Shown: positions 1 through 64,000 of the stretch, in pieces
Layout of the letters: each line of letters starts with the position of its first letter
Position numbering within the stretch: the stretch's first letter is position 1
Origin: Streptomyces sp. TG1A-60
GTDB taxonomy: Bacteria > Actinomycetota > Actinomycetes > Streptomycetales > Streptomycetaceae
Reading direction: 5' to 3'
Length of the DNA stretch: 64,000 bases
NCBI RefSeq assembly: GCF_037201975.1
Contig: NZ_CP147520.1
Location: forward strand, 7,440,001 to 7,504,000
The notes under the pieces: generated by a model
Databases searched by the model: none
What the model was told of the DNA's origin: nothing
What the model saw: only the letters and a program-made list of their open reading frames with translations
Program-made: the position numbers and the translations under genes

Positions 1-57
1 CTTCATCGTGGGACGGTTGCCGTAGCGGTTCTCGGGGCGGCGGGCGGTCTCGGGCAC
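1..57 (-). CDS. LacI-family transcriptional regulator (N-terminal fragment, cut by window edge)
   Basis: Only the first 19 codons lie in the window. Starting from a GTG at 57-55, the minus strand reads VPETARRPENRYGNRPTMK, then leaves the window. The RP-T-MKD context just before the helix-turn-helix is typical of LacI-family regulators in streptomycetes (family knowledge). A purine-rich AAGGA lies about 11 bases upstream of the GTG. The gene is divergent from the ROK kinase at 296, with a LacI-type palindrome between them, which supports a local sugar regulator. The call rests on 19 residues, so it is moderate. Confidence 0.55.
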   Translation of the reverse strand, partial: MPETARRPENRYGNRPTMK

Positions 58-156
58 TCTGCGCTGTCCTTTCCTGTCATCCACGGGTGTGGTCGGTGGT
101 GCCGTGTCGGATCGGAATTGTGCGGTGTTGAGGACGTGGCGTCGAGCATAGAGCCT

Positions 157-170
157 GGACAACGTTGTCA
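157..170. promoter_or_regulatory. LacI-type operator palindrome
   Basis: GACAACGTTGTC at 158-169 is a perfect 12-base inverted repeat centred on CG. It sits in the 238-base divergent space between the LacI-type regulator (start at 57) and the ROK kinase (start at 296). Central-CG palindromes with an AACGTT core are the standard operator form for LacI-family proteins. I infer that it controls one or both flanking genes. The rest of the intergenic region shows nothing else I can support. Confidence 0.6.
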
Positions 171-295
171 CTGCCGGGAGAGACTGTCTGTCGCGTTCTC
201 TGGCCGGCGCCCCCCACCGGCGAGCGTCGTGCCGCCGGTTTTCCGGCCGGAGATCCGTGCGCCGCTGGATCCGGGTGCCCGGTAGGAGACTCGCA

Positions 296-1270
296 GTGGG
301 AGAACTGACACTGATGCAGACCGACATCGTGGCCGCGCTCGACATCGGCGGCACCAAGATCGCCGGGGCGCTGGTGGACGGCCACGGCCGGATCCGGGTG
401 CGCGCGCAGCGCCCGACGCCCGCGCAGGAGGACGGTGACACCGTGATGCGGGCCGTCGAGGAGGTGCTCGGCGAACTGACCGCCGTCCCGCTGTGGAGCG
501 GGGCCACGGCCGTGGGGATCGGCAGCGCGGGCCCGGTGGACGCCTCCGCGGGCACGGTGAGCCCCGTGAACGTCCCCGGCTGGCGCGGCTTCCCCCTCGT
601 CCAGCGGGTCCGCGCGGTGACCGGCGGGCTCCCCGTCGAGCTGATCGGCGACGGCGTGGCCATCACGGCGGCCGAGCACTGGCAGGGCGCGGCGCGCGGC
701 CACGACAACGCCCTGTGCATGGTCGTCTCGACCGGCGTCGGCGGCGGCCTCGTCCTCGGCGGTCGGCTGCACGCGGGCCCCACCGGCAACGCCGGCCATA
801 TCGGTCACGTCAGCGTCGACCTCGACGGCGACCCCTGCCCCTGCGGTGCCCGGGGCTGCGTCGAGCGCATCGCGAGCGGCCCCCACATAGCCCGCCGCGC
901 CCTGGAGAACGGCTGGCGGCCGGGCCCCGACGGGGACACCTCCGCCGCGGCGGTCGCCACCGCCGCCCGCGACGGCGACCCCGTCGCCGTCGCCTCCTTC
1001 GAACGTGCCGCCCAGGCCCTCGCCGCGGGCATCGCCGCCACCGCCACCCTCGTCGAGATCGACATCGCTGTCATCGGCGGCGGCGTCGCGAACGCCGGCG
1101 ACGTCCTCTTCGCCCCCCTCCGCACCGCCCTCAAGGACTACGCCGCCCTGTCTTTCGTCCAGCACCTGAGCGTCGTCCCTGCCGTCATGGGCACGGACGC
1201 GGGCCTGGTGGGCGCCGCCGCGGCGGCACTGACCCGCCGACCGGGCACGTCGGCGGCGGGGGTGGGGTGA
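296..1270 (+). CDS. ROK-family sugar kinase
   Basis: A 324-residue ROK-family kinase, probably a cytoplasmic ATP-dependent hexose or aminosugar kinase. The phosphate-1 motif ALDIGGTK lies near the N-terminus. The zinc-binding ROK signature CPCGARGC starts at about residue 181, preceded by GHIGH, which carries the histidine that often completes the zinc site. There is no N-terminal helix-turn-helix, so it is an enzyme rather than a ROK repressor. GTG 296 is chosen because AGGAG at 284-288 is well spaced; ATG 314 is an alternative six codons later. It is divergent from a LacI-type regulator, which suggests sugar-responsive control. Substrate is not determinable. Confidence 0.85.
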   Translation: MGELTLMQTDIVAALDIGGTKIAGALVDGHGRIRVRAQRPTPAQEDGDTVMRAVEEVLGELTAVPLWSGATAVGIGSAGPVDASAGTVSPVNVPGWRGFPLVQRVRAVTGGLPVELIGDGVAITAAEHWQGAARGHDNALCMVVSTGVGGGLVLGGRLHAGPTGNAGHIGHVSVDLDGDPCPCGARGCVERIASGPHIARRALENGWRPGPDGDTSAAAVATAARDGDPVAVASFERAAQALAAGIAATATLVEIDIAVIGGGVANAGDVLFAPLRTALKDYAALSFVQHLSVVPAVMGTDAGLVGAAAAALTRRPGTSAAGVG

Positions 1271-1369
1271 CCGCGAGGTCCGGTACCGGAGGAGCGCGGG
1301 GCGGCGGGACCGGCGTGCTCGCGGCGCCGCCGGGGCTGCCGATGCCGGGCAGCCGTACCGTGTCTTCGT

Positions 1370-1700
1370 CCGGTGGTCGTGCCGGGCGTCCGTCCTGTGG
1401 TGGTGTCGGACGTCCGTCCTGTGGTGGTGCGGGGCGCCCGTTGGTCGTGATGCGTTTCCGTTCGGTGGTCGTGTGCGGCTGTCCGGTGGTCATGGGTGCG
1501 TCCCGTTCGCTGGTTGTGTCGGGACTCTGCCTTGTGGCTCTGCTCGGCTGTCCGGCGGACGTGCGTGCTTCCGGCCGGTGGCCGCGTCGGGCGTTCGCCC
1601 CAGGGGCGGGCGTCACTGCCCTGCGCCCCGTGGTCGTGCGCTGCTGCCCTGTCACCGTGCCACGCTTCCGCCCTGTAGCCGTGGCGGGCCACGGCCCGCG
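1370..1700. repeat. GT-rich degenerate tandem repeat region without a convincing gene
   Basis: The 534 bases between the ROK kinase and the small secreted protein (1271-1804) hold no gene I can support. Two near-perfect 24-base units lie at about 1387-1410 and 1411-1434, sharing the core GTCCGTCCTGTGGTGGTG. Looser copies of a GGTGGTCGTG core continue to about 1690. Long open frames here translate to low-complexity Arg/Thr/Pro peptides, as expected from the repeat itself. Confidence 0.5.
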
Positions 1701-1804
1701 GTCCTGCCGCGCTCCCGGCCCCGTGCCCGGGGCGGTCGAGGCGGCGTGGCGAAACGCCGGAAACCGGCCGTGACCCCTCGCCCCGTTCCGCAGTTGAGCG
1801 GGGC

Positions 1805-2059
1805 ATGAAGAAGCGCAGCATGCTCGCCATCGCCTCCCTCGCCACCGGTTTCGTCGTCGCGGCCGTCACGCCGTCGCACGGTCTCGACGCCGGAGAGACG
1901 CTTGGGAAGGCGGACGCGCTGAGCAAACTGGACGTCGAGGGCACGCTCGGCAAGATCAGCAAGACGGTCGCCGGTGACAGCCTGGCGGTCGACGAGGACG
2001 CGTTGGGCGGCATGGCGGGCCGGCAGGGTCAGGAAGGCAAGGGCGGCAAGGAAGGCTGA
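1805..2059 (+). CDS. small secreted protein of unknown function
   Basis: An 84-residue protein with a clear export signal. MKKRSM is followed by a hydrophobic stretch (about residues 7-21, LAIASLATGFVVAAV) and a likely cleavage site near SHG-LD. The mature part of about 55 residues is acidic and glycine/lysine-rich, with repeated LGK motifs (TLGKADALSKL and TLGKISK). It contains no cysteine. The start ATG gives the only good signal peptide. A strong hairpin follows at 2100-2134. I do not recognise the family; it could be a small cell-wall or extracellular factor. Confidence 0.6.
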   Translation: MKKRSMLAIASLATGFVVAAVTPSHGLDAGETLGKADALSKLDVEGTLGKISKTVAGDSLAVDEDALGGMAGRQGQEGKGGKEG

Positions 2060-2099
2060 CGGCGGCAGGCGGCGGGGCACTTGTCCGTCCGCTGAGCGC

Positions 2100-2134
2100 G
2101 GTGGCGGGATCCCACGGGGTGGGATCCCGCCACC
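2100..2134 (+). terminator. strong hairpin terminator after the small secreted protein
   Basis: GGTGGCGGGATCCCA (2100-2114) pairs perfectly with TGGGATCCCGCCACC (2120-2134) across a 5-base loop. This 15-bp stem lies 40 bases after the stop at 2059 and is followed by a T-containing stretch. It is typical of GC-rich intrinsic terminators that lack a long T-tract. Confidence 0.75.
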
Positions 2135-2219
2135 GTCGTATTTCGGCTCCTCCTCAGCGGCTGGTTTCCGTGGCGGGGTGGAGGGCAAGCCTCAGGGGGC
2201 CAACAGAAGAGGGGGAACC

Positions 2220-3257
2220 GTGATCGTCTGGATCAACGGTGCGTTCGGTGCGGGGAAGACCACCACCGCACGGGAACTGATCGAACTGATCCCGAACAGC
2301 ACGCTCTTCGACCCCGAGGTCATCGGCGGCGCACTCACACACCTGCTGCCGGCCAAACGCCTCGCCGAGGTCGGCGACTTCCAGGACCTGCCGAGCTGGC
2401 GACGGCTGGTGGTCGACACCGCCGCCGCCCTGCTCGCCGAGCTGGGCGGCACCCTCGTGGTCCCCATGACGCTGCTCCGTCAGGAGTACCGCGACGAGAT
2501 CTTCGGCGGCCTCGCCTCCCGCCGCATACCCGTACGGCATCTGCTCCTGGCACCGGCCGAAACGATACTGCGGGAGCGAATAGCCGGGCGGGAGGTCCCA
2601 CTGGACCTCCCCGACGGCGAGATGCGGCTGCGTCAATGGGCGTACGACCACATCGCGCCCTACCGCGCCGCCCTGGGTGGCTGGCTCACCGCCGATGCCC
2701 ACCTCGTCGACACCAGCGCCCTCACGCCGTACGAGACGGCGCGGCGCGTCGCCGACGCCGTGGCCATCGGCGACGTACCCGTGTGCGACATCGTGCAGAC
2801 CCCCGAGCCGACCGCCGAGACGGTCGCAGCGGGGGTCCTGCTGTTCGACGAGGACGACCGCGTCCTGCTCGTCGATCCGACCTACAAGGCGGGCTGGGAG
2901 TTCCCCGGCGGGGTCGTGGAGGCCGGTGAGGCACCGGCCCGCGCGGGCATGCGCGAGGTGATCGAGGAGACCGGCATACGGCTCGACGACGTGCCCCGGC
3001 TGCTGGTCGTGGACTGGGAGTCGCCCACGCCCCCCGGATACGGTGGACTGCGCCTCCTCTTCGACGGCGGGCGCCTCGACACGACGGGGGCCCAACGGCC
3101 CGTGCTGCCCGGCCCCGAGCTGCGTGACTGGCGGTTCGTCACGGAGGAGGCGGCGGCGGACCTGCTGCCGCCGGTGCGGTACGAGCGGTTGCGGTGGGCT
3201 CTGCGGGCGCGGGAGCGGGGGGCGGCGCTGTACTTGGAGGCGGGTGTGCCGGTGTGA
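2220..3257 (+). CDS. P-loop kinase / Nudix hydrolase fusion protein
   Basis: A 345-residue two-domain cytoplasmic protein. Residues about 1-190 form a P-loop NTPase with Walker A GAFGAGKTT at residues 7-15, resembling the small kinase/AAA proteins common in actinomycetes. Residues about 200-345 form a Nudix hydrolase with a complete Nudix box, from GGVVEAGE through REVIEETG (about residues 229-251), including the REVIEE metal-binding glutamates. GTG 2220 is chosen because AGAGGGGGAA lies directly upstream and the P-loop begins six residues later. The family suggests a nucleotide or sugar-nucleotide phosphotransfer and pyrophosphohydrolysis pair, but the substrate is unknown. It stands alone, bounded by hairpins at 2100 and 3323. 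Confidence 0.8.
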   Translation: MIVWINGAFGAGKTTTARELIELIPNSTLFDPEVIGGALTHLLPAKRLAEVGDFQDLPSWRRLVVDTAAALLAELGGTLVVPMTLLRQEYRDEIFGGLASRRIPVRHLLLAPAETILRERIAGREVPLDLPDGEMRLRQWAYDHIAPYRAALGGWLTADAHLVDTSALTPYETARRVADAVAIGDVPVCDIVQTPEPTAETVAAGVLLFDEDDRVLLVDPTYKAGWEFPGGVVEAGEAPARAGMREVIEETGIRLDDVPRLLVVDWESPTPPGYGGLRLLFDGGRLDTTGAQRPVLPGPELRDWRFVTEEAAADLLPPVRYERLRWALRARERGAALYLEAGVPV

Positions 3258-3322
3258 CGGCCCGCCGCCGTCTCGGGAAGGTCGCGGGGCGACCGCGGGT
3301 CCGCGGCTGATCGCCCAGTTCC

Positions 3323-3344
3323 CCGCGCCCCTTGAGGGGCGCGG
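3323..3344. terminator. hairpin within a streptomycete-type intergenic repeat
   Basis: CCGCGCCCC (3323-3331) pairs with GGGGCGCGG (3336-3344) over a TTGA loop. It lies between the convergent kinase-Nudix gene and M20 dipeptidase gene, so it can terminate both. The surrounding TGATCGCCCAGTTCC lead-in resembles a short interspersed intergenic repeat. A diverged inverted copy occurs at about 16621-16659. Confidence 0.65.
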
Positions 3345-3370
3345 TACCGCACCGGTGTTGCATGGACAGC

Positions 3371-4726
3371 TCAGTTCGCCGCGTAGTCGCGCAGGAACAG
3401 CGCCTCCGCCACCGACATGCGCTCCAACTCCTCGGGAGACACGCTCTCGTTGACCGCGTGGATCCGGGCCTCGGGCTCGCTGAGACCGATGAGCAGGATC
3501 TCGGCGGCCGGGTAAAGAGCGGCGAGGGCGTTGCACAGCGGGATGGAGCCGCCGTGGCCCGCGTACTGCATCTCCTGGCCCGGGTAGGCGACCGCCATGG
3601 CCGCGGCCATCGCCTCGTACGCCGGGCTGGAGGTGTCGGCGCGGAACGCCTGTCCGTGGCCGATCAGCTCGCAGCTCACCCGGGCGCCCCAAGGGGTGTG
3701 CGCCACCAGATGGGCTTCGAGCAGCTTGACGGCGTCCGTGACGTCCACGCCCGGCGGGACGCGCAGACCGATCAGGGCGCGGGCGCTCGCCTGGATCGAC
3801 GGGGTCGCGCCGACCACCGGCGGGGCGTCGATCCCGAGCACGGTGGCGGCCGGGCGCGCCCAGATACGGTCGGCGACCGCGCCGGAGCCGACCAGCTCCA
3901 CACCGGCGAGCACCTTGGCGTCCTTGCGGAACTGCTCGTCGTCGTACCGCAGACCGTCCCACGACCCGTCGCCCGCGAGCCCGTCCACGGTCGTCGTGCC
4001 GTCCTCGGCGCGCAGCGAGTCCAGTACGCGTATCAGCGCGGCCAGCGCGTCGGGGGCCGCGCCGCCGAACTGCCCCGAGTGCAGGTTGCCTTCGAGGGCG
4101 TCGACCCTCACCCGCATGAGGATCATGCCGCGCAGGGAGGCGGTGACCGTCGGCAGCCCGGCGCGGAAGTTTCCGGCGTCACCGATGACGACGGTGTCGG
4201 CGGCGAGCAACTCGGGGTGCCGCTCGGCGTACTGCTGGAGGCCGCCGGTGCCCATCTCCTCGGAACCCTCGACGATCACCTTGATGTGGACCGGGACCCC
4301 GCCGCTCGCCTTCAGCGCCCGCAGCGCCAGCAGGTGCATGATCACGCCGCCCTTGCAGTCGGCGGCACCGCGCCCGTACCAGCGGCCGTCGCGCTCGGTC
4401 AGCTCGAACGGCGGCGACACCCAGGCGGCCTCGTCCAGCGGCGGCTGCACGTCGTAGTGCGCGTAGAGCAGGACCGTCTTCGCGCCCTCGGGACCGGGCA
4501 GGCGGCCGTACACCGACTGCGTGCCGTCGGGGGTGTCGAGCAGGGCCACGTCCTGGAAACCCTCGGCGCGCAGCGCGTCGGCGACCCAGTTCGCGGCGCC
4601 CTCGCTCTCGCTCCTCGGATACTGGTCGAAGTCGGCCACCGACTTGAAGGCCACCAGTTCGGTGAGCTCCTCCTTCGCCCGGGGAATCAGCGAGGCGACG
4701 GTCTCGGCGACCGGGTTCGACGGCAT
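3371..4726 (-). CDS. M20-family dipeptidase / metallopeptidase
   Basis: A 451-residue zinc peptidase of the M20 (carnosinase/DapE/CPG2) family, most like the M20 dipeptidases of actinomycetes. Predicted metal ligands are visible: H90 and D92 in YAHYDVQP, D123 in GRGAADCKGG, the EE pair at 156-157 in EGSEEMG, and a C-terminal H in YAGHGGSIP. The lid/dimerisation domain sits between (about residues 200-320). ATG 4726 is chosen because GAGGAG lies 8 bases upstream and the family N-terminus begins there; open frame further upstream is not family-like. No signal peptide is seen, so it is cytoplasmic. It is divergent from the flavoenzyme at 4908. Confidence 0.9.
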   Translation of the reverse strand: MPSNPVAETVASLIPRAKEELTELVAFKSVADFDQYPRSESEGAANWVADALRAEGFQDVALLDTPDGTQSVYGRLPGPEGAKTVLLYAHYDVQPPLDEAAWVSPPFELTERDGRWYGRGAADCKGGVIMHLLALRALKASGGVPVHIKVIVEGSEEMGTGGLQQYAERHPELLAADTVVIGDAGNFRAGLPTVTASLRGMILMRVRVDALEGNLHSGQFGGAAPDALAALIRVLDSLRAEDGTTTVDGLAGDGSWDGLRYDDEQFRKDAKVLAGVELVGSGAVADRIWARPAATVLGIDAPPVVGATPSIQASARALIGLRVPPGVDVTDAVKLLEAHLVAHTPWGARVSCELIGHGQAFRADTSSPAYEAMAAAMAVAYPGQEMQYAGHGGSIPLCNALAALYPAAEILLIGLSEPEARIHAVNESVSPEELERMSVAEALFLRDYAAN

Positions 4727-4907
4727 GGGCACGCTCCTCGTGGGTGCGACGTTGTCCTGCTGTGTGAGTGGCTGCGTACGCGCTTGCCCGGTGAGTCGGT
4801 GTAGGGCGCATGCGCTGCCGATCCTCCCACAGCGGACCTCGGCGCCACCGCCGTAGGATGCTGGGGACAGGTGCGGCAGGCGGCTGGATCGGGAGCAGTA
4901 GACCATC

Positions 4908-6113
4908 GTGAGCAGCGAGAACTCTTCGGCGGACGACGTGCAGCGGGTGTGGGACGTCGTCGTGGTGGGCGCGGGCCCCGCAGGGGCTTCGGCCGCCTAC
5001 GCGGCGGCGGTCGCGGGACGCAGCGTCCTGTTGCTGGAGAAGGCGGAGCTGCCGCGGTACAAGACGTGCGGCGGCGGCATCATCGGCCCCTCGCGCGACG
5101 CGCTGCCGCCCGGCTTCGAACTCCCCTTCAAGGACCGTGTGCACGCGGTCACCTTCTCCCTCGACGGCCGCTACGCCCGTACGCGCAAGTCCAAGCAGAT
5201 GCTGTTCGGGCTGATCAACCGGCCCGAGTTCGACCAGCAACTCGTCGAGCACGCCCAGAAGGCCGGCGCGGAACTGCGTACGGGCGTCACGGTCACCCGG
5301 GTCGAGCAGCACGGCTCGACCGTGCCGGACCGGCGCACGGTCGCCGTCGTCCTGCAGGGCGGAGAGGCACTGCTGGCGCGGGCCGTCGTCGGCGCGGACG
5401 GCAGCGCCAGCCGCATAGGGGCGCATGTCGGGGTGAAGCTGGAGCAGGTCGACCTCGGCCTGGAGGCGGAGATCCCCGTGCCGGACACCGTCGCCGAGGA
5501 CTGGAAGGGACGCGTCCTCATCGACTGGGGCCCGATGCCCGGCAGTTACGGATGGGTCTTCCCCAAGGGCGACACACTGACCGTCGGTGTGATCTCCGCG
5601 CGCGGTGAAGGCGCCGCCACCAAGCGGTACTTGGAGGACTTCATCGGACGGCTCGGCCTCGCCGGGTTCGAACCGAGCGTCTCCTCCGGGCACTTGACGC
5701 GTTGCCGCGCCGACGACTCACCGCTTTCGCGGGGGAGGGTACTGGTGTGCGGGGACGCGGCGGGCCTGTTGGAGCCGTGGACGCGGGAGGGCATCTCCTT
5801 CGCCCTGCGCTCGGGGCGGCTCGCGGGGGAGTGGGCGGTCCGCATCGCCGAGGCGCACGACGCGGTGGACACCCGCCGCCAGGCCCTGAACTACGCGTTC
5901 GCCGTCAAGGCGGGGCTGGGCGTCGAGATGAGCGTCGGCAAGCGGCTGCTGATCGCGTTCGAGCGACGGCCCGGACTCTTCCACGCGGCACTCACCGGGT
6001 TCCGGCCCGCCTGGCGGACCTTCGTCGACATCACGCGTGGCTCGACCTCGCTGGGCGAGATCGTCCGCACCCACCCGATCGCCCAGCGCGCGCTGACCGC
6101 GTTCGACAAGTAG
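4908..6113 (+). CDS. geranylgeranyl reductase family FAD-dependent oxidoreductase
   Basis: A 401-residue FAD monooxygenase-fold protein. The dinucleotide-binding motif VVVGAGPAGASAA is at about residues 18-30. A CGGG motif after LPRYKT and the later GDAAG..PWTREGI segment are characteristic of the geranylgeranyl reductase family. These enzymes reduce isoprenoid double bonds, for example on menaquinone, carotenoid or lipid side chains. The substrate here is not evident. The GTG start follows a GGGAGCAG purine run. The gene stands alone and ends 65 bases before the convergent nitroreductase remnant. Confidence 0.85.
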   Translation: MSSENSSADDVQRVWDVVVVGAGPAGASAAYAAAVAGRSVLLLEKAELPRYKTCGGGIIGPSRDALPPGFELPFKDRVHAVTFSLDGRYARTRKSKQMLFGLINRPEFDQQLVEHAQKAGAELRTGVTVTRVEQHGSTVPDRRTVAVVLQGGEALLARAVVGADGSASRIGAHVGVKLEQVDLGLEAEIPVPDTVAEDWKGRVLIDWGPMPGSYGWVFPKGDTLTVGVISARGEGAATKRYLEDFIGRLGLAGFEPSVSSGHLTRCRADDSPLSRGRVLVCGDAAGLLEPWTREGISFALRSGRLAGEWAVRIAEAHDAVDTRRQALNYAFAVKAGLGVEMSVGKRLLIAFERRPGLFHAALTGFRPAWRTFVDITRGSTSLGEIVRTHPIAQRALTAFDK

Positions 6114-6177
6114 GCGCCGGACGCCGGGCCGGCCCATGCGGCATGGACCGGCCGACAGCCGGCGGCACCCCGGCCGG

Positions 6178-6420
6178 TCACTGCTTGACGGTGATCCGGA
6201 AGACGGGGTGCCTCGGCGCGGCGGCGAGCAACTGCTCGTCGGTGGAGTCGGCGTTGACGTCGCCGAAGAACCGGCTCACCTCCCAGCCCCACTTCTTGAG
6301 GTAGGCGCGCAGGACGACGGGCTTCTCCTCGTCGGGCAGTTCGAGCGCCGTGAACTCCTGTACGCGGCGGCCCACCTGGAGCCGTCCACCGCCTGCCGCC
6401 CGCATGTTGCGCACCCTGTC
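6178..6420 (-). pseudogene. deazaflavin-dependent nitroreductase family protein, C-terminal remnant
   Basis: About 80 residues reading VRNMRAAGGG...RRVQEFTA...LRAYLKKWGWEV...HPVFRI. They match the C-terminal half of F420-dependent (DDN/nitroreductase) family proteins, where VRN-RAAGGG normally sits mid-protein after a TVGW motif. The whole N-terminal half is missing. Immediately upstream in the same direction is the N-terminal half of a different gene (6419-6650), overlapping it out of frame, so the two remnants look joined by a deletion. A GTG at 6420 or ATG at 6414 could start translation of the stub, but a functional enzyme is unlikely. Confidence 0.65.
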
Positions 6421-6650
6421 AGGAGCGGGTCGCCGTCCGGGTCGGGCTCGCCGCCGACGCGCCGGGGTGAGGTGTGGCCCCGGCGACGAACGCCGTGAGC
6501 CAGCGGTGCACGACTCCGGTGTGCCGCACCAGATCCCGGGCCCGCCAGTCGGGGCAGGTCGGCACCGCGGCGTCCGTGCCGGCCTTCCGGACCGCCGCGA
6601 CCAGCAGCCGGCCCTCCTCGTCGAGTGCTCTGATGTCCTCGGCGCTCTCC
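6419..6650 (-). pseudogene. maleylpyruvate isomerase / DinB-like protein, N-terminal remnant
   Basis: The minus strand reads ESAEDIRALDEEGRLL...VPTCPDWRARDLVRHTG..HRWLTAFV and stops at 6421-6419. CPDW..RDLVRHTG is the N-terminal signature of the mycothiol-dependent maleylpyruvate isomerase family (normally about 200-250 residues; only about 75 remain). No convincing start codon is seen between the hairpin at 6681-6715 and the conserved region. The 3' end runs straight into the nitroreductase remnant. In another frame the expected DGDPLL motif of this family is still readable at the junction, which locates the deletion near 6415-6435. Confidence 0.6.
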
Positions 6651-6680
6651 AGGGGGCGAGTCCGCCGGATGAAGTGCGCT

Positions 6681-6715
6681 CGAAGCGCCCGCCCGGAACA
6701 GGGGCGGGCGCTTCG
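6681..6715 (-). terminator. hairpin terminator after the graspetide maturase gene
   Basis: CGAAGCGCCCGCCC (6681-6694) pairs with GGGCGGGCGCTTCG (6702-6715) in a perfect 14-bp stem with a 7-base loop. It lies 42 bases downstream of the stop of the minus-strand ATP-grasp gene, so it should end the graspetide transcript. Confidence 0.75.
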
Positions 6716-6756
6716 GTTCGTCGGGAAGTGGTGAGCTTCAGGAGGCGCCAGGGGGT

Positions 6757-7746
6757 TCAGGGGGTTGCTCGTATGCGGCCGTCACGGTGCCTCCCTGCGC
6801 CCGGCTCCGCGTGCGCCAGCCACTCGGCGACACTGCGGGCGATCGGCTGGCCGGTGTCCATCTCCACGAACCCGAACTGGCCCGACTGGTTGCACTCCAG
6901 GAACCACCAGATCCCGTCGGCGTCCTCCACGAAGTCGAGGGCCCCGTACGAGAGTCCGGCGTCACGCAGATAGGCCCGCACGGCCGTGGCGGTACGCGCC
7001 GGGACGCCGACCGGCTCCCAGGGCGCGGTGGACGGGGCGAAACGGACGTCCACCTCGTCGGGGTGGGCTCCCGGGGCGACCGTCTTGCGGGCGGCCAACA
7101 TGCGGTCGCCGACGGCCGTGAGCCGGATGTCGGCGGTCTTGGCGATCCGGCGCTGCAGCAGCGTCGGGCCGAACGCGACGGGGGTGAAGTCGGTGCCCGG
7201 CGGCACCCGGCTGGTCGGAACCGTCCGGGGCGGCTCCTGCGGGTGTGTGCCGGAGACGGGCTTCACCACCAGGTCGGGGAAGCGTTCGGCGAAGTCGCGG
7301 GCCGCCTGCGGGAACGTGGTGATCAGCGTGGCCGGTACGGGGAGACCGCAGCGCTGGGCGTGCCGGAGCTGCCAGGGCTTGTGGCGGGCACGCCGGGCCG
7401 CGTCCGGGTCGTTCATCCAGCGGGCGCCCGTGCCGCGCAGCATTCCGTACAGCGCCTGCGAGGACTCCTCGGTCAGCCACGCGGACGGCTCGGCGACCTT
7501 GGCGGCCGGAACCCCCGGCCGCCGCAGCCAGACCGACCGCAGCCCGCTCATGCTCACCAGCCGCCCTCCGGCGTTCAGATGTCCGCGGAAGGCGCCGTAG
7601 ACGTACTCACCGGAGAGCGCCACCCCGCCGGGCAGGTCGGCGGGGTCGAACCGGACCACCGGTACACCGGTCCGGTTCAGTTGTGCCACCACCAGATCCG
7701 CCGTCACGTCCTGTTCGCAGGTGAGGATCAGTACGGTCATCGTCAC
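6757..7746 (-). CDS. tgmB: ATP-grasp graspetide (RiPP) maturase
   Basis: A 329-residue ATP-grasp ligase of the ribosomal-peptide maturase type (SAV_5884-like family). It starts VLILTCEQDVTADLVV and contains WLRRPG, NDPDAARRARHKPWQL, DLVVKPVSG and a C-terminal metal-binding ECNQSGQFGFVE motif. The last is the usual ATP-grasp E-x-N site. Enzymes of this family activate Asp/Glu side chains with ATP and join them to Thr/Ser or Lys side chains of a precursor, giving omega-ester or omega-amide macrocycles (graspetides). The precursor gene lies 10 bases upstream on the same strand, as expected for an operon. GTG 7746 and ATG 7740 are alternative starts two codons apart. The methyltransferase often found third in such clusters is absent; a terminator follows. 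Confidence 0.85.
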   Translation of the reverse strand: MTMTVLILTCEQDVTADLVVAQLNRTGVPVVRFDPADLPGGVALSGEYVYGAFRGHLNAGGRLVSMSGLRSVWLRRPGVPAAKVAEPSAWLTEESSQALYGMLRGTGARWMNDPDAARRARHKPWQLRHAQRCGLPVPATLITTFPQAARDFAERFPDLVVKPVSGTHPQEPPRTVPTSRVPPGTDFTPVAFGPTLLQRRIAKTADIRLTAVGDRMLAARKTVAPGAHPDEVDVRFAPSTAPWEPVGVPARTATAVRAYLRDAGLSYGALDFVEDADGIWWFLECNQSGQFGFVEMDTGQPIARSVAEWLAHAEPGAGRHRDGRIRATP

Positions 7747-7756
7747 CGGTCCGCGT

Positions 7757-7948
7757 TCAGTCGTCGAAATGGGTCTTCGAGCCCGCCGTTGAGGTCGTCG
7801 CTCCCAGTTCCCGCATCAGACCCTGGTCATGGGCGGCGACCCGCCCGTCGGCGAGTACGTTCAACTGCAGTGCGGAGTCGTAGGTGTACGGAGCGCTGAA
7901 CTCCAACTGCTCAGTTGTGCGAGCGTAGTTGAGCACGAACAGTCGCAT
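7757..7948 (-). CDS. tgmA: graspetide precursor peptide (ATP-grasp-modified RiPP)
   Basis: A 63-residue precursor. A leader of about 45 residues begins MRLFVLNYART and contains PYTYDSALQLNVLADGR, the conserved leader pattern of ATP-grasp-targeted RiPPs (family knowledge). The C-terminus ends TTSTAGSKTHFDD, a core rich in Thr/Ser donors and two terminal Asp acceptors for side-chain ester or amide rings. ATG 7948 is chosen because AAGGAG lies 6 bases upstream; longer upstream frame lacks a ribosome site and family similarity. The mature product and the leader cleavage site are unknown; ring pattern is inference. Confidence 0.85.
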   Translation of the reverse strand: MRLFVLNYARTTEQLEFSAPYTYDSALQLNVLADGRVAAHDQGLMRELGATTSTAGSKTHFDD

Positions 7949-7967
7949 CGTTTCTCCTTGTTCGGGA

Positions 7968-7987
7968 CCATCCGGAAAAGCGGATGG
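7968..7987 (-). promoter_or_regulatory. hairpin in the 5' leader of the graspetide operon
   Basis: CCATCCG (7968-7974) pairs with CGGATGG (7981-7987) across GAAAAG. It lies just upstream of the ribosome-binding site of the precursor gene. A TATAAC-like -10 element is seen further upstream on the minus strand near 8040. The hairpin could tune translation or RNA stability; this is inference. Confidence 0.4.
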
Positions 7988-8139
7988 TGACGCTCCGGCC
8001 GTCCTCTGTCCGACCGGGGCGCGGTGCCTCCAGGGAGTTATACGAATCGAACGACTGAATGGTTGCCTCATGTTGTCGGAGGACTGAGTTCATTCCCCGC
8101 GAGGTGTCACGGAGCAACGGTGAGTGGTCATTTCGCCAC

Positions 8140-8830
8140 CGAGTGACGGGTGGTGAACGCGGTGACGGAGGCGAACGCGGCGAGCACCGCGACGCTGGTG
8201 AGCGCGGTCGGGAGGGAGACCACTCGGCCATGAAACCGACCGCGTGGGCCTGGGAGCATGTCGAGGTGCCCGAGGGTGGAGGCGGTGACGACGCCGCCCG
8301 GGCCGGCCGGCGCGCCGGCGCGTTCGACGGCGACGGGGAAGATGTGGGCGAGGCCCGGACCGGTCACCGCGAAGCGGAGCAGGGCCGCCCACACCGAGGG
8401 GCGAGGGAGCCGAGCAGTGTGCCGGCCGTCGCGGTCGCGCCACCGGCCACGAGCACCGTGGTCCTGCCCGGGCGTTCGAGCAGGGTCGTCCCGTCAGCCG
8501 GCCGATCGTCATGGCGAGCGCGAAACACGAGTAACCGATCGCCGCGACTCCGGAGGAGGTGATCGGTCCTCCTCCAGGTGCAGGGCGCCCCAGTCGGCCG
8601 GCGCGCCCTCGCCGTACGTCGTGCACCCGGCGATCAGACCGAGGACGACGAGCAGGCCGCGGGTACGGCCCGTCGAGGTGGCGCGGGGCGGGCCCCCTGC
8701 TCCTCCTGCCCACAGCCGTGGTCCGGCGGAGCAGGGGGCTCGTGGCGCAGCAGGGCGGGCGCGGCGGCGGTCACGCTGGCCGAGCACGGCCATCGGTAAG
8801 CCGATGCTGAGGGCTTCGGGGGCAAGGCCG
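8140..8830 (-). pseudogene. MFS transporter remnant (C-terminal half, frameshifted)
   Basis: Successive frames of the minus strand carry consecutive pieces of one major facilitator protein: LVVLGLIAGCTTYGEGAPADW, then SSGVAAIGYSCFALAMTIGRLTG, then RFAVTGPGLAHIFPVAVERAG, then SLPTALTSVAVLAAFASVTAF. They add up to roughly the C-terminal 220 residues of a protein that is normally about 400. The pieces are in different frames, so several frameshifts are present, and the N-terminal half is not found. This is a decayed gene. The graspetide operon lies just downstream. Confidence 0.65.
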
Positions 8831-8989
8831 ACAGAATGCGGGGCGTGGGCCGGTGCTTTCGGAATGTGGAATTCCTTCGGGAGGTACTCATCGTTTTCGC
8901 GGGAGTGTCCGGGTCGGTAAAATCGGACTGGGCATGCGACACCGTTTCACCGGAGGTCAGCGGTGCTGTGTCGAAATCGCTCGCCGCAT

Positions 8990-9388
8990 GCGCCCGCCCA
9001 TTCCCCAGCCGATTCCGCGAGCCGCCGGAGGTCGGCCGGCCGCCCGGAACGTCCGCAGGCGCAGGGAGTTGCCGACACGAAGACCGAGGAGAACGCCGTG
9101 TCCGCTCCGGCGATCATGGGGTTGAGGAGGCCGACCGCCGCGAGCGGCAGGGCGGCCACGTTGTAGGCGGACGCCCAGAACAGGTTGGACCGGATGGTGC
9201 CGAGGGTCCGGCGGGCGAGGCGGATGGGGTCGGCGGCCACGCGCAGATCGCCGCGTACGAGGGTCAGGTCCAACAGGACCGGGGTGAGGCCGAGCGACCG
9301 CAGCCAGGTGATCGTCTCCGCGCTGGTCGCCTTCACCGCGTCGGCGACTTCGAGGACCGCGCGGGCCTCGCCGTCCCAGGGGACAGCG
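8990..9388 (-). pseudogene. copper-translocating P-type ATPase remnant with large internal deletion
   Basis: The minus strand reads WDGEARAVLEVADAVKATSAETI..LRSLGLTPVLL, which is the start of the P-type ATPase hinge/P-domain. It is fused directly to DLTLVRGDLRVAADPIRLARRTLG..NLFWA.AYNVAALPLAA.GLLNPMIAG, the region just before the last membrane helices. The stretch between PVLLTGDN and the TGTDVAIEA motif is gone, as is everything before the P-domain, including the CPC copper site and the DKTG phosphorylation site. A frameshift after FSSVFV moves the ending NSLRLRTFR into another frame. It cannot be a working pump. It lies upstream of a copper-type operator. Confidence 0.75.
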
Positions 9389-9390
9389 TG

Positions 9391-9422
9391 CCCGGATGCC
9401 CGGATGCCCGGATGCCCGGATG
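9391..9422. repeat. four perfect tandem copies of an 8-base unit
   Basis: CCCGGATG is repeated four times without interruption at 9391-9422. The array sits at the truncated 5' side of the copper ATPase remnant and 25 bases before the copper operator, so it may mark a deletion or slippage endpoint. Confidence 0.85.
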
Positions 9423-9446
9423 CCTCGGACCCGGACCCGGACCGTG

Positions 9447-9466
9447 ATACCCCATAGGGGTATAAT
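9447..9466 (+). promoter_or_regulatory. CsoR-type copper operator overlapping a -10 box
   Basis: ATACCCCATAGGGGTAT (9447-9463) is a perfect inverted repeat with a 3-base centre and matches the known CsoR operator pattern TACCCC-N-GGGGTA. A consensus TATAAT (9461-9466) overlaps its right edge, so a repressor bound here would block the promoter. The start of the downstream exported protein is at 9498. Copper-induced derepression is the natural inference. Confidence 0.8.
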
Positions 9467-9497
9467 GGGTGGAGGCCCGGACCCGAAGGAGACCGCC

Positions 9498-10463
9498 ATG
9501 AACACCGGACTGAGGATCGCCGCGTTCGCCGCCGCGCTGGCCGCGACCTTCGCCGCCGCCTACGCCGTGGGCGACGGTGTCGGGCCCGTCATCAAGGACG
9601 CCGGGGAGAGCACGCCCGCGCGCCACGACAGCCACAGCGAGACCTCACCGAAACCCGACGAGGGCGGCGGCCACGCCGGACGGCACGAAGCGGCCCCCGT
9701 CGGCGGACTGCAGATCTCCGAGGACGGTTACACCCTCGACCTCCGGACTCCCACCGTCACCGCAGGGCAGCGCACGGAGCTGCGCTTCGTCATCCGCGAC
9801 GAGGACGGCCACGCCGTCACGGAGTACCGGCGCGAGCACGAGAAGGAACTGCACCTCATCCTCGCCTCCCGTGACCTGGTCACCTACCGCCATCTGCACC
9901 CCACCCGCGCCGCCGACGGCACCTGGAGCACCTCCGTCGACCTGCCCGAGGCGGGCGGCTACCGCGTCTTCGCCGACTTCACCCCGGCAGGGAAGAACAC
10001 CGCGAACCTCACGCTCGGCGCCGACCTGGCGGCCTCGGGCACCTACAAGCCCGAGAAGCTCCCGCCGACGGGCAACACCGCCGAGGTCAACGGCTACGAG
10101 GTCGAGCTGGAGGGCGGCCTGCGTCCGGACGCGGCGGGCGAACTCAGGCTCAGGGTCTCCCGTGACGGCAGGCCCGTCACCGACCTCCAGCCCTATCTCG
10201 GTGCGTACGGCCACCTGGTCGCCCTGCGCTCCGGCGACCTCGCCTACCTCCACGTCCACCCGAACGGCGAGCCCGGCGACGACGAAACCCGACCCGGCCC
10301 GGACATCTCCTTCACGGCCACCGCGCCCAGCGCCGGCACCTACCGCCTCTTCCTCGACTTCCAGCACGAGGGGAAGGTCCACACGGCCGCGTTCACGGTC
10401 CGCGCGGGCGGCACGGCGGCCTCTGAGGAGCCGCACGAGACTTCGCCCGGCCATGCCCACTGA
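9498..10463 (+). CDS. copper-regulated exported protein of unknown biochemical function
   Basis: A 321-residue protein with an N-terminal hydrophobic signal or anchor (about residues 5-24, LRIAAFAAALAATFAAAYAV) and a His/Asp-rich spacer (ARHDSHSETS, GGGHAGRHE). Two beta-rich domains follow, about residues 70-180 and 195-305. Each contains H-x-H patterns (YRHLHP, AYLHVHP), an E/D-rich strand and a Y-R-x-F-x-DF motif. The tail ends HETSPGHAH. The histidine clusters and the CsoR-type operator suggest metal binding outside the membrane. ATG 9498 has GAAGGAG 7 bases upstream. The family is known next to copper ATPases in streptomycetes, but no reaction has been assigned that I can name. Confidence 0.75.
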   Translation: MNTGLRIAAFAAALAATFAAAYAVGDGVGPVIKDAGESTPARHDSHSETSPKPDEGGGHAGRHEAAPVGGLQISEDGYTLDLRTPTVTAGQRTELRFVIRDEDGHAVTEYRREHEKELHLILASRDLVTYRHLHPTRAADGTWSTSVDLPEAGGYRVFADFTPAGKNTANLTLGADLAASGTYKPEKLPPTGNTAEVNGYEVELEGGLRPDAAGELRLRVSRDGRPVTDLQPYLGAYGHLVALRSGDLAYLHVHPNGEPGDDETRPGPDISFTATAPSAGTYRLFLDFQHEGKVHTAAFTVRAGGTAASEEPHETSPGHAH

Positions 10464-10599
10464 GAAGCGGCGCCACGGTCCCCGCCGTCGCGCCTACGTC
10501 GGCATCCCCGACCTCCAGGCCTTCAACAATGCCTGCTGCCGTGAGCTGGGCACCTCACCACGCTCCCTGCGCGGGGCCCCTCGGTGGCCGCGTCAGGGG
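10464..10599 (+). pseudogene. possible C-terminal fragment of an AraC-type regulator
   Basis: In the frame crossing the stop of the exported protein the sequence reads GIPDLQAFNNACCRELGTSPRSLR. This resembles the last helix-turn-helix of AraC-family regulators (F-N-x-A-C-R-R-E-L-G-x-S-P-R). Only about 25 residues match and no start or upstream part is present. It is recorded as a likely relic, with low confidence. Confidence 0.25.
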
Positions 10600-11754
10600 T
10601 CACGAGCCCCGCTTGACCGCCTTCAGCACCACGAACTTGGCGTCGCTCGCCACGAGTTCACTGTTCCCGAAAACTCGTCGCAGCGTTATGTGATAGCCCA
10701 GATGACGGTTCCCGACCACCCACAGCTCGCCGCCCGCCAGCAGCGCCCGCCGCGCACCGGTGAACATCCGCCGGGCGGTCGCGTCGGTCGTCGCCTGGTG
10801 GGAGTGGAACGGCGGATTGTTGAGCACGAGATCCACACTCCCCGGCGCGAACCCCTCCAGCCCGTCGCCGACCCGGAACTCCGCTTCGCCGTCGGCGTTC
10901 GCCCGGTACGTCGCCTCCGCCGAGGCCACCGCCTGGTACGACTCGTCCACGAACACCACCTCGGCGTCCGGATCGGTCAGCGCGACCGCCGTACCGACCA
11001 CGCCGTTGCCGCACCCCAGATCCACGGCCCGCCCGCCACCCCGGCCGCCCGGCAGATGCCGTAGGAAGAACCGGGTGCCGATGTCGAGCCGGTCGGCACA
11101 GAAGACGCCCGCGTGGTTGACGACCCTGCGCCCGGCCACCACGCCGACGTCGTCCGGGAGTTGATAGGTGTACGGCCATGGATCGTTCCCCCGCGCCTCG
11201 ATGACCCGAGCGTCCGGGGTGCAGAAGATCAGCCGCGCCTTCTGCCGGGCGAGCGAGGTCCGGGTCGGGCCGAGGATCCGCTCGAAGAGCCGAAGCGTCG
11301 AGGTGTGGATCTCCTTGACCATCCCGGTGCCGACCACGACCGTTCCCTCGTGCACGGCGGGCGCGAGCCGGTGCAGCTGGTCCTCCAGGAGCGCGAGGCT
11401 CTTGGGTACCCGGACGAGGAGCACGTCGACACGGCCCGGAGGCGGATCCTGGGTGGTCAGCAGCCGTACCGTGTCCGCCTCCGCGCCGTTGCGCGCCAGG
11501 TTCGCCCGTGTCGCCTCCCGGCTCAGATACGAGTCGGTGATCTGCGTCGGCCGGTGCCCGGCGAGCGCGGTGGTCAGCGCGCCCCATCGGTCACCGACGA
11601 CCACGACCGTCCCGTCCGACGGCGTCCCGCTCTCCGCGAGATGGCTCAGCAGATACGCGTCGGACGCGTCCCAGGCGCGCAGCCGGTCACGGGGGTCCTC
11701 GGGAAAGCGGGCCAGGGCGTACTCGCCCCAGGGCGCGGTCATACGGTCGCTCAT
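10600..11754 (-). CDS. RlmG/RsmC-like class I SAM-dependent rRNA methyltransferase
   Basis: A 384-residue protein with the tandem architecture of RlmG/RsmC enzymes. An N-terminal degenerate methyltransferase-like half (about residues 1-185) precedes a catalytic C-terminal half with SAM motif I VDLGCGNGVVGT and the catalytic NPPF motif in LNNPPFHSH. NPPF is diagnostic of N2-guanine methylation in RNA. Length agrees with RlmG (about 380). ATG 11754 fits the family N-terminus (MSDRMTAPWGEY); a second ATG is four codons later. It is cytoplasmic and probably modifies 23S or 16S rRNA; which guanine cannot be told from the sequence. Confidence 0.8.
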   Translation of the reverse strand: MSDRMTAPWGEYALARFPEDPRDRLRAWDASDAYLLSHLAESGTPSDGTVVVVGDRWGALTTALAGHRPTQITDSYLSREATRANLARNGAEADTVRLLTTQDPPPGRVDVLLVRVPKSLALLEDQLHRLAPAVHEGTVVVGTGMVKEIHTSTLRLFERILGPTRTSLARQKARLIFCTPDARVIEARGNDPWPYTYQLPDDVGVVAGRRVVNHAGVFCADRLDIGTRFFLRHLPGGRGGGRAVDLGCGNGVVGTAVALTDPDAEVVFVDESYQAVASAEATYRANADGEAEFRVGDGLEGFAPGSVDLVLNNPPFHSHQATTDATARRMFTGARRALLAGGELWVVGNRHLGYHITLRRVFGNSELVASDAKFVVLKAVKRGS

Positions 11755-12022
11755 CGTGTGCCCCAGGCTAGCCGAGCCCCAGCTCACGCCCTCTCCGCGC
11801 GGCCCTACACGGACGTGGAACTGCGCAGCGGTGATCTCTTCGTGTTCGGCGGGGCGTCCCGGCAGGCGTACCACGGTGTGCCTCGGGTGCACGCGGGGAC
11901 GGCGCCGTCCGGGCTGGGGTTGACCGGACGGCTGACGTCACCTCCGGGTCAGCGGCTTCGCCGGCGGCTGAGGCTCCCCGGGCGGGGGCCGACGCCCGGC
12001 GGATCATGGGAGACTCGCCCTC

Positions 12023-13264
12023 ATGGACGGCAAGGCGGCCCCCAAGGCGGCGGGCGAAGGGACGACGACGCGGACTCGGCTGGACCGGGGGAGGGGCGCG
12101 CTCGGTCCGGCGCTGGAACTCGTGCACACCGGGCGGGCGCCGACCCGGGCGGTGCTCACCGCCGGGCTGGGAGTCACCCGGGCCACGGCGGGCGCTGTCG
12201 CCGCCGAGCTGGAGGCGCTGGGGCTGATCCGGGTGGACGCGCACCCGGGGGCCGCCGCCGGTTCGCAGGGTCGGCCCTCGCACCGCCTGGAAGTCGCCGA
12301 GGAGGGGCCCGTCGCGCTCGCCGCCCAGGTGCACGCCGACGGCTGGCGGGCCGCGCTGGTGGGGCTCGGCGGCCGGATCGTCGCCACCGCGCCCGGCTGC
12401 GAGACCGTGGACGCCGACCCCGCGAAGGTGCTCGGCTCGGTCGTCGACGCGGGCGCCGAACTGCTGCGCGAGACCGGCCGGCGGTGCGTGGGCGCGGGAC
12501 TCGCCGTGCCGTCCGCGGTCGCCGAACCGGCAGGGCTGGCCCTGAACCCGCTGCACCTGGCCTGGCCGGCCGGCGCGCCCGTCCGGCAGATCTTCGCCGA
12601 GCGGGTGCGCGCGGCCGGGATCGAGGGACCCGCGTTCGCGGCCAACGACGTCAACCTCGCCGCCCTCGCCGAACACCGGCACGGCGCCGGGCGCGGCTCC
12701 CGCGACCTGCTGTGTGTGGCCACCGGGCACCGCGGCGTGGGTGGTGCGCTGGTCCTCGACGGCCGTCTGCACTCGGGGAGTTCGGGCCTCGCCCTGGAAG
12801 TCGGCCACCTCACCGTCAACCCCGAGGGCCGTCCCTGCCACTGCGGCAGCCGCGGCTGCCTCGACGTCGAGGCCGACCCGCTGGCCTTCCTCACCGCGGC
12901 CGGCCGCGACCCCGGCCCCGCGGTCTCCCTGCTCCAGCAGGCCAACGACCTGATCCGCACCCGGTACGCCGACCCGGCTGTCCGCACCGCCACCGAGACC
13001 CTCATCGACCGCCTCGGTCTCGGCCTCGCGGGCCTGGTCAACATCCTCAACCCCGACCGCATCATTCTCGGCGGCATGCACCGCACCCTCCTCGACGCCG
13101 ACCCCGACCGGCTGCGCACCGTCGTCGCCGACCGCGGCCTGTGGGGCCGGCAGAGCGGCGTCGCGCCGATCCTGGCCTGCACGCTGGACCACAACAGCCT
13201 TGTGGGAGCTGCCGAGTTGGCGTGGCAGCCGGTCTTCGACGACCCTCTGGGCGCGCTGGCCTGA
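12023..13264 (+). CDS. ROK-family transcriptional regulator (NagC/XylR type)
   Basis: A 413-residue protein with an N-terminal winged helix (about residues 25-80, GRAPTRAVLTAGLGVTRATA then ELEALGLI). The ROK sugar-binding fold follows, including the zinc signature CHCGSRGC from about residue 272 and GGMHRTLL near the end. The N-terminal DNA-binding domain and the missing ATP-site residues separate it from the ROK kinase at 296, so it should be a sugar-responsive regulator. It stands alone, transcribed away from the methyltransferase; no target operator is obvious nearby. Ligand unknown. Confidence 0.85.
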   Translation: MDGKAAPKAAGEGTTTRTRLDRGRGALGPALELVHTGRAPTRAVLTAGLGVTRATAGAVAAELEALGLIRVDAHPGAAAGSQGRPSHRLEVAEEGPVALAAQVHADGWRAALVGLGGRIVATAPGCETVDADPAKVLGSVVDAGAELLRETGRRCVGAGLAVPSAVAEPAGLALNPLHLAWPAGAPVRQIFAERVRAAGIEGPAFAANDVNLAALAEHRHGAGRGSRDLLCVATGHRGVGGALVLDGRLHSGSSGLALEVGHLTVNPEGRPCHCGSRGCLDVEADPLAFLTAAGRDPGPAVSLLQQANDLIRTRYADPAVRTATETLIDRLGLGLAGLVNILNPDRIILGGMHRTLLDADPDRLRTVVADRGLWGRQSGVAPILACTLDHNSLVGAAELAWQPVFDDPLGALA

Positions 13265-13279
13265 GGGGTCAGGCGCGCA

Positions 13280-13660
13280 CGGGACCTTCTGCGTTCGGGC
13301 CGCATCCGGTGCCCGTCCACGATCACATACACACCCGCCGTAGTGATCAGGAAGTTGGTCGCGAACACCAGGAACTTCCGCCAGGTCGGCCCTGTCCGAC
13401 AGGTGGATCGCGCGTTCGGGGAAAGGAACCCGTCATGCTCAGCGTGAACGCGAGAACGCGCGCGGCGACACAACCCGGGGTCTCCACGCCGTTGACGAGT
13501 GGGTCGCCCACGATCCACGCCGTATGCAGCCCCGCGCACACCAGCAGGCACGGACCGAGAAGGAGGGCACACCAACACGGCCAAGGCGTACGGCTCCGGC
13601 GACGCGACGCCGAGGACCCCGGACGGGATGAGCGTCGGCTTCCCGCGCCGGCCGTTTCAC
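13280..13660 (-). pseudogene. decayed membrane-protein remnant
   Basis: Two hydrophobic minus-strand stretches lie in different frames. One reads WCALLLGPCLLVCAGLHTAW then PGCVAARVLAFTLSM (about 13430-13570). The other reads WRKFLVFATNFLITTAG then VYVIVDGHRM (about 13310-13380). Both look like membrane helices of one small protein split by a frameshift. No intact frame covers them. I cannot name the family. The rest of 13265-13805 shows nothing supportable. Confidence 0.35.
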
Positions 13661-13805
13661 CGCGTTCATGGAGCCCTCGGCCCTCGCGGGACCGCACCCG
13701 GCCCGGCGGGCGGCACGCCTGGACCTCCGGCGTGCCGCCGCCACCGAGTGGCACCGGCCGGCGTCCGCACGGACGCCGGCCGACGGCGGGATGGTCACCG
13801 CCCGG

Positions 13806-14339
13806 TCAGCCTGCGACGGCGGACCGGGCGGGAGCCTGCTCGGACCTGCGCCCCCGTGCGGCGGCCCTGCGTCCGGTGTCGTACGTCTGTCCGGTGTCGT
13901 GCGGCTGCCGGACGTTGTACGGCGAGATCTTCGGCACCGCGGGCGAGGATGCCGGCAGGGTGAACCACACGACCTTTCCCGACTCGCCGTGCGGCCGTAC
14001 ACCCCAGCTCTCGCTCACCGCGGCGACCATCGCGAGGCCGCGACCGCAGGTGGCGAAGGGCTCCGCGTCCTGGACGACCGGGAGGCGGGGGTCGTGGTCG
14101 TGCACCGAGACCGTGAGCCGGCCGAGGAGCAACTCCATCTCCACGGTGCACATCTTGTCCGGCTCCGCGTGCCGGTGGACGTTGGACAGCAGCTCGGTCA
14201 CCCCGAGTGCGGCCCGCTCTATCAACGGATCCAGATGCCAGTAGCGCAATTGCGCAGATACGATTCTGCGGACCTGGCCGATCCGCGACGGCAGGGCTTG
14301 GAGCTCCACCGTGCAGTGCCTGCTTTGCTGGCTGATCAC
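13806..14339 (-). CDS. RsbW-like ATP-binding regulatory protein (HATPase_c)
   Basis: A 177-residue serine-kinase/anti-sigma-like protein. It has the GHKL signatures ALGVTELLSNVHRHA (N-box) and a degenerate G1 region with GRGLAMV. A low-complexity tail of about 35 residues, rich in Asp/Thr/Arg (VRQPHDTGQTYDTGRR), follows. Proteins of this type in streptomycetes bind ATP and switch partners in sigma/anti-sigma cascades. GTG 14339 is preceded by GGGGAG at good distance. No adjacent sigma factor or antagonist gene is present. A second, related gene is at 50637. Confidence 0.8.
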   Translation of the reverse strand: MISQQSRHCTVELQALPSRIGQVRRIVSAQLRYWHLDPLIERAALGVTELLSNVHRHAEPDKMCTVEMELLLGRLTVSVHDHDPRLPVVQDAEPFATCGRGLAMVAAVSESWGVRPHGESGKVVWFTLPASSPAVPKISPYNVRQPHDTGQTYDTGRRAAARGRRSEQAPARSAVAG

Positions 14340-14616
14340 GGCTGCGACTCCCCGAATTGAGTCCGGAAGAAGATCGGAGTACGGATCCAGCGAGGTGGCT
14401 GGGCGAAAAACGCCGCCTGCTGTGGGGGCGGCCCACTACGACTGCCGCCTGGTGTCGGCGGAAGCCTGGGCTGCCGCCTGCTCGTGGGTGGCTGCCTACG
14501 GCCGCCGCCCGCTGTCGGGGCCGGCGGGCTGGTTCGCAGCGTTATCACCGGTAGACCCAGAGTGACGTGAGACCAGAGTGACCCAGGGGGTCCGGTCCCG
14601 CAACTCGCGGTTTCCG

Positions 14617-14940
14617 TCAGCCGCTACGCCCCGCGGCCCTGCGCACCGCCTCTATGAACCGGCGCGCCGAGGGCGGCCCGGGCTTTCCCGGAGCCGGGTC
14701 GTGCTCGTTCAGCGTGAGCGTGTAGCGGGTGCCGTTGACGTCGGCCAACGCCCGGTCCTCGTTCGCGAACCAGGGCTTCGACGCCCTCACCGCCTGCACC
14801 GGGGCACTGTCGATCTCGCTGCCGTAACTGGTGAGCAACTGCAGTCGGCCGTCCTCGATCCGGACCTGTCCCGCCCGGGTGAGCTGCCGCAGCCTCTTTC
14901 CGATCCGCACGCCCGTGGCCGTGAACTCCGGCTCCGCCAT
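14617..14940 (-). CDS. conserved hypothetical protein
   Basis: A 107-residue soluble protein with an alternating beta-strand pattern ([21 protein letters not shown], then VRASKPWF, then [10 protein letters not shown]) and a basic C-terminal helix. The strand pattern is reminiscent of a small PH-like or beta-sandwich domain, which is only a guess. No signal peptide or membrane helix is seen. The ATG start gives the only compact product. The 277 bases between it and the RsbW-like gene hold only low-complexity, Pro/Arg-coding sequence. Confidence 0.55.
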
Positions 14941-15128
14941 GTGCCCCGCCCCCTAGCGCTTCGGCTGTCCTGTGTCGTGATCCGTCGCGGACCGGGGATC
15001 CAGTGTGCCCGAGGTCGTCCGCCCCCTGGCCGGCTCCAGTGCTGTCGAGTCGGCCCGTGCGGTGCAGTCTGCACGGCCCCGACGTCGAGCACCAGTGCGC
15101 ACGGTGGGCCGGGGGCGGGGTTCCGGCG

Positions 15129-15196
15129 CATGCGCGGCATGCGCCCCCCATGCGCCCCGCGCATCGCAGCCACTGGAGTGCCCTTGAGGTACTCAA
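15129..15196 (+). promoter_or_regulatory. CATGCGC direct repeats and a small palindrome upstream of the cysteine-synthase-family gene
   Basis: Three copies of CATGCGC occur at 15129-15135, 15138-15144 and 15149-15155, followed by the inverted repeat TTGAG-GTA-CTCAA at 15184-15196. They lie 100-165 bases before the preferred start at 15294. They may be regulator-binding sites; no regulator is identified. The remainder of 14941-15293 shows no gene. Confidence 0.35.
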
Positions 15197-15293
15197 AGGC
15201 ATGTTTATGCAGGTGAGAAGCGTGCGGAAGGCGCCTATCATCGAGGCGTCCGACGTCGCGCACGCCGTCGGCGCGATGCGTGAGGAGCACGCC

Positions 15294-16418
15294 GTGAACA
15301 TCCCCCGCCCCATCCATCCCGGCGCGACTCTCGACGTCGACCACAGCGACACCGCGTACCGGAGCTGGCTCAAAGAAGCCGTCCGCAAGGTCCAGGCCGA
15401 CGCCAACCGCTCCGCCGACACCCATCTGCTGCGCTTCCCGCTGCCCGAGCGATGGGGCATCGACCTGTACCTCAAGGACGAGTCGACCCACCCCACCGGC
15501 AGCCTCAAGCACCGCCTCGCCCGCTCCCTCTTCCTCTACGGCCTGTGCAACGGCTGGATCCGTCCGGGCCGCCCCGTCATCGAGGCCTCCAGCGGTTCCA
15601 CGGCCGTCTCCGAGGCCTACTTCGCCAAACTGATCGGCGTCCCCTTCGTCGCCGTGATGCTCCGCACGACCAGCGCCGAGAAGATCCGTCTGATCGAGTT
15701 CCACGGCGGCCGATGCCACTTCGTGGACGACTCACGGAAGATGTACGAGGAGTCGGCCCGCCTCGCGGCGGACACCGGCGGTCACTACATGGACCAGTTC
15801 ACCTACGCCGAAAGGGCCACGGACTGGCGAGGCAACAACAACATCGCCGAATCGGTCTTCCGCCAGCTCCGGCTGGAGCGCTTCCCCGAGCCCGCCTGGA
15901 TCGTCGCCACGGCCGGCACCGGCGGCACCTCCGCGACCATCGCCCGGTACGTCCACTACATGCAGCACGACACCCGCATCTGTGTCGCCGACCCCGAGAA
16001 CTCCTGCTTCTTCGACGGCTGGACCACCGGGGACCCCGACGTCACCTGCGACTGCGGCTCCCGCATCGAGGGCATCGGCCGTCCCCGCATGGAGCCCAGC
16101 TTCGTCCCCGGCGCCGTCGACCGCATGATGAAGGTCCCCGACGCCGCCAGCGTCGCCGCCGTACGAGCACTGGAACAGGCCATCGGCCGCAAGGCCGGCG
16201 GTTCCACCGGCACCGGCCTGTGGAGCGCGCTGAAGATCGTCGCCGAGATGGTGTCGGAGGGCCACCAGGGCAGCGTGGTCACCCTCCTGTGCGACCCGGG
16301 CGACCGCTACCTCGACAAGTACTACTCGGACGAGTGGCTGGAGGAGCAGGGCCTGGACATCGCGCACTACACGGCAGCGATCGAGACCCTGCTGAAGACG
16401 GGCGTGTGGGGAGACTAG
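15294..16418 (+). CDS. PLP-dependent cysteine synthase / cystathionine beta-synthase family enzyme
   Basis: A 374-residue fold-type II PLP enzyme. The PLP lysine is K72 in [10 protein letters not shown]. The substrate loop [12 protein letters not shown] (about residues 95-106) replaces the usual SGNTG of CysK. A glycine-rich phosphate-binding loop, [12 protein letters not shown], follows. The last domain contains a C-D-C pair ([11 protein letters not shown]). Length exceeds CysK (about 310) and matches the longer actinobacterial branch. GTG 15294 is chosen because GAGGAG lies six bases upstream; an in-frame ATG at 15201 with a poorer site would add 31 residues. It probably uses an O-activated serine or a cystathionine-type substrate; the exact reaction is not settled by sequence. 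Confidence 0.8.
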
Positions 16419-16620
16419 TGCCGCGGCAGGCGGCGTTCGCCCGCGAAGGAGCGGGCGTCCGGGGCGTGCTCTCGGTGTGCCGGCCGGAAGGCGTCATCCG
16501 CCCGAAGGGCCTGGACGTACTCGTGCTTTCGGCCGGTGCGGCGAGAGTGCGTGCCGGGCGTCGCGACGGGTCGAACGTCGCCTGTGGCGGAACCAGGGGG
16601 ACATGAGGCCGCGCCCAGCG

Positions 16621-16659
16621 CCAGTCCTTCAAGGGTGCGGGAACCGCGCGACCAGCCAC
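16621..16659. repeat. interspersed intergenic repeat, copy related to 3309-3344
   Basis: Read on the minus strand this stretch is a GTGGCTGGTCGCGCGGTTCC-type sequence ending in an imperfect stem. It is similar to the TGATCGCCCAGTTCC element at 3309-3344. Both lie at gene ends. The remainder of 16419-16701 holds no supportable gene. Confidence 0.45.
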
Positions 16660-16701
16660 GAACGGCCCGCAGCCTCAAGTCGACCTCATGCGAAACGGCG
16701 C

Positions 16702-17535
16702 TCACACATCGGCGCCGTCGTCAGAGTCCTCTCCGGCCACCACCAGCCGCCGCAGATGCTCGGAGACCTCGGCCCGCGCCTGCGCGGCCAACCCCGCGTC
16801 GGTCACCAACGTGTCGACCTGCTCCAGCGCCGCGAACGAACTGAGCCCCACCGTCCCCCACTTGGTGTGGTCCGCCACCACCACGACCCGCCGGGCCGAC
16901 TGCACCAGCCGCCGGTTCGTCTCGGCCTCCGCCAGGTTCGGCGTCGACAGCCCGGCCTCGACCGATATCCCGTGCACCCCCAGGAACAGCACATCGAAGT
17001 GGAGCGCCGCGATCGCCTGATCGGCCACCGGACCCACCAGCGAGTCGGACGGCGTCCGCACCCCGCCGGTGAGCACCACGGTCGCCGCACCCTGCCGGGG
17101 GCCCGAGGTGCGCTGGGCTGCGTGGAAGACGTCGGCGACCCGCACCGAGTTGGTGACCACGGTCAGATCGGGCACGTCCACGAGCCGGTGCGCGAGCGCG
17201 TACGTCGTCGTACCGCCCGACAGGGCGATCGCCGAACCCGGCGCGACCAACTCCGCGGCGGCCCGCGCGATGTCCTCCTTGGCGGTCAGCTCCAGCCCCG
17301 ACTTCGCCTCGAAACCCGGCTCGTGCGTGCTCGCCTCGGCCACCGGAACCGCGCCGCCGTGGACCTTCTCCACCGCGCCCTGACGGGCGAGCGCGTCCAG
17401 ATCCCGGCGCACCGTCATGTCCGAGACACCGAGCTTGCGCGTCAGCTCGTTGACCCGGACCCCGCCCCGCCGTCGTACCTCGTCGAGGATCAGGGAACGG
17501 CGCTGCTCCGCGAGGAGGTTCTGGTTCTCACCCAC
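16702..17535 (-). CDS. DeoR/GlpR-family transcriptional regulator
   Basis: A 277-residue regulator. The N-terminal DeoR winged helix (about residues 8-62) includes RVNELTRKLGVSDMTVRRDLDAL and KVHGGAV. The phosphosugar-sensing domain contains the family motif ALSGGTTTYALA and a TPNLAEAETNR/VVVVADHTKWG segment. Such proteins repress sugar or sugar-alcohol catabolic genes and are released by a phosphorylated sugar. No sugar operon is adjacent, so its target is unknown. The GTG start at 17535 places the helix-turn-helix in the usual position. It is divergent from the membrane lipase-like gene across 291 bases with no clear operator. Confidence 0.85.
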   Translation of the reverse strand: MGENQNLLAEQRRSLILDEVRRRGGVRVNELTRKLGVSDMTVRRDLDALARQGAVEKVHGGAVPVAEASTHEPGFEAKSGLELTAKEDIARAAAELVAPGSAIALSGGTTTYALAHRLVDVPDLTVVTNSVRVADVFHAAQRTSGPRQGAATVVLTGGVRTPSDSLVGPVADQAIAALHFDVLFLGVHGISVEAGLSTPNLAEAETNRRLVQSARRVVVVADHTKWGTVGLSSFAALEQVDTLVTDAGLAAQARAEVSEHLRRLVVAGEDSDDGADV

Positions 17536-17826
17536 GCTCGCTCCGGTCCTCTCGCCCCATCACGCTCGACACGCCTCCCATACCCCCTCCGACGAGGACA
17601 TTCCCCCAGCCCCCGGTCCCGAGGACGTCCCATGTTCGCATGCCGCACCACCGGCGGCGCCACTCCCCGCACAGGCGCGCGCCCGTCGTGCTCCGTTCCT
17701 GGCGCCCGCCACCGGCGCACGGATCGGGGAGATTCCGTGACCACAGGTGTACGAGTCCCGCCCAACGGCGATCATCAGTGCCTGCACATCACCTGACTTG
17801 CGGCGCGTCACGGGGGAAGCGGAACA

Positions 17827-20325
17827 GTGGATCGTGCGAGGGAACATACGGCACATACGGAACCCAGGGAACATTCGGAGCCCACCGGGCCGGGAAAGCA
17901 CCGGGAATCCGGCCGTCCCCCGGCGGACGGCGCCGCCCTCGAACTCCTCGTCCACGGCGTCGGTGGCACCACCCCCGAACGCATGCTGGACGATCCGCGC
18001 ACAGTCCGCATCACCGGCGACGACACGGCCGCCGTCTTCCGGCGCATCGACGACGCCGACGCGGAGGCCCGGCCCTCCGACCACTGCGGCAAACCCGTCC
18101 CCGAGGCCTACGTCTGGTGCAACCTCACCTCCGGCAACGGCTCGCGCGCCCTGTGGCTGTTGCTGCTGCCGTTCATGGTCGTCAACCTCGCCCACTGGAT
18201 GCGTCCCACCACCCGTGACCGCAGACGCACGGTACGTCTCTACGGCCTCCTCGTCCGCCTGACCGGCCTGACGCTGACAGTGCTGCTCGTCGCCGCGGCC
18301 TGCGAGGTCGCCCTGGACCTGACCGCCTGGCAGTGTGCCGGCACACGCGCGTGCGCCGAGGAGCACACCTGGCTCGGCTTCCTCTCCCCGGCCGTCTCCG
18401 CCGACGGTTGGTGGAGCCGGCCCGGCCGCCGCCTCGCCCTGGCCGCCCTGGTGCCCGCCGCGCTCACCGGCCTCCTGTGGTACCTCTCCCACCGCACCTG
18501 GAGCGACTACGAGTCCCAGCGGCCCATGGACCGCGAGGACACCCGCCTGGATGACGAGAAGGCGCCACGCGTCGCACCCGACGTCGAGGAAACGGCACGC
18601 GTCGCACTCGGCCGGCCCGGCTTCTGGTACGGGCGCCGCCTGGTGGCCAGGCTGCGCGCCGCCCATGCGGCGGCCGGTTTCCTGACGGTCGCGGCGGCCG
18701 TCGGCACGTCCGCGGCCCGCCACGACCGCCGGGCGGGCGGCCCCACCTTCCTGGAACTCCTGGGCTGGCTGCTGAACACGGCACTGGTCGTGCTCGCGGT
18801 GGTCGTGGTGTGGGTGGTGTGCCGCCGGGGCCGCAGCGAGCGGCGCCTCGACATGGAACTGGACGAGCACCTGGTACGCCGCCTGCCCGCGTGCTCGATC
18901 GCCCTGCTCGTCCTCGCCGCGGTGTACGCCGGGTGGTCACGCCCCGGCTGGCGGTCGGCGGGGCGGCTGCCGGGAGACATGACCTTCGGCGGGATCACCC
19001 TGGTCCAAGGCGTGCTCCTCATCGCGCTCGGCGTGGTCGCTCACATTCTCTACCGCTCCCGCCCCGACCCCCGCACCGCCATGTACGGCCTGGCCGGCCC
19101 CGCCGTCGCGATGCTCGCCTGCGCCCTAGGCGGCGTCATGTCCGCCGGCGTCGCCCAACGCGTCGCCGACTGGCTGGGCGGCACGGACGACGCCCTGCCG
19201 GGCCCACCGGTCCTTCTCACCTGGCAGGCCTCGGTGATCCCGCCTCTCCTCCTGGTCGTCCTCGGCCTTCTCGGCTGGCTGGCCCGCCGCACCTGGGTAC
19301 TGCGACGAGCGGAGACGGCGGCGGTGGAGCGGGAGTACGACCTGGTGGAGGGCCGGTCCCACCACGAACGCCGGGCCGAGGAGCGATCGAACGAGGAGGC
19401 GAAAGACCGACTGGGCGAGGAGGCGGCGGAGCGACCGGACGAGGAGCAGGAGTCCCAGGACACCGGCCGCACCCGCCGCATCGCGCGGACCCGAGCCATG
19501 GCCGCCCTCACCGACAGGGCGCCGCGCATCATCGGCATCACCTCCACCGTGACCCTGCTCCTCGGCGCCACAGCCCTGACCGGCGCCCTGGCGACGCGTG
19601 AGACACCGGCGGAGGCGGCGCACGACTCGTACGACGTCGTCGCGGGCGCCGCCGAGACCGCGCAGGCGCTGGGGTCCTGGCTGACAGGCGTGGGCTTCCT
19701 GCTGTTCGTCACCTGGGGGCGCCGGGCCTACAAGGACGCCTCCGCGCGCCGCACGATCGGCATCCTCTGGGACGTGGGCACGTTCTGGCCGCGTGCCGCC
19801 CACCCGTTCGCGCCGCCCTGTTATGCCGAGCGGGCCGTGCCCGACCTGACCTGGCGCATGGCCGCCTGGACCCGCGCCACGGGCGGCCGACTCGTCCTCT
19901 CCGGCCACTCCCAGGGCAGTGTCCTCGCGGCTGCCGCCGCCTGGCAGTTGCCCCCGTCGGTCCGCAGGCGCGTCGCGCTGCTCACGTACGGTTCCCCGTT
20001 GGAGCGGCTGTACGGGCGCTGGTTCCCCGCCCACTTCGGCCCGGAGCCGCTCGCCTCCCTGCACCGCGAGGTCGACTGCTGGCGCAACCTCTACCGCCTC
20101 ACCGACCCCATCGGCGGCCCCGTGCGTCTGACGAGCCGATGCGGACCGCCAGTCGACGCGGAGCCCTTCACGGACCCGCTCGCCCACGGTCGCACCGGTG
20201 CCCACCCCCTGCCCGCCCCGATCCTCGGCCACTCCGACTACCAGGCGGACCCGGCCTTCGTCCACGAACGACAACGACTACTGGCGCGCATCGGCCCGGA
20301 GGTGCCGGGCCCCCGGCAGTCCTAG
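17827..20325 (+). CDS. large multi-pass membrane protein with C-terminal alpha/beta-hydrolase (lipase-like) domain
   Basis: An 832-residue protein. After a polar N-terminus (ELLVHGVGGTTPERML is reminiscent of a hydrolase oxyanion strand), it has several membrane helices between about residues 115 and 480. A charged segment of about 60 residues follows (EYDLVEGRSHHERRAEERS...), then further helices. A soluble C-terminal domain carries the nucleophile elbow GHSQG with Ser at about 695 and a late histidine (GHSDY). The early HGVGG motif and the late GHSQG indicate one hydrolase fold interrupted by a long membrane insertion. GTG 17827 follows GGGGGAAGCGG. It is monocistronic. The substrate is unknown; membrane lipids are plausible. 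Confidence 0.7.
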   Translation: MDRAREHTAHTEPREHSEPTGPGKHRESGRPPADGAALELLVHGVGGTTPERMLDDPRTVRITGDDTAAVFRRIDDADAEARPSDHCGKPVPEAYVWCNLTSGNGSRALWLLLLPFMVVNLAHWMRPTTRDRRRTVRLYGLLVRLTGLTLTVLLVAAACEVALDLTAWQCAGTRACAEEHTWLGFLSPAVSADGWWSRPGRRLALAALVPAALTGLLWYLSHRTWSDYESQRPMDREDTRLDDEKAPRVAPDVEETARVALGRPGFWYGRRLVARLRAAHAAAGFLTVAAAVGTSAARHDRRAGGPTFLELLGWLLNTALVVLAVVVVWVVCRRGRSERRLDMELDEHLVRRLPACSIALLVLAAVYAGWSRPGWRSAGRLPGDMTFGGITLVQGVLLIALGVVAHILYRSRPDPRTAMYGLAGPAVAMLACALGGVMSAGVAQRVADWLGGTDDALPGPPVLLTWQASVIPPLLLVVLGLLGWLARRTWVLRRAETAAVEREYDLVEGRSHHERRAEERSNEEAKDRLGEEAAERPDEEQESQDTGRTRRIARTRAMAALTDRAPRIIGITSTVTLLLGATALTGALATRETPAEAAHDSYDVVAGAAETAQALGSWLTGVGFLLFVTWGRRAYKDASARRTIGILWDVGTFWPRAAHPFAPPCYAERAVPDLTWRMAAWTRATGGRLVLSGHSQGSVLAAAAAWQLPPSVRRRVALLTYGSPLERLYGRWFPAHFGPEPLASLHREVDCWRNLYRLTDPIGGPVRLTSRCGPPVDAEPFTDPLAHGRTGAHPLPAPILGHSDYQADPAFVHERQRLLARIGPEVPGPRQS

Positions 20326-20348
20326 GTCACGTCCGCCGGAACCTCCGG

Positions 20349-21405
20349 TCACTCGTCCGGGCAGGAGACGTCCTGTCCCGGCCGCTGTCCCGTGCGGAGG
20401 AAGGTCGTCACCGCATGGTCGCCGCAGGCGTTCCCCCTTCCGAGATACGCGCCGTGCCCACCGCTCTCCAGCGTGACGAGCCGGGCCCGGTCGCCCAGCG
20501 CGGCCCGCGGTTTCAGCGCGCCGAAGTAGGGGGTGGACGGGTCCCGCCGGTGCTGGATCATGAGGATGTTGGACGGCCCCTCGTCGGTGATCCGGGTCGG
20601 CTTCTCCATGGGCCTGTTCTTCCAGAAGGAACACGGTGTGACGTTCACCGGCATCCCGGCGGTGAGCGGATACCGCACGCGGTTCTCGGCCACCGCCTGC
20701 CCGTGTGCGGCCACCGAGGCCGGCCAGCGCACGTCGTTGCAGACCACCGCCATGACGACCGCCGCGTCCTCGTCGCGCAACGGTCCGGCCACGTCGGGTG
20801 TCAGGACCGGCCTCGCCTTCGGGTCCATGACCTGCCGTATCAGCCGGGCCAGTTCGTCGAACAAGTTGTCGTTGTACAGGGCGCTCTGCATCGCCTGCCG
20901 CAGCCGGTTGCCGGTCAGCGCACCGCCCTCGGTGGTCGTCGTCCTCGGCGCACGGTCCAGTTCGGCGGCCAGGGACAGGAACAAGGGCCGTACGTCCTCC
21001 GGCTGCTCGGTGAGCCGCAAGCCCTCCGCATCCTGCGCCGGGTCGGCGGCCCAGGCCGCGAAGTCCGGGAACCGGTCCTCCGCGCCCTGTGCCATGTTCG
21101 CCAGCCAGCCTCGCTGGACCAGCCGAGGATTCGGGTCGCCGCTGCTGTCCAGCACCCAGCGTCGGTCCGCTCCGGGTACTTCTGCGCGTACACGGCGCTC
21201 ACGTAGGTCCGTACGACACCCCGTACGCCGACAGCCGCTCCTCGCCCAGGGCATGCCGGAAACGGTCGATGTCCCGAACCTCGTTGGCGGTGGTGAGGCT
21301 GCGCAGCACCGCCCCGCCGTTCGTGGCGCCGGAGACGGCGGTCGGGGTGGTGGCGGCCGAGACGGAGAGGGCCAGGACCAGGGTTCGTCGACTGAGATGC
21401 GTCAT
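20349..21405 (-). pseudogene. secreted tripeptidyl aminopeptidase (S33 family), internally deleted and frameshifted
   Basis: It begins with an intact signal peptide (ATG 21405, MTHLSRRTLVLALSVSAA), then jumps within about 20 residues to LTTANEVRDIDRFRHALGEE. This is the mid-protein segment that precedes the nucleophile, so about 150 residues of the hydrolase core are missing. The nucleophile segment SYGT is hit by a one-base deletion near 21208 (SYGPT-stop; next frame VSAVYAQKYPERTD). A second frameshift near 21165 restores DRRWVLDSSGDPNPR. The C-terminal domain, with QHRRDPSTPY and the catalytic GGHGAYL histidine, is intact to 20349. Intact relatives are about 500-540 residues. This copy should be inactive. 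Confidence 0.75.
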
Positions 21406-21501
21406 GGGGATCATGCTGCCCGCCGGATCACTCCGGTCCCATCCGGCCGACAGCACACCTCGGGTGGGGTTTCCCCCGGGGGCTCACCCCAGGTGCCTCC
21501 G

Positions 21502-23943
21502 CTACGGCAGCTCCGGCAGGTCCTCCCCGTACAACAGCGTCAACTCGTCCGTGCTGGGTTCGTCGACCTGGGCCACCCGGCTCGCGTGGCGCTCCACCAT
21601 CGCCTCGAAAGTCTGTCGCGCGGTACGGCCGTTGCCGAAGGCCGGGCCCTTGGGGATCGCCGTGAAGTACTTCAGCAGCGCCTCGCCGGCGCCCGGCGCC
21701 AACCGGTACTCGTGCTCCTCTGCCTGCTGTTCCACGATGCGCAGCAGCTCGTCGGGGACGTAGTCGTCGAAGGTGATGGTCCGCGAGAAGCGGGACGCCA
21801 CGCCTGGATTGACGGTGAGGAAGCGCTTCATCTCGGCCGTGTAGCCGGCGACGATCACCACCACGGCGTCCCGGTGGTCCTCCATCAGCTTGACCAGCGT
21901 GTCGATGGCCTCCTTGCCGAAGTCCCGGCCCGAGTCCTCCGGCGACAGCGCGTACGCCTCGTCGATGAACAGCACCCCGCCACGGGCCCGTTCGAAGGCA
22001 TCCTGGGTGCGGATCGCCGTGGAACCGATGTGTTCGCCGACCAGGTCCACGCGGGACACCTCGACGAGATGCCCCTTCTCCAGGACACCGAGCGAGGCCA
22101 GGATCTCGCCGTACAGACGGGCCACCGTCGTCTTGCCGGTGCCGGGGGAGCCCGTGAACACCAGGTGCCGCTTGACGGACGCCGCCTTGAGGCCGGCCTC
22201 CTGGCGGCGGCGGCCCACCTCGATCATGTCGGTGAGGGCGCGGACCTCGCGCTTGACGCTGTCCAGGCCTACCAGCGCGTCGAGTTCACCGAGCACGGCC
22301 TTCGAGGTGCGCGCCGGCGCCTCGGGCTCGGCGGCGGGCGGCGTGATGGCCGGCGGCTGCTCGGTGGTGCGCTGGCCCGGAATCGAGCCCAGCAGTCCGG
22401 GGGACTGGGACGTGGTCTGTGGGAGCGTCTCCTTCGCCGTCGGAAGCCGCACGCCCGCGCTCTCGTCGCTGGTGCAGTCCTCGACGACAGGGCCGCCGCC
22501 CGCGGTGCCGGGGCCGCCGTCCGCGAACTCGTAGCCACCACGCGCGCAGCGCTCCGTACGGCACTTGCGCAGGGCCGCCCGGCAGCCGTCGATGATGTGG
22601 AAGCCGTAGCCGCCGCTGCCCGTCACCCGGCAGTTCAGGAAGCTGCCGCGGCCCTCGGCGGAGACGTAGAAGCCCGCCTCGGCGGGTGAGGTGACCGTGC
22701 AGCGCTCGATGGTCGGGTCGGCGCCCTTGGTGACGATGACGCCGGTCTGTGTGCCGTCCACGGTGCAGCCGTCGAGGGTGCCGCCGCTGCCGTGGTCGCG
22801 GAACCAGGCGCCCGTGGCGGCGTCCCGGATGCGGCAGTCGTCGAGCTGCGCGGTCGCCCCGTCGCTCACCGACACCGCCGTGTTCCGCACCTGCGACAGA
22901 TCACTGTCGACGACGTCCGCGCGGGAGCCCCGGTCCAGCACGAACAGCGCGTCCGGCACGTCGTGCACCCGGCAGGACTCCAGCACCGCCGTCGCCCCGT
23001 CGCTGACCCAGACGGCCGGATAGTCGCCCGTGCTGTCGAAGATCTCGCACTGGTTGGCGTCCACCCGTGTACCCGGGTCCCACACCGACAGCCCGTTGCG
23101 CCCGAACTGCCGGACCGTCGTGCGGGTCAGGGTGAGGACGGAGCGGGAGCGGAGGTCCACCGCGTTCTCCGGGATGTCGTGGATGCGGCAGTCCGCGAGG
23201 GTGAGCACGGCGTCCGTGTCGAGCGTGACCCCGTCGGCCGTCGTGCGGTGCACATCGCAGTCGGTCAGATGGGCCGTGGCCCGCCCGGTGATCTGTACGC
23301 CGCTGCCCCGGACCTCGTAGACCTCGCAGCCGACCGCTTCCAGCGAGGAGTTCTCCCCGGTCGCCGCCAGGCCCGAACCGGAGGTGTGGTGCACCCGGCA
23401 CCGGTCCAGGCGCGGATGGGCGCCGCCGCGCACCGCGACACCGGCCTGGCCGGCCGCGACGACCTCGCACTCCTCGAACACGCCACCGCCGCCGTCGACC
23501 ACGGCGATGCCGATCCCGGCCGGGTTGTCGACCGTGCAGCGCCGGACCGTCGGGCGGGCGCCGCCGCGCACCTCGATGCCGGCCGCGGAACGCGTGACGA
23601 TCCGCAGGTCCATGAGCTCGGGCGTGCCGTCCTCGACGAGCAGTGCGGGCGCAGCCGCGTCCTGGCCCTCGACGTGCAGGTCCTGCACCACGGCCGAGGC
23701 GGAGATGGTCAGCGGCACCCCGTCCAGGGGCGCGATGCGCACCGAGCCGGGCGAGCCCTCCGGGCCGCGCAGCGTGACCCCGCGCTGCACGACGAGGTTC
23801 TCCCGGTACGTGCCGGGAGCGATGATGAGCACATCGCCGTCGCTCGCGGCCTCCAGGGCTGCGGCCAGCGATGCGTACTCACCCGTGCGGCGCCGCCACC
23901 GCGATGTACCGGTGTGCGTCACCTGGACCGTGCCCTGTGCCAT
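21502..23943 (-). CDS. right-handed beta-helix / AAA+ ATPase fusion (CbbX/SpoVK/EccA-like)
   Basis: An 813-residue soluble protein. Residues about 15-480 are a right-handed parallel beta-helix of many 22-25-residue turns of the pattern V-x-G-G-A-x-P-x-(L/V)-x-x-C-x-(I/V). It starts with a pectate-lyase-like [14 protein letters not shown] segment. A Pro/Ser/Thr-rich linker follows (about 485-540). A CbbX/SpoVK/EccA-type AAA+ domain then has LDSVKREV, Walker [11 protein letters not shown] (about 594-603), Walker [11 protein letters not shown] (about 655) and sensor/arginine motifs in [15 protein letters not shown] 23943 starts the helix directly. The AAA type remodels partner complexes (family knowledge), and the helix could be a targeting surface. 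It is followed upstream by an Rv1733c-like membrane gene on the same strand. Confidence 0.8.
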
Positions 23944-24052
23944 GGCGTTGCTGTGCCCCCACCTCGTGGAACGCGGGTCGATGCCGAACAGTTCGGCTGG
24001 TCGGTCCACCGTAGCGTGCGCGGGCGGGGGGAGTTGACCGGAGTGCCAAGGC

Positions 24053-24760
24053 TCAGCTGCCGGCGCCCGTCCTGCCCCAGTCCGGACCCGCCTCGTCCCA
24101 GGCATGGTCCCAACGGGCGTACCGGCGGCGGACCATGCGCCAGAGGATCAGACGCCTGCCGCCCTCGACGAGCCCCGCGGCGAGCACGGTGGCGCCGAAT
24201 CCGGCCAGCACGGCGTGGGCCGTAGCGGTGGCGCTGTCCAGGGGGCGGCCCACTTCGCGGCCCTGCCCGTCCGTCCACAACGTGAAGCGGTCGCCGGGCC
24301 GCGGGGTCATGAGGTTCGCCATGACCGTGCCGTGCCGGTCGGTGCCGTCCGGACCGGTCCAGTCGGCGACGACCCGGCTCTGCCGGTCGGGGGCCGTGGC
24401 GGTCTCGGGGTCCGGGGCGATCAGGGAGCCGTCGACCTTCTTGACGACGGTGGCCCGCACCCGGTGCCGGTTCTCCTGCTGGTCGCGCACGGACTGCTGC
24501 AGGGCGCCCTGGGCGGTGGTGCCGACGACCGCGCCGATCAGGGGCGCGGCGACGAGGATCAGTACGAGGGCCGCGAACGCCAGCCAGCCCTCCGCCAGAT
24601 CGGTCGTCCGGCGCAGCGGATTGTGCCGCCAACGCCACAGCCCGCCGAACGCCCGTAGTCCACCGATGGCCCGCACTGTCCCCCACCCCCCTTCCGCGTC
24701 CGTGGTGACCCCGAACCGGGCCGTCCACGCGCGATCCCGGTCAGGAGAGAGCGAAATCAC
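24053..24760 (-). CDS. Rv1733c-family membrane protein
   Basis: Up to 235 residues with two membrane helices: about residues 60-85 ([20 protein letters not shown]) and about 182-203 ([19 protein letters not shown]). Between them is an extracytoplasmic domain with [12 protein letters not shown] and a [14 protein letters not shown] motif. The sequence [17 protein letters not shown] before the first helix is the hallmark of actinobacterial Rv1733c-like proteins. GTG 24760 gives the longest frame, but a GTG near residue 29 (before [11 protein letters not shown]) has a better purine-rich site and may be the true start. It precedes the beta-helix/AAA+ gene on the same strand by about 110 bases. Function unknown. 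Confidence 0.7.
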
Positions 24761-24849
24761 CCTCCCACCGGCCTTCTCGTGAACTTCTCACAAAGCCCCA
24801 ACGGTCGGGCCGAGAGCCTGTGTTCCCTTCACATGAACCATCGTAGGAG

Positions 24850-24863
24850 CTTGAATTTTCAAG
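24850..24863 (-). promoter_or_regulatory. AT-rich palindrome upstream of the Rv1733c-like gene
   Basis: CTTGAA-TT-TTCAAG (24850-24863) is an inverted repeat with perfect 6-base arms in an otherwise very GC-rich region. It lies about 90 bases upstream of the minus-strand membrane gene. It could be an operator or promoter element; no regulator is assigned. Confidence 0.4.
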
Positions 24864-24916
24864 GTGGGAAGAGGGGTTAGCTCAAGACCGCCCAGACCTC
24901 ATCGAGATCGAACGCC

Positions 24917-25741
24917 CTATTCGAGTATCCGCACCGGATCTCCGATCCGGACCGTGCCTCCGGATTCCGGAACCAGGTTCTGCCCGAAGACCAGCTTGTC
25001 GCCGAAACGACGGTGGCGGGCGAGTGCGCGCAGCGGTTCGCGCCCGCGCTCGGAGGTGTCCTGGTCGGTGGTGGTCACCACGCACCGCCCGCACATCTTG
25101 GCGACCCGGAACATGACCTCCCCGACGGCGATCCGCCGCCAGTCGTCCTCGGCCCACGCGACCGTGCCGTCGACGACCACGTTCGGCCGGAAGCGGCTCA
25201 TCGGCAGCGGGCCCTCCTCGGGGTGGTCGCCCCGGGCGACGAGCGAGTTGAGCGCATCGAGCGAGGCGCGCGTGGTGAGCAGCAGGGGATAGCCGTCGGC
25301 GAAACTGACGGTCTCGCCGGGGCGGGCGTACTCGGGGTCGATCGGGCGGCGGGTGGCCGGGTCGTCGAGGTGTACGAGACACACGGGGAGACCCAGGTAG
25401 TCGCTGAACCAGGCGTGCGCCGCGGCGTCGGCGGGGACCCCCTCCACCTTGTCCCGATGGATCTCCACCGTGGTCGTGCCGGTGGACGCGGGCACGGGGA
25501 CGGTGAGCGGCGCACGGCCGGGCGCGGACAGCAGGAGACCGCCGCCGGGCCGCGGCCCGGCGGCGGCCAACGCCATACGCGGATGCGTGCGTTGAGTGAT
25601 GATCTTGCCCGAGTCGTCGACAAGCACCCAACGGCGGTCGCCCGCCAGCCCCCAGGGCTCCACGACGGCCTCGTCGGGGGCGAACCCCCGGGCCGCCTTC
25701 AGCGGGTGGACATGTATCGAGTGCAGTGACGGATTCCCCAT
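24917..25741 (-). CDS. MOSC-domain protein (mARC/YcbX-like)
   Basis: A 274-residue protein. The N-terminal MOSC beta-barrel (about residues 1-110) starts SIHVHPLKAARG and includes GLAGDRRWVLVD. The C-terminal MOSC domain carries RFRPNVVVDG and the conserved cysteine in KMCGRCVVTTTDQDT (about residue 217), then GDKLVFGQNL. The cysteine coordinates the molybdenum cofactor in mARC-type reductases, which reduce N-hydroxylated compounds. No C-terminal ferredoxin domain is present, so an external electron donor would be required. It is cytoplasmic and monocistronic. Confidence 0.85.
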   Translation of the reverse strand: MGNPSLHSIHVHPLKAARGFAPDEAVVEPWGLAGDRRWVLVDDSGKIITQRTHPRMALAAAGPRPGGGLLLSAPGRAPLTVPVPASTGTTTVEIHRDKVEGVPADAAAHAWFSDYLGLPVCLVHLDDPATRRPIDPEYARPGETVSFADGYPLLLTTRASLDALNSLVARGDHPEEGPLPMSRFRPNVVVDGTVAWAEDDWRRIAVGEVMFRVAKMCGRCVVTTTDQDTSERGREPLRALARHRRFGDKLVFGQNLVPESGGTVRIGDPVRILE

Positions 25742-25795
25742 GGGGTCATCCTGCCAGCAGGCTGCGACAACCCCACGCGGATGTCTCCCGTGGGC

Positions 25796-26242
25796 TCAGT
25801 ACCCGCGGTACTGCTGGCCGTTGTACGGCTCCTGCTGGTACGGGGCGGCCTGGGCCGGGCGGGGGGCCGCCGGGCGCATGGCCTCGTAGCCGGTGTTGCC
25901 GGTCGTCGGGCGCTGCTGCTGCGGCTGGGCGCCAGGGTAGCCGCGCGGAGCGCCGGCCTGTTGCGGGATGTACGCGTTCGGCGCCTGCTGGAGCGGCGAG
26001 GGCTGCTGGGCCTGCGGATAGCCGTAGGCGGGGGACGGCTGGGAGGGACCGGTCGGCAGCGCGGGAAGCGCCGACGGGAGCGCGGGCAGATTGCTGCCCG
26101 GGGTGTCGTACGCGGCGGGTACCCGGATCGGGGCGATCTGAGGGGTTCCCCGCTCGGCGACGAGAGAGTCGTAGATCGGGGTGTCCGCGAAGGACGAGGC
26201 GGAGTAGTAACCGCCGCCGTAGGTGGAGCGGGGGGAGGTCAT
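25796..26242 (-). CDS. DUF6643-like Pro/Gln/Tyr-rich protein
   Basis: A 148-residue protein starting at ATG 26242. A conserved N-terminus (MTSPRSTYGGGYY, DTPIYDSLVAERGTPQI) precedes a long disordered tail rich in Pro, Gln, Ala and Tyr (QPSPLQQAPNAYIPQQAG, PYNGQQYRGY). The N-terminal block is widely conserved in streptomycetes, often listed as DUF6643. It has no membrane helix or signal. The start is supported by GGGGAGG immediately upstream; open frame further upstream is low-complexity. It is divergent from the TerD gene. Function unknown. Confidence 0.7.
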   Translation of the reverse strand: MTSPRSTYGGGYYSASSFADTPIYDSLVAERGTPQIAPIRVPAAYDTPGSNLPALPSALPALPTGPSQPSPAYGYPQAQQPSPLQQAPNAYIPQQAGAPRGYPGAQPQQQRPTTGNTGYEAMRPAAPRPAQAAPYQQEPYNGQQYRGY

Positions 26243-26556
26243 GGCACATAAGTTAAGCCCACGATGTGCTGGTTGGGGAGACCGATAAGAGGGTTGTTTT
26301 CCGTGTCGGCAGTGACGCTGGACCCCCAATACGAGCGAAGTCGGCGAAAAGGGGCAGCGATACGCGTTCTGATCGTGTAAAGGGAGAGTTCCTGGCGGGT
26401 TACCGGTGGATGGAGACGGATCTTTCGGTACGGCTTCTGGGGGTTCAGGCGTCCGGGGAATAGGTTTGGCGCCGACAACGGATCCGACCGGATCCGACGC
26501 TGCGTGGGACGCGGCCTGGCGACGACCTTCTGGTCGACCTTCTGATGGGGGCGGAC

Positions 26557-27825
26557 ATGTCAATGCCGAAAGGATCGAACACCGCGGTACCGACGACCGC
26601 GCTACGCGTGGAACTGGGCCGGCGTTCCGGACCGGGCGTGCCCGACACGGATGCCTCGGCGCTGCTGCTGGTGGGTGGAAAGGTGCGTTCCGGCGCCGAC
26701 TTCGTCTTCTACAACCAGCCCGCGCACTCCTCCGGCGCGATACGGCACGAGGGCAAGCGGGACGCCGACGGCCAGGTGACCGACTCGCTCCTCGTCGACC
26801 TCGCGCGCGTGGAGCCCGCCATCGAGACCGTGGTGATCGCCGCCTCGGCGGACGGCGGCAGCTTCGGGCAGGTCCCCGGGCTGTACATCCGCGTGATCGA
26901 CGAGCGGGCGGGCACCGAGGCCGCCCGCTTCGACAGCGCGGACGCCGGCGCCGAAACCGCTTTCGTGCTCGGGGAGTTCTACCGCCGCCAGGGCACCTGG
27001 AAGTTCCGCGCCGTCGGCCAGGGCTACGGCAGCGGACTCGAAGGCCTCGCCGCCGACTTCGGCATCACCGTGGACGAACCGCAGCACACGGCGGCGGCAG
27101 CGCCCGTGGCACCGCCCGCGCCCGTGACCCCGCCCGTCACCGTGCCGCCCCCCGTGACGGCACCGCCGCCCGCGCCGCCGGCCCCGGTCCCCCTGACCAA
27201 GGTCACGCTCACCAAGGAGGCCCCGGCGGTCTCCCTCACCAAACAGGGCGGCACCTCCGGCGCCCTGCGCTTGAACCTCAACTGGGAGGTGCGCAAGCAG
27301 TTCAAGGGGTGGGGCGGCAAGCTGGGCCGGGCCGTCGCGCACCACGCGGACCTCGACCTCGACCTGTGCGCCCTGTTCGAGTTGTCCGACGGCAGCAAGG
27401 GCGTCGTCCAGGCACTCGGCAACGCCTTCGGGGCGTTGCACCGGCCGCCCTTCATCCACCTCGACGGCGACGACCGCACCGGCGCCGTGAGCAGCGGCGA
27501 GAACCTCACCGTCAACCTCGACCACAAGCAGGCCTTCCGGCGCATCCTCATCTTCGTCACCATCTACGAGGGCGCCCGCTCCTTCGCCGATCTGCACGCG
27601 ACGGTCACCCTCCAGCCGCAGCACGGAGCACCCGTCGACTTCTCTCTCGACGAGTGCACCGTCCCCTCCACCGTCTGCGCCCTCGCCCTCATCACCCACC
27701 AGGGCGGCGACCTCATCGTCCAGCGCGAGGCCCGCTACCTGGTCCCCGAACGCGGAGTGAGCCCGCAGCGTACGGTCGATAACGCCTACGGGTGGGGGAT
27801 GAACTGGACCCCCGGCAGGAAATAG
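26557..27825 (+). CDS. tandem TerD-domain stress protein
   Basis: A 422-residue protein with two TerD folds. The first (about residues 25-170) contains DASALLLVGGKVRSGADFVFYNQP and FVLGEFYRRQGTWKFRAVGQGY. A linker of about 45 residues built of Pro/Ala/Val repeats follows. The second domain (about 215-422) opens with VSLTKQGG and has CALFELSDGSKGVVQALG and HLDGDDRTG. The D-D-R-T-G and similar acidic loops bind calcium in TerD proteins. The family is tied to tellurite, phage and general envelope stress, and the biochemical role is unsettled. ATG 26557 is preferred because GGGGGCGGA lies just upstream. No other ter genes are adjacent. Confidence 0.85.
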   Translation: MSMPKGSNTAVPTTALRVELGRRSGPGVPDTDASALLLVGGKVRSGADFVFYNQPAHSSGAIRHEGKRDADGQVTDSLLVDLARVEPAIETVVIAASADGGSFGQVPGLYIRVIDERAGTEAARFDSADAGAETAFVLGEFYRRQGTWKFRAVGQGYGSGLEGLAADFGITVDEPQHTAAAAPVAPPAPVTPPVTVPPPVTAPPPAPPAPVPLTKVTLTKEAPAVSLTKQGGTSGALRLNLNWEVRKQFKGWGGKLGRAVAHHADLDLDLCALFELSDGSKGVVQALGNAFGALHRPPFIHLDGDDRTGAVSSGENLTVNLDHKQAFRRILIFVTIYEGARSFADLHATVTLQPQHGAPVDFSLDECTVPSTVCALALITHQGGDLIVQREARYLVPERGVSPQRTVDNAYGWGMNWTPGRK

Positions 27826-27874
27826 CGGCCCGCAGGCGGCGGCCCCCAGGTGTTCTGTCTCGGGAGGTCACGCC

Positions 27875-29092
27875 CTAGCTCTCCTCCGGGACCGAGTCCG
27901 GGTGTGCGTAGGTGCGGCCCTTCCAGGCCGCACCCCGCCCCTGGTAGTGCCGCACCGCGGAGTCCACCGTCATCAGCAGGTACAGAAACGCGGTGAACGG
28001 CAGCAGGGGAGCGAGCCACAGCGGCTGACCGTAATAACGGAGCATCGGTACGTACGTCGCCGTCATCAGCAGCCAGGCGAGCCCGCCGAGGAGTGCCGTC
28101 GCCGGCTCTTCCATGGCGAGACCCATGAGGAGCGCGACGGGCGGTACCAGGTAGACCACTGCCAGACCCAGGACGGTACCGGCGAGCAGCAGAGGGTTGT
28201 GCAGCAGTTGGGCGTAGGCGCTGCGTGAGACCATCCGCCACAGGTCGTGCAGGCCCGGATAGGGCCGCACACTGTCCACCCGCTCCGCCAGCCCCAGCCA
28301 GATGTGGCCGCCGCTCCTCTTGACCGCCCCGGCCAGTGCCACATCGTCGATGACCGCCTGCCGGATCGCGTCCGGAATCCGCGCCCTCTCGGCGGCCTCG
28401 GCGCTCAGTAGCACACAGCCACCCGCCGCGGCGGCCGTGCGCGAACCCCGCACGCCGATCCGGCGGAACGGATACAGCTGGGCGAAGAAATAGACGAAGG
28501 CGGGTACGACGAGCCGTTCCCACACGCTCTCGGCGCGCAGCCGTGCCATCTGGGACACGAGGTCGAAGCCACCGGTGCGCGCGGATGCCACCAACGTGCG
28601 CAGGCTGTCCGGCCGATGGGCGATGTCCGCGTCCGTCAGCAGCAGGAACTCGGGTCCACGCGCGCGTGCCAGCCCCATTCCGTGCCGTACGGCCCACAGC
28701 TTGCCCGTCCAGCCGGCGGGCGGCTCCCCCGGTGAGGACACGGTCAGGGGCAGCCCCCCGTGCCGTCGCGCCAGCTCGTGGGCCAGCCCACCGGTCCCGT
28801 CCGAACTGCCGTCGTCGACCAGGAAGACCTCGGCCCGGCCGGGATAGTCCTGGGCCAGCAGCGACGGCAGGCTCTCGGGCAGTATGGCGGCCTCGTCGCG
28901 CGCGGGGACGACGACACAGACGTACGGCCAGTCGACGGGATCCCGGCGGGGTGGCAGGCGCACATCCGTGCGCCAGAAGAAGCCCTGGCCCAGCAGCAGC
29001 CACAGCCAGGCGGCGAGTGATCCGGCGGCGGTCCACGCGATGGCGTTCACGGTGCGCAGTCTGCCCCACCCGGGTGGTCCGGCCGAGGCCAT
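27875..29092 (-). CDS. membrane glycosyltransferase family 2, HpnB-like
   Basis: A 405-residue integral membrane glycosyltransferase. An N-terminal helix (about residues 15-37) precedes a GT-A domain with VCVVVPARDEA, the nucleotide/metal loop VDDGSSDGTG, LLTDADIAH and an acceptor-side IDDVALAGAVKR. Three or more C-terminal helices follow (about 290-385). The architecture and order match the HpnB group found in hopanoid and carotenoid clusters, where it is thought to transfer a sugar to a lipid. No hopanoid genes are nearby, so the acceptor is uncertain. Starts at ATG 29092 or GTG 29050 are both possible. It is divergent from the racemase at 29109. Confidence 0.8.
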   Translation of the reverse strand: MASAGPPGWGRLRTVNAIAWTAAGSLAAWLWLLLGQGFFWRTDVRLPPRRDPVDWPYVCVVVPARDEAAILPESLPSLLAQDYPGRAEVFLVDDGSSDGTGGLAHELARRHGGLPLTVSSPGEPPAGWTGKLWAVRHGMGLARARGPEFLLLTDADIAHRPDSLRTLVASARTGGFDLVSQMARLRAESVWERLVVPAFVYFFAQLYPFRRIGVRGSRTAAAAGGCVLLSAEAAERARIPDAIRQAVIDDVALAGAVKRSGGHIWLGLAERVDSVRPYPGLHDLWRMVSRSAYAQLLHNPLLLAGTVLGLAVVYLVPPVALLMGLAMEEPATALLGGLAWLLMTATYVPMLRYYGQPLWLAPLLPFTAFLYLLMTVDSAVRHYQGRGAAWKGRTYAHPDSVPEES

Positions 29093-29108
29093 CGTCTATC
29101 GTGGCCGG

Positions 29109-29915
29109 GTGAAGATCGCGCTCATGGACTCCGGTATCGGTCTGCTCCCCGCCGCCGCCGCGGTACGGCGACTGCGTCCCGACGCGGACCTCGTGATCTC
29201 CTCCGACCCCGACGGCATGCCCTGGGGCCCGCGCACTCCGCAGGACCTGACCGAGCGTGCCCTCGCCGTAGCCGAGGTGGCCGCAGCGCACCGGCCCGAC
29301 GCCCTGATCGTCGGCTGCAACACCGCGTCCGTGCACGCCCTGCCCGCCCTGCGCGCCTTCCTCGAACCGGGTCTGCCGGTCATCGGCACGGTTCCGGCGA
29401 TCAAGCCGGCCGCGTCCGGCGGCGGCCCCTTCACCATCTGGGCCACGCCCGCCACCACCGGCAGCCCCTACCAGCGCGGTCTCATCAAGGAGTTCACCGA
29501 CGGCGTGGCGGTCACCGAAGTGCCCTGCTGGGGACTGGCCGAGGCCGTGGAGCACGCCGACGACGCCGCGATCGACGCGGCGATCGACGCTGCCGCCGCG
29601 CTGACCCCCGGCGATGTGACGACCGTCGTCCTGGGCTGCACCCATTACGAACTGGTCGCCGAACGCATCCGAGCGGCCGTCCAGCAGCCCGGCCTCCCGC
29701 CTCTCGTCCTGCACGGTTCCGCGGGCGCCGTGGCCGCCCAGGCGCTGCGCCGTCTCGGCGAACTTCCCAGGCCCGAGGCGGACTGGACCGAATCGACGCT
29801 GACGGTCATCCTCAGCGGACGCGAGGGCTCCCTGCCCGCTGCGGCACTGGCCTACGAGGAGGGCAGGCTGCTGCGGACAGTCACTCCCGCGCTGGTCGCC
29901 CGCCCGCAGCGGTAA
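29109..29915 (+). CDS. aspartate/glutamate racemase family protein
   Basis: A 269-residue MurI-like protein. It begins with VKIALMDSGIGLLPAA, where the Asp-Ser-Gly-Ile-Gly loop is typical of glutamate racemases. It has both catalytic cysteines in the expected contexts: VGCNTASVHA (about residue 77) and LGCTHYEL (about residue 179). GTG 29109 begins exactly at the family N-terminus, 17 bases from the divergent glycosyltransferase start. MurI supplies D-Glu for peptidoglycan, but the genome's main murI may lie elsewhere; this copy stands outside a cell-wall cluster. Confidence 0.85.
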   Translation: MKIALMDSGIGLLPAAAAVRRLRPDADLVISSDPDGMPWGPRTPQDLTERALAVAEVAAAHRPDALIVGCNTASVHALPALRAFLEPGLPVIGTVPAIKPAASGGGPFTIWATPATTGSPYQRGLIKEFTDGVAVTEVPCWGLAEAVEHADDAAIDAAIDAAAALTPGDVTTVVLGCTHYELVAERIRAAVQQPGLPPLVLHGSAGAVAAQALRRLGELPRPEADWTESTLTVILSGREGSLPAAALAYEEGRLLRTVTPALVARPQR

Positions 29916-29965
29916 CGGTCCGCAACCGGGTGCCCGCGTTGCGGAACCTGAGTACGCTCGAAGCC

Positions 29966-30523
29966 ATGAGGGACCATCCCCACGGCGAGACGGGCACCCC
30001 CGAAGGCCCGCACCCCGAGGTATGGACCGGCCGCGCGACCAACCGCGGCCAGTGGGTGCCGGCACTCGGCGGTGCCGCCTGCATGGCACTGGGCATCGCA
30101 CTCGCGGTCGGCTCCGCGTGGACGTCCGATGCCGCCCCCCTGGCCATGTCGGTCGTCGGCTGCATCGCGGCCGGGCTCCTCATCCTCTTCGGTACGCTCG
30201 CGTTCGTGCACGTCTCCGTGAAGGTCGACGAGGACTGCCTCGAAGTCCGCTGCGGCCACATCGGTGTGCCCCGCCGCCGCATCCCCCTGTCCGAGGTCGC
30301 CGACGCCGTCTTCGCGCCGTGCGTCACTCCCCGCCAGTGGGGTGGCTGGGGCTACCGCTGGCGGCCCGAGAAGGGGACCGCCGTCGTCGTACGCCGTGGT
30401 GAGGGTGTGGTGCTGCGCCTCTGGGACGGTCACACGTTCACGATCACCGTGGACAACGCGGAGGTGGCCGTACGGGTCATCCGCGACCGGCTGAGCCCGA
30501 GGGCGTCCGGCGCCGCGCGCTGA
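29966..30523 (+). CDS. PH-domain-like membrane protein
   Basis: A 185-residue protein with two adjacent membrane helices (about residues 30-50 and 57-80; WVPALGGAACMALGIALAVG and MSVVGCIAAGLLILFGTLAF). A C-terminal soluble domain of beta-strands follows (VKVDEDCLEVRCGHIGVPRRRIPLSEV, GTAVVVRRGEGVVLRL). This layout, two helices then a YdbS/bPH-like barrel, is common in actinomycete membrane proteins of unknown role. ATG 29966 is the first start giving that layout. It follows the racemase by 50 bases and may share its transcript. Confidence 0.7.
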   Translation: MRDHPHGETGTPEGPHPEVWTGRATNRGQWVPALGGAACMALGIALAVGSAWTSDAAPLAMSVVGCIAAGLLILFGTLAFVHVSVKVDEDCLEVRCGHIGVPRRRIPLSEVADAVFAPCVTPRQWGGWGYRWRPEKGTAVVVRRGEGVVLRLWDGHTFTITVDNAEVAVRVIRDRLSPRASGAAR

Positions 30524-30529
30524 CCCCTC

Positions 30530-30715
30530 CGTCTGCCTGTCGTCGCGGTCGGGCGCCCCGGCGCCGTCTTCTTCCTCCGTCAGGGGCCGGGCCGTCGCCA
30601 CACCCGCGAGCAGGCCCGCACCCGCCGTCACCGCGAGCAGCACCCCCTCCGGGCGACCGCCCCGTGCCGCCGCCGTGAACCACGACCAGGCCGCGCACGC
30701 CCCCAGCATGACCAC
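30530..30715 (-). pseudogene. possible truncated membrane-protein gene
   Basis: From a start near 30715 the minus strand encodes VVMLGACAAWSWFTAAARGG and LLAVTAGAGLLAGVATARPL, two plausible membrane segments, followed by an acidic stretch. After this the frame runs antisense through the neighbouring gene without family-like sequence. It looks like the 5' part of a lost membrane gene, or a small membrane protein whose stop I cannot place. The remainder of 30524-30994 holds only a short plus-strand frame (30877-30975, MRRFVDAACRNAA...) of unknown status. Confidence 0.3.
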
Positions 30716-30994
30716 ACCCGTGACATCAGAAACGTTCCGTCTGTCATGCGCGGCCGACGTACCGGCCGAGGACTGCGTCCCCGTGACCCCACCCCGTCGC
30801 CCCCCGACCGTGCCGGCTCCGACCGCTCGGCCGCATCCGGCCGCACATCACAGACTCGGGCACACTGTGACGGGTGATGCGCCGGTTTGTGGACGCGGCG
30901 TGCAGGAACGCTGCGGCGGATGTGTGCCCCGGCCTCACCCAGGACGCGCGGGCCGCGCTGTCGGCGCCGGGGTGAGGCGCCGTACACTCCCCGA

Positions 30995-32611
30995 GTGACC
31001 GTCACCGCCACTCCCGTAGACGAGCCGGAACAGCTCGAACCCCAGGCCGCGCCCGTGTCCCGGGCGTCCCGATGGGTCAGCCGGCTCCTTCCGGCCGCCG
31101 CCGCGGCTCTCTCCGGGGTGCTGCTCTACGTCAGCTTCCCGCCCCGGACCCTGTGGTGGCTGGCCCTGCCGGCCTTCGCCGTCTTCGGCTGGGTACTGCG
31201 CGGACGCGGCTGGAAGGCGGGACTCGGCCTCGGCTACCTCTTCGGCCTCGGCTTCCTGCTGCCGCTGCTGGTGTGGACCGGCGTGGAGGTCGGCCCCGGA
31301 CCGTGGCTGGCGCTCGTGGTCATCGAGGCGGTGTTCGTGGCGCTCGTCGGCGCGGGCGTCGCCGTCGTCTCGAAGCTGCCCGGCTGGCCGGTCTGGTCCG
31401 CCGCCCTGTGGATCACCGGTGAGGCGGCACGCGCGCGTGCCCCGTTCCACGGCTTCCCCTGGGGCAAGATCGCCTTCGGTCAGGCCGACGGTGTCTTCCT
31501 TCCGCTGGCCGCTCTCGGCGGTACACCGGTGCTCGGTTTCGCGGTCGTCCTGTGCGGCTTCGGGCTGTGCGAGGTGGTACGGCCGGTCGTCGACAAGCGC
31601 CGCACCGGCAGGGCCGTACACCGGGGCACCGCCGCCGTGGCGGCACTGACCGTGGCCGTCCCGCTGGTGGGCGCCTTCGGCTCCCGTGCCCTGGTGAGCG
31701 ACAAGGCCGAGACCGGCACCGCGACCGTGGCCGTCATCCAGGGCAACGTCCCCCGGCTGGGCCTCGACTTCAACGCCCAGCGGCGGGCCGTGCTCGACTA
31801 CCACGCCAGGGAGACCGAGCGCCTGGCCGCCGAGGTCAAGGCCGGCAAGGTCGCACAGCCGGACTTCGTGCTCTGGCCGGAGAACTCCTCCGACATCGAC
31901 CCTTTCGCCAACGCCGACGCCCGCGTGGTGATCGAGCGGGCGGCAACGGCCATCGGCGCCCCCGTCTCCGTCGGAGGCGTCGTCGAACGGGACGGAAAGC
32001 TCTACAACGAGCAGATCCTTTGGGACCCGGAGAAGGGTCCCGTCGACACGTACGACAAGCGGCAGATCCAGCCGTTCGGCGAGTACCTTCCCCTGCGGTC
32101 GCTCATCGGGGTCATCAACAGCGAGTGGACGTCCATGGTCCGCAAGGACTTCAGCCGGGGCACCGAGCCCGGCGTGTTCACCATGGACGGCGCCAAGGTC
32201 GGCCTCGTCACCTGCTATGAGGCGGCCTTCGACTGGGCAGTGCGCTCCGAGGTCACCGACGGCGCACAGCTGATCTCGGTGCCGAGCAACAACGCGACCT
32301 TCGACCGCAGCGAGATGACCTACCAGCAGCTCGCCATGTCCCGGGTCCGCGCCGTCGAGCACAGCCGCACCGTCACCGTCCCGGTGACCAGCGGCGTCAG
32401 CGCGATCATCATGCCGGACGGGAAGATCACCCAGAGGACCGGCATGTTCGTCGCCGACTCGCTGGTCCAGAAGGTGCCGTTGCGCTCCTCGGAGACTCCC
32501 GCCACCCAGCTCGGCATCCTGCCGGAGATGCTTCTGGTGCTGGTCGCGGCGGGTGGACTCGGTTGGGCGATCGGGGCCGGTGTGCGCGGGAGGCGCGCCG
32601 GTGGCGTGTAG
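30995..32611 (+). CDS. lnt: apolipoprotein N-acyltransferase
   Basis: A 538-residue integral membrane enzyme that N-acylates the diacylglyceryl-cysteine of lipoproteins. Six or so membrane helices (about residues 25-220) are followed by an extracytoplasmic nitrilase-like domain. The catalytic triad is visible: Glu in LWPENSSDIDPFA, Lys in YDKRQIQPFGEY and Cys in VTCYEAAFDW. A final membrane helix (LLVLVAAGGLGWAIGAGV) closes the protein. GTG 30995 is the start that puts a short cytoplasmic leader before helix 1; the ribosome site is weak. The Nudix gene follows by 68 bases. Confidence 0.9.
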   Translation: MTVTATPVDEPEQLEPQAAPVSRASRWVSRLLPAAAAALSGVLLYVSFPPRTLWWLALPAFAVFGWVLRGRGWKAGLGLGYLFGLGFLLPLLVWTGVEVGPGPWLALVVIEAVFVALVGAGVAVVSKLPGWPVWSAALWITGEAARARAPFHGFPWGKIAFGQADGVFLPLAALGGTPVLGFAVVLCGFGLCEVVRPVVDKRRTGRAVHRGTAAVAALTVAVPLVGAFGSRALVSDKAETGTATVAVIQGNVPRLGLDFNAQRRAVLDYHARETERLAAEVKAGKVAQPDFVLWPENSSDIDPFANADARVVIERAATAIGAPVSVGGVVERDGKLYNEQILWDPEKGPVDTYDKRQIQPFGEYLPLRSLIGVINSEWTSMVRKDFSRGTEPGVFTMDGAKVGLVTCYEAAFDWAVRSEVTDGAQLISVPSNNATFDRSEMTYQQLAMSRVRAVEHSRTVTVPVTSGVSAIIMPDGKITQRTGMFVADSLVQKVPLRSSETPATQLGILPEMLLVLVAAGGLGWAIGAGVRGRRAGGV

Positions 32612-32679
32612 CCGTACGCCTCACGTGCGCGTCCTTCGAGCGCGGGAATGAGGGAAACCGGCCCGTTAGGGTCGGCTCC

Positions 32680-33153
32680 ATGGCTACCCCTGATTTCATC
32701 CGCACACTCCGTGCTTGCGCCGGCAACCAGCTTCTCTGGCTCCCCGGAGTCACCGCCCTCGTCCTCGACGACGAGGGCAGAGTGCTGCTGAACCGCCGGT
32801 CCGACAACGGCAGGTGGTCGCTGATCGGCGGCATCCCGGATCCGGGGGAGCAGCCGGCGGCCTGTGCCGTGCGGGAGGTCTTCGAGGAGACGGCCGTCCG
32901 GTGCGTGGCGGAGCGGGTCGTCCTCGTCCAGGCCCTCGACCCGGTGCGGTACGACAACGGGGACGTGTGCCAGTACATGGACACCACGTTCTACTGCAGG
33001 CCCGTCGGCGGCGAGGCCCGCGTCAACGACGACGAGTCGCTGGAGGTCGGCTGGTTCTCACTGGACGCCCTGCCGGACCTGAGCGAGTTCGCGCTCTTCC
33101 GTATCAAACAGACGATGTCGGACGCACCCACGTGGTTCGACCCCGTCGTCTGA
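32680..33153 (+). CDS. Nudix hydrolase
   Basis: A 157-residue single-domain Nudix hydrolase. The Nudix box runs from GGIPDPGEQPAACAVREVFEETAV (about residues 56-79), with all key residues G, E, REVFEE and the following hydrophobic residue. LPGVTALVLDDEGRVLLNRRSDNGRWSL precedes it. Such enzymes cleave nucleoside diphosphates linked to another group; the substrate is unknown. The ATG start is the family-like one. It is convergent with the membrane gene ending at 33205. Confidence 0.9.
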   Translation: MATPDFIRTLRACAGNQLLWLPGVTALVLDDEGRVLLNRRSDNGRWSLIGGIPDPGEQPAACAVREVFEETAVRCVAERVVLVQALDPVRYDNGDVCQYMDTTFYCRPVGGEARVNDDESLEVGWFSLDALPDLSEFALFRIKQTMSDAPTWFDPVV

Positions 33154-33204
33154 GGCCGCACCACAGGAGCCGGCCCTCGCGCCGTGTAGGTCCGAGGCTT
33201 CGGG

Positions 33205-34338
33205 TCACGATGCGTGCGGCGCGGTGGTCTTCGGGCTTTCCGTGGTCGCCCTGCGGGCCCCGGCCAGCCGGAGCGTCACGGCGGCTGCGACTCCCGCCGG
33301 CAGGCCCCAGGTCAGGGCGGCCGGTACGCCACCACCGAGGCCGGCGGCCAGGTACAGGTCCCAGCGCAGGTTCGTCCCCTCCAGCAGCATCCGCAGCAGC
33401 TGGCTCGTCAGCAGGCCGAGGACGGTCGCGCAGACCGCGCCGACCGCCAGGGCCGGGACGGTGGCCCGGGTGAGCAGTCCCGGCAGCAGGCGCAGTGCCC
33501 ACCACACGACGGCCAGCAGCAGTACGTCGGTGGCGCGGTACAGGAGCCAGTCGCCGGGCGATGCGTCCGCCGGACCCGCCCAGGCGCCCAGCAGCAACCA
33601 CTGGCGCAGGAGGTCGCCCGGTTCGGAGAGCAGCCCGCCGCCCGAGTAGGCCGTCTGGAGGGCGGCGGCCACCGACTGGTACGAGAGGATCAGCAGGGAC
33701 AGTGCGATCACCGCCGTTCCGACGGTGGCGGCCAGCCGGGCGGCGCGCGCCGGGACGGCCTGCCGAGGCAGCGGATCGGTGCCCTTGGCGGTGATTTGCG
33801 CGATGAGGACCGTTGCCACGGCGGCGACCAGTGCCGTCCCCACCAGGACCTGCCGCCCGCTCGCGACCACGCCCGCCAGCTGAGGCAGGAAGCGGTAACT
33901 GCCCTGTCCCTGCGCGGCGATCAACCAGGGCGCGGAGACGGTGACCGCCAGTGTGCCGGCCACCAGGCCCCAGGCCCACACCGCGAGCAGTGCCGCCGCC
34001 GTCCGGCCGCGCACCGGCGGCAGCCTGCGCACCAGGAGCAGCGCGCCGGGCACGAAGAACGCGAAGACCGCGGTGAACCGGATCTGCATCGCGGTCGAGT
34101 ACAGCGCGAGGTACCGTGAGCCGTCGCTTCGGGCCGTGTCCCCGAACCGCGCCGAGGCCGGCGGGTCGTACGACCAAGGGGCGAGCCAGCGTTCGAGATC
34201 GGCGGCGGCCTGGGCGCCCAGCACATCCGGGGCGCCCCGCAGCCGCAGCACGTTCTCACTCGCCCCCGCCCACCACAACAGCGCCGTGAACAGCAGCCCT
34301 CCGACCACCGCCGGTATCGCCGCACGCCGATATGTCAC
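33205..34338 (-). CDS. multi-pass membrane protein of unknown function
   Basis: A 377-residue protein with eight or nine predicted membrane helices, including AAIPAVVGGLLFTALLWWAG (N-terminal), FTAVFAFFVPGALLLV, VWAWGLVAGTLAVTVSA, VLVGTALVAAVATVLIAQI, VIALSLLILSYQSVA, DVLLLAVVWWALRLLPG and a C-terminal pair. It has extracytoplasmic loops rich in Gly/Leu and no recognisable catalytic motif or binding cassette. It resembles the hydrophobic 'streptophobe'-type proteins of the genus, but I cannot assign it firmly. Next to it, on the other strand, is a LuxR-type fragment, possibly from a former regulator. Confidence 0.65.
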   Translation of the reverse strand: MTYRRAAIPAVVGGLLFTALLWWAGASENVLRLRGAPDVLGAQAAADLERWLAPWSYDPPASARFGDTARSDGSRYLALYSTAMQIRFTAVFAFFVPGALLLVRRLPPVRGRTAAALLAVWAWGLVAGTLAVTVSAPWLIAAQGQGSYRFLPQLAGVVASGRQVLVGTALVAAVATVLIAQITAKGTDPLPRQAVPARAARLAATVGTAVIALSLLILSYQSVAAALQTAYSGGGLLSEPGDLLRQWLLLGAWAGPADASPGDWLLYRATDVLLLAVVWWALRLLPGLLTRATVPALAVGAVCATVLGLLTSQLLRMLLEGTNLRWDLYLAAGLGGGVPAALTWGLPAGVAAAVTLRLAGARRATTESPKTTAPHAS

Positions 34339-34479
34339 GTGTTCTCCCCCGTTCGACCGCGTCCCCGTGATTCCTGGTCGAGTGGACCCTACGGCGCCCT
34401 GGTCACATGTGGATCACAGCGGTGCGTCGGCTCGCCCGACGGATGGGCGCAGCGCGACGAAGGGGACTGGCAGGCAGCC

Positions 34480-34749
34480 GCCCCCCGTCGCCGGCTGGAA
34501 GTCCTGACCCTCCTCGGCCGTGGTCTGTCCAACACGGAACTGGCCGCCGAACTGACCCTGAGCGAAGCCACGGTGAAGTCCCACGTGGCCCGCATCTTCG
34601 CCGGGCTCGACCTGCGCGACCGCGCCCAAGCCGTCGTGGTCGCCTACGAGAAGGGGGCTGGTCACGGTGAACGCGAGCGATTCAGGGGCGGATGGGTCGA
34701 TGAGCCGGTGAGGGGGCGACGGGTGAGCGCCGAGCCGACACAGGCGTGA
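34480..34749 (+). pseudogene. LuxR-type DNA-binding domain remnant of a response regulator
   Basis: The frame reads RRRLEVLTLLGRGLSNTELA, then ELTLSEATVKSHVARI and FAGLDLRDRAQAVVVAYE, a full NarL/FixJ-type helix-turn-helix. The receiver domain that should precede it (about 120 residues with the phospho-Asp) is missing. Upstream is only the start region of the divergent membrane gene. About 30 non-conserved residues trail the domain. It could be expressed as a free DNA-binding domain, but truncation by deletion is more likely. Confidence 0.55.
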
Positions 34750-34918
34750 TGGCGGTCGGGAACGAAGATCCGGTCAGAGTCGTTCACGTGCTGCACACCT
34801 ACTGAAGGAGCAAGCCCGTGTCCGCCAGACCGACGGACTCCCCGGGGCACAGTCCCGGACCACCCCGCCAGACCCTGAACGACCGTACACGTCGCGGCAC
34901 GCGGTGGGGTGGTGTCCG

Positions 34919-36262
34919 ATGAGTGCCGCGAACGCCGTACTGGGCCTGCTGGCCGTCCTCGTCCTGACCGCCGGCACGGGCTATTTCGTCGCCCAGGAGT
35001 TCGCGTACGTCTCCGCGGACCGGCTCGCCCTCGCACGTGAGGCGGAGGCGGGCGACCGGCGGGCGGCCCGCGCGCTGAAGGTGCTGGAGCGACTGTCGTT
35101 CATGCTGTCCGGCGCCCAGCTGGGCATCACCGTCACCGGCCTGGTCGTCGGTTTCATCGCCGAGCCGTCCGTCTCCGCGCTGCTGAAGCCGGCCCTGACC
35201 GGCGCCGGAGTCCCGGAAGGCGCGGTCGGCGGCATCTCCGTGGCCCTGGCCTTCGTCGCGGCCACCGTCGTCCAGATGGTGCTGGGCGAGCTGGCCCCGA
35301 AGAACCTGGCGCTCGCCGTCCCCGAGCGGCTGGCGAAGTCGCTGGCCGCGTCCACGCTCGCCTATCTGAAGGTCGTGGGTCCGGTGGTGCACGTCTTCGA
35401 CGGCGTGGCCAACAAGCTGCTGCGCAAGGTGGGCATCGAGCCCGTCGAGGAACTGCACCACGGCGCCACCCTGGAGGAGCTGGGCCACCTCATCGGTGAG
35501 TCCCACGAGCAGGGTGAGCTTCCCAGAGACACCGCCGAACTGCTCGACCACGCCCTGGAGTTCTCGGAGAGGACCCTGGACGAGGTGATGGTGCCGCGCG
35601 TGGACGCGGTCTTCGTCCGCAAGGACGCGTCCGCCGCCGAGGCGGTCGAACTGATCGCCAGTCACGGCCATTCGAACTACCCGGTCCTCGGCGACCACCC
35701 GGACGACGTCGCCGGCGTGCTGGGCGTACGCGAGCTGATGCGGCTGCCCGCCGAGTCCCTCACCGACACCACCGCGGGCGCCCTCGCCCGCCCCTCGCTG
35801 ATCCTGCCGGACACGCTGCCGCTGCCGGAGGCGGTGACGCGTATGCGGGAACAGGACGACGAGTTCGCCGTGGTCCTGGACGAGCACGGTGGCGTGGCCG
35901 GCATCGTGACGTACGAGGACATCGCCGAGGAGCTGGTGGGTGACATCGCCGACGAGTCCGACACCGTCATCGAACTCGCCGTCGCCGACGGGGACGGCTG
36001 GCTGGTGGACGCCGGACGCCGCTTGGACGAGGTCGGCGACGCCACCGGTGTCGAACTGCCCGAGGAGGACGACTACGACACCGTCGCCGGCCTGGTCGTG
36101 GACCGCCTCGGCCGCTTCCCGGCCATCGGCGACCGGCTGACCGTGGATTTGCCGCACGGCGGCAGCGCGGTCATCGACGTGCGCACCCTCGACCGGCACG
36201 TACCGGACCGGGTCCGCCTGGAGCGGCTGCCCGTGCGTGAGCGTGAGGAGGAACAGGCATGA
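34919..36262 (+). CDS. hemolysin-family CNNM/CorC-type membrane protein (DUF21-CBS), first of pair
   Basis: A 447-residue protein. The DUF21/CNNM transmembrane domain (about residues 1-190) contains FVAQEFAYVSADRLAL and GAQLGITVTGLVVG. A CBS pair follows (about 210-335) with ERTLDEVMVPRVDA and FAVVLDEHGGVAGIVTYEDIAEELVGDI. A C-terminal CorC_HlyC transporter-associated domain completes it (about 350-440, GWLVDAGRRLDEV). The family mediates or regulates Mg2+/Co2+ efflux. The stop TGA overlaps the ATG of the next gene (ATGA), so the pair is translationally coupled and may form a heterodimer. Confidence 0.85.
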   Translation: MSAANAVLGLLAVLVLTAGTGYFVAQEFAYVSADRLALAREAEAGDRRAARALKVLERLSFMLSGAQLGITVTGLVVGFIAEPSVSALLKPALTGAGVPEGAVGGISVALAFVAATVVQMVLGELAPKNLALAVPERLAKSLAASTLAYLKVVGPVVHVFDGVANKLLRKVGIEPVEELHHGATLEELGHLIGESHEQGELPRDTAELLDHALEFSERTLDEVMVPRVDAVFVRKDASAAEAVELIASHGHSNYPVLGDHPDDVAGVLGVRELMRLPAESLTDTTAGALARPSLILPDTLPLPEAVTRMREQDDEFAVVLDEHGGVAGIVTYEDIAEELVGDIADESDTVIELAVADGDGWLVDAGRRLDEVGDATGVELPEEDDYDTVAGLVVDRLGRFPAIGDRLTVDLPHGGSAVIDVRTLDRHVPDRVRLERLPVREREEEQA

Positions 36263-37281
36263 GCTTCCCCATGGCTCTCTTCGTGACCGTCCTACTGCTG
36301 ATCGGCAGCGGGTTCTTCGTCGCCGCCGAGTTCGCACTGGTCGCCGCCAGACGGCACCGCATGGAGAAGGCCGCCGCCGACGGCCAACGCGGCGCCAAGG
36401 CGGCCCTCGCCGGCATGCGGGAGCTGTCCCTGATGCTGGCCGGCGCCCAACTCGGCATCACCGTCTGCACCCTGGGCCTCGGCTCCGTCTCCAAGCCCGC
36501 CATCTCGCACGAACTCGACCCGCTGCTGCACGACCTCGGCCTGCCCAGCGGGCTCAGCTACGGCGTGGCTTTCGTCTTTGCCATGATCGTGGTGGTGTTC
36601 CTGCACATGGTGGTCGGTGAGATGGCGCCCAAGTCCTGGGCCATCGCCCATCCCGAGCGCTCGGCGATGCTGCTGTCCCCGCCCTTCCGGGCCGTGGTCA
36701 ACGCCGTACGACCGCTGATCGGGCTGCTGAACCGGATCAGCAACGCCCTGGTGCGGCTGTGCAGGGTCACCCCGCGCGACGAGCTGACCTCCGTCCACAA
36801 CCGCGAGCAGCTCACGCACCTCGTGGAGGAGTCACAGCGGCTGGGCCTGATCAGCGAGGCCGACTCCGAGCTGATCACCCGCTCGCTGACGGAGCCCGAG
36901 AGCCCGGTGCGTGACCTCATGGTCCCGGCCGCCGGGATCACCGCCGTCGACGCGGACGCCGGCATCGAGGCCATCCTGCGCGCCGCCGCCGACCACGACC
37001 GCACCCGCCTCCTGGTCCGCGCCGACGACACCACCGTCCTCGGCTCGGTCCACGCCCGCGACGCACTGGTCGCCCGCACCAGGGGAAGGACCGTCACGGC
37101 CCGCGCTCTCGCCCGGCCCGTACCGGAGCTGCCCGACGACGCGACCGTGGCCGACGCGATCGACGTCCTGCGCCGCCACCGGGCCACGCTCGCGCTGGTC
37201 CGCGACGACACGGGCCGGCTCGCCGGCCTGGTCACCCTGGACGACCTGCTGGCGCGCTATCTGCAACCGCGGGCGGCCTGA
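36259..37281 (+). CDS. hemolysin-family CNNM/CorC-type membrane protein (DUF21-CBS), second of pair
   Basis: A 340-residue paralogue of the preceding gene. The DUF21 domain (about residues 1-180) has FFVAAEFALVAARRHRME and GAQLGITVCTLGLGSVSKPAI. A CBS pair (about 210-335) ends in TGRLAGLVTLDDLLARYL. It lacks the C-terminal CorC_HlyC domain of its partner, so only the first gene carries that module. Start ATG overlaps the upstream stop. A perfect palindrome at 37307-37326 follows as terminator. Confidence 0.85.
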   Translation: MSFPMALFVTVLLLIGSGFFVAAEFALVAARRHRMEKAAADGQRGAKAALAGMRELSLMLAGAQLGITVCTLGLGSVSKPAISHELDPLLHDLGLPSGLSYGVAFVFAMIVVVFLHMVVGEMAPKSWAIAHPERSAMLLSPPFRAVVNAVRPLIGLLNRISNALVRLCRVTPRDELTSVHNREQLTHLVEESQRLGLISEADSELITRSLTEPESPVRDLMVPAAGITAVDADAGIEAILRAAADHDRTRLLVRADDTTVLGSVHARDALVARTRGRTVTARALARPVPELPDDATVADAIDVLRRHRATLALVRDDTGRLAGLVTLDDLLARYLQPRAA

Positions 37282-37306
37282 CCGTAGGACACCCGGATAC
37301 GGGGAG

Positions 37307-37326
37307 GCCCGGCCGTACGGCCGGGC
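37307..37326 (+). terminator. perfect palindrome after the DUF21-CBS pair
   Basis: The 20 bases GCCCGGCCGTACGGCCGGGC form a perfect inverted repeat 26 bases after the stop at 37281, suitable as a terminator. The rest of 37282-37677 has no gene I can support. Confidence 0.6.
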
Positions 37327-37677
37327 ACGTGTGGGCGGGCGGCTTCTGAGACGCACGGGGCGGGCGGCGTCCGCCCACACGTGCCGTCCCACCCGGTCGC
37401 GGCGCGTCCGCCGCCGTGGCGTTTCAGGACTGTGCGGAGTCCCACCGAGTGAAGCTGTCGTCGACGGTGAGGCGGCCGGAACTCGTAGTGCGGCGGCAGT
37501 CCTGCCGACCCGTACGCGCCTTCCCCCCTCACCTGGACCCGCACCCGCGACTCTGTGGTCCCCGGACGACCACCGTGGGTGACCTGCGCGCTTCTCCTCG
37601 AAGCGGGCCGCGCCCCGGCGGCTCGCGGATCCTATGGTGGAGATCACAGGACGGCGACGGACGCTGAGGCGGCGACC

Positions 37678-38907
37678 ATGGCGGATACGGCGATCGACTA
37701 CGCGGCGGTGTTCCAGGCGCTGCCCGGCATGGTGGCGCTGCTGACACCCGAGCTGGTGTACGCGGAAGCGAACGAGGAGTTCCTCAGGATGTCGGGCCGC
37801 ACCCGTGAGCAGGTGGTCGGCCGCTACTTCTTCGACGTGTTCCCCGACAACCCGGCCGACCCGGCCGCCAACGGCATGCGGAACCTGGCGGCCTCCCTCA
37901 CCCGCGTCGCGGACAGCGGTGAGAGGGACGCGATGGCGCTGCAGCGCTATGACGTGGAGTCGGTGCAGCGGCCGGGGGAGTGGGAGGAGCGGTACTGGAG
38001 CCCGGTGAACGCGCCGGTGTTCGGTCCCGACGGCAGCGTGGTGCTGCTGATCCACAAGGTGGAGGAGGTCACCGAGCTGATCCGGGCCCGCGAGCGCTCG
38101 CCCGGCGACCGGTCCCGCGTGCTGGAGGCCGAGCTGTACACACGCGGCCGTGAGCTGCAGGAGGTCAACGAGCGGCTGCGCGAGGCACACGCCCATGAGC
38201 GCGAGGTCGCGCTCGCACTGCAGACGGCGATGCTCCCCGCTCCCAACCCACTCGGACACCACCGCGCGGCCGTGCGCTACCAGCCGGCGACGGAGGCGCT
38301 CAACGTGTGCGGCGACTGGTACGACCTCGTGGACCTGCCCGGGGGCGATCGCATCGGTCTCGCCGTCGGCGACGTGGTCGGTCACGGCCTGGCCGCCGCC
38401 TGCGTCATGGGCAAGCTGCGCAGCGCGCTCAGCGCCGCGTCCTTGGTCGCGAACGGTCCAGCCCAGGCGCTGGACGCCCTCGGTCTGTACGCTCGCTCCG
38501 TCGACGGTGCCCAGAACACCACCGCGGTGCAGACCCGCATCGACTGGGAGTCCCACACCATCACCTACAGCAGCGCCGGCCATCTGCCGCCCGCGCTGCT
38601 GAGCCGCGACGGCACGGTGGCTTTCCTCGAACAGGCCACCGATCCGCCGCTCGGAGCCCGCCCGGAACACATCCCCCGCGTCGAGGCGATCCTCGGCTTC
38701 ACCGAGGGCGACACCCTGGTCCTGTACACGGACGGCCTGATCGAACGCCGCGACGAAGACATCGACCACAGCCTCGCCCGCCTGGCCGACGCCCTCACCC
38801 GCCACCGCGGATCCGCCCCCGAGCCTCTCGCCGACGCCCTCCTCCTCGAACTGCTCCCCTCCGGCCGCGCCACCGACGACACGGCCCTCGTCATCCTCCG
38901 GCTGTGA
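37678..38907 (+). CDS. PAS-domain PP2C (SpoIIE/RsbU-type) serine phosphatase
   Basis: A 409-residue signalling phosphatase. The N-terminal PAS domain (about residues 5-125) has VYAEANEEFLRMSGRTREQVVGRYFFDVFPD. A short coiled segment (about 140-180) follows, then a PP2C-type SpoIIE domain (about 185-408). Metal-site motifs are CGDWYDL, AVGDVVGHGLAAA and the late YTDGLIERRDEDID and TDDTALVIL. It should dephosphorylate an anti-anti-sigma factor in response to a PAS signal. ATG 37678 begins directly at the PAS domain. No sigma-factor genes are adjacent; RsbW-like candidates are at 13806 and 50637. Confidence 0.9.
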   Translation: MADTAIDYAAVFQALPGMVALLTPELVYAEANEEFLRMSGRTREQVVGRYFFDVFPDNPADPAANGMRNLAASLTRVADSGERDAMALQRYDVESVQRPGEWEERYWSPVNAPVFGPDGSVVLLIHKVEEVTELIRARERSPGDRSRVLEAELYTRGRELQEVNERLREAHAHEREVALALQTAMLPAPNPLGHHRAAVRYQPATEALNVCGDWYDLVDLPGGDRIGLAVGDVVGHGLAAACVMGKLRSALSAASLVANGPAQALDALGLYARSVDGAQNTTAVQTRIDWESHTITYSSAGHLPPALLSRDGTVAFLEQATDPPLGARPEHIPRVEAILGFTEGDTLVLYTDGLIERRDEDIDHSLARLADALTRHRGSAPEPLADALLLELLPSGRATDDTALVILRL

Positions 38908-39086
38908 CCCGGGTGGCCCGCGGCCGGGGCCACCCACTCCACGACGCCCCGTACGAGCCGGTCGTAGGTGTCGTGGTCCCGCACCGAGGTGCCGCCCGTG
39001 CAGTAGGTGGCCGAAGCCCTCATCGCGTCCTCGACGGCCTGCGCGTGGGCGGCGGCACCCATGATCACCGCAACTGATGTCGTCAT
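38908..39086 (-). pseudogene. possible small hypothetical gene fragment
   Basis: From an ATG at 39086 the minus strand reads MTTSVAVIMGAAAHAQAVED, then RASATYCTGGTSVRDHDTY and DRLVRGVVEWVAP. The sequence is protein-like for about 60 residues, but the frame then runs without a stop antisense through the phosphatase gene. A lost stop or frameshift near 38900 would explain this. I do not recognise the family. Confidence 0.3.
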
Positions 39087-39183
39087 GCCCGACACTCTGC
39101 CCGCCACCACTGACGACGCCCCGGCACCTGCCCCCTCCGGGGGCGGGCGGATCGGCCTCCGCCGCGTCAACGCCCGGTGCTCA

Positions 39184-39432
39184 GCCCTTCGACAGGGTGA
39201 AGCGGATGCCGCTGCCGAAGGGGTCCCGCGGACCGCGGTCGATGCCGTACGGGTGTTCGGTGGGCTCCTCGGCGCACTCGACGCCCCGGCCCCGCGGCGT
39301 CCCGCACGCCGGGCGGCAGTCGTCCGCGCCGAAGGCGAGACGGCCGCACACGACGCCCTTGGTCAGCGCTTCGCGGACCCGCGCCGCGGTCCTCTGGGAC
39401 AGCGCCGGACGGACGGCCTCGATCGAGGTCAT
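39184..39432 (-). pseudogene. VOC/glyoxalase-family C-terminal remnant
   Basis: The minus-strand frame ends EEPTEHPYGIDRGPRDPFGS then GIRFTLSKG, a typical last strand pair of a vicinal-oxygen-chelate protein (expected E-P-T-E-x-P-Y-G-I-D-x-G-x-R-D-P-F-G-N-x-I-R). The upstream 50 residues (from ATG 39432, MTSIEAVRPALSQRT) do not belong to that fold. This is a short C-terminal relic, perhaps fused to another broken gene. It lies just after the GAPDH gene. Confidence 0.45.
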
Positions 39433-39467
39433 CCGCCCGGCTGTCGGCCCTGCCGGGCCCCGACGGG

Positions 39468-40922
39468 TCAGACCGCCGGGGCCGGGTACGTCGGGTACTC
39501 CACCCCGGAGACGTGCTGTACGACGCGGATGACCTGGCAGGAGTAGCCGAACTCGTTGTCGTACCAGAGGTAGAGGATGGCGTTGTCGCCGTCGACCTTG
39601 GTGGCGCCGGCGTCGACGATCGAGGCGTGGCGGGAGCCGATGAAGTCGCTGGAGACCGAGTCGGGGGCGCTGGTGAAGTCGATCTGGCGCTTGAGCGGCG
39701 AGGTCAGCGAGACGTTGCGGAGGTAGTCGAGGACCTCCTCGCGGTCGGTCTCGCGGCCGAGGCGCAGGCTGAGGATCGCGATCGAGACGTCCGGGACGGG
39801 GACGCGGATCGAACTGCCGGTGATCGGCGCCTTCAGGTCGGGCAGCGCCTTGGCGACGGCCGAGGCGGCACCCGTCTCGGTGATGACCATGTTGAGCGGT
39901 GCGGAGCGGCCCCGGCGGTCGGCCTTGTGGTAGTTGTCCAGCAGGTTCTGGTCGTTGGTGAACGAGTGGACGGTCTCCACGTGCCCGCGCAGCACGCCGA
40001 ACTCGTCGTCCATCGCCTTCAGCGGCGGCACGATCGCGTTGGTGGTGCAGGAGGCGCAGGACAGGATCTGCTCGTCCGGCTTGATCGTGTCGTGGTTGAC
40101 GCCGTGCACGATGTTCGGGACGTCGCCCTTGCCGGGCGCGGTCAGGACGACCTTGTCGATGCCGGGGCGCAGGTGCGTCGACAGTCCCTCGCGGTCGCGC
40201 CACTTGCCGGTGTTGTCGATGAGGATGGCGTTCTTGATGCCGTACTCGGTGTAGTCGACCTCGGACGGGTCGTTCGCGTAGATCACCTTGATGGTGTTGC
40301 CGTTGGCGACGATCGTGCTGCTGGCCTCGTCGACGGTGATCGTGCCCTGGAACTGGCCGTGGATGGAGTCCCGGCGCAGCAGCGAGGCCCGCTTGACCAT
40401 GTCCTCGGCGGCCCGCCCACCGCCGCCGCGCACGACGATGGCGCGCAGCCGCAGTCCGTTGCCGGAGCCGGCCTTCTCGATCAGCAGCCGGGCGACCAGC
40501 CGGCCGATGCGGCCGAAGCCGTAGAGGACGACGTCGCGTCCCTCGCCGCCCTCGATCTTGTGGGCGCCCGTGGCGCCGGCGACGGCCTCGGCGGTGAACT
40601 CCGCGATCGACAGACCCCGGTCGTCGGCCCGGTACGTCGCGGCGAGCATGCCGAGGTCGATCTGGGAGGGGCCGAGGTCGAGCGTGGTCAGGGCCCGCAG
40701 GAACGGCAGGGTGTCGGTGACCGAGAGTTCCGCACCGGCGATCTGCCGGGCGAACCGGTGGGTCTTCAGGATGCTGACCACCGACTTGTTCACCAAGGAG
40801 CGGCTGTGCAGCAGGACCGTCACGTCCCGCTCGCGGTGCAGCTTCCCGATGACCGGGATCATCGACTCCGCGATCTCTTCGCGGATCTTCCAGTTGGTGA
40901 ACGAGTCCTCGTTGACAGTCAC
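39468..40922 (-). CDS. gap: glyceraldehyde-3-phosphate dehydrogenase with N-terminal extension
   Basis: A 484-residue GAPDH. The first about 125 residues (MTVNEDSFTNWKIREEIA... to HKIEGGEGRD) form an extension absent from the about 335-residue classical enzyme. A normal GAPDH follows: YGFGRIGRLVARLL (NAD/NADP-binding), the catalytic Cys in SCASCTTN, SFTNDQNLLDNYHKADRRGRSA (anion site) and WYDNEFGYS near the end. The extended form occurs in many actinomycetes beside a standard gap gene (family knowledge). The GTG start at 40922 precedes the conserved extension. It is cytoplasmic; a distinct cofactor or partner is possible but not shown here. Confidence 0.9.
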   Translation of the reverse strand: MTVNEDSFTNWKIREEIAESMIPVIGKLHRERDVTVLLHSRSLVNKSVVSILKTHRFARQIAGAELSVTDTLPFLRALTTLDLGPSQIDLGMLAATYRADDRGLSIAEFTAEAVAGATGAHKIEGGEGRDVVLYGFGRIGRLVARLLIEKAGSGNGLRLRAIVVRGGGGRAAEDMVKRASLLRRDSIHGQFQGTITVDEASSTIVANGNTIKVIYANDPSEVDYTEYGIKNAILIDNTGKWRDREGLSTHLRPGIDKVVLTAPGKGDVPNIVHGVNHDTIKPDEQILSCASCTTNAIVPPLKAMDDEFGVLRGHVETVHSFTNDQNLLDNYHKADRRGRSAPLNMVITETGAASAVAKALPDLKAPITGSSIRVPVPDVSIAILSLRLGRETDREEVLDYLRNVSLTSPLKRQIDFTSAPDSVSSDFIGSRHASIVDAGATKVDGDNAILYLWYDNEFGYSCQVIRVVQHVSGVEYPTYPAPAV

Positions 40923-41109
40923 AGATTTATCTTTCGAGCTAGGCGGCGCTCATATGCTAACCACCTTGCTCGGGTGCGCTGCACCGAGGGGCACCCACGA
41001 CGAGCGCTCCCGGCGACTCGACGCGGTGCGCGCCAACGGCACGGTCAGAAGTCGCGGCCCGCACTCCGATGGGGTCCAGCTCCCGTCCAGTTCCCCAGCG
41101 TGTGCGCAT

Positions 41110-41240
41110 GGCGATGCAATCCGGTCAGGGGCACGACCCCCGCCGAGCGGGTCGAGCGGCTGGAGGGGCTCGGCGCGTGGATCGGGCGGCACTCCGACGC
41201 CGTGTACGGCACGGTCCGCAGCGCCGTGAGGGGCGCGTGA
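41110..41240 (+). pseudogene. glycoside hydrolase (GH29 fucosidase-like) C-terminal remnant
   Basis: The plus-strand frame reads TPAERVERLEGLGAWIGRHSD then AVYGTVRSAV, resembling the catalytic-domain end of alpha-L-fucosidases (R-L-x-x-L-G-x-W-L-x-x-N-G-E-A-I-Y-G-T). Only about 35 residues remain, with no upstream part. It is a low-confidence relic in the 505-base gap between GAPDH and the SseB-domain gene; nothing else is seen there. Confidence 0.35.
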
Positions 41241-41427
41241 GTGCGGGTCACCAGCGCTGGTTCGTTCTCACCCTCACGGTCGCAGGGCGCTCGGTCCGGT
41301 CACCCCGCACATCGGGGGCATCGGCCAGGTGGAGGAATGCCCGCCTTCCCGTCGGGTACGCGAGGGACGTCGTGCCCGGGACGGACGATGTCCCGGGTGA
41401 CCCGTCCGCCACTACCTGGGATCTTCC

Positions 41428-41850
41428 ATGGACATACCCTCGAACAACCACTCCGCGCCCCAGGCCGCCTCGCCGGCCCAGCGCGCGCTGACCGCGCTCG
41501 CCTTCGACACCGGCGACACCGCCGCGCTGGACACGCTCGCCGACAGCGACGTGCTGGTGCCCGTGCCGGACGACGCCGACGAGGCGGTCGTGAGCGATCC
41601 GACGGCCGTGGCGCTGCCCGTCATGGAACAGCCGGGCGGCGAGCAGATCGTGCCGGTCTTCACCTCGGAACCGGCGATGGCCGAACTGCTGCCCTACGTG
41701 TCGCGCTACCGCCTGGTCCCGCTGGGTGCCCTCGCCTCCCAGTGGCCGACCGACGGCGGCCTGTCCCTGACCATTGACGCCGGTTCCCCGCACGGTCTGA
41801 CGCTCGACGCCCACGACGTGGGCACCCTGCTGGGACGGCACGACATCTGA
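41428..41850 (+). CDS. SseB-domain protein
   Basis: A 140-residue soluble protein. A polar N-terminus (about 1-18) precedes an SseB-type domain: RALTALAFDTGDTAALDTLA, DVLVPVPDD, then GEQIVPVFTSEPAMAELLP and a C-terminal GLTLDAHDVGTLL. SseB-domain proteins are common in streptomycetes; in enterobacteria a related domain acts as an enhancer of serine sensitivity. The role here is unknown. The ATG start is supported by position before the domain. No operon partner is seen. Confidence 0.75.
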   Translation: MDIPSNNHSAPQAASPAQRALTALAFDTGDTAALDTLADSDVLVPVPDDADEAVVSDPTAVALPVMEQPGGEQIVPVFTSEPAMAELLPYVSRYRLVPLGALASQWPTDGGLSLTIDAGSPHGLTLDAHDVGTLLGRHDI

Positions 41851-41910
41851 CCCCGAGGAGATCAGGAGAAGCAGCCCTGCGCGCGGGCCGGCCGGGGAAC
41901 GGGCGGGGCG

Positions 41911-42312
41911 TCAGCCCTGCCGCAGCATGCGGGCCAGCACCTCGCGTTGCAGGGGCAGCACCTTGGCGTGCAGGTCGTGGCCCTTGCCGGTGAGGGTGAC
42001 CCACACCCCGCGCCGGTCCTCCGCGCAGACCGACCGCTCCACCAGACCGTCCTTCTCCAGACGTCCGATCAGCCGGGACAGCGCGCTCTGGCTGAGGTGG
42101 ACCTTCTCCGCGATGTTCTGCACCCGGCAGAGATCCCCGGCCTCCGTGGCCGCGGCCGTGCCCGAAGCGAGGACGTCGAGTACCTCGAAGTCGCTGGCAC
42201 CGAGGCCGTGCGGGTGCAGTACACGGTCGATCTCGCACATCGTGCGGGCATGCACGGACAGGATGTCCCGCCACTGGTCCTCAAGCCGGACACCGGCCGT
42301 GTTCGCTGCCAT
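41911..42312 (-). CDS. MarR-family transcriptional regulator
   Basis: A 133-residue winged-helix regulator. It has a dimerisation helix (about residues 8-30, QWRDILSVHARTMCEIDRVL) and a helix-turn-helix with CRVQNIAEKVHLSQSALSRLIGRLEKDGLVERS. The wing contains CAEDRRGVWVTLTGKG. MarR proteins bind small phenolic or oxidant ligands and repress adjacent genes. The neighbour upstream on the same side is only a VOC relic (42384), so its former target may be gone. ATG 42312 starts the family-like N-terminus. Confidence 0.85.
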   Translation of the reverse strand: MAANTAGVRLEDQWRDILSVHARTMCEIDRVLHPHGLGASDFEVLDVLASGTAAATEAGDLCRVQNIAEKVHLSQSALSRLIGRLEKDGLVERSVCAEDRRGVWVTLTGKGHDLHAKVLPLQREVLARMLRQG

Positions 42313-42383
42313 GTCCGCACGGTAACAAAGGGCGGGCGGTCGCTGTACGCGCAACCGGTGCAGGCGCATCCACCGCGCCCGCG

Positions 42384-42510
42384 CTATGCGGTGGCGGTGT
42401 CCTGCAGGAGCCCGATGAGGTTCCCGTCCGCGTCCTTCACCGAGGCGATCAGCCGGCCGCCGCCCACGTCGTGGACGTCTTCCAGCGCCTCCCCACCGGT
42501 GTCGCCATCA
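42384..42510 (-). pseudogene. VOC-family protein C-terminal remnant
   Basis: The minus strand ends DVHDVGGGRLIASVKDADGN then LIGLLQDTA, the last strand of a glyoxalase/VOC domain. About 35 residues of similarity remain and then the frame runs antisense to nothing family-like, directly beside the stop of glgB. A complete VOC gene may have been divergent from the MarR regulator before a deletion. Confidence 0.45.
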
Positions 42511-42550
42511 GTGACCGAAGCGCGGGCTGACCCCGGCCGTCGTCGGCCGA

Positions 42551-44788
42551 TCAGGCCGGGCGGAGCCAGATCGTGGCCAGTGGGGGCAGGGTGAGGCGGA
42601 TGCCGGCCGGGCGTCCGTCGCAGGGCCGGGGCTCGGCCTTCACCGGATCGGGGTTCGTCACATCGCTTCCGCCGTAGCGGGCGGCGTCCGTGTTCAGCAC
42701 CTCCCGCCACACCGGGACGTCCCCGGGCACCCCGAGGGGGTAGTCCTCGCGGACCACGGGACTGAAGTGGGAGACGGCCAGCAGGGGCGTGCCGTCCGCG
42801 TCGAGCCGCAGGAACGCGAAGACGTTGTCCTCGGCGGCGTCCCCGCGCACCCACTGGAAGCCGGACGGGTGGGTGTCGCGCTGCCAGAGGGCGGGGGTCC
42901 GGCGGTAGGTGGTGTTGAGGTCGCGGACGAGGTCGCGCACGCCCCGGTGGTCGGCTTCGGCGCCGTACGCCGGGTCGAGGAGCCACCAGTCGGGGCCGTG
43001 CGCCTCGGACCACTCCGCGCCCTGGGCGAACTCCTGCCCCATGAACAGGAGTTGCTTGCCGGGGTGGGCCCACATGAAGCCGAGATACGCGCGGTGGCCG
43101 GCCCGTCGCTGCCACCAGTCGCCCGGCATCTTCGACACCAGCGCCTGCTTCCCGTGCACCACTTCGTCGTGCGAGACGGGAAGGACGTAGTTCTCGCTGT
43201 ACGCGTACACCATGGAGAACGTCATCTCGTTGTGGTGGTACTTGCGGTGCACCGGCTCGCGCTCGATGTAGCCCAGCGAGTCGTGCATCCAGCCCATGTT
43301 CCACTTCAGCCCGAAGCCCAGGCCACCGCTGTCGGTGGGGCGGGTCACGCCGTCCCAGGCCGTGGACTCCTCCGCGATGGTCACCACACCCGGCGCCCGC
43401 CGGTACACGGTCGCGTTCATCTCCTGCAGGAAGGCGACCGCGTCCAGGTCCTCGCGCCCGCCGAACACATTGGGAGCCCACTGGCCCGGCTCGCGCGAGT
43501 AGTCGAGGTAGAGCATCGACGCGACGGCGTCCACCCGCAGCCCGTCGATGTGGAACTCCTCGCACCAGTAGACGGCGTTCGCCACGAGGAAGTTGCGCAC
43601 CTCCGTCCGGCCGAAGTCGAACTCGCACGTCCCCCAGTCCGGATGCTCGGCCCGTCGACTGTCCCCGGGTTCGTACAGGGGCTCCCCGTCGAAGCGGGCG
43701 AGCGCCCAGTCGTCCTTGGGGAAGTGCGCGGGCACCCAGTCCACGATCACCCCGATGCCGGCCCGGTGGAGCCTGTCGACGAGGTACCTGAAGTCGTCGG
43801 GGGTGCCGAGGCGGGCCGTCGGCGCGTAGAACCCGGTGACCTGGTAGCCCCAGGAGCCACTGAACGGGTGCTGGGCGACCGGCATGAGTTCGACGTGGGT
43901 GAAGCCGAGGTCGGAGACGTACCGCGGCAGTACGTCAGCGAGTTGACGGTAGGTCAGCCCGGGGCGCCAGGACGGCAGATGGATCTCGTAGACGGAGAAG
44001 GGGGCCTCGTGCACCGGGGTGTCCCCGCGCCCAGCCATCCACTCCTCATCGCCCCACTCGTAGTGGGAGGCCGTCACGACGGACGCCGTCGCGGGGGGCA
44101 CCTCTGCCTGCCGTGCCATCGGGTCGGCCTTGAGGGAGCGGTGGCCGTGACGGGAGGTGATCTCGAACTTGTAGCGGGCGCCCTCGCCCACCCCTGGCAG
44201 GAACAGCTCCCAGACCCCGGACGAACCGAGGGACCTCATCGGGAACGCCGTCCCGTCCCAGCAGGAGAAGTCCCCGGCGACACGCACCCCTCGGGCGTTC
44301 GGTGCCCACACGGTGAAGCGGGTGCCGGTGACGCCCTGGTGGGTCATCGGCTCGGCCCCGAGCGCCTTCCACAGCTGCTCGTGCCGCCCCTCACGGATCA
44401 GATGCATATCCAGCTCACCGAGCGCGGGCAGGAAGCGGTAGGGGTCGTGGACCTCGTGGTCGGCGTCCTCGTACGACACGAACAGTGTGTACGCGGGGAC
44501 GGCGTCGAGCGGCAGAACGACGGAGAACAGGCCGTCGCCCTCCGAGGCGAGGTAGGTGCGCTCACCGTCGATCACGACGCTCACGGCATGGGCGTACGGG
44601 CGCAGTGCCCGAACGGCGATCCCGTCCGGCATCGGGTGGGCGCCGAGCAGGGCGTGCGGGTCGTGGTGGGCGCCGGAGAGCAGACGCGCTCGGTCGGCGG
44701 GGGCCAGGGGAGGGGCGGCCTCGGTCAGCCGCGGGCCGCGCGGGGGCGGGCCGGCCGACTCGGGGGGAGTGGTGTCGCGCAGGGCCAC
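42551..44788 (-). CDS. glgB: 1,4-alpha-glucan branching enzyme
   Basis: A 745-residue GH13 branching enzyme. An N-terminal CBM48-containing region (about residues 30-250) includes [13 protein letters not shown]. The (beta/alpha)8 domain carries the nucleophile Asp in [16 protein letters not shown], the acid Glu in TIAEESTAW and the third Asp in [11 protein letters not shown]. The all-beta C-terminal domain ends [11 protein letters not shown]. In this operon it adds alpha-1,6 branches to the glucan built by GlgE. GTG 44788 has GAGGAG nearby and lies four bases after the stop of pep2, so translation is probably coupled. Confidence 0.93.
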
Positions 44789-44792
44789 GATG

Positions 44793-46181
44793 TCAGTCTC
44801 CTCTCACGGCGAGACGCTCGATCGCCGCCATCGGTACGGGGAGCCAGGCGGGGCGGTGCCGGGCCTCGTAGAGGACCTCGTACACGGCCCGGTCGGTCTC
44901 ATAGGCGCGCAGCAGGCCGTGCTTCTTGCGCGGGTCCCAGCCGGCGCGGCCGGCATAGCCCGCGCAGTAGGCCTCCCGGCAGCGGCGTGCCCACTCCGGG
45001 CGCCAGGGGCGGCGCTGCCGGGCGGCGTAGTCGAAAGAGCGCAGCATCCCGGCGATGTCCCGCACCGGGGACTGGGTGCCGCACCGCTCGGCGAGCGGAC
45101 GCGACGGCTCACCCTCGAAGTCGATCACGAACCACTCCCGGCCGGCGCGCAGTACCTGCCCCAGGTGCAGATCGCCGTGGACGCGTTGCGCGGGCGGCCC
45201 GACATCGCAGGAGAGGACGGCGCGGAAGGCGGTCCGCAGTCCCGGGACGAACGGCCGCAGCGCCGGTACACAGCGCGCGGCGGCGTCCAGTCGCTCGGTC
45301 ATCGCCGCCGCCGTCCGCCCGTTCTCGTCATGGGCGCCCGCCGGGAAGGCCGACGCCAGCGCGAGGTGCACCTCCGCCGTGGCCTGCCCCAGCTCATGGG
45401 CCTGAGCCGTGAAGTCGTGGCCGGCGGCGAGCGCGCCGAGCGCCAGGGTCCAGCCGTCGGACGCGTCGGGCAGGAACGGCTGCAGCACACCGAGCGTCGC
45501 CGCGAACGGCTGGGTCGTCCGGAACCAGGCCACCGGAGCGGGCACCCGGCCGCACCCCTGCCCGGCCAGCGCGCCCGGCACCTCCAGGTCGGGGTTCACA
45601 CCGGGCTGGATGCGACGGAAGACCTTCAGGATGTACTCGTCCCCGTACACCAGCGAGGAGTTGGACTGTTCGGCGTCCAGCAGCCGGGGGGCCAGTCCGG
45701 CCGGTATCCGCATGGTCGGGTCCGCCTCGAAGTGCAGGGGGCCTGCCGCTCCGGGGTGCCGCAGCCGCTCCAGGAGCAACTGGGCCGACCGGGGGTCGTA
45801 CAGCGCGTCGTACACCGTCAGCCCCGCCAGCGGGCCTTCCTGTGCCTGCCCGAGGAGCGCCCGGGAAAGGCGCGGCGCCGGATGTTCACGGAGGCCGAGC
45901 AGCAACTGGTAGCAGTCGCCGGCCGGGTGGACGCCGCCGGGCGAGGACACACCGAAGGGGCCGGTGTGGCCCGGCTGACCTGTGTGCACGAGCAGGTGCA
46001 GACAGCCCGGGTACAGCTCCGTCATGGACAGCAGGCCGAGGTCCGTGACGGGCCGGTCCTTGCCGGCGAACCAGCGCTGCCGCGGCAGCCACTCGCGCAG
46101 CAGCCCGGCGAGCGAGGTCATGAGGCCGGCGGCGGCCCCGTCGCTGCTCGGCCGGAACAGTGCCGGTGCGGTCTTCGGCAT
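44793..46181 (-). CDS. pep2: maltokinase
   Basis: A 462-residue maltose-1-phosphate-forming kinase (Mak/Pep2). The N-terminal cap has [15 protein letters not shown] (the WF-x-GK motif typical of maltokinases). The kinase core has [18 protein letters not shown] (ATP lysine), the catalytic loop [13 protein letters not shown] and the metal site [12 protein letters not shown]. It phosphorylates maltose made by TreS, feeding GlgE. ATG 46181 has AAAGGA upstream and starts the conserved N-terminus; an in-frame start 11 codons earlier is less likely. It sits 29 bases after treS. Confidence 0.93.
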
Positions 46182-46210
46182 GGTGACGCGTCCTTTCGCC
46201 GGCCCACGCT

Positions 46211-47925
<1,715 letters not shown>

Positions 47926-47929
<4 letters not shown>

Positions 47930-49941
47930 GGCGTACCTGACCCTCCGGTCTGCGAGGAGGAGGACGGGCTCTCGGCGTGGAACTGGACGTGGAAGACGTG
48001 CGCGGGTGCCCGCCCGGGTTCCAGGCGCACGTAGTTCGTCCTCCCCCAGTGGTAGGCCCGGCCCGTCAGCTCGTCGCGCACAGGCATGTTCCCGTCCGGG
48101 CCCAGGCCGAGTTCCGCCATGTCGAGGCACACCCAGGCCTCCTGGGTGTGGTGGGGGTCGAGGTTGACGACGACCACGACCGCGTCCGAGCCCGCGCGTT
48201 TGCTGTACGCGATCACCGAGTCGTTGTCGGTGTGGTGGAAGCGCAGGTCGCGGAGCCCGTGCAGTGCGGGATGGCGCCGCCTGATCTCGTTGAGCGCGGT
48301 GATGAGGGGCGCGATGGTGCGTCCGTCTCGTTCGGCGGTGTCCCAGTCGCGTGGGCGGAGTTGGTACTTCTCCGAGTCGAGGTATTCCTCGCTGCCGGGT
48401 TTGAGGGGGGTGTTCTCGCACAGTTCGTAGCCGGAGTAGACGCCCCAGGTGGGGGAGAGGGTCGCGGCGAGTACGGCGCGCAGTTCGAAGGCCGGGCGTC
48501 CGCCGTCCTGGAGGAAGGCGTGGAGGATGTCGGGGGTGTTGACGAAGAAGTTGGGCCGCATGTAGCTCGCGGCCTCGCCGGCCAGTTCGGTGGCGTACTC
48601 GGTCAGTTCCTCCTTGGTGGTACGCCAGGTGAAGTAGGTGTAGGACTGCTGGAATCCGGCCGCGGCCAGGGTGTGCATCATCGCCGGGCGGGTGAACGCC
48701 TCGGCGAGGAAGATGACGTCCGGGTCGGTGCGGTTGATGTCGGCGATCACCTGTTCCCAGAAGACGACCGGTTTGGTGTGGGGGTTGTCGACGCGGAAGA
48801 TCCGCACGCCGTGGTCCATCCAGTGCCGCAGTACCCGGGTGGTCTCGGTGATCAGGCCGGGCATGTCGGCGTCGAAGGCGATGGGGTAGATGTCCTGGTA
48901 CTTCTTGGGCGGGTTCTCCGCGTGGGCGATGGTGCCGTCGGGGCGGTGGTGGAACCACTCGGGGTGTTTGTGTACCCAGGGGTGGTCGGGGGAGCACTGC
49001 AGGGCGAAGTCGAGGGCCACCTCCAGCCCCAGCGCGCGGGCTTCGGTGACGAAGTGGTCGAAGTCCTCGAGGGTGCCCAGGTGGGGGTGGACGGCGTCGT
49101 GGCCGCCCTCGGGTGAGCCGATCGCCCAGGGCACGCCCACGTCGTCGCCGGTGGGGGAGAGGGTGTTGTTGCGGCCCTTGCGGAAGGTGGTGCCGATGGG
49201 GTGGATCGGTGGCAGGTAGACCACGTCGAAGCCCATCCCCGCGATGGCGGGCAGGCGGCGGGCTGCGGTGCGGAAGGTGCCGTGGGGCTGTTCGGGGGTG
49301 CCCTCGGAGCGGGGGAAGAACTCGTACCAGGAGCCGAACAGGGCCCGTTCCCGCTCCACCAGCAGCGGCAACGGCTCGCTGGAGGTGACCAGCTCACGCA
49401 ACGGGTGCACGGCCAGGACCTCGTCCACCTCCGGCACCGACGCCGCCGCCAGGCGATCAGCGACCGGCAGGGTGTCGTCGCGGAGCTTTTCGACAGCCGT
49501 CACGAGGGCGGCGTGCGGGGCGGCCTCCGGCACCCCGGCGGCGGCGCGCTCGTACAGCTCGGCGCCCTCCTCCAGGACGAGTCCGGGGTCGATGCCGGCC
49601 GGGATCTTGATGCGGGCCGTGTGGCGCCAGGTGGCGATCGGATCGCTCCAGGCCTCCACGCGGTAGGTCCACGGGCCCACCCCCGTGGGGGTGACGCGGG
49701 CGCCCCAGCGGTCGCTGCCGGGGGCGAGCTCGCGCATCGGCGTCCACGGGGCCGGGCGGCCCTCCGGGTCCTTGAGCACGACATTGGCCGCGACCACGCC
49801 ATGCCCCTCCCGGAAGAGCGTCGCGGTGATCTCGAAGGTCTCGCCGACGACCGCCTTCGCGGGACGCCTGCCGCACTCGACGAGCGGGCGGACGTCCCTG
49901 ATGGGGACGCGGCCTATGGCCGGGGCCGGGGTCGGGCTCAT
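47926..49941 (-). CDS. glgE: alpha-1,4-glucan:maltose-1-phosphate maltosyltransferase
   Basis: A 671-residue GH13_3 enzyme (Pep1/GlgE). It extends alpha-1,4-glucan using maltose-1-phosphate. Catalytic residues fall at D385 in [10 protein letters not shown]414 in LAEAFTRP and D471 in NTPDILH, each nine residues lower than the D394/E423/D480 set known for the S. coelicolor enzyme, which confirms the alignment. The N-terminal domain (about 1-110) and [16 protein letters not shown] are typical. ATG 49941 is chosen because GGAGGTGA lies just upstream; the GTG at 49950 overlaps that ribosome site. It is the first gene of glgE-treS-pep2-glgB. Confidence 0.95.
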
Positions 49942-50003
49942 GGGTCTCACCTCCGCCGTGCTCGGGGCTCGGCACTACGCCGAGAAAGGGTGCTGAGCGG
50001 CTT

Positions 50004-50369
50004 CTACCGCCCTGCCTTGTAGCGCCGGCCCGGCGGGGGACCCCGTCTGGCCGCGCGGGTCTCGCGTGCCTGACCGGTCTCGTCCTTGAGGCAGCCGGTC
50101 TGGTCCTGTTTGAGATGTCCGTTCTGGTCCTGCTCGCGATGCCCCGTCCGCTCCTGCGGATAGGTGGGCAGGTTCGTCCGGAGATACCGCTCGGCCGCCG
50201 CCACGGCCTCGCGGGCGCAGCGCTCGCCCATCAGCACGCACAGTGTGTAGCCCGAGTCCTCGAAGTGCTCCCGGGCCGCGCGGTCCGCCGGGGACGCGAG
50301 CATCACGCGTTCCCACGCGCGGTAGCGCCGCAGATGCCTGGCCACCTCGTTCTTGGCGGGCAGCAACAT
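50004..50369 (-). CDS. DUF5133-type protein
   Basis: A 121-residue protein. A conserved helical N-terminal domain of about 65 residues (MLLPAKNEVARHLRRYRAWE, DSGYTLCVLMGERCAREAV) matches DUF5133 proteins of streptomycetes. A charged tail follows with repeated E/H-x-x-Q-D-Q and DQTGCLKDETGQ segments. The start ATG has GGAGGTGATC 7 bases upstream. It lies 62 bases upstream of glgE on the same strand, so it may lead that transcript. Function unknown; no membrane segment. Confidence 0.75.
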   Translation of the reverse strand: MLLPAKNEVARHLRRYRAWERVMLASPADRAAREHFEDSGYTLCVLMGERCAREAVAAAERYLRTNLPTYPQERTGHREQDQNGHLKQDQTGCLKDETGQARETRAARRGPPPGRRYKAGR

Positions 50370-50636
50370 GTGCTGATCACCTCCCGGCACTCTCGGCGGA
50401 ACACGCTTCCCGGGGAGGTCGTGCACTGAGGAGCACCGACGCCTCACGGAGCCGATGCCTTCACTTATGGTGCACGGGTAACCACGCAACGTCTTGTTAG
50501 TTCTTCAACTACCCCATGAGTCGCTCGTGTTGCACGAATGGCGTAGCCCGCTCACTCTGGAGCTGACTCAGAAGTGATCGGTGCTCACGCTTCGCGCTCA
50601 AGAGGCGGGAGCCTCGCCGGTGAGGAGCCAACGACG

Positions 50637-51151
50637 ATGAAGACCGCAGTGCCTCGCTACTACCACCTCGACGTGGAAGTCAGTCCGGAACGGGTCGGAC
50701 GGGTCAGGCGCATCCTGGCCGCGCACCTCCGGTTCTGGGACCTGGAGACCCTCGTCGGGCCCGTCTGTCACAGCGCCGAACTGTTGTTGCGTGCGATCGA
50801 GGAGCACGCGACGGACAAGAACACCTCCATCGAGATGTGGTGGAACGGCCAGCACCTCATCGCCGCGGTGGGCGAGAACGACCGTGAGCTGCGCCCGGAC
50901 CGGGAGCTGCGCTCCTGCCTGACCCGTATCGCCGCGCTGAGCGACGGCTGGGGCTGCTGCTCCACGGGCACCGGCGGCACGGTCATCTGGTTCACCCAGC
51001 GGGCGCCGGTCGACGACAGCGTGCCGCTGGTCCCGACGGTGCCCGAGCCGGCCCTGCGGGAGGTGCTGCAGGTACCCCGCGCGGTGCCTGTCGCCGTGCT
51101 CGCCGGCGCCCCCGGCGGCGACGAGGCCCCCGACCTGCGGGAAGACGCGCG

Positions 51152-51155
<4 letters not shown>
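50637..51155 (+). CDS. RsbW-like ATP-binding regulatory protein (HATPase_c)
   Basis: A 172-residue GHKL-type protein similar to the one at 13806. PRYYHLDVEVSPERVGRVRRIL is followed by VCHSAELLLRAIEEHA, where the usual N-box asparagine is replaced by R/A, so ATP binding may be altered. A degenerate glycine loop, SDGWGCCSTGTGGTVIWF, follows. The Pro/Val-rich tail is not conserved. Its stop overlaps the GTG of glgX, so the two are co-translated, linking a regulatory ATPase with glucan debranching. The 267-base divergent spacer to DUF5133 has an unusually AT-rich patch (50488-50530), the likely promoter region. Confidence 0.75.
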
Positions 51156-53278
<2,123 letters not shown>

Positions 53279-53305
53279 CCCTCCGCGGTTCCCCGTCGGC
53301 GGCGG

Positions 53306-54106
53306 TCAGCGTCCGCGGCGCGAGGTGATCGTGAACTGGGCGCCGTCCGGGTCGCGGAACACCGCCTCGTCCGCACTCTGCGCGAGGACCGTTCCGCCGT
53401 GGTGCTGGGCGGCCTCGGCGCGCGCCGCGACGTCGGAGACGGAGAAGTGGATCTGCCAGTGGGGGCGGATGGTGGGGTCGGGCGCGGCCTCCAGCGCACC
53501 GGAGCTGATCCGGGCCACGACCTCGCCCTCGCTGCGCAGGACGACCTCGTTCGCCTCGTAGTGGACCTCGCAGCAGCCGGGCTTCTCGGTGGCCCACTCC
53601 AGGACCTCGCCGTAGAAGATCGCCGCGTCCAGGGCGTCCCGGGTGTGGAGTCGGATGAAGGCGGGCGCGGCCCGGCGCCAGGTCTCCCAGTCGGTGAAGA
53701 GCTCGCCCTCCCAGATCCCGAACGAGGCCCCGTGGCGGTCCGCCAGCAGGGCGGCCCGTCCGGGCGGGAAGGACAGGGGACCGACCGCGACCGTGCCGCC
53801 GCGCTCCCTGGCCCGGGCCGCCGCCGCGTCCGCGTCGGACACGGCGAAGTAGGGGGTCCAGGCGACCGCCATCTGCCACAGGTTCGCCACCCCGGCGATC
53901 CCGGCGACGGGCACACCGTCGGCCAGGGCGATCCGGAAGTGGTCGCCGAGCTTGGCCGTGCGCCATCGCCAGCCCAGCACGGCCGCGTAGAAGTTCTCCG
54001 TGGCCGGCAGGTCCCGGCTGGTGAGGCTCACCCAGCAGGGGGCCCCGAAGACGGAGTGGGTGGAGACGACGTTCGCCGCGCCCCTGGGTTTCGTGTCGCT
54101 GTTCAT
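53306..54106 (-). CDS. VOC-family protein with two glyoxalase modules
   Basis: A 266-residue protein built of two vicinal-oxygen-chelate modules. The first (about residues 10-130) contains CWVSLTSRDLPATENFYAAVLGWR and GASFGIWEGE. The second (about 145-266) contains FIRLHTRDALDAAIFYGEVLEW and DPDGAQFTITSRRGR. Many actinomycete members bind hydrophobic ligands or act as antibiotic-sequestering or metal-dependent dioxygenase-like proteins. No substrate is indicated here. ATG 54106 matches the family start. It is convergent with glgX across 27 bases. Confidence 0.8.
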   Translation of the reverse strand: MNSDTKPRGAANVVSTHSVFGAPCWVSLTSRDLPATENFYAAVLGWRWRTAKLGDHFRIALADGVPVAGIAGVANLWQMAVAWTPYFAVSDADAAAARARERGGTVAVGPLSFPPGRAALLADRHGASFGIWEGELFTDWETWRRAAPAFIRLHTRDALDAAIFYGEVLEWATEKPGCCEVHYEANEVVLRSEGEVVARISSGALEAAPDPTIRPHWQIHFSVSDVAARAEAAQHHGGTVLAQSADEAVFRDPDGAQFTITSRRGR

Positions 54107-54577
54107 GGCAGTCGCGTCCTGGTCTCGTTCGCCGGCACACCCCGGCCGCACTCCAGTGTCCAACGGGATCGGTGGCCGGTGCCCGTCGAGTACCCCCGCG
54201 TCGGCGCTCCGACGCCGGTGGCGACGCGATCTTCGGACGACCGTTCAGGTGATGACCGGGACCCGCGTGCCCTGCCGCTCCCGCGATCGTGGTGCTCCCG
54301 AGCGTGCGCGAGACCCCGCCCGTCAAGGGGGAGTGCCGACAGGGCCGGGCGCGAGACGAGAGACGGCCCGTGCCATCGCCGCAGCCGTCACCACCCCACC
54401 GACAGCCGGACCCCGACCGGGGGAGGCTCCGCCATCACGGCGATGCGCGACTCGACGGACGCTGTCCGCATGGACTTCGCCCAGGTCGGCCCGTGGGTGT
54501 TCTCCGGCATGGCCGTCGCCCTCGGCATCGCGTTCGACACACACGGCGCCTCACGCTCGGGGCCGGGTGGCGCGTCA

Positions 54578-55573
54578 CGTCGAATCCCGCCGCACCAGCT
54601 CCGTCGGGAGGATCACCGTCGCCGGGTCCTCGACGCCGATCTGCGCCAGCAGGACCCGCACCATCTCGTTGCTGATGCGGTCGTAGGGCTGGCGGATCGT
54701 GGTGAGGGCGGGGACGGCCTCGGTCGCCGCGACGGAGTCGTCGAAGCCGCCCACGGACACGTCCTCGGGGACCCGGCGGCCCGCGCGGCGCAGCGCCGCC
54801 AGGGTGCCCTGCGCCATCAGGTGGTCGAGGGACAGACAGGGGTTGAGATCCTCCAACTCGACCAGGAGGAGATCCCCTTCCCCGGTGCGGCACGCGTCCA
54901 CCCGCTGGATGCCGTGGTCCAGCGTGTCCCAGTCGACGAAGCGCCGGGCGAACCCCCGATCGGCCTCCGTGGCCATGGTACGGCTCCAGGACCCAGCGCC
55001 GGTCGGGGTCGGGCGCGTACGGGGCGTACTGGAAGGTGTCGTCGACGTAGTAGAAGGACACCTCGTGGCGGAAGTCGACGCGCGCTGGACGAGGACGTCG
55101 CTCCAGGTCAGGTCCGCCAGCTCGGCCCCGGTCACGAAGCGCAGGCCGATGGAGTCCGCGCCGGCCTTCGGCTTGACCGCGTACGAGGCGGTGTCGGGCA
55201 GCCACCCCAGGTCCTCGGGCCGGTCGACGGTGGGGACGACCGCGTACCCGGCCCGGGTCAGGTCCAGCAGGTACTGCTTGTCGACCATGTCGGCCCGGCC
55301 GGTCAGCGGGTTGTAGACGGGCGTGCCGAGGGCCGCCGCCCGCTCGCGGAAGGCGTCGTACTCCTTTCGGTAGTACAGGACGGGCCCGCTGTTGCGGACC
55401 ACGACGGCATCGAAGCCCTCCATCAGGGCCGCCGCGTCCAGCGGGTGGCACAGGGCGATGTCGAAGTCCGCGCGCAGCCGCGAGGTGAGGAAGATGTCCT
55501 CGTCGCAGTAGCGCCGCCCCCGCGCCGGATAGACGAGGTCGGTGACGTACAGCAGGCGGGGGCGAACGGACAC
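54578..55573 (-). pseudogene. chimeric pseudogene: ATP-grasp-like protein fused to LacI-family C-terminus
   Basis: GTG 55573 (after GGGAGGG) starts an ATP-grasp-like protein: PRLLYVTDLVYPARGRRY, VVVRNSGPVLYYRKEYDAF, MVDKQYLLDLTRAGYAVVPT and SYAVKPKAGADSIGLRF. A frameshift near 55078 moves VDFRHEVSFYYVDDTFQYAP to another frame and a second near 54965 restores ADRGFARRFVDWDTLDHGIQ. At about 54825 the ATP-grasp end VELEDLNPCLSLD joins HLMAQGTLAALRRAGRRVPE then DVSVGGFDDS and ATVILPTELVRRDST, the effector-domain end of a LacI repressor. The product combines halves of two unrelated genes and should be non-functional. In 54107-54577 only a short unassigned plus-strand peptide (DFAQVGPWVFSGMAVALG) is seen. 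Confidence 0.75.
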
Positions 55574-55684
55574 GGCCCTCCCTGGTCGGTGACGGCCAAC
55601 TTAACCCGAGCCCGAGAGGTGTGGCTCGGACCCCTGCCAGGATGGGCCACCGAGGGCAGCGGACGGACCGACCTGGAGGCGGAC

Positions 55685-56689
55685 ATGGCGTGTGCGGCGG
55701 GCAGCACGGACTCACGGGGCACCGGACTCGGCCCACGGGCGTTCGTCGGGATCGGCGGGCACGGGCCCGAGGACGTGATCGCCGACGGACACGGGCGGGT
55801 GCTGACCGGCGTGGCGGACGGACGCGTCCTGCGCCTGGACGGTCTGGCTGAGCCGGGGCGGGCCCGGGTCGAGACGCTCGCCGACACCGGCGGCAGGCCA
55901 CTGGGGCTCGAACTCCTCCCGGACGGCGACCTGTTGGTGTGCGACGCCGAGCGGGGACTGCTGCGGGTCACGATCGCCGACAACGCCGTGCGCGTGCTCG
56001 CCGACGAGGTGGGCGGTGAGCCGCTGCGGTTCTGCAGCAATGTCGTGGCACTCTCCGACGGGACCGTCTACTTCACGGTCTCCAGCCGCCGCTACCCGCT
56101 CGACCGATGGATCGGCGACCTCGTCGAACACACCGGCACCGGGCGGCTGCTGCGCCTCGCACCGGGGGAGGGGGCGCCCGAAGTGGTCCTGGAGGGGCTG
56201 CAGTTCGCCAATGGCCTCGCGCCCTCCGCCGACGAGTCGTTCCTCGTGGTCGCGGAGACCGGCGACCGCCGGCTCACCCGGGTCCACCTCACCGGGACGA
56301 GGGCGGGCACGAGCGAGCCCTTCGTCGAGGATCTGCCGGGCATGCCCGACAACATGTGGCGCGGCCCCGACGGACTGATCCGGGTGGCCCTAGCCGGACC
56401 CCGCGTCGGCGCCCTCGACCGCCTGCACCGTGCCGGTCCCGCCGTACGGCGCGCCGCGAGCCGGGTGGCGGTACGGGCCCCGTTCCGGCCCCTCGGCTTC
56501 GCCGGGGTCGTCACGGTCGACGACGAGGGGCACCTCGTGCACACCCTTGTCGACCACCGCTCCCGGTTCCGCATGGTCACCAGCGCCTGCGTCACCGACG
56601 GCCACCTGATCCTCGGCAGCCTGTGGGAACGCGGGGTCGCGGTGTACGGCTCCGTCGCACCACGTGAGCAGGGTAAGAGCTCGTCGTGA
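55685..56689 (+). CDS. SMP-30/gluconolactonase-like (strictosidine-synthase-like) beta-propeller protein
   Basis: A 334-residue six-bladed propeller protein. Motifs: GPEDVIADGHGRVLTGVADG, RPLGLELLPDGDLLVCDAERGL, a metal-site CSNVVALSDGTVYF, GLQFANGLAPSADESFLVVAET and LPGMPDNMWRGPDG. These place it between SMP-30 lactonases and strictosidine-synthase-like esterases. Catalysis would be lactone or ester hydrolysis with one divalent metal. ATG 55685 is chosen for GGAGG at 55675-55679; earlier in-frame GTG codons are less well placed. No signal peptide is seen. It is divergent from the chimeric pseudogene. Confidence 0.8.
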   Translation: MACAAGSTDSRGTGLGPRAFVGIGGHGPEDVIADGHGRVLTGVADGRVLRLDGLAEPGRARVETLADTGGRPLGLELLPDGDLLVCDAERGLLRVTIADNAVRVLADEVGGEPLRFCSNVVALSDGTVYFTVSSRRYPLDRWIGDLVEHTGTGRLLRLAPGEGAPEVVLEGLQFANGLAPSADESFLVVAETGDRRLTRVHLTGTRAGTSEPFVEDLPGMPDNMWRGPDGLIRVALAGPRVGALDRLHRAGPAVRRAASRVAVRAPFRPLGFAGVVTVDDEGHLVHTLVDHRSRFRMVTSACVTDGHLILGSLWERGVAVYGSVAPREQGKSSS

Positions 56690-56780
56690 ACCGTGTTCGC
56701 GTCCTCGTCGGGGAAGGAGTGGCGCGCCTCTGGCTCACCCTCCCACGTACGCGGCCTTCCTCCAGGAGATCCCGCACCCG

Positions 56781-56825
56781 GTGCGGTGCGGTGCGGTGCG
56801 GTGCGGTGAGGTGAGGTGAGGTGAG
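56781..56825. repeat. pentanucleotide microsatellite (GTGCG)5(GTGAG)4
   Basis: Nine uninterrupted five-base units, five GTGCG then four GTGAG, lie between the lactonase and the FadR regulator. Perfect runs of this length are unusual and prone to slippage. The remainder of 56690-57033 shows no supportable gene. Confidence 0.9.
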
Positions 56826-57033
56826 GGGCGGGGCGCGGTCCTCGGGGCCGACGGCCGCGCAGGCTCCGCTGTCGTTCGCGCGGGACGCTTACCCGGCTGT
56901 AGTACGACTGCTCCTGGCCGGGGCCGTCCGCGACGGCGCCCTGGCCGGCCGTACGTCGGTCGTATGCAGTCATGTCCTCGCCGAGTGGACTGGCGCCTTG
57001 ACAGGCACCTCCCGTGACCCGCAGGATCGCCCC

Positions 57034-57765
57034 GTGAACCTGTCAGACAGCCAGACAGGTGGCTCGGCACCCCGGCGTATCAGCGCCATGGAAGCGGTGC
57101 TCACCCACCTCCGCGACGCCATCGAGCGCGGCGAGTACGCCATCGGCGACAAGCTCCCCTCGGAGGCGGAGCTCTGCCGTCAGCTCGAAGTGAGCCGTCC
57201 GGTGCTGCGCGAGGCGCTGCGCGCCCTTCAGGTGATGGGACTGACCCGGTCCCGCACCGGCAAGGGCACCTTCGTGATCGCGAACGCCGTCGACGACCCC
57301 ACCTTCGGCGACTACGCGGCGAGCGACCTGCTCGAAGTGCGCCGGCACGTGGAGATCCCGGTCGCCGGGTACGCGGCGGTGCGCCGCACCCCGGAGAACC
57401 TGGACCAGCTGGCCCACCTCCTGGACCGGATGGAACGGGAGACCGACACGACCGCCTGGGTCGCGATGGACACGCTCTTCCATCTGGCCGTGGCGGAGGC
57501 CGCCCAGAACCCGGTGTTCCGCCGGGTGATCGAGGAGATCCGGGACGCGCTGGCCCGCCAGTCGGCCTTCCTCAACGAGCTGGGCGGCCGGCGCGAGCAG
57601 TCCAACCGCGAGCACCGGGCCATTGTCGAGGCGCTGATCGACGGTTGCGAGCACGACGCGGTGGAGGCCATGTCCCACCACCTCGACCGTGTCGAGACCA
57701 CCCTCACCGACATCGTGCGATCCCCCCGCACGGACAGTTCCACGGAAGGCGGACGCGAGGCGTGA
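57034..57765 (+). CDS. FadR-subfamily GntR transcriptional regulator
   Basis: A 243-residue regulator. The GntR winged helix (about residues 20-90) has [38 protein letters not shown] and SRTGKGTFV. The FCD effector domain (about 100-230) has [20 protein letters not shown] and [23 protein letters not shown], whose D and H residues bind a metal-chelated carboxylate ligand. Position at the head of the asparagine/aspartate genes suggests an amino-acid or C4-dicarboxylate effector. GTG 57034 is used; ATG 57090 is an alternative and would put TGTCAGACA (57041-57049) in its leader. The stop overlaps the permease start. Confidence 0.8.
57041..57049. promoter_or_regulatory. possible FadR/GntR operator
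   Basis: TGTCAGACA is a palindrome-like site (TGTC-N-GACA), followed 3 bases later by a second half CAGACAGG. It lies at the very 5' end of the GntR-family gene. FadR-type operators are often of T-G-T-N-A-C-A type, so autoregulation is plausible. If the real start is ATG 57090 it lies in the leader. Confidence 0.35.
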
Positions 57766-58187
57766 GCGAGCAGTCCCTCCGCAAGGACGCCACGGGCCAC
57801 GCCGTACCGGCGCGGACCTCCGGTCACGTCGACACCGGAGACGTCGGCTACAGCAAGTCCCTGAAGTCCCGCCACGTCAACATGATCGCCATCGGCGGCG
57901 CGATCGGCACCGGCCTCCTCCTCGGCGCCGGCGGCCGTCCGGTCGGCGCCGGCCCGCCCCCCTTCCCGGGCGAGCTGACCCGGCAGAGCTGCCGGCTGCC
58001 CGACTCCCCGTGGACCGAGCTGGTGACCCTGCTCTTCCTGGCGTCGGTCCTCGCCCTGACGTACACGGACGGCGACGCCGGTCGCACGACCGTACTGGGC
58101 CTCCCCCTGATCACGTCGGCGCTGGTCGCGGGCTGGTTCGGCGTACGCCGCCGGGTCGCCCGGCAGTCGACCGGAGTGAAGAGGTGA
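57762..58187 (+). pseudogene. ansP: amino-acid (asparagine-type) permease with most of the protein deleted
   Basis: It starts at GTG 57762, overlapping the regulator's stop. The N-terminus is intact: [20 protein letters not shown] then [11 protein letters not shown], the hallmark first helix of AAP-family permeases. After about 25 unrelated residues it resumes at [20 protein letters not shown] and [20 protein letters not shown], the last helices, and ends at 58187 overlapping the asparaginase start. The product is 141 residues against about 480 in the family, so roughly ten helices are lost near 57940-57990. The frame remains open, so a two- or three-helix peptide could be made, but transport is not expected. 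Confidence 0.8.
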
Positions 58188-59248
58188 ACCGGGCGGTGAC
58201 GGACGACCCCACGACCACCGGTGCCTCGGCGATCCCCGCGGCTCCGGTGGCCCCGGCCCCCGCGATCCGGGAACCGCTCCACGTCCCCGTCGCCCACCTC
58301 GTACGCGGAGGTGTCATCGAGGGCATCCACTACGGCTCCGTGGTGGCACTGGGCGCCCACGGGGAGGTGGACCTCCAACTCGGCGACATCGAGGCGGCGT
58401 TCTACCCCCGGTCCGCGCTCAAGCCGGTCCAGGCCGTGGCGATGCTGCGCGCCGGACTGCCCCTGGACGGCGCACTGCTGTCGCTGACCGCCGCGAGCCA
58501 CTCCGGCGAGGAACGCCACCTCGCCGGAGCCCGGCAGATCCTGGAACTGGCCGGGGCCGGCGAGGACGACCTGCGCAACGTCACCGACATGCCGTACGAC
58601 CCGGCCGTCCGGGACCAGTGGATACGTGAGGGGAGGCAGCCCTCCCGTCTCGCGCAGAACTGCTCCGGCAAGCACGCGGCCATGCTCTACACCTGCAGGC
58701 TCAACGGCTGGTCTCTCGACGACTACCTCGACCCCGCGCACCCTCTCCAACAGGCCATCGCCGAGATCGTCGAGGACCTCACCGGGCAGGCCGTCGCCCA
58801 GGTGACCGTCGACGGCTGCGGCGCCCCCCTCTTCTCCGTCTCCCTGCACGGCCTGGCCCGCGCCCTCACCCGGATCACCGCCGCCGCCGAGGGCACCCCC
58901 GAGCGCACGGTCGCCGACGCCATGCGCGAGCACGCCGAAATGGCGTCCGGCGCCGGGCGCGACGTGGCCGAGCTGATGCGGGCCGTGCCCGGACTGCTCA
59001 CCAAGGACGGCTTCGAGGGCGTCCAGGCCGCCGCGCTCCCGGACGGCCGGGCCGTCGCCGTGAAGATCGCCGACGGTGCCGGCCGGGCCCGCGTCCCCGT
59101 CACCGCGGCGGCCCTCGCCCGCGCGGGCGTCGACCCGGCCGGCCTGGCCCGGTTCGCGGGCGCCCCACTGCTCGGCGGTGGCCACGTGGTCGGGCACGTC
59201 CGGCCGGTCCGGGCGCTCGACCCGCTCACGAACCTCACATCCGTGTGA
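58184..59248 (+). CDS. asparaginase (actinobacterial type)
   Basis: A 354-residue enzyme of the asparaginase family distinct from the E. coli AnsA/AnsB type. Motifs: [35 protein letters not shown] (S-x-x-K), [24 protein letters not shown] and a C-terminal [17 protein letters not shown]. The S-x-x-K and S-H-S-G motifs resemble serine-hydrolase chemistry and recur across this family. It releases ammonia and aspartate, which the downstream aspartase would deaminate. GTG 58184 overlaps the permease stop. Cytoplasmic; no signal peptide. Confidence 0.85.
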
Positions 59249-59369
59249 ACCCCTGACCCGCGCGATCTCGCCCCCTCCCGCAACCGTCCCGCGAAGGCGC
59301 GGCCCTCAAGCCGCACCCGACGCGGGCGGCCCGCCCGCACCCGCCTCGAAGAAGAGGACCCGTACCGCC

Positions 59370-59950
59370 ATGACCGCCGCCGTCACCCGCAGCGAACAAG
59401 GTCTGCTCGGAGACCGTGCCGTCCCCGCCGACGCGTACGGGGGCGTCCACACCCTGCGCGCCACGGAGAACTTCCCCGTCATGGGCACCCCCGAGCTCCG
59501 CCTACCCCCATCTGGTCGACGCCCTCGCGGACGCCAAGGAGGCCGCCGCCGGCGCCAACGAGGAGCTCGGCCTGCTCACCTCCGAGAAGGCCGCGGCGAT
59601 CATCGAAGCCCTGCCGGGAGATCCGCGACGGCAAGCCGCACGACCAGTTCGTCGTCGACGTGGTCCGGGGCGGCGCCGGTACCTCCACCAACATGAACGC
59701 CAACGAGGTCGTCGCCAACCGGGCGCTGGAGCTGCCGGAGGCCTTCGCCACCGGGCGGGGCGTGGCCGGACTCGTCCAGGACAAGGGCCTGTTGCCGGCC
59801 GAACGGCTCCGGGAACTGGTGAGGCCCGAGGCGCTCGCGGGCAGCGGCGCACCCCCCGGCCTGACGCGCCCAGAGCCGGCATACCCTCGATCTGACCCAC
59901 TACTGACCTGCGACGACGCGCCAGGGCCGGCGCTGGAGGCACAATGGTGA
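59370..59950 (+). pseudogene. aspA: aspartate ammonia-lyase, frameshifted and internally deleted
   Basis: It starts at ATG 59370 with [20 protein letters not shown] and [10 protein letters not shown] frameshift near 59500 moves [20 protein letters not shown] and [15 protein letters not shown] to a second frame. Another near 59615 puts [20 protein letters not shown] and [20 protein letters not shown] in a third. At about 59735 RALEL is joined directly to [20 protein letters not shown] then [14 protein letters not shown], the C-terminus, so about 330 central residues, including the catalytic GSSxMPxKxN loop, are missing. It would have completed an asparagine-to-fumarate pathway. Confidence 0.8.
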
Positions 59951-60882
59951 TCATGACAACGACGTCGTCCCTCACCTTCCAGCCGGTCCTGGAACGCATC
60001 GCCGAGGAGATCGAGCGGACCCCGGGACGCGGCAGGCCCGCCGACTACATACCGGCGCTCGCCGCCTGCGATCCACGCCGCTTCGGCATGGCCCTCGCAG
60101 AGCTCGACGGCACGGTGTATGGGGTGGGGGACTGGCAGGAGCCGTTCTCCACGCAGTCCATCACCAAGGTCTTCACCCTCGCCCTCGACCTGGCCCGGGA
60201 GGGCGACGCCCTGTGGGAGCACGTGGGCCGCGAGCCCTCCGGCAACCCCTTCAACTCCCTGGTGCAGCTGGAGTACGAAAGCGGCATCCCGCGCAACCCG
60301 TTCATCAACGCGGGTGCCCTCGTCGTCACCGACCGCCTCCACACCCGTACCGGTGACGCGGCCGGCGAACTGCTGTCCTTCCTCCGTTCCGAGAGCGGCA
60401 ACCCGCACCTCGACTTCGACGCGCAGATCGCCGCCTCCGAGTCCGCCCACGGCGACCGCAACGCGGCCCTCGCCCACTTCATGGCGTCGTACGGCAACAT
60501 CGACAACCCCGTACCGACCCTCCTCGACCAGTACTTCCGCCAGTGCTCCCTCACCGCCTCCTGCGCCGACCTCGCCCGCGCCACCACCTTCCTGGCCCGC
60601 CACGGCGTCCGCGCCGAGGGCACCCGTCTGCTGACCCGCAGCCAGGCCAAACAGGTCAACGCGGTCATGCTGACCTGCGGCACGTACGACGCGGCCGGCG
60701 AGTTCGCCTACCGCGTGGGCCTGCCCGGCAAGAGCGGTGTGGGCGGCGGCGTCATCGCCGTCGTACCCGGTCGCTGCACGCTGTGCGTGTGGAGTCCCGG
60801 CCTGGACGAACGGGGCAACTCGGTGGCGGGAGTGGCGGCCCTGGACCGGTTCACCACTCTGACGGGGCTGTCGGTCTTCTGA
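59944..60882 (+). CDS. glsA: glutaminase
   Basis: A 312-residue glutaminase of the serine-hydrolase type. Motifs: [16 protein letters not shown] (catalytic S-x-x-K at about residues 65-68), [31 protein letters not shown] and [14 protein letters not shown]. Length fits the family (about 310). ATG 59944 has GGAGG five bases upstream; a second ATG is three codons later. It overlaps the 3' end of the decayed aspartase and remains intact. In 60883-61106 a short plus-strand stretch (YALLCASVVWLC with in-frame stops) looks like a membrane-protein relic. Confidence 0.9.
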
Positions 60883-61106
60883 CGAGGACCGATCACGCCA
60901 CGCTTCGATCGCGGAGGCCACGGCCAGGCCCTGCTGGGGCACCGCAGGCTGCTGCCCTTCGCGTGAGGGCTGTACGCGCTGCTGTGCGCCAGCGTCGTCT
61001 GGCTGTGCCGCGACGACGCGTCCGGCATCGGTGGGCATCGGTGGCTGCCGCGCAGCGAGACGCACGGGTGGATCACGCTCGGCCTGCCGCTGTGGCTGCC
61101 CATCGG

Positions 61107-62312
61107 TCAACCGCGGGCGAGCCGAGCGCCCTTGAACCGCAGCGCCAACGCCACGGCCGCCGCACCGAGGCCCGCCGCGCCCGTGATCGCGCCCGCCGCC
61201 GGCCAGCCGGGTCCGGCGGCCCGCTCCTTCTCCTCGCGGACGGGCGCCGGCGACTCGGGACCCGCCTGAGGCGCCGCCGCAGGGCGCGGCGGCACGAGCG
61301 AACCGACGGCGTCGACGCGCCCCGCGGCCCGGAAACCCCAGTCGAGGAGCGACCGCGCCTCCTCGTAGACGGCGAAGCCGCCGCCCGCCCGGGGCCGCAT
61401 CACCGTCACGACGAGGGTGCGGCCGTCCCGCTCGGCGGCGGCGATCAGGGTGTTGCCCGCGTTGCTCGTGTAGCCGTTCTTGATGCCGATCAGCCCGGGA
61501 TAGCGGGCGACACCGGTGCCGGTGAGCAGCCGGTTGGTGTTCTGGATGTCGTACGCCCACCCGCCCGCCGGGAACTTCGCGGTGACCGTGGCGCAGTACT
61601 CGGCGAACTCCGCGTTGCGCAGCCCGGCCCGCCCGAACACCGCCAGGTCGTACGCGGACGACACCTGGCCGGGCGCGTCGTAGCCGTCGGGCGAGACGAC
61701 ACGGGTGTCGCGGGCACCCAGGGCGCGGGCCTTGTCCTGCATCCGCTCGGCGGTGGTCCGCCAGCCGCCGTTGAGGGCGGCCAGGACGCGCACGGCGTCG
61801 TTGCCCGAGCTGAGGAAGACCCCGCGCCACAGGTCGGCCACACGGTAGGTGCGGTTCTCCTCGACACCCACCAGGCTGCTTCCGGCGCCGATGCCCTCCA
61901 GCTCCTCACGCTCGACGGTGTGCCGGAGACCCGCCGGGAGAGTCGGCAGCACGGTGAGCGCGAACAGGGTCTTCAGTGTGCTCGCGGGTGGCAGTCTGCG
62001 GTGCGCGTTGTGCGCGGCGAGCACCTCGCCGCTGCGGACGTCGGCCACCAGCCACGACGTCGCGGAGACGTCCCGGGGCACCCGGGGCGCCCCGGCCCGT
62101 GGCCGCACCTGTGTCCCCGGCCGGTACAGCGACGGTGGCTCCTGCGCGGCCTTGGCGTCCTGCGCGCCCGCCTCGACCGAGAGGCGGGCGCCCTCGGGAC
62201 TCGACGCGATGGCCGGGGCGCCGACCGCACAGACGGCCGAGCAGCAGACGGCGGAGCAGTAGACGGCGACGCGCGAAACACGGGTAGCGCGGGATGGGGA
62301 TCCGATGGTCAT
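61107..62312 (-). CDS. D-alanyl-D-alanine carboxypeptidase (membrane-anchored)
   Basis: A 401-residue exported serine peptidase of the S11/PBP5 family. A signal peptide (about residues 10-40) precedes a transpeptidase-type domain with SASTLK-like PPASTLKTLFA (S-x-x-K), SSGNDAV (S-x-N) and KNGYTSNAGNT in place of KTG. A Pro/Ala-rich linker and C-terminal helix (PAAGAITGAAGLGAAAVALAL) anchor it outside the membrane. It trims D-Ala from peptidoglycan pentapeptides. Its ATG overlaps the stop of the small upstream gene (ATGA), so they are coupled. Confidence 0.88.
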   Translation of the reverse strand: MTIGSPSRATRVSRVAVYCSAVCCSAVCAVGAPAIASSPEGARLSVEAGAQDAKAAQEPPSLYRPGTQVRPRAGAPRVPRDVSATSWLVADVRSGEVLAAHNAHRRLPPASTLKTLFALTVLPTLPAGLRHTVEREELEGIGAGSSLVGVEENRTYRVADLWRGVFLSSGNDAVRVLAALNGGWRTTAERMQDKARALGARDTRVVSPDGYDAPGQVSSAYDLAVFGRAGLRNAEFAEYCATVTAKFPAGGWAYDIQNTNRLLTGTGVARYPGLIGIKNGYTSNAGNTLIAAAERDGRTLVVTVMRPRAGGGFAVYEEARSLLDWGFRAAGRVDAVGSLVPPRPAAAPQAGPESPAPVREEKERAAGPGWPAAGAITGAAGLGAAAVALALRFKGARLARG

Positions 62313-62656
62313 ACCGTAAACGTAGAAACGGTCGTGCCGTGGACCGGGCTGCCAGGGCCGAGCGAGCGGATCGGGCACCCGGATGCCTCAGTCCGCCCCG
62401 GCAGCGTGGGCCGCACCTGCCGCAGGAAGGCCGCGTTGTCCGGTGTGGCGCGCATCCGCTCCAGCAGTGTTTCGAGGTTGGCCTGTCCCTCGCGCGAGCG
62501 CAGGGCCCGCCGCAGTCCCCGTACGGCCGTCAACTGGGCCGGAGTCAGGAGGATTTCCTCCCTGCGGGTGCCGGACGGGGTGTCTACGAGGGCTCTCCGG
62601 CGCCCTGCGATGCACGGCACCAGACCACGCGACCTCATCGGGAGCTCATAGCGCAA
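62309..62656 (-). CDS. small hypothetical protein coupled to the carboxypeptidase
   Basis: A 115-residue basic protein with a helical central segment (REEILLTPAQLTAVRGLRRA, EGQANLETLLERMRATPDNA) and no signal or membrane helix. The stop overlaps the ATG of the D,D-carboxypeptidase, which supports it as real. The C-terminus after QVRPTLP is less protein-like. I do not recognise the family. It is divergent from the methyltransferase at 62676 with only about 20 bases between, so promoters overlap. Confidence 0.5.
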   Translation of the reverse strand: MRYELPMRSRGLVPCIAGRRRALVDTPSGTRREEILLTPAQLTAVRGLRRALRSREGQANLETLLERMRATPDNAAFLRQVRPTLPGRTEASGCPIRSLGPGSPVHGTTVSTFTV

Positions 62657-62675
62657 GGACCCCTAAGCTGACGTG

Positions 62676-63479
62676 ATGTTCACCCCGCAAGGCCCCAGCC
62701 TCCGCGAACTCGCCGTTCAGGCACTCTCGTCCGTCGAACGCGGCTATGACCTGCTCGCGCCGAAGTTCGACCAAACCCCGTTCCGTACGCCGGACACGAT
62801 CCTCGACGCGGTCGAAGCGGCCCTGGCGGCGATGGGCCCGTTCGGGCACGGGCTGGACCTCTGCTGCGGCACCGGTGCCGGGGTGGAGGTGCTGCGCGAG
62901 GTGTGTCGGGAGAGCGTCACCGGCCTCGACATCAGCGCGGGGATGCTGGCGGTGGCGAGGGGCCAGGTGGGGGCCGACGGCCCAGGCTCCGAGGGTCGCC
63001 GTGCCATCGGCACGGACACCGGAGGGCCTCGTGTCTCCTGGGTGCGCGGGGACGCCCTCGCCCTGCCCTTCGGGCCCGCCTTCGACCTGGCCGTGAGCTT
63101 CGGCGCGTTCGGCCACTTCCTGCCGGACGAACTGCCGGGCCTGTTCGCCGAGGTGCACTCCGTGCTGCGGCCCGGCGGACGCTTCGCGTTCCCGCTGCCC
63201 GCGCCCGCCCCGCCGAACTCCCCCTGGTACTGGGCGGCGCTCGGCTTCGACACGGCGATGCGGGTGCGCAACGCGCTCTGGCGACCGCCGTTCGTCATGT
63301 ACTACCGCCCGTTCCGGCTCGGCGTCGTACGGCGTGAGCTGGAACGGGCCGGGTTCGACGTGGACCTGTTCGCGCTGCCCGAGTTCGGGCGGCGGACCGA
63401 TGGCAGCCCGCGGTGCCGCATGGTCGTGGCCACCCGCCCGGAGGTCGCGGAGCCGGACGTCGACGGGCCCAGGCCGTAG
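62676..63479 (+). CDS. class I SAM-dependent methyltransferase
   Basis: A 267-residue methyltransferase. Motif I is LDLCCGTGAGVEVL (about residues 63-76), the acidic loop VTGLDISAGMLAVA (about 87-100), motif II/III LAVSFGAFGHFLPDELPGLF and VLRPGGRFAFPLP. The extra C-terminal region (about residues 190-250) contains PFVMYYRPFRLG. It looks like a small-molecule methyltransferase of the ubiquinone/menaquinone type; substrate unknown. ATG 62676 is used, with GTG 62673 adjacent. It is monocistronic. Confidence 0.8.
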   Translation: MFTPQGPSLRELAVQALSSVERGYDLLAPKFDQTPFRTPDTILDAVEAALAAMGPFGHGLDLCCGTGAGVEVLREVCRESVTGLDISAGMLAVARGQVGADGPGSEGRRAIGTDTGGPRVSWVRGDALALPFGPAFDLAVSFGAFGHFLPDELPGLFAEVHSVLRPGGRFAFPLPAPAPPNSPWYWAALGFDTAMRVRNALWRPPFVMYYRPFRLGVVRRELERAGFDVDLFALPEFGRRTDGSPRCRMVVATRPEVAEPDVDGPRP

Positions 63480-63503
63480 CCGACCCGACCGGCCGGGCCG
63501 TGC

Positions 63504-64000
63504 TCACAGTGCGCTGTGCAGCGCCTCGACGAGCGACATCGCGCGCGGGTCGTCGGCGATGTGCGGGCCCATGCGGTTCATGACGTGGCCGAGAAAGACG
63601 CCCGCCTCCGGATCGGCGAGACCGCAGGAACCGCCGAAGCCGTCGTGGCCGAAGCCTCTCGGGTCGGGCCCGTACGAGCCGTGCGGGCCGCCCAGCCAAG
63701 CCTGAGCCCGATCTCCGTGTCCCGGCCCAACCCGCGCCGAGCACCAGGTCACGGCCGCAGACCTGACCCTCACGGACCCGCTCGGCCGCCTCAGGCGACA
63801 GCACCCGCCGTCCGCCCCAGGTAGGGCGCGGAGCGAGGATCCCGTACAGCGAGGCGACCGCGCGGGCGGTGCCGTGGCCGTTGGCCACCGGGATCTCGGC
63901 GACCCGCCACTCGGCGGTGTCCGCCTCGGTGGTTGGCGAGGGCGGCGGCCTGTTCACTGGTCGCGACCGGCGGATGCACGAGCTCGGCCGCTCGCGACGC
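63504..64000 (-). pseudogene. serine beta-lactamase-family protein, frameshifted and cut by window edge
   Basis: The C-terminus reads GGPHGSYGPDPRGFGHDGFG, LGHVMNRMGPHIADDP and ALHSAL, with the H-x-G motif expected of class C-type hydrolases (GHDGFGG). An adjacent different frame carries EWRVAEIPVANGHGTARAVA and RPTWGGRRVLSPEAAERV, and a third near 63950-64000 carries HPPVATSEQ. At least two frameshifts (near 63720 and 63940) break the gene. The N-terminal part with the S-x-x-K serine lies beyond the right edge. Family members are carboxylesterase/beta-lactamase-like. Confidence 0.65.

Follow-up and report, generated by a model that had tools for sequence, protein, structure and literature searches.

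A graspetide precursor gene adjoins its maturase gene

The stretch of DNA analysed here (the window, 64,000 nucleotides of Streptomyces sp. TG1A-60) corresponds to G000:C1:7440001-7504000 within a single contig of 7.83 Mb; G, C and L designate genomes, contigs and loci throughout. The features discussed below, with their positions in the window, are the following.

6187-6414: F420-reductase-like piece
6375..6721, minus strand: MDMPI (mycothiol maleylpyruvate isomerase-like) gene remnant; in close relatives the gene follows the maturase
6681..6715, minus strand: terminator-like hairpin of 14 bp after the maturase, without a U tract
6757..7746, minus strand: ATP-grasp maturase (graspetide synthetase), TIGR04187; GTG start at 7746, conserved ATG start at 7740
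7757..7948, minus strand: graspetide precursor gene, 63 aa, PF14404 Strep_pep / TIGR04186 GRASP_targ
7967..7988, minus strand: leader hairpin with an 8-bp stem, just upstream of the ribosome-binding site
8030..8071, minus strand: near-invariant upstream element, consensus gTaAGGaAACCAa.CAccCGTTCGATTCGTATAAgTc.cTGgAag, with the 15-mer GTTCGATTCGTATAA at 8038-8052
8131..8694, minus strand: MFS transporter gene remnant; close relatives have the gene upstream of the precursor
9031-9459, minus strand: fragments of a heavy-metal P-type ATPase gene, which is an open frame in L094

The precursor gene has 63 codons and its product ends in TTSTAGSKTHFDD, as a first-pass annotation of this DNA had stated. 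The protein matched Pfam PF14404 (Strep_pep) over residues 1-63 of 63 with 126.7 bits (cut-off 25, the gathering score) and TIGR04186 (GRASP_targ) with 31.2 bits (cut-off 25). Its neighbour scored 393 bits against TIGR04187, the ATP-grasp ribosomal peptide maturase family (curated cut-off 350), and contains the MvdD pre-ATP-grasp domain PF21068 as matched by Pfam. A precursor adjoining an ATP-grasp macrocyclase, the arrangement by which graspetide clusters are recognised, is present at this locus, and the initial call of a graspetide-type cluster was confirmed by the PF14404 and TIGR04187 matches. The spacing of 10 bases given in that annotation applies if translation of the maturase starts at the GTG (7746); from the ATG at 7740 the gap is 16 bases, and the maturases of 12 close relatives start at the equivalent of this ATG, 16–17 bases past the precursor stop. 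The genome contains one PF14404 match and one TIGR04187 match above the cut-off. An extra, short TIGR04187 match of 49 bits, limited to profile positions 1-44 (the N-terminus), was detected at G000:C1:6002017-6002148 (L017), and is perhaps the remnant of a second maturase.

Family spread and invariance of the core peptide

In a set of 295 Streptomyces genomes, PF14404 was matched in 164 (161 above the cut-off), TIGR04187 was found above its cut-off in 210 and TIGR04188, the methyltransferase family considered below, in 107. Two samples of loci were compared with the window: 60 relatives, for which 19 kb were fetched around PF14404 genes picked from 150 matches listed, with preference for large contigs, and 80 named Streptomyces loci found through the maturase, which were the best 80 of 434 confirmed. 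These samples share at least two loci and are not fully independent. The 60 relatives and the window make up the 61 loci referred to hereafter, and the addition of the 80 named loci gives 141. A 63-aa precursor gene lies directly before the maturase gene in all 60 relatives, in the window and in all 80 named loci, the window maturase being 57–93% identical to those of the 60 relatives. One of the loci, L119, is a second PF14404 copy of genome G218; its maturase aligns in two pieces and is possibly frameshifted.

Alignment of the precursors showed conservation both of leader positions and of donor and acceptor residues. F4, Q28, N30, G35 and A38 of the leader are invariant across the 141 loci, as are T51, S53, A55, G56, S57, T59, H60, F61, D62 and D63. 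The last 13 residues of the window peptide recur in 48 of the 61 loci (window counted), preceded by GT in 35 of them, GA in 6, GS in 4 and AT in 3. Because the core is nearly invariant and PF14404 exceeds its cut-off in 161/295 genomes, the product is not singular, and the earlier proposal, drawn from the short acidic end, of a product not yet described was not supported by the comparison. The window cluster is an ordinary, intact and common two-gene Streptomyces graspetide cluster. Both of its genes are under purifying selection: dN/dS of the precursor was 0.06–0.15 against 12 close relatives and 0.08–0.29 against 5 more distant ones, and that of the maturase 0.13–0.26 and 0.19–0.30, respectively.

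Asp62 and Asp63 are the sole acidic residues at positions 49-63 of the cores. Two Asp residues would fit two rings, and a further one could arise through a bond to the C-terminal carboxylate. At position 58, 51 of the 61 loci have Lys, 5 have Gln and 5 have Ala, and four of the Ala58 forms have Lys at position 54; as 10 of the 61 loci carry Gln or Ala at this position, Lys58 is unlikely to be an obligatory donor.

Two architectures among TIGR04187 clusters

The METHYLTRANSFERASE question, raised by the suggestion that the cluster had lost a third gene, was addressed by tblastn with four TIGR04188-like queries at an E-value of 1e-3, one of them (from L081) running from stop to stop and so taking in some other sequence. 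The search covered about 9.4 kb on each side of the 60 relatives, flanks of at most 5 kb at the 80 named loci, several of which are cut short where their contig stops, and, in the window, its first 17.5 kb. TIGR04188-type matches were found in the flanks of none of the 61 PF14404 loci (window included) and of none of the 80 named ones, a result that holds for this methyltransferase type, as an unrelated methyltransferase would be missed by such queries. The loci of the highest-scoring TIGR04187 matches served as a positive control: of the 31 best, all but one had a locus (L050-L079), and 29 of these 30 were matched by the four queries. In none of the 30 control loci was a PF14404-like precursor detected within the 3.9 kb searched for each. 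The maturase of L080, another methyltransferase-bearing locus, shares 30–35% identity with the 61 PF14404 maturases. From the contrast of 0/61 and 0/80 with the 29/30 of the control it follows that TIGR04187 spans at least two architectures, one consisting of maturase plus methyltransferase, as in the graspimiditides of group 13 (PMC13097080, PMC13001092), and the other of PF14404 precursor plus maturase. The "missing third gene" is the architecture of the methyltransferase subfamily carried over to the PF14404 subfamily. The idea that a methyltransferase was lost and that the product is singular is thereby removed as a false lead, and TIGR04187 clusters can be divided into two kinds according to their architecture. 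In the control locus L072 the maturase scores high against TIGR04187, and the 3.9 kb searched contained no TIGR04188-type methyltransferase and no PF14404-like precursor.

A genome search for a distant methyltransferase, the check proposed in the first-pass annotation, returned no gene above the TIGR04188 cut-off of 380 bits. The best match was a PIMT-like gene of 263.6 bits at G000:C1:5502200-5503102 (L048), 1.94 Mb away, and the next reached 143 bits at a distance of 3.1 Mb. Reading the ORF list by eye revealed no precursor-like or RiPP-like gene beside L048, whose neighbours, as judged from their translations without a family search, are globin, FHA, VWA and ABC-F genes. This PIMT-like gene was not supported as a partner of the cluster, as it falls below the cut-off and its neighbours are unlike those of a RiPP cluster.

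Decayed genes around the cluster

The genes on either side of the cluster are decayed, as had been noted from the sequence at the outset, and their remnants derive from MDMPI, MFS, P-type ATPase and F420-reductase-like genes. They were identified through the relatives, as a Pfam scan gave no family for five of the six sequences. The MFS remnant retains residues 230-417 (57% identity) and the MDMPI remnant approximately residues 2-117, split over two frames; the first part of 6375..6721, up to the hairpin, is probably non-coding. In the relatives these genes belong to PF07690 (MFS) and PF11716/PF07398 (MDMPI-like), and both are co-directional with the cluster in L094. Upstream of the cluster, MFS is matched over its full length in 10 relatives and in part in L149; downstream, MDMPI is matched over nearly its full length in 11. 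Open frames were seen for MFS in four relatives (L094, L097, L098 and L150) and for MDMPI in two (L094 and L148). Each of the two genes was detected in 12 of the 141 loci, window counted. About 4 kb downstream and 2–4 kb upstream of the cluster in L094, L097 and L098 are missing from the window. The MFS and MDMPI-like genes that decayed in the window are clade-specific neighbours, present in close relatives.

The hairpin at 6681-6715 was confirmed by folding (-32.6 kcal/mol, z -4.64, none of 200 shuffles as good) and a similar one is the best hairpin after the maturase in 5 of the 12 close relatives (L094, L097, L098, L144 and L146); what had been described as a 14-bp terminator stands as a hairpin, yet it lacks a U tract. 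Hairpins of this kind are uninformative as a family trait, as at -20 kcal/mol or below they occur in 134/139 loci against 119/134 random windows.

These observations bear on three other explanations of the locus. That the cluster once had a PIMT-like methyltransferase, since lost, could be argued from the decay of the surrounding genes and from the presence of such a gene in nearly all control loci of the other TIGR04187 subfamily. However, the genes that decayed around the cluster correspond to MFS, MDMPI, F420-reductase-like and P-type ATPase genes, no PF14404 locus in either sample has a TIGR04188-type match nearby, and the best TIGR04188-like genes of this genome lie megabases away and below the cut-off, so that we regard such a loss as extremely improbable. 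Of the two options offered by the first-pass annotation, a naturally minimal cluster or one deprived of its third gene, the former is retained and the latter, as a lost methyltransferase, is not. Decay of the cluster itself into an inactive state would be in keeping with its surroundings, but both reading frames are intact, their dN/dS values against the 12 close relatives stay within 0.06–0.26 and the upstream element is exact in the window, which makes this very unlikely.

More room can be given to the proposal that the unit of the window clade is a co-directional series of MFS, precursor, maturase and MDMPI-like genes, from which this strain has lost an exporter and an accessory enzyme. The matches at the corresponding places in the relatives, the open frames seen in some of them, the remnants in the window and the several kb gone from either side speak for it. 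Nevertheless, with each neighbour in just 12/141 loci neither is needed by the family, and a terminator-like hairpin stands between the maturase and MDMPI genes, so that we consider this four-gene unit rather unlikely.

Clustering of 1,316 filtered ORFs from the 61 loci grouped the maturase in 58 loci and yielded a second ORF cluster in 28, corresponding to a real co-directional gene located 1.3–7.4 kb upstream of the precursor. The same gene was found in 33 of the 80 named loci, giving 61/141 (e.g. L087, L091 and L099). It has no Pfam family and is not near the cluster in the window; the only copy in the window genome is at C1:7796422-7797411, 349 kb away. This gene was not taken as a conserved third gene, being absent near the window cluster and variable in its distance to the precursor, and because of this variable distance it is read as probably a shared chromosomal neighbour that is not part of the unit.

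A near-invariant element upstream of the precursor gene

The element at 8030..8071 lies about 100 nt before the start codon. Its core 14-mer, TTCGATTCGTATAA, was found exactly in 97 of 139 distinct upstream regions and with at most one mismatch in 118, counts in which the sequences share ancestry and are not independent events; among 136 random control windows none came closer than 5 mismatches. The position of the element with respect to the start codon shifts, mostly between -100 and -113 or at about -43, and since these shifts break the reading frame, the element is not coding. In its own genome the 15-mer GTTCGATTCGTATAA occurs at a single site with up to two mismatches allowed. Across the 295 genomes, exact copies number 83, each of them within 200 nt upstream of a listed PF14404 gene, and a further 34 sites have one mismatch, 28 of them in the same placement. 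A 15-mer that stays fixed while the rest of the leader is less conserved is strong evidence of constraint, and the element is probably a promoter or operator. It contains GGAAAC-N17-CGTATA, which by pattern-matching might resemble an ECF-like promoter, with no sigma factor claimed for it. This putative regulatory element is the part of the locus worth following and matters more than the cleared false lead and the division of TIGR04187 clusters.

A BldD box, given as nTnACnC(A/T)GnGTnAn in PMC7374567 and present also in PMC4151990, was detected with at most one mismatch in 63 of the 139 upstream regions of the family but in just 4 of 408 control windows, and at a fixed offset of -29 from the 14-mer in 59 of the 118 element-carrying loci (e.g. 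L102). The window differs from the box at 4 positions at -29 and at 3 in the best site within 300 nt upstream, and 13 close relatives have 3–6 mismatches at that offset and 2–3 at best anywhere, so a BldD-controlled promoter is not recognised in the window itself. In the literature searched, which covers few subscription papers, no article joining BldD and ATP-grasp was found. As the core hardly changes across the loci sampled and the gene is preceded by its own element, which half of the time comes with a BldD box at a fixed offset, we tentatively put forward, as an unlikely reading, that PF14404 peptides might be conserved, developmentally timed Streptomyces signals or morphogens and not variable antibiotics, with the gene under a private near-invariant element; the identity of this private element as an ECF-like promoter or dedicated operator would be an equally tentative proposal. 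With the exact 15-mer confined to sites before PF14404 genes and often accompanied by a BldD box, the timing and purpose of the peptide become directly testable.

Twenty-one upstream regions have more than one mismatch to the 14-mer. Eight of them encode the usual core, three of these with just 2–3 mismatches, and 13 encode variant cores; the latter are all 13 of the 61 loci with Gln or Ala at position 58 or Ala at 52. Among the six one-mismatch sites of the 15-mer in other placements, three are second sites in genomes that already have a proper one, two belong to genomes in which PF14404 has no match, and one is in G150, whose PF14404 position is not among the matches listed.

The leader hairpin described at 7967..7988 does have its 8-bp stem, but with flanks its fold is unexceptional (z -0.96, 42 of 200 shuffles as good) and its arms are shared by 14 of the 141 loci, namely the window and its closest clade only. 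Of 121 distinct 70-nt leaders, 17 contain a perfect stem of at least 7 bp, the corresponding count for random stretches being 49 of 705. This hairpin was discarded as a conserved riboregulator, being restricted to the clade and without an Rfam match, none having been found in 6000-9500.

Relation to known graspetides and proposed pathway

The window cluster and its product are probably of the prunipeptin type, an assignment made from the distribution of that cluster family. The prunipeptin cluster of Streptomyces prunicolor (MIBiG BGC0002725) encodes a Streptomyces graspetide termed bicyclic and novel in the title of its paper, and the two Asp acceptors of the window peptide would fit two rings. 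A passage of PMC11888242 assigns 3,589 members to the prunipeptin cluster family, 99.53% of them from Streptomyces; we infer that this surveyed family is the PF14404 family. The graspimiditides (group 13: fuscimiditide, amycolimiditide and albusimiditide), which are mostly actinobacterial, resemble the window cluster in their TIGR04187-type maturases and Asp acceptors. They differ from it in their precursors, in the low maturase identity noted above for L080 and in having a PIMT-like methyltransferase, an enzyme type tied to group 13 in parts of PMC13097080 and PMC13001092. The adjacent TIGR04188/PIMT-like gene that marks this group had no match in the window flanks.

On the observed family membership, two-gene architecture, core invariance and purifying selection, we consider it highly probable (about 0.9) that the window carries a complete, working two-gene PF14404 (Strep_pep) graspetide cluster, most likely of the prunipeptin group, with no methyltransferase step. 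In the pathway that we envisage, the precursor would be expressed from a regulated promoter, a role that the upstream element may fulfil, and the maturase would recognise the conserved leader through F4, Q28, N30, G35 and A38. Using ATP, the enzyme would phosphorylate the side chains of Asp62 and Asp63, which would then be joined to Thr or Ser residues of the core, or to Lys58 where present, with two rings as the probable outcome. Leader removal and export would depend on proteins encoded elsewhere, and a methyltransferase step would be foreign to the PF14404 subfamily.

The nearest solved homologue of the maturase is PDB 9BOU, an MvdD-like pre-ATP-grasp domain protein, aligned over residues 2-316 (chain 9bou_A, 533.9 bits, E 1.5e-159); it is known from its deposit only, and no paper naming it was found in the literature searched. 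The microviridin-type ligases (PDB 5IG9, 5IG8 and 7M4S), of which 5IG8 and 5IG9 are presumably the microviridin enzymes, are also ATP-grasp proteins but gave a far weaker maturase match, of 80–89 bits.
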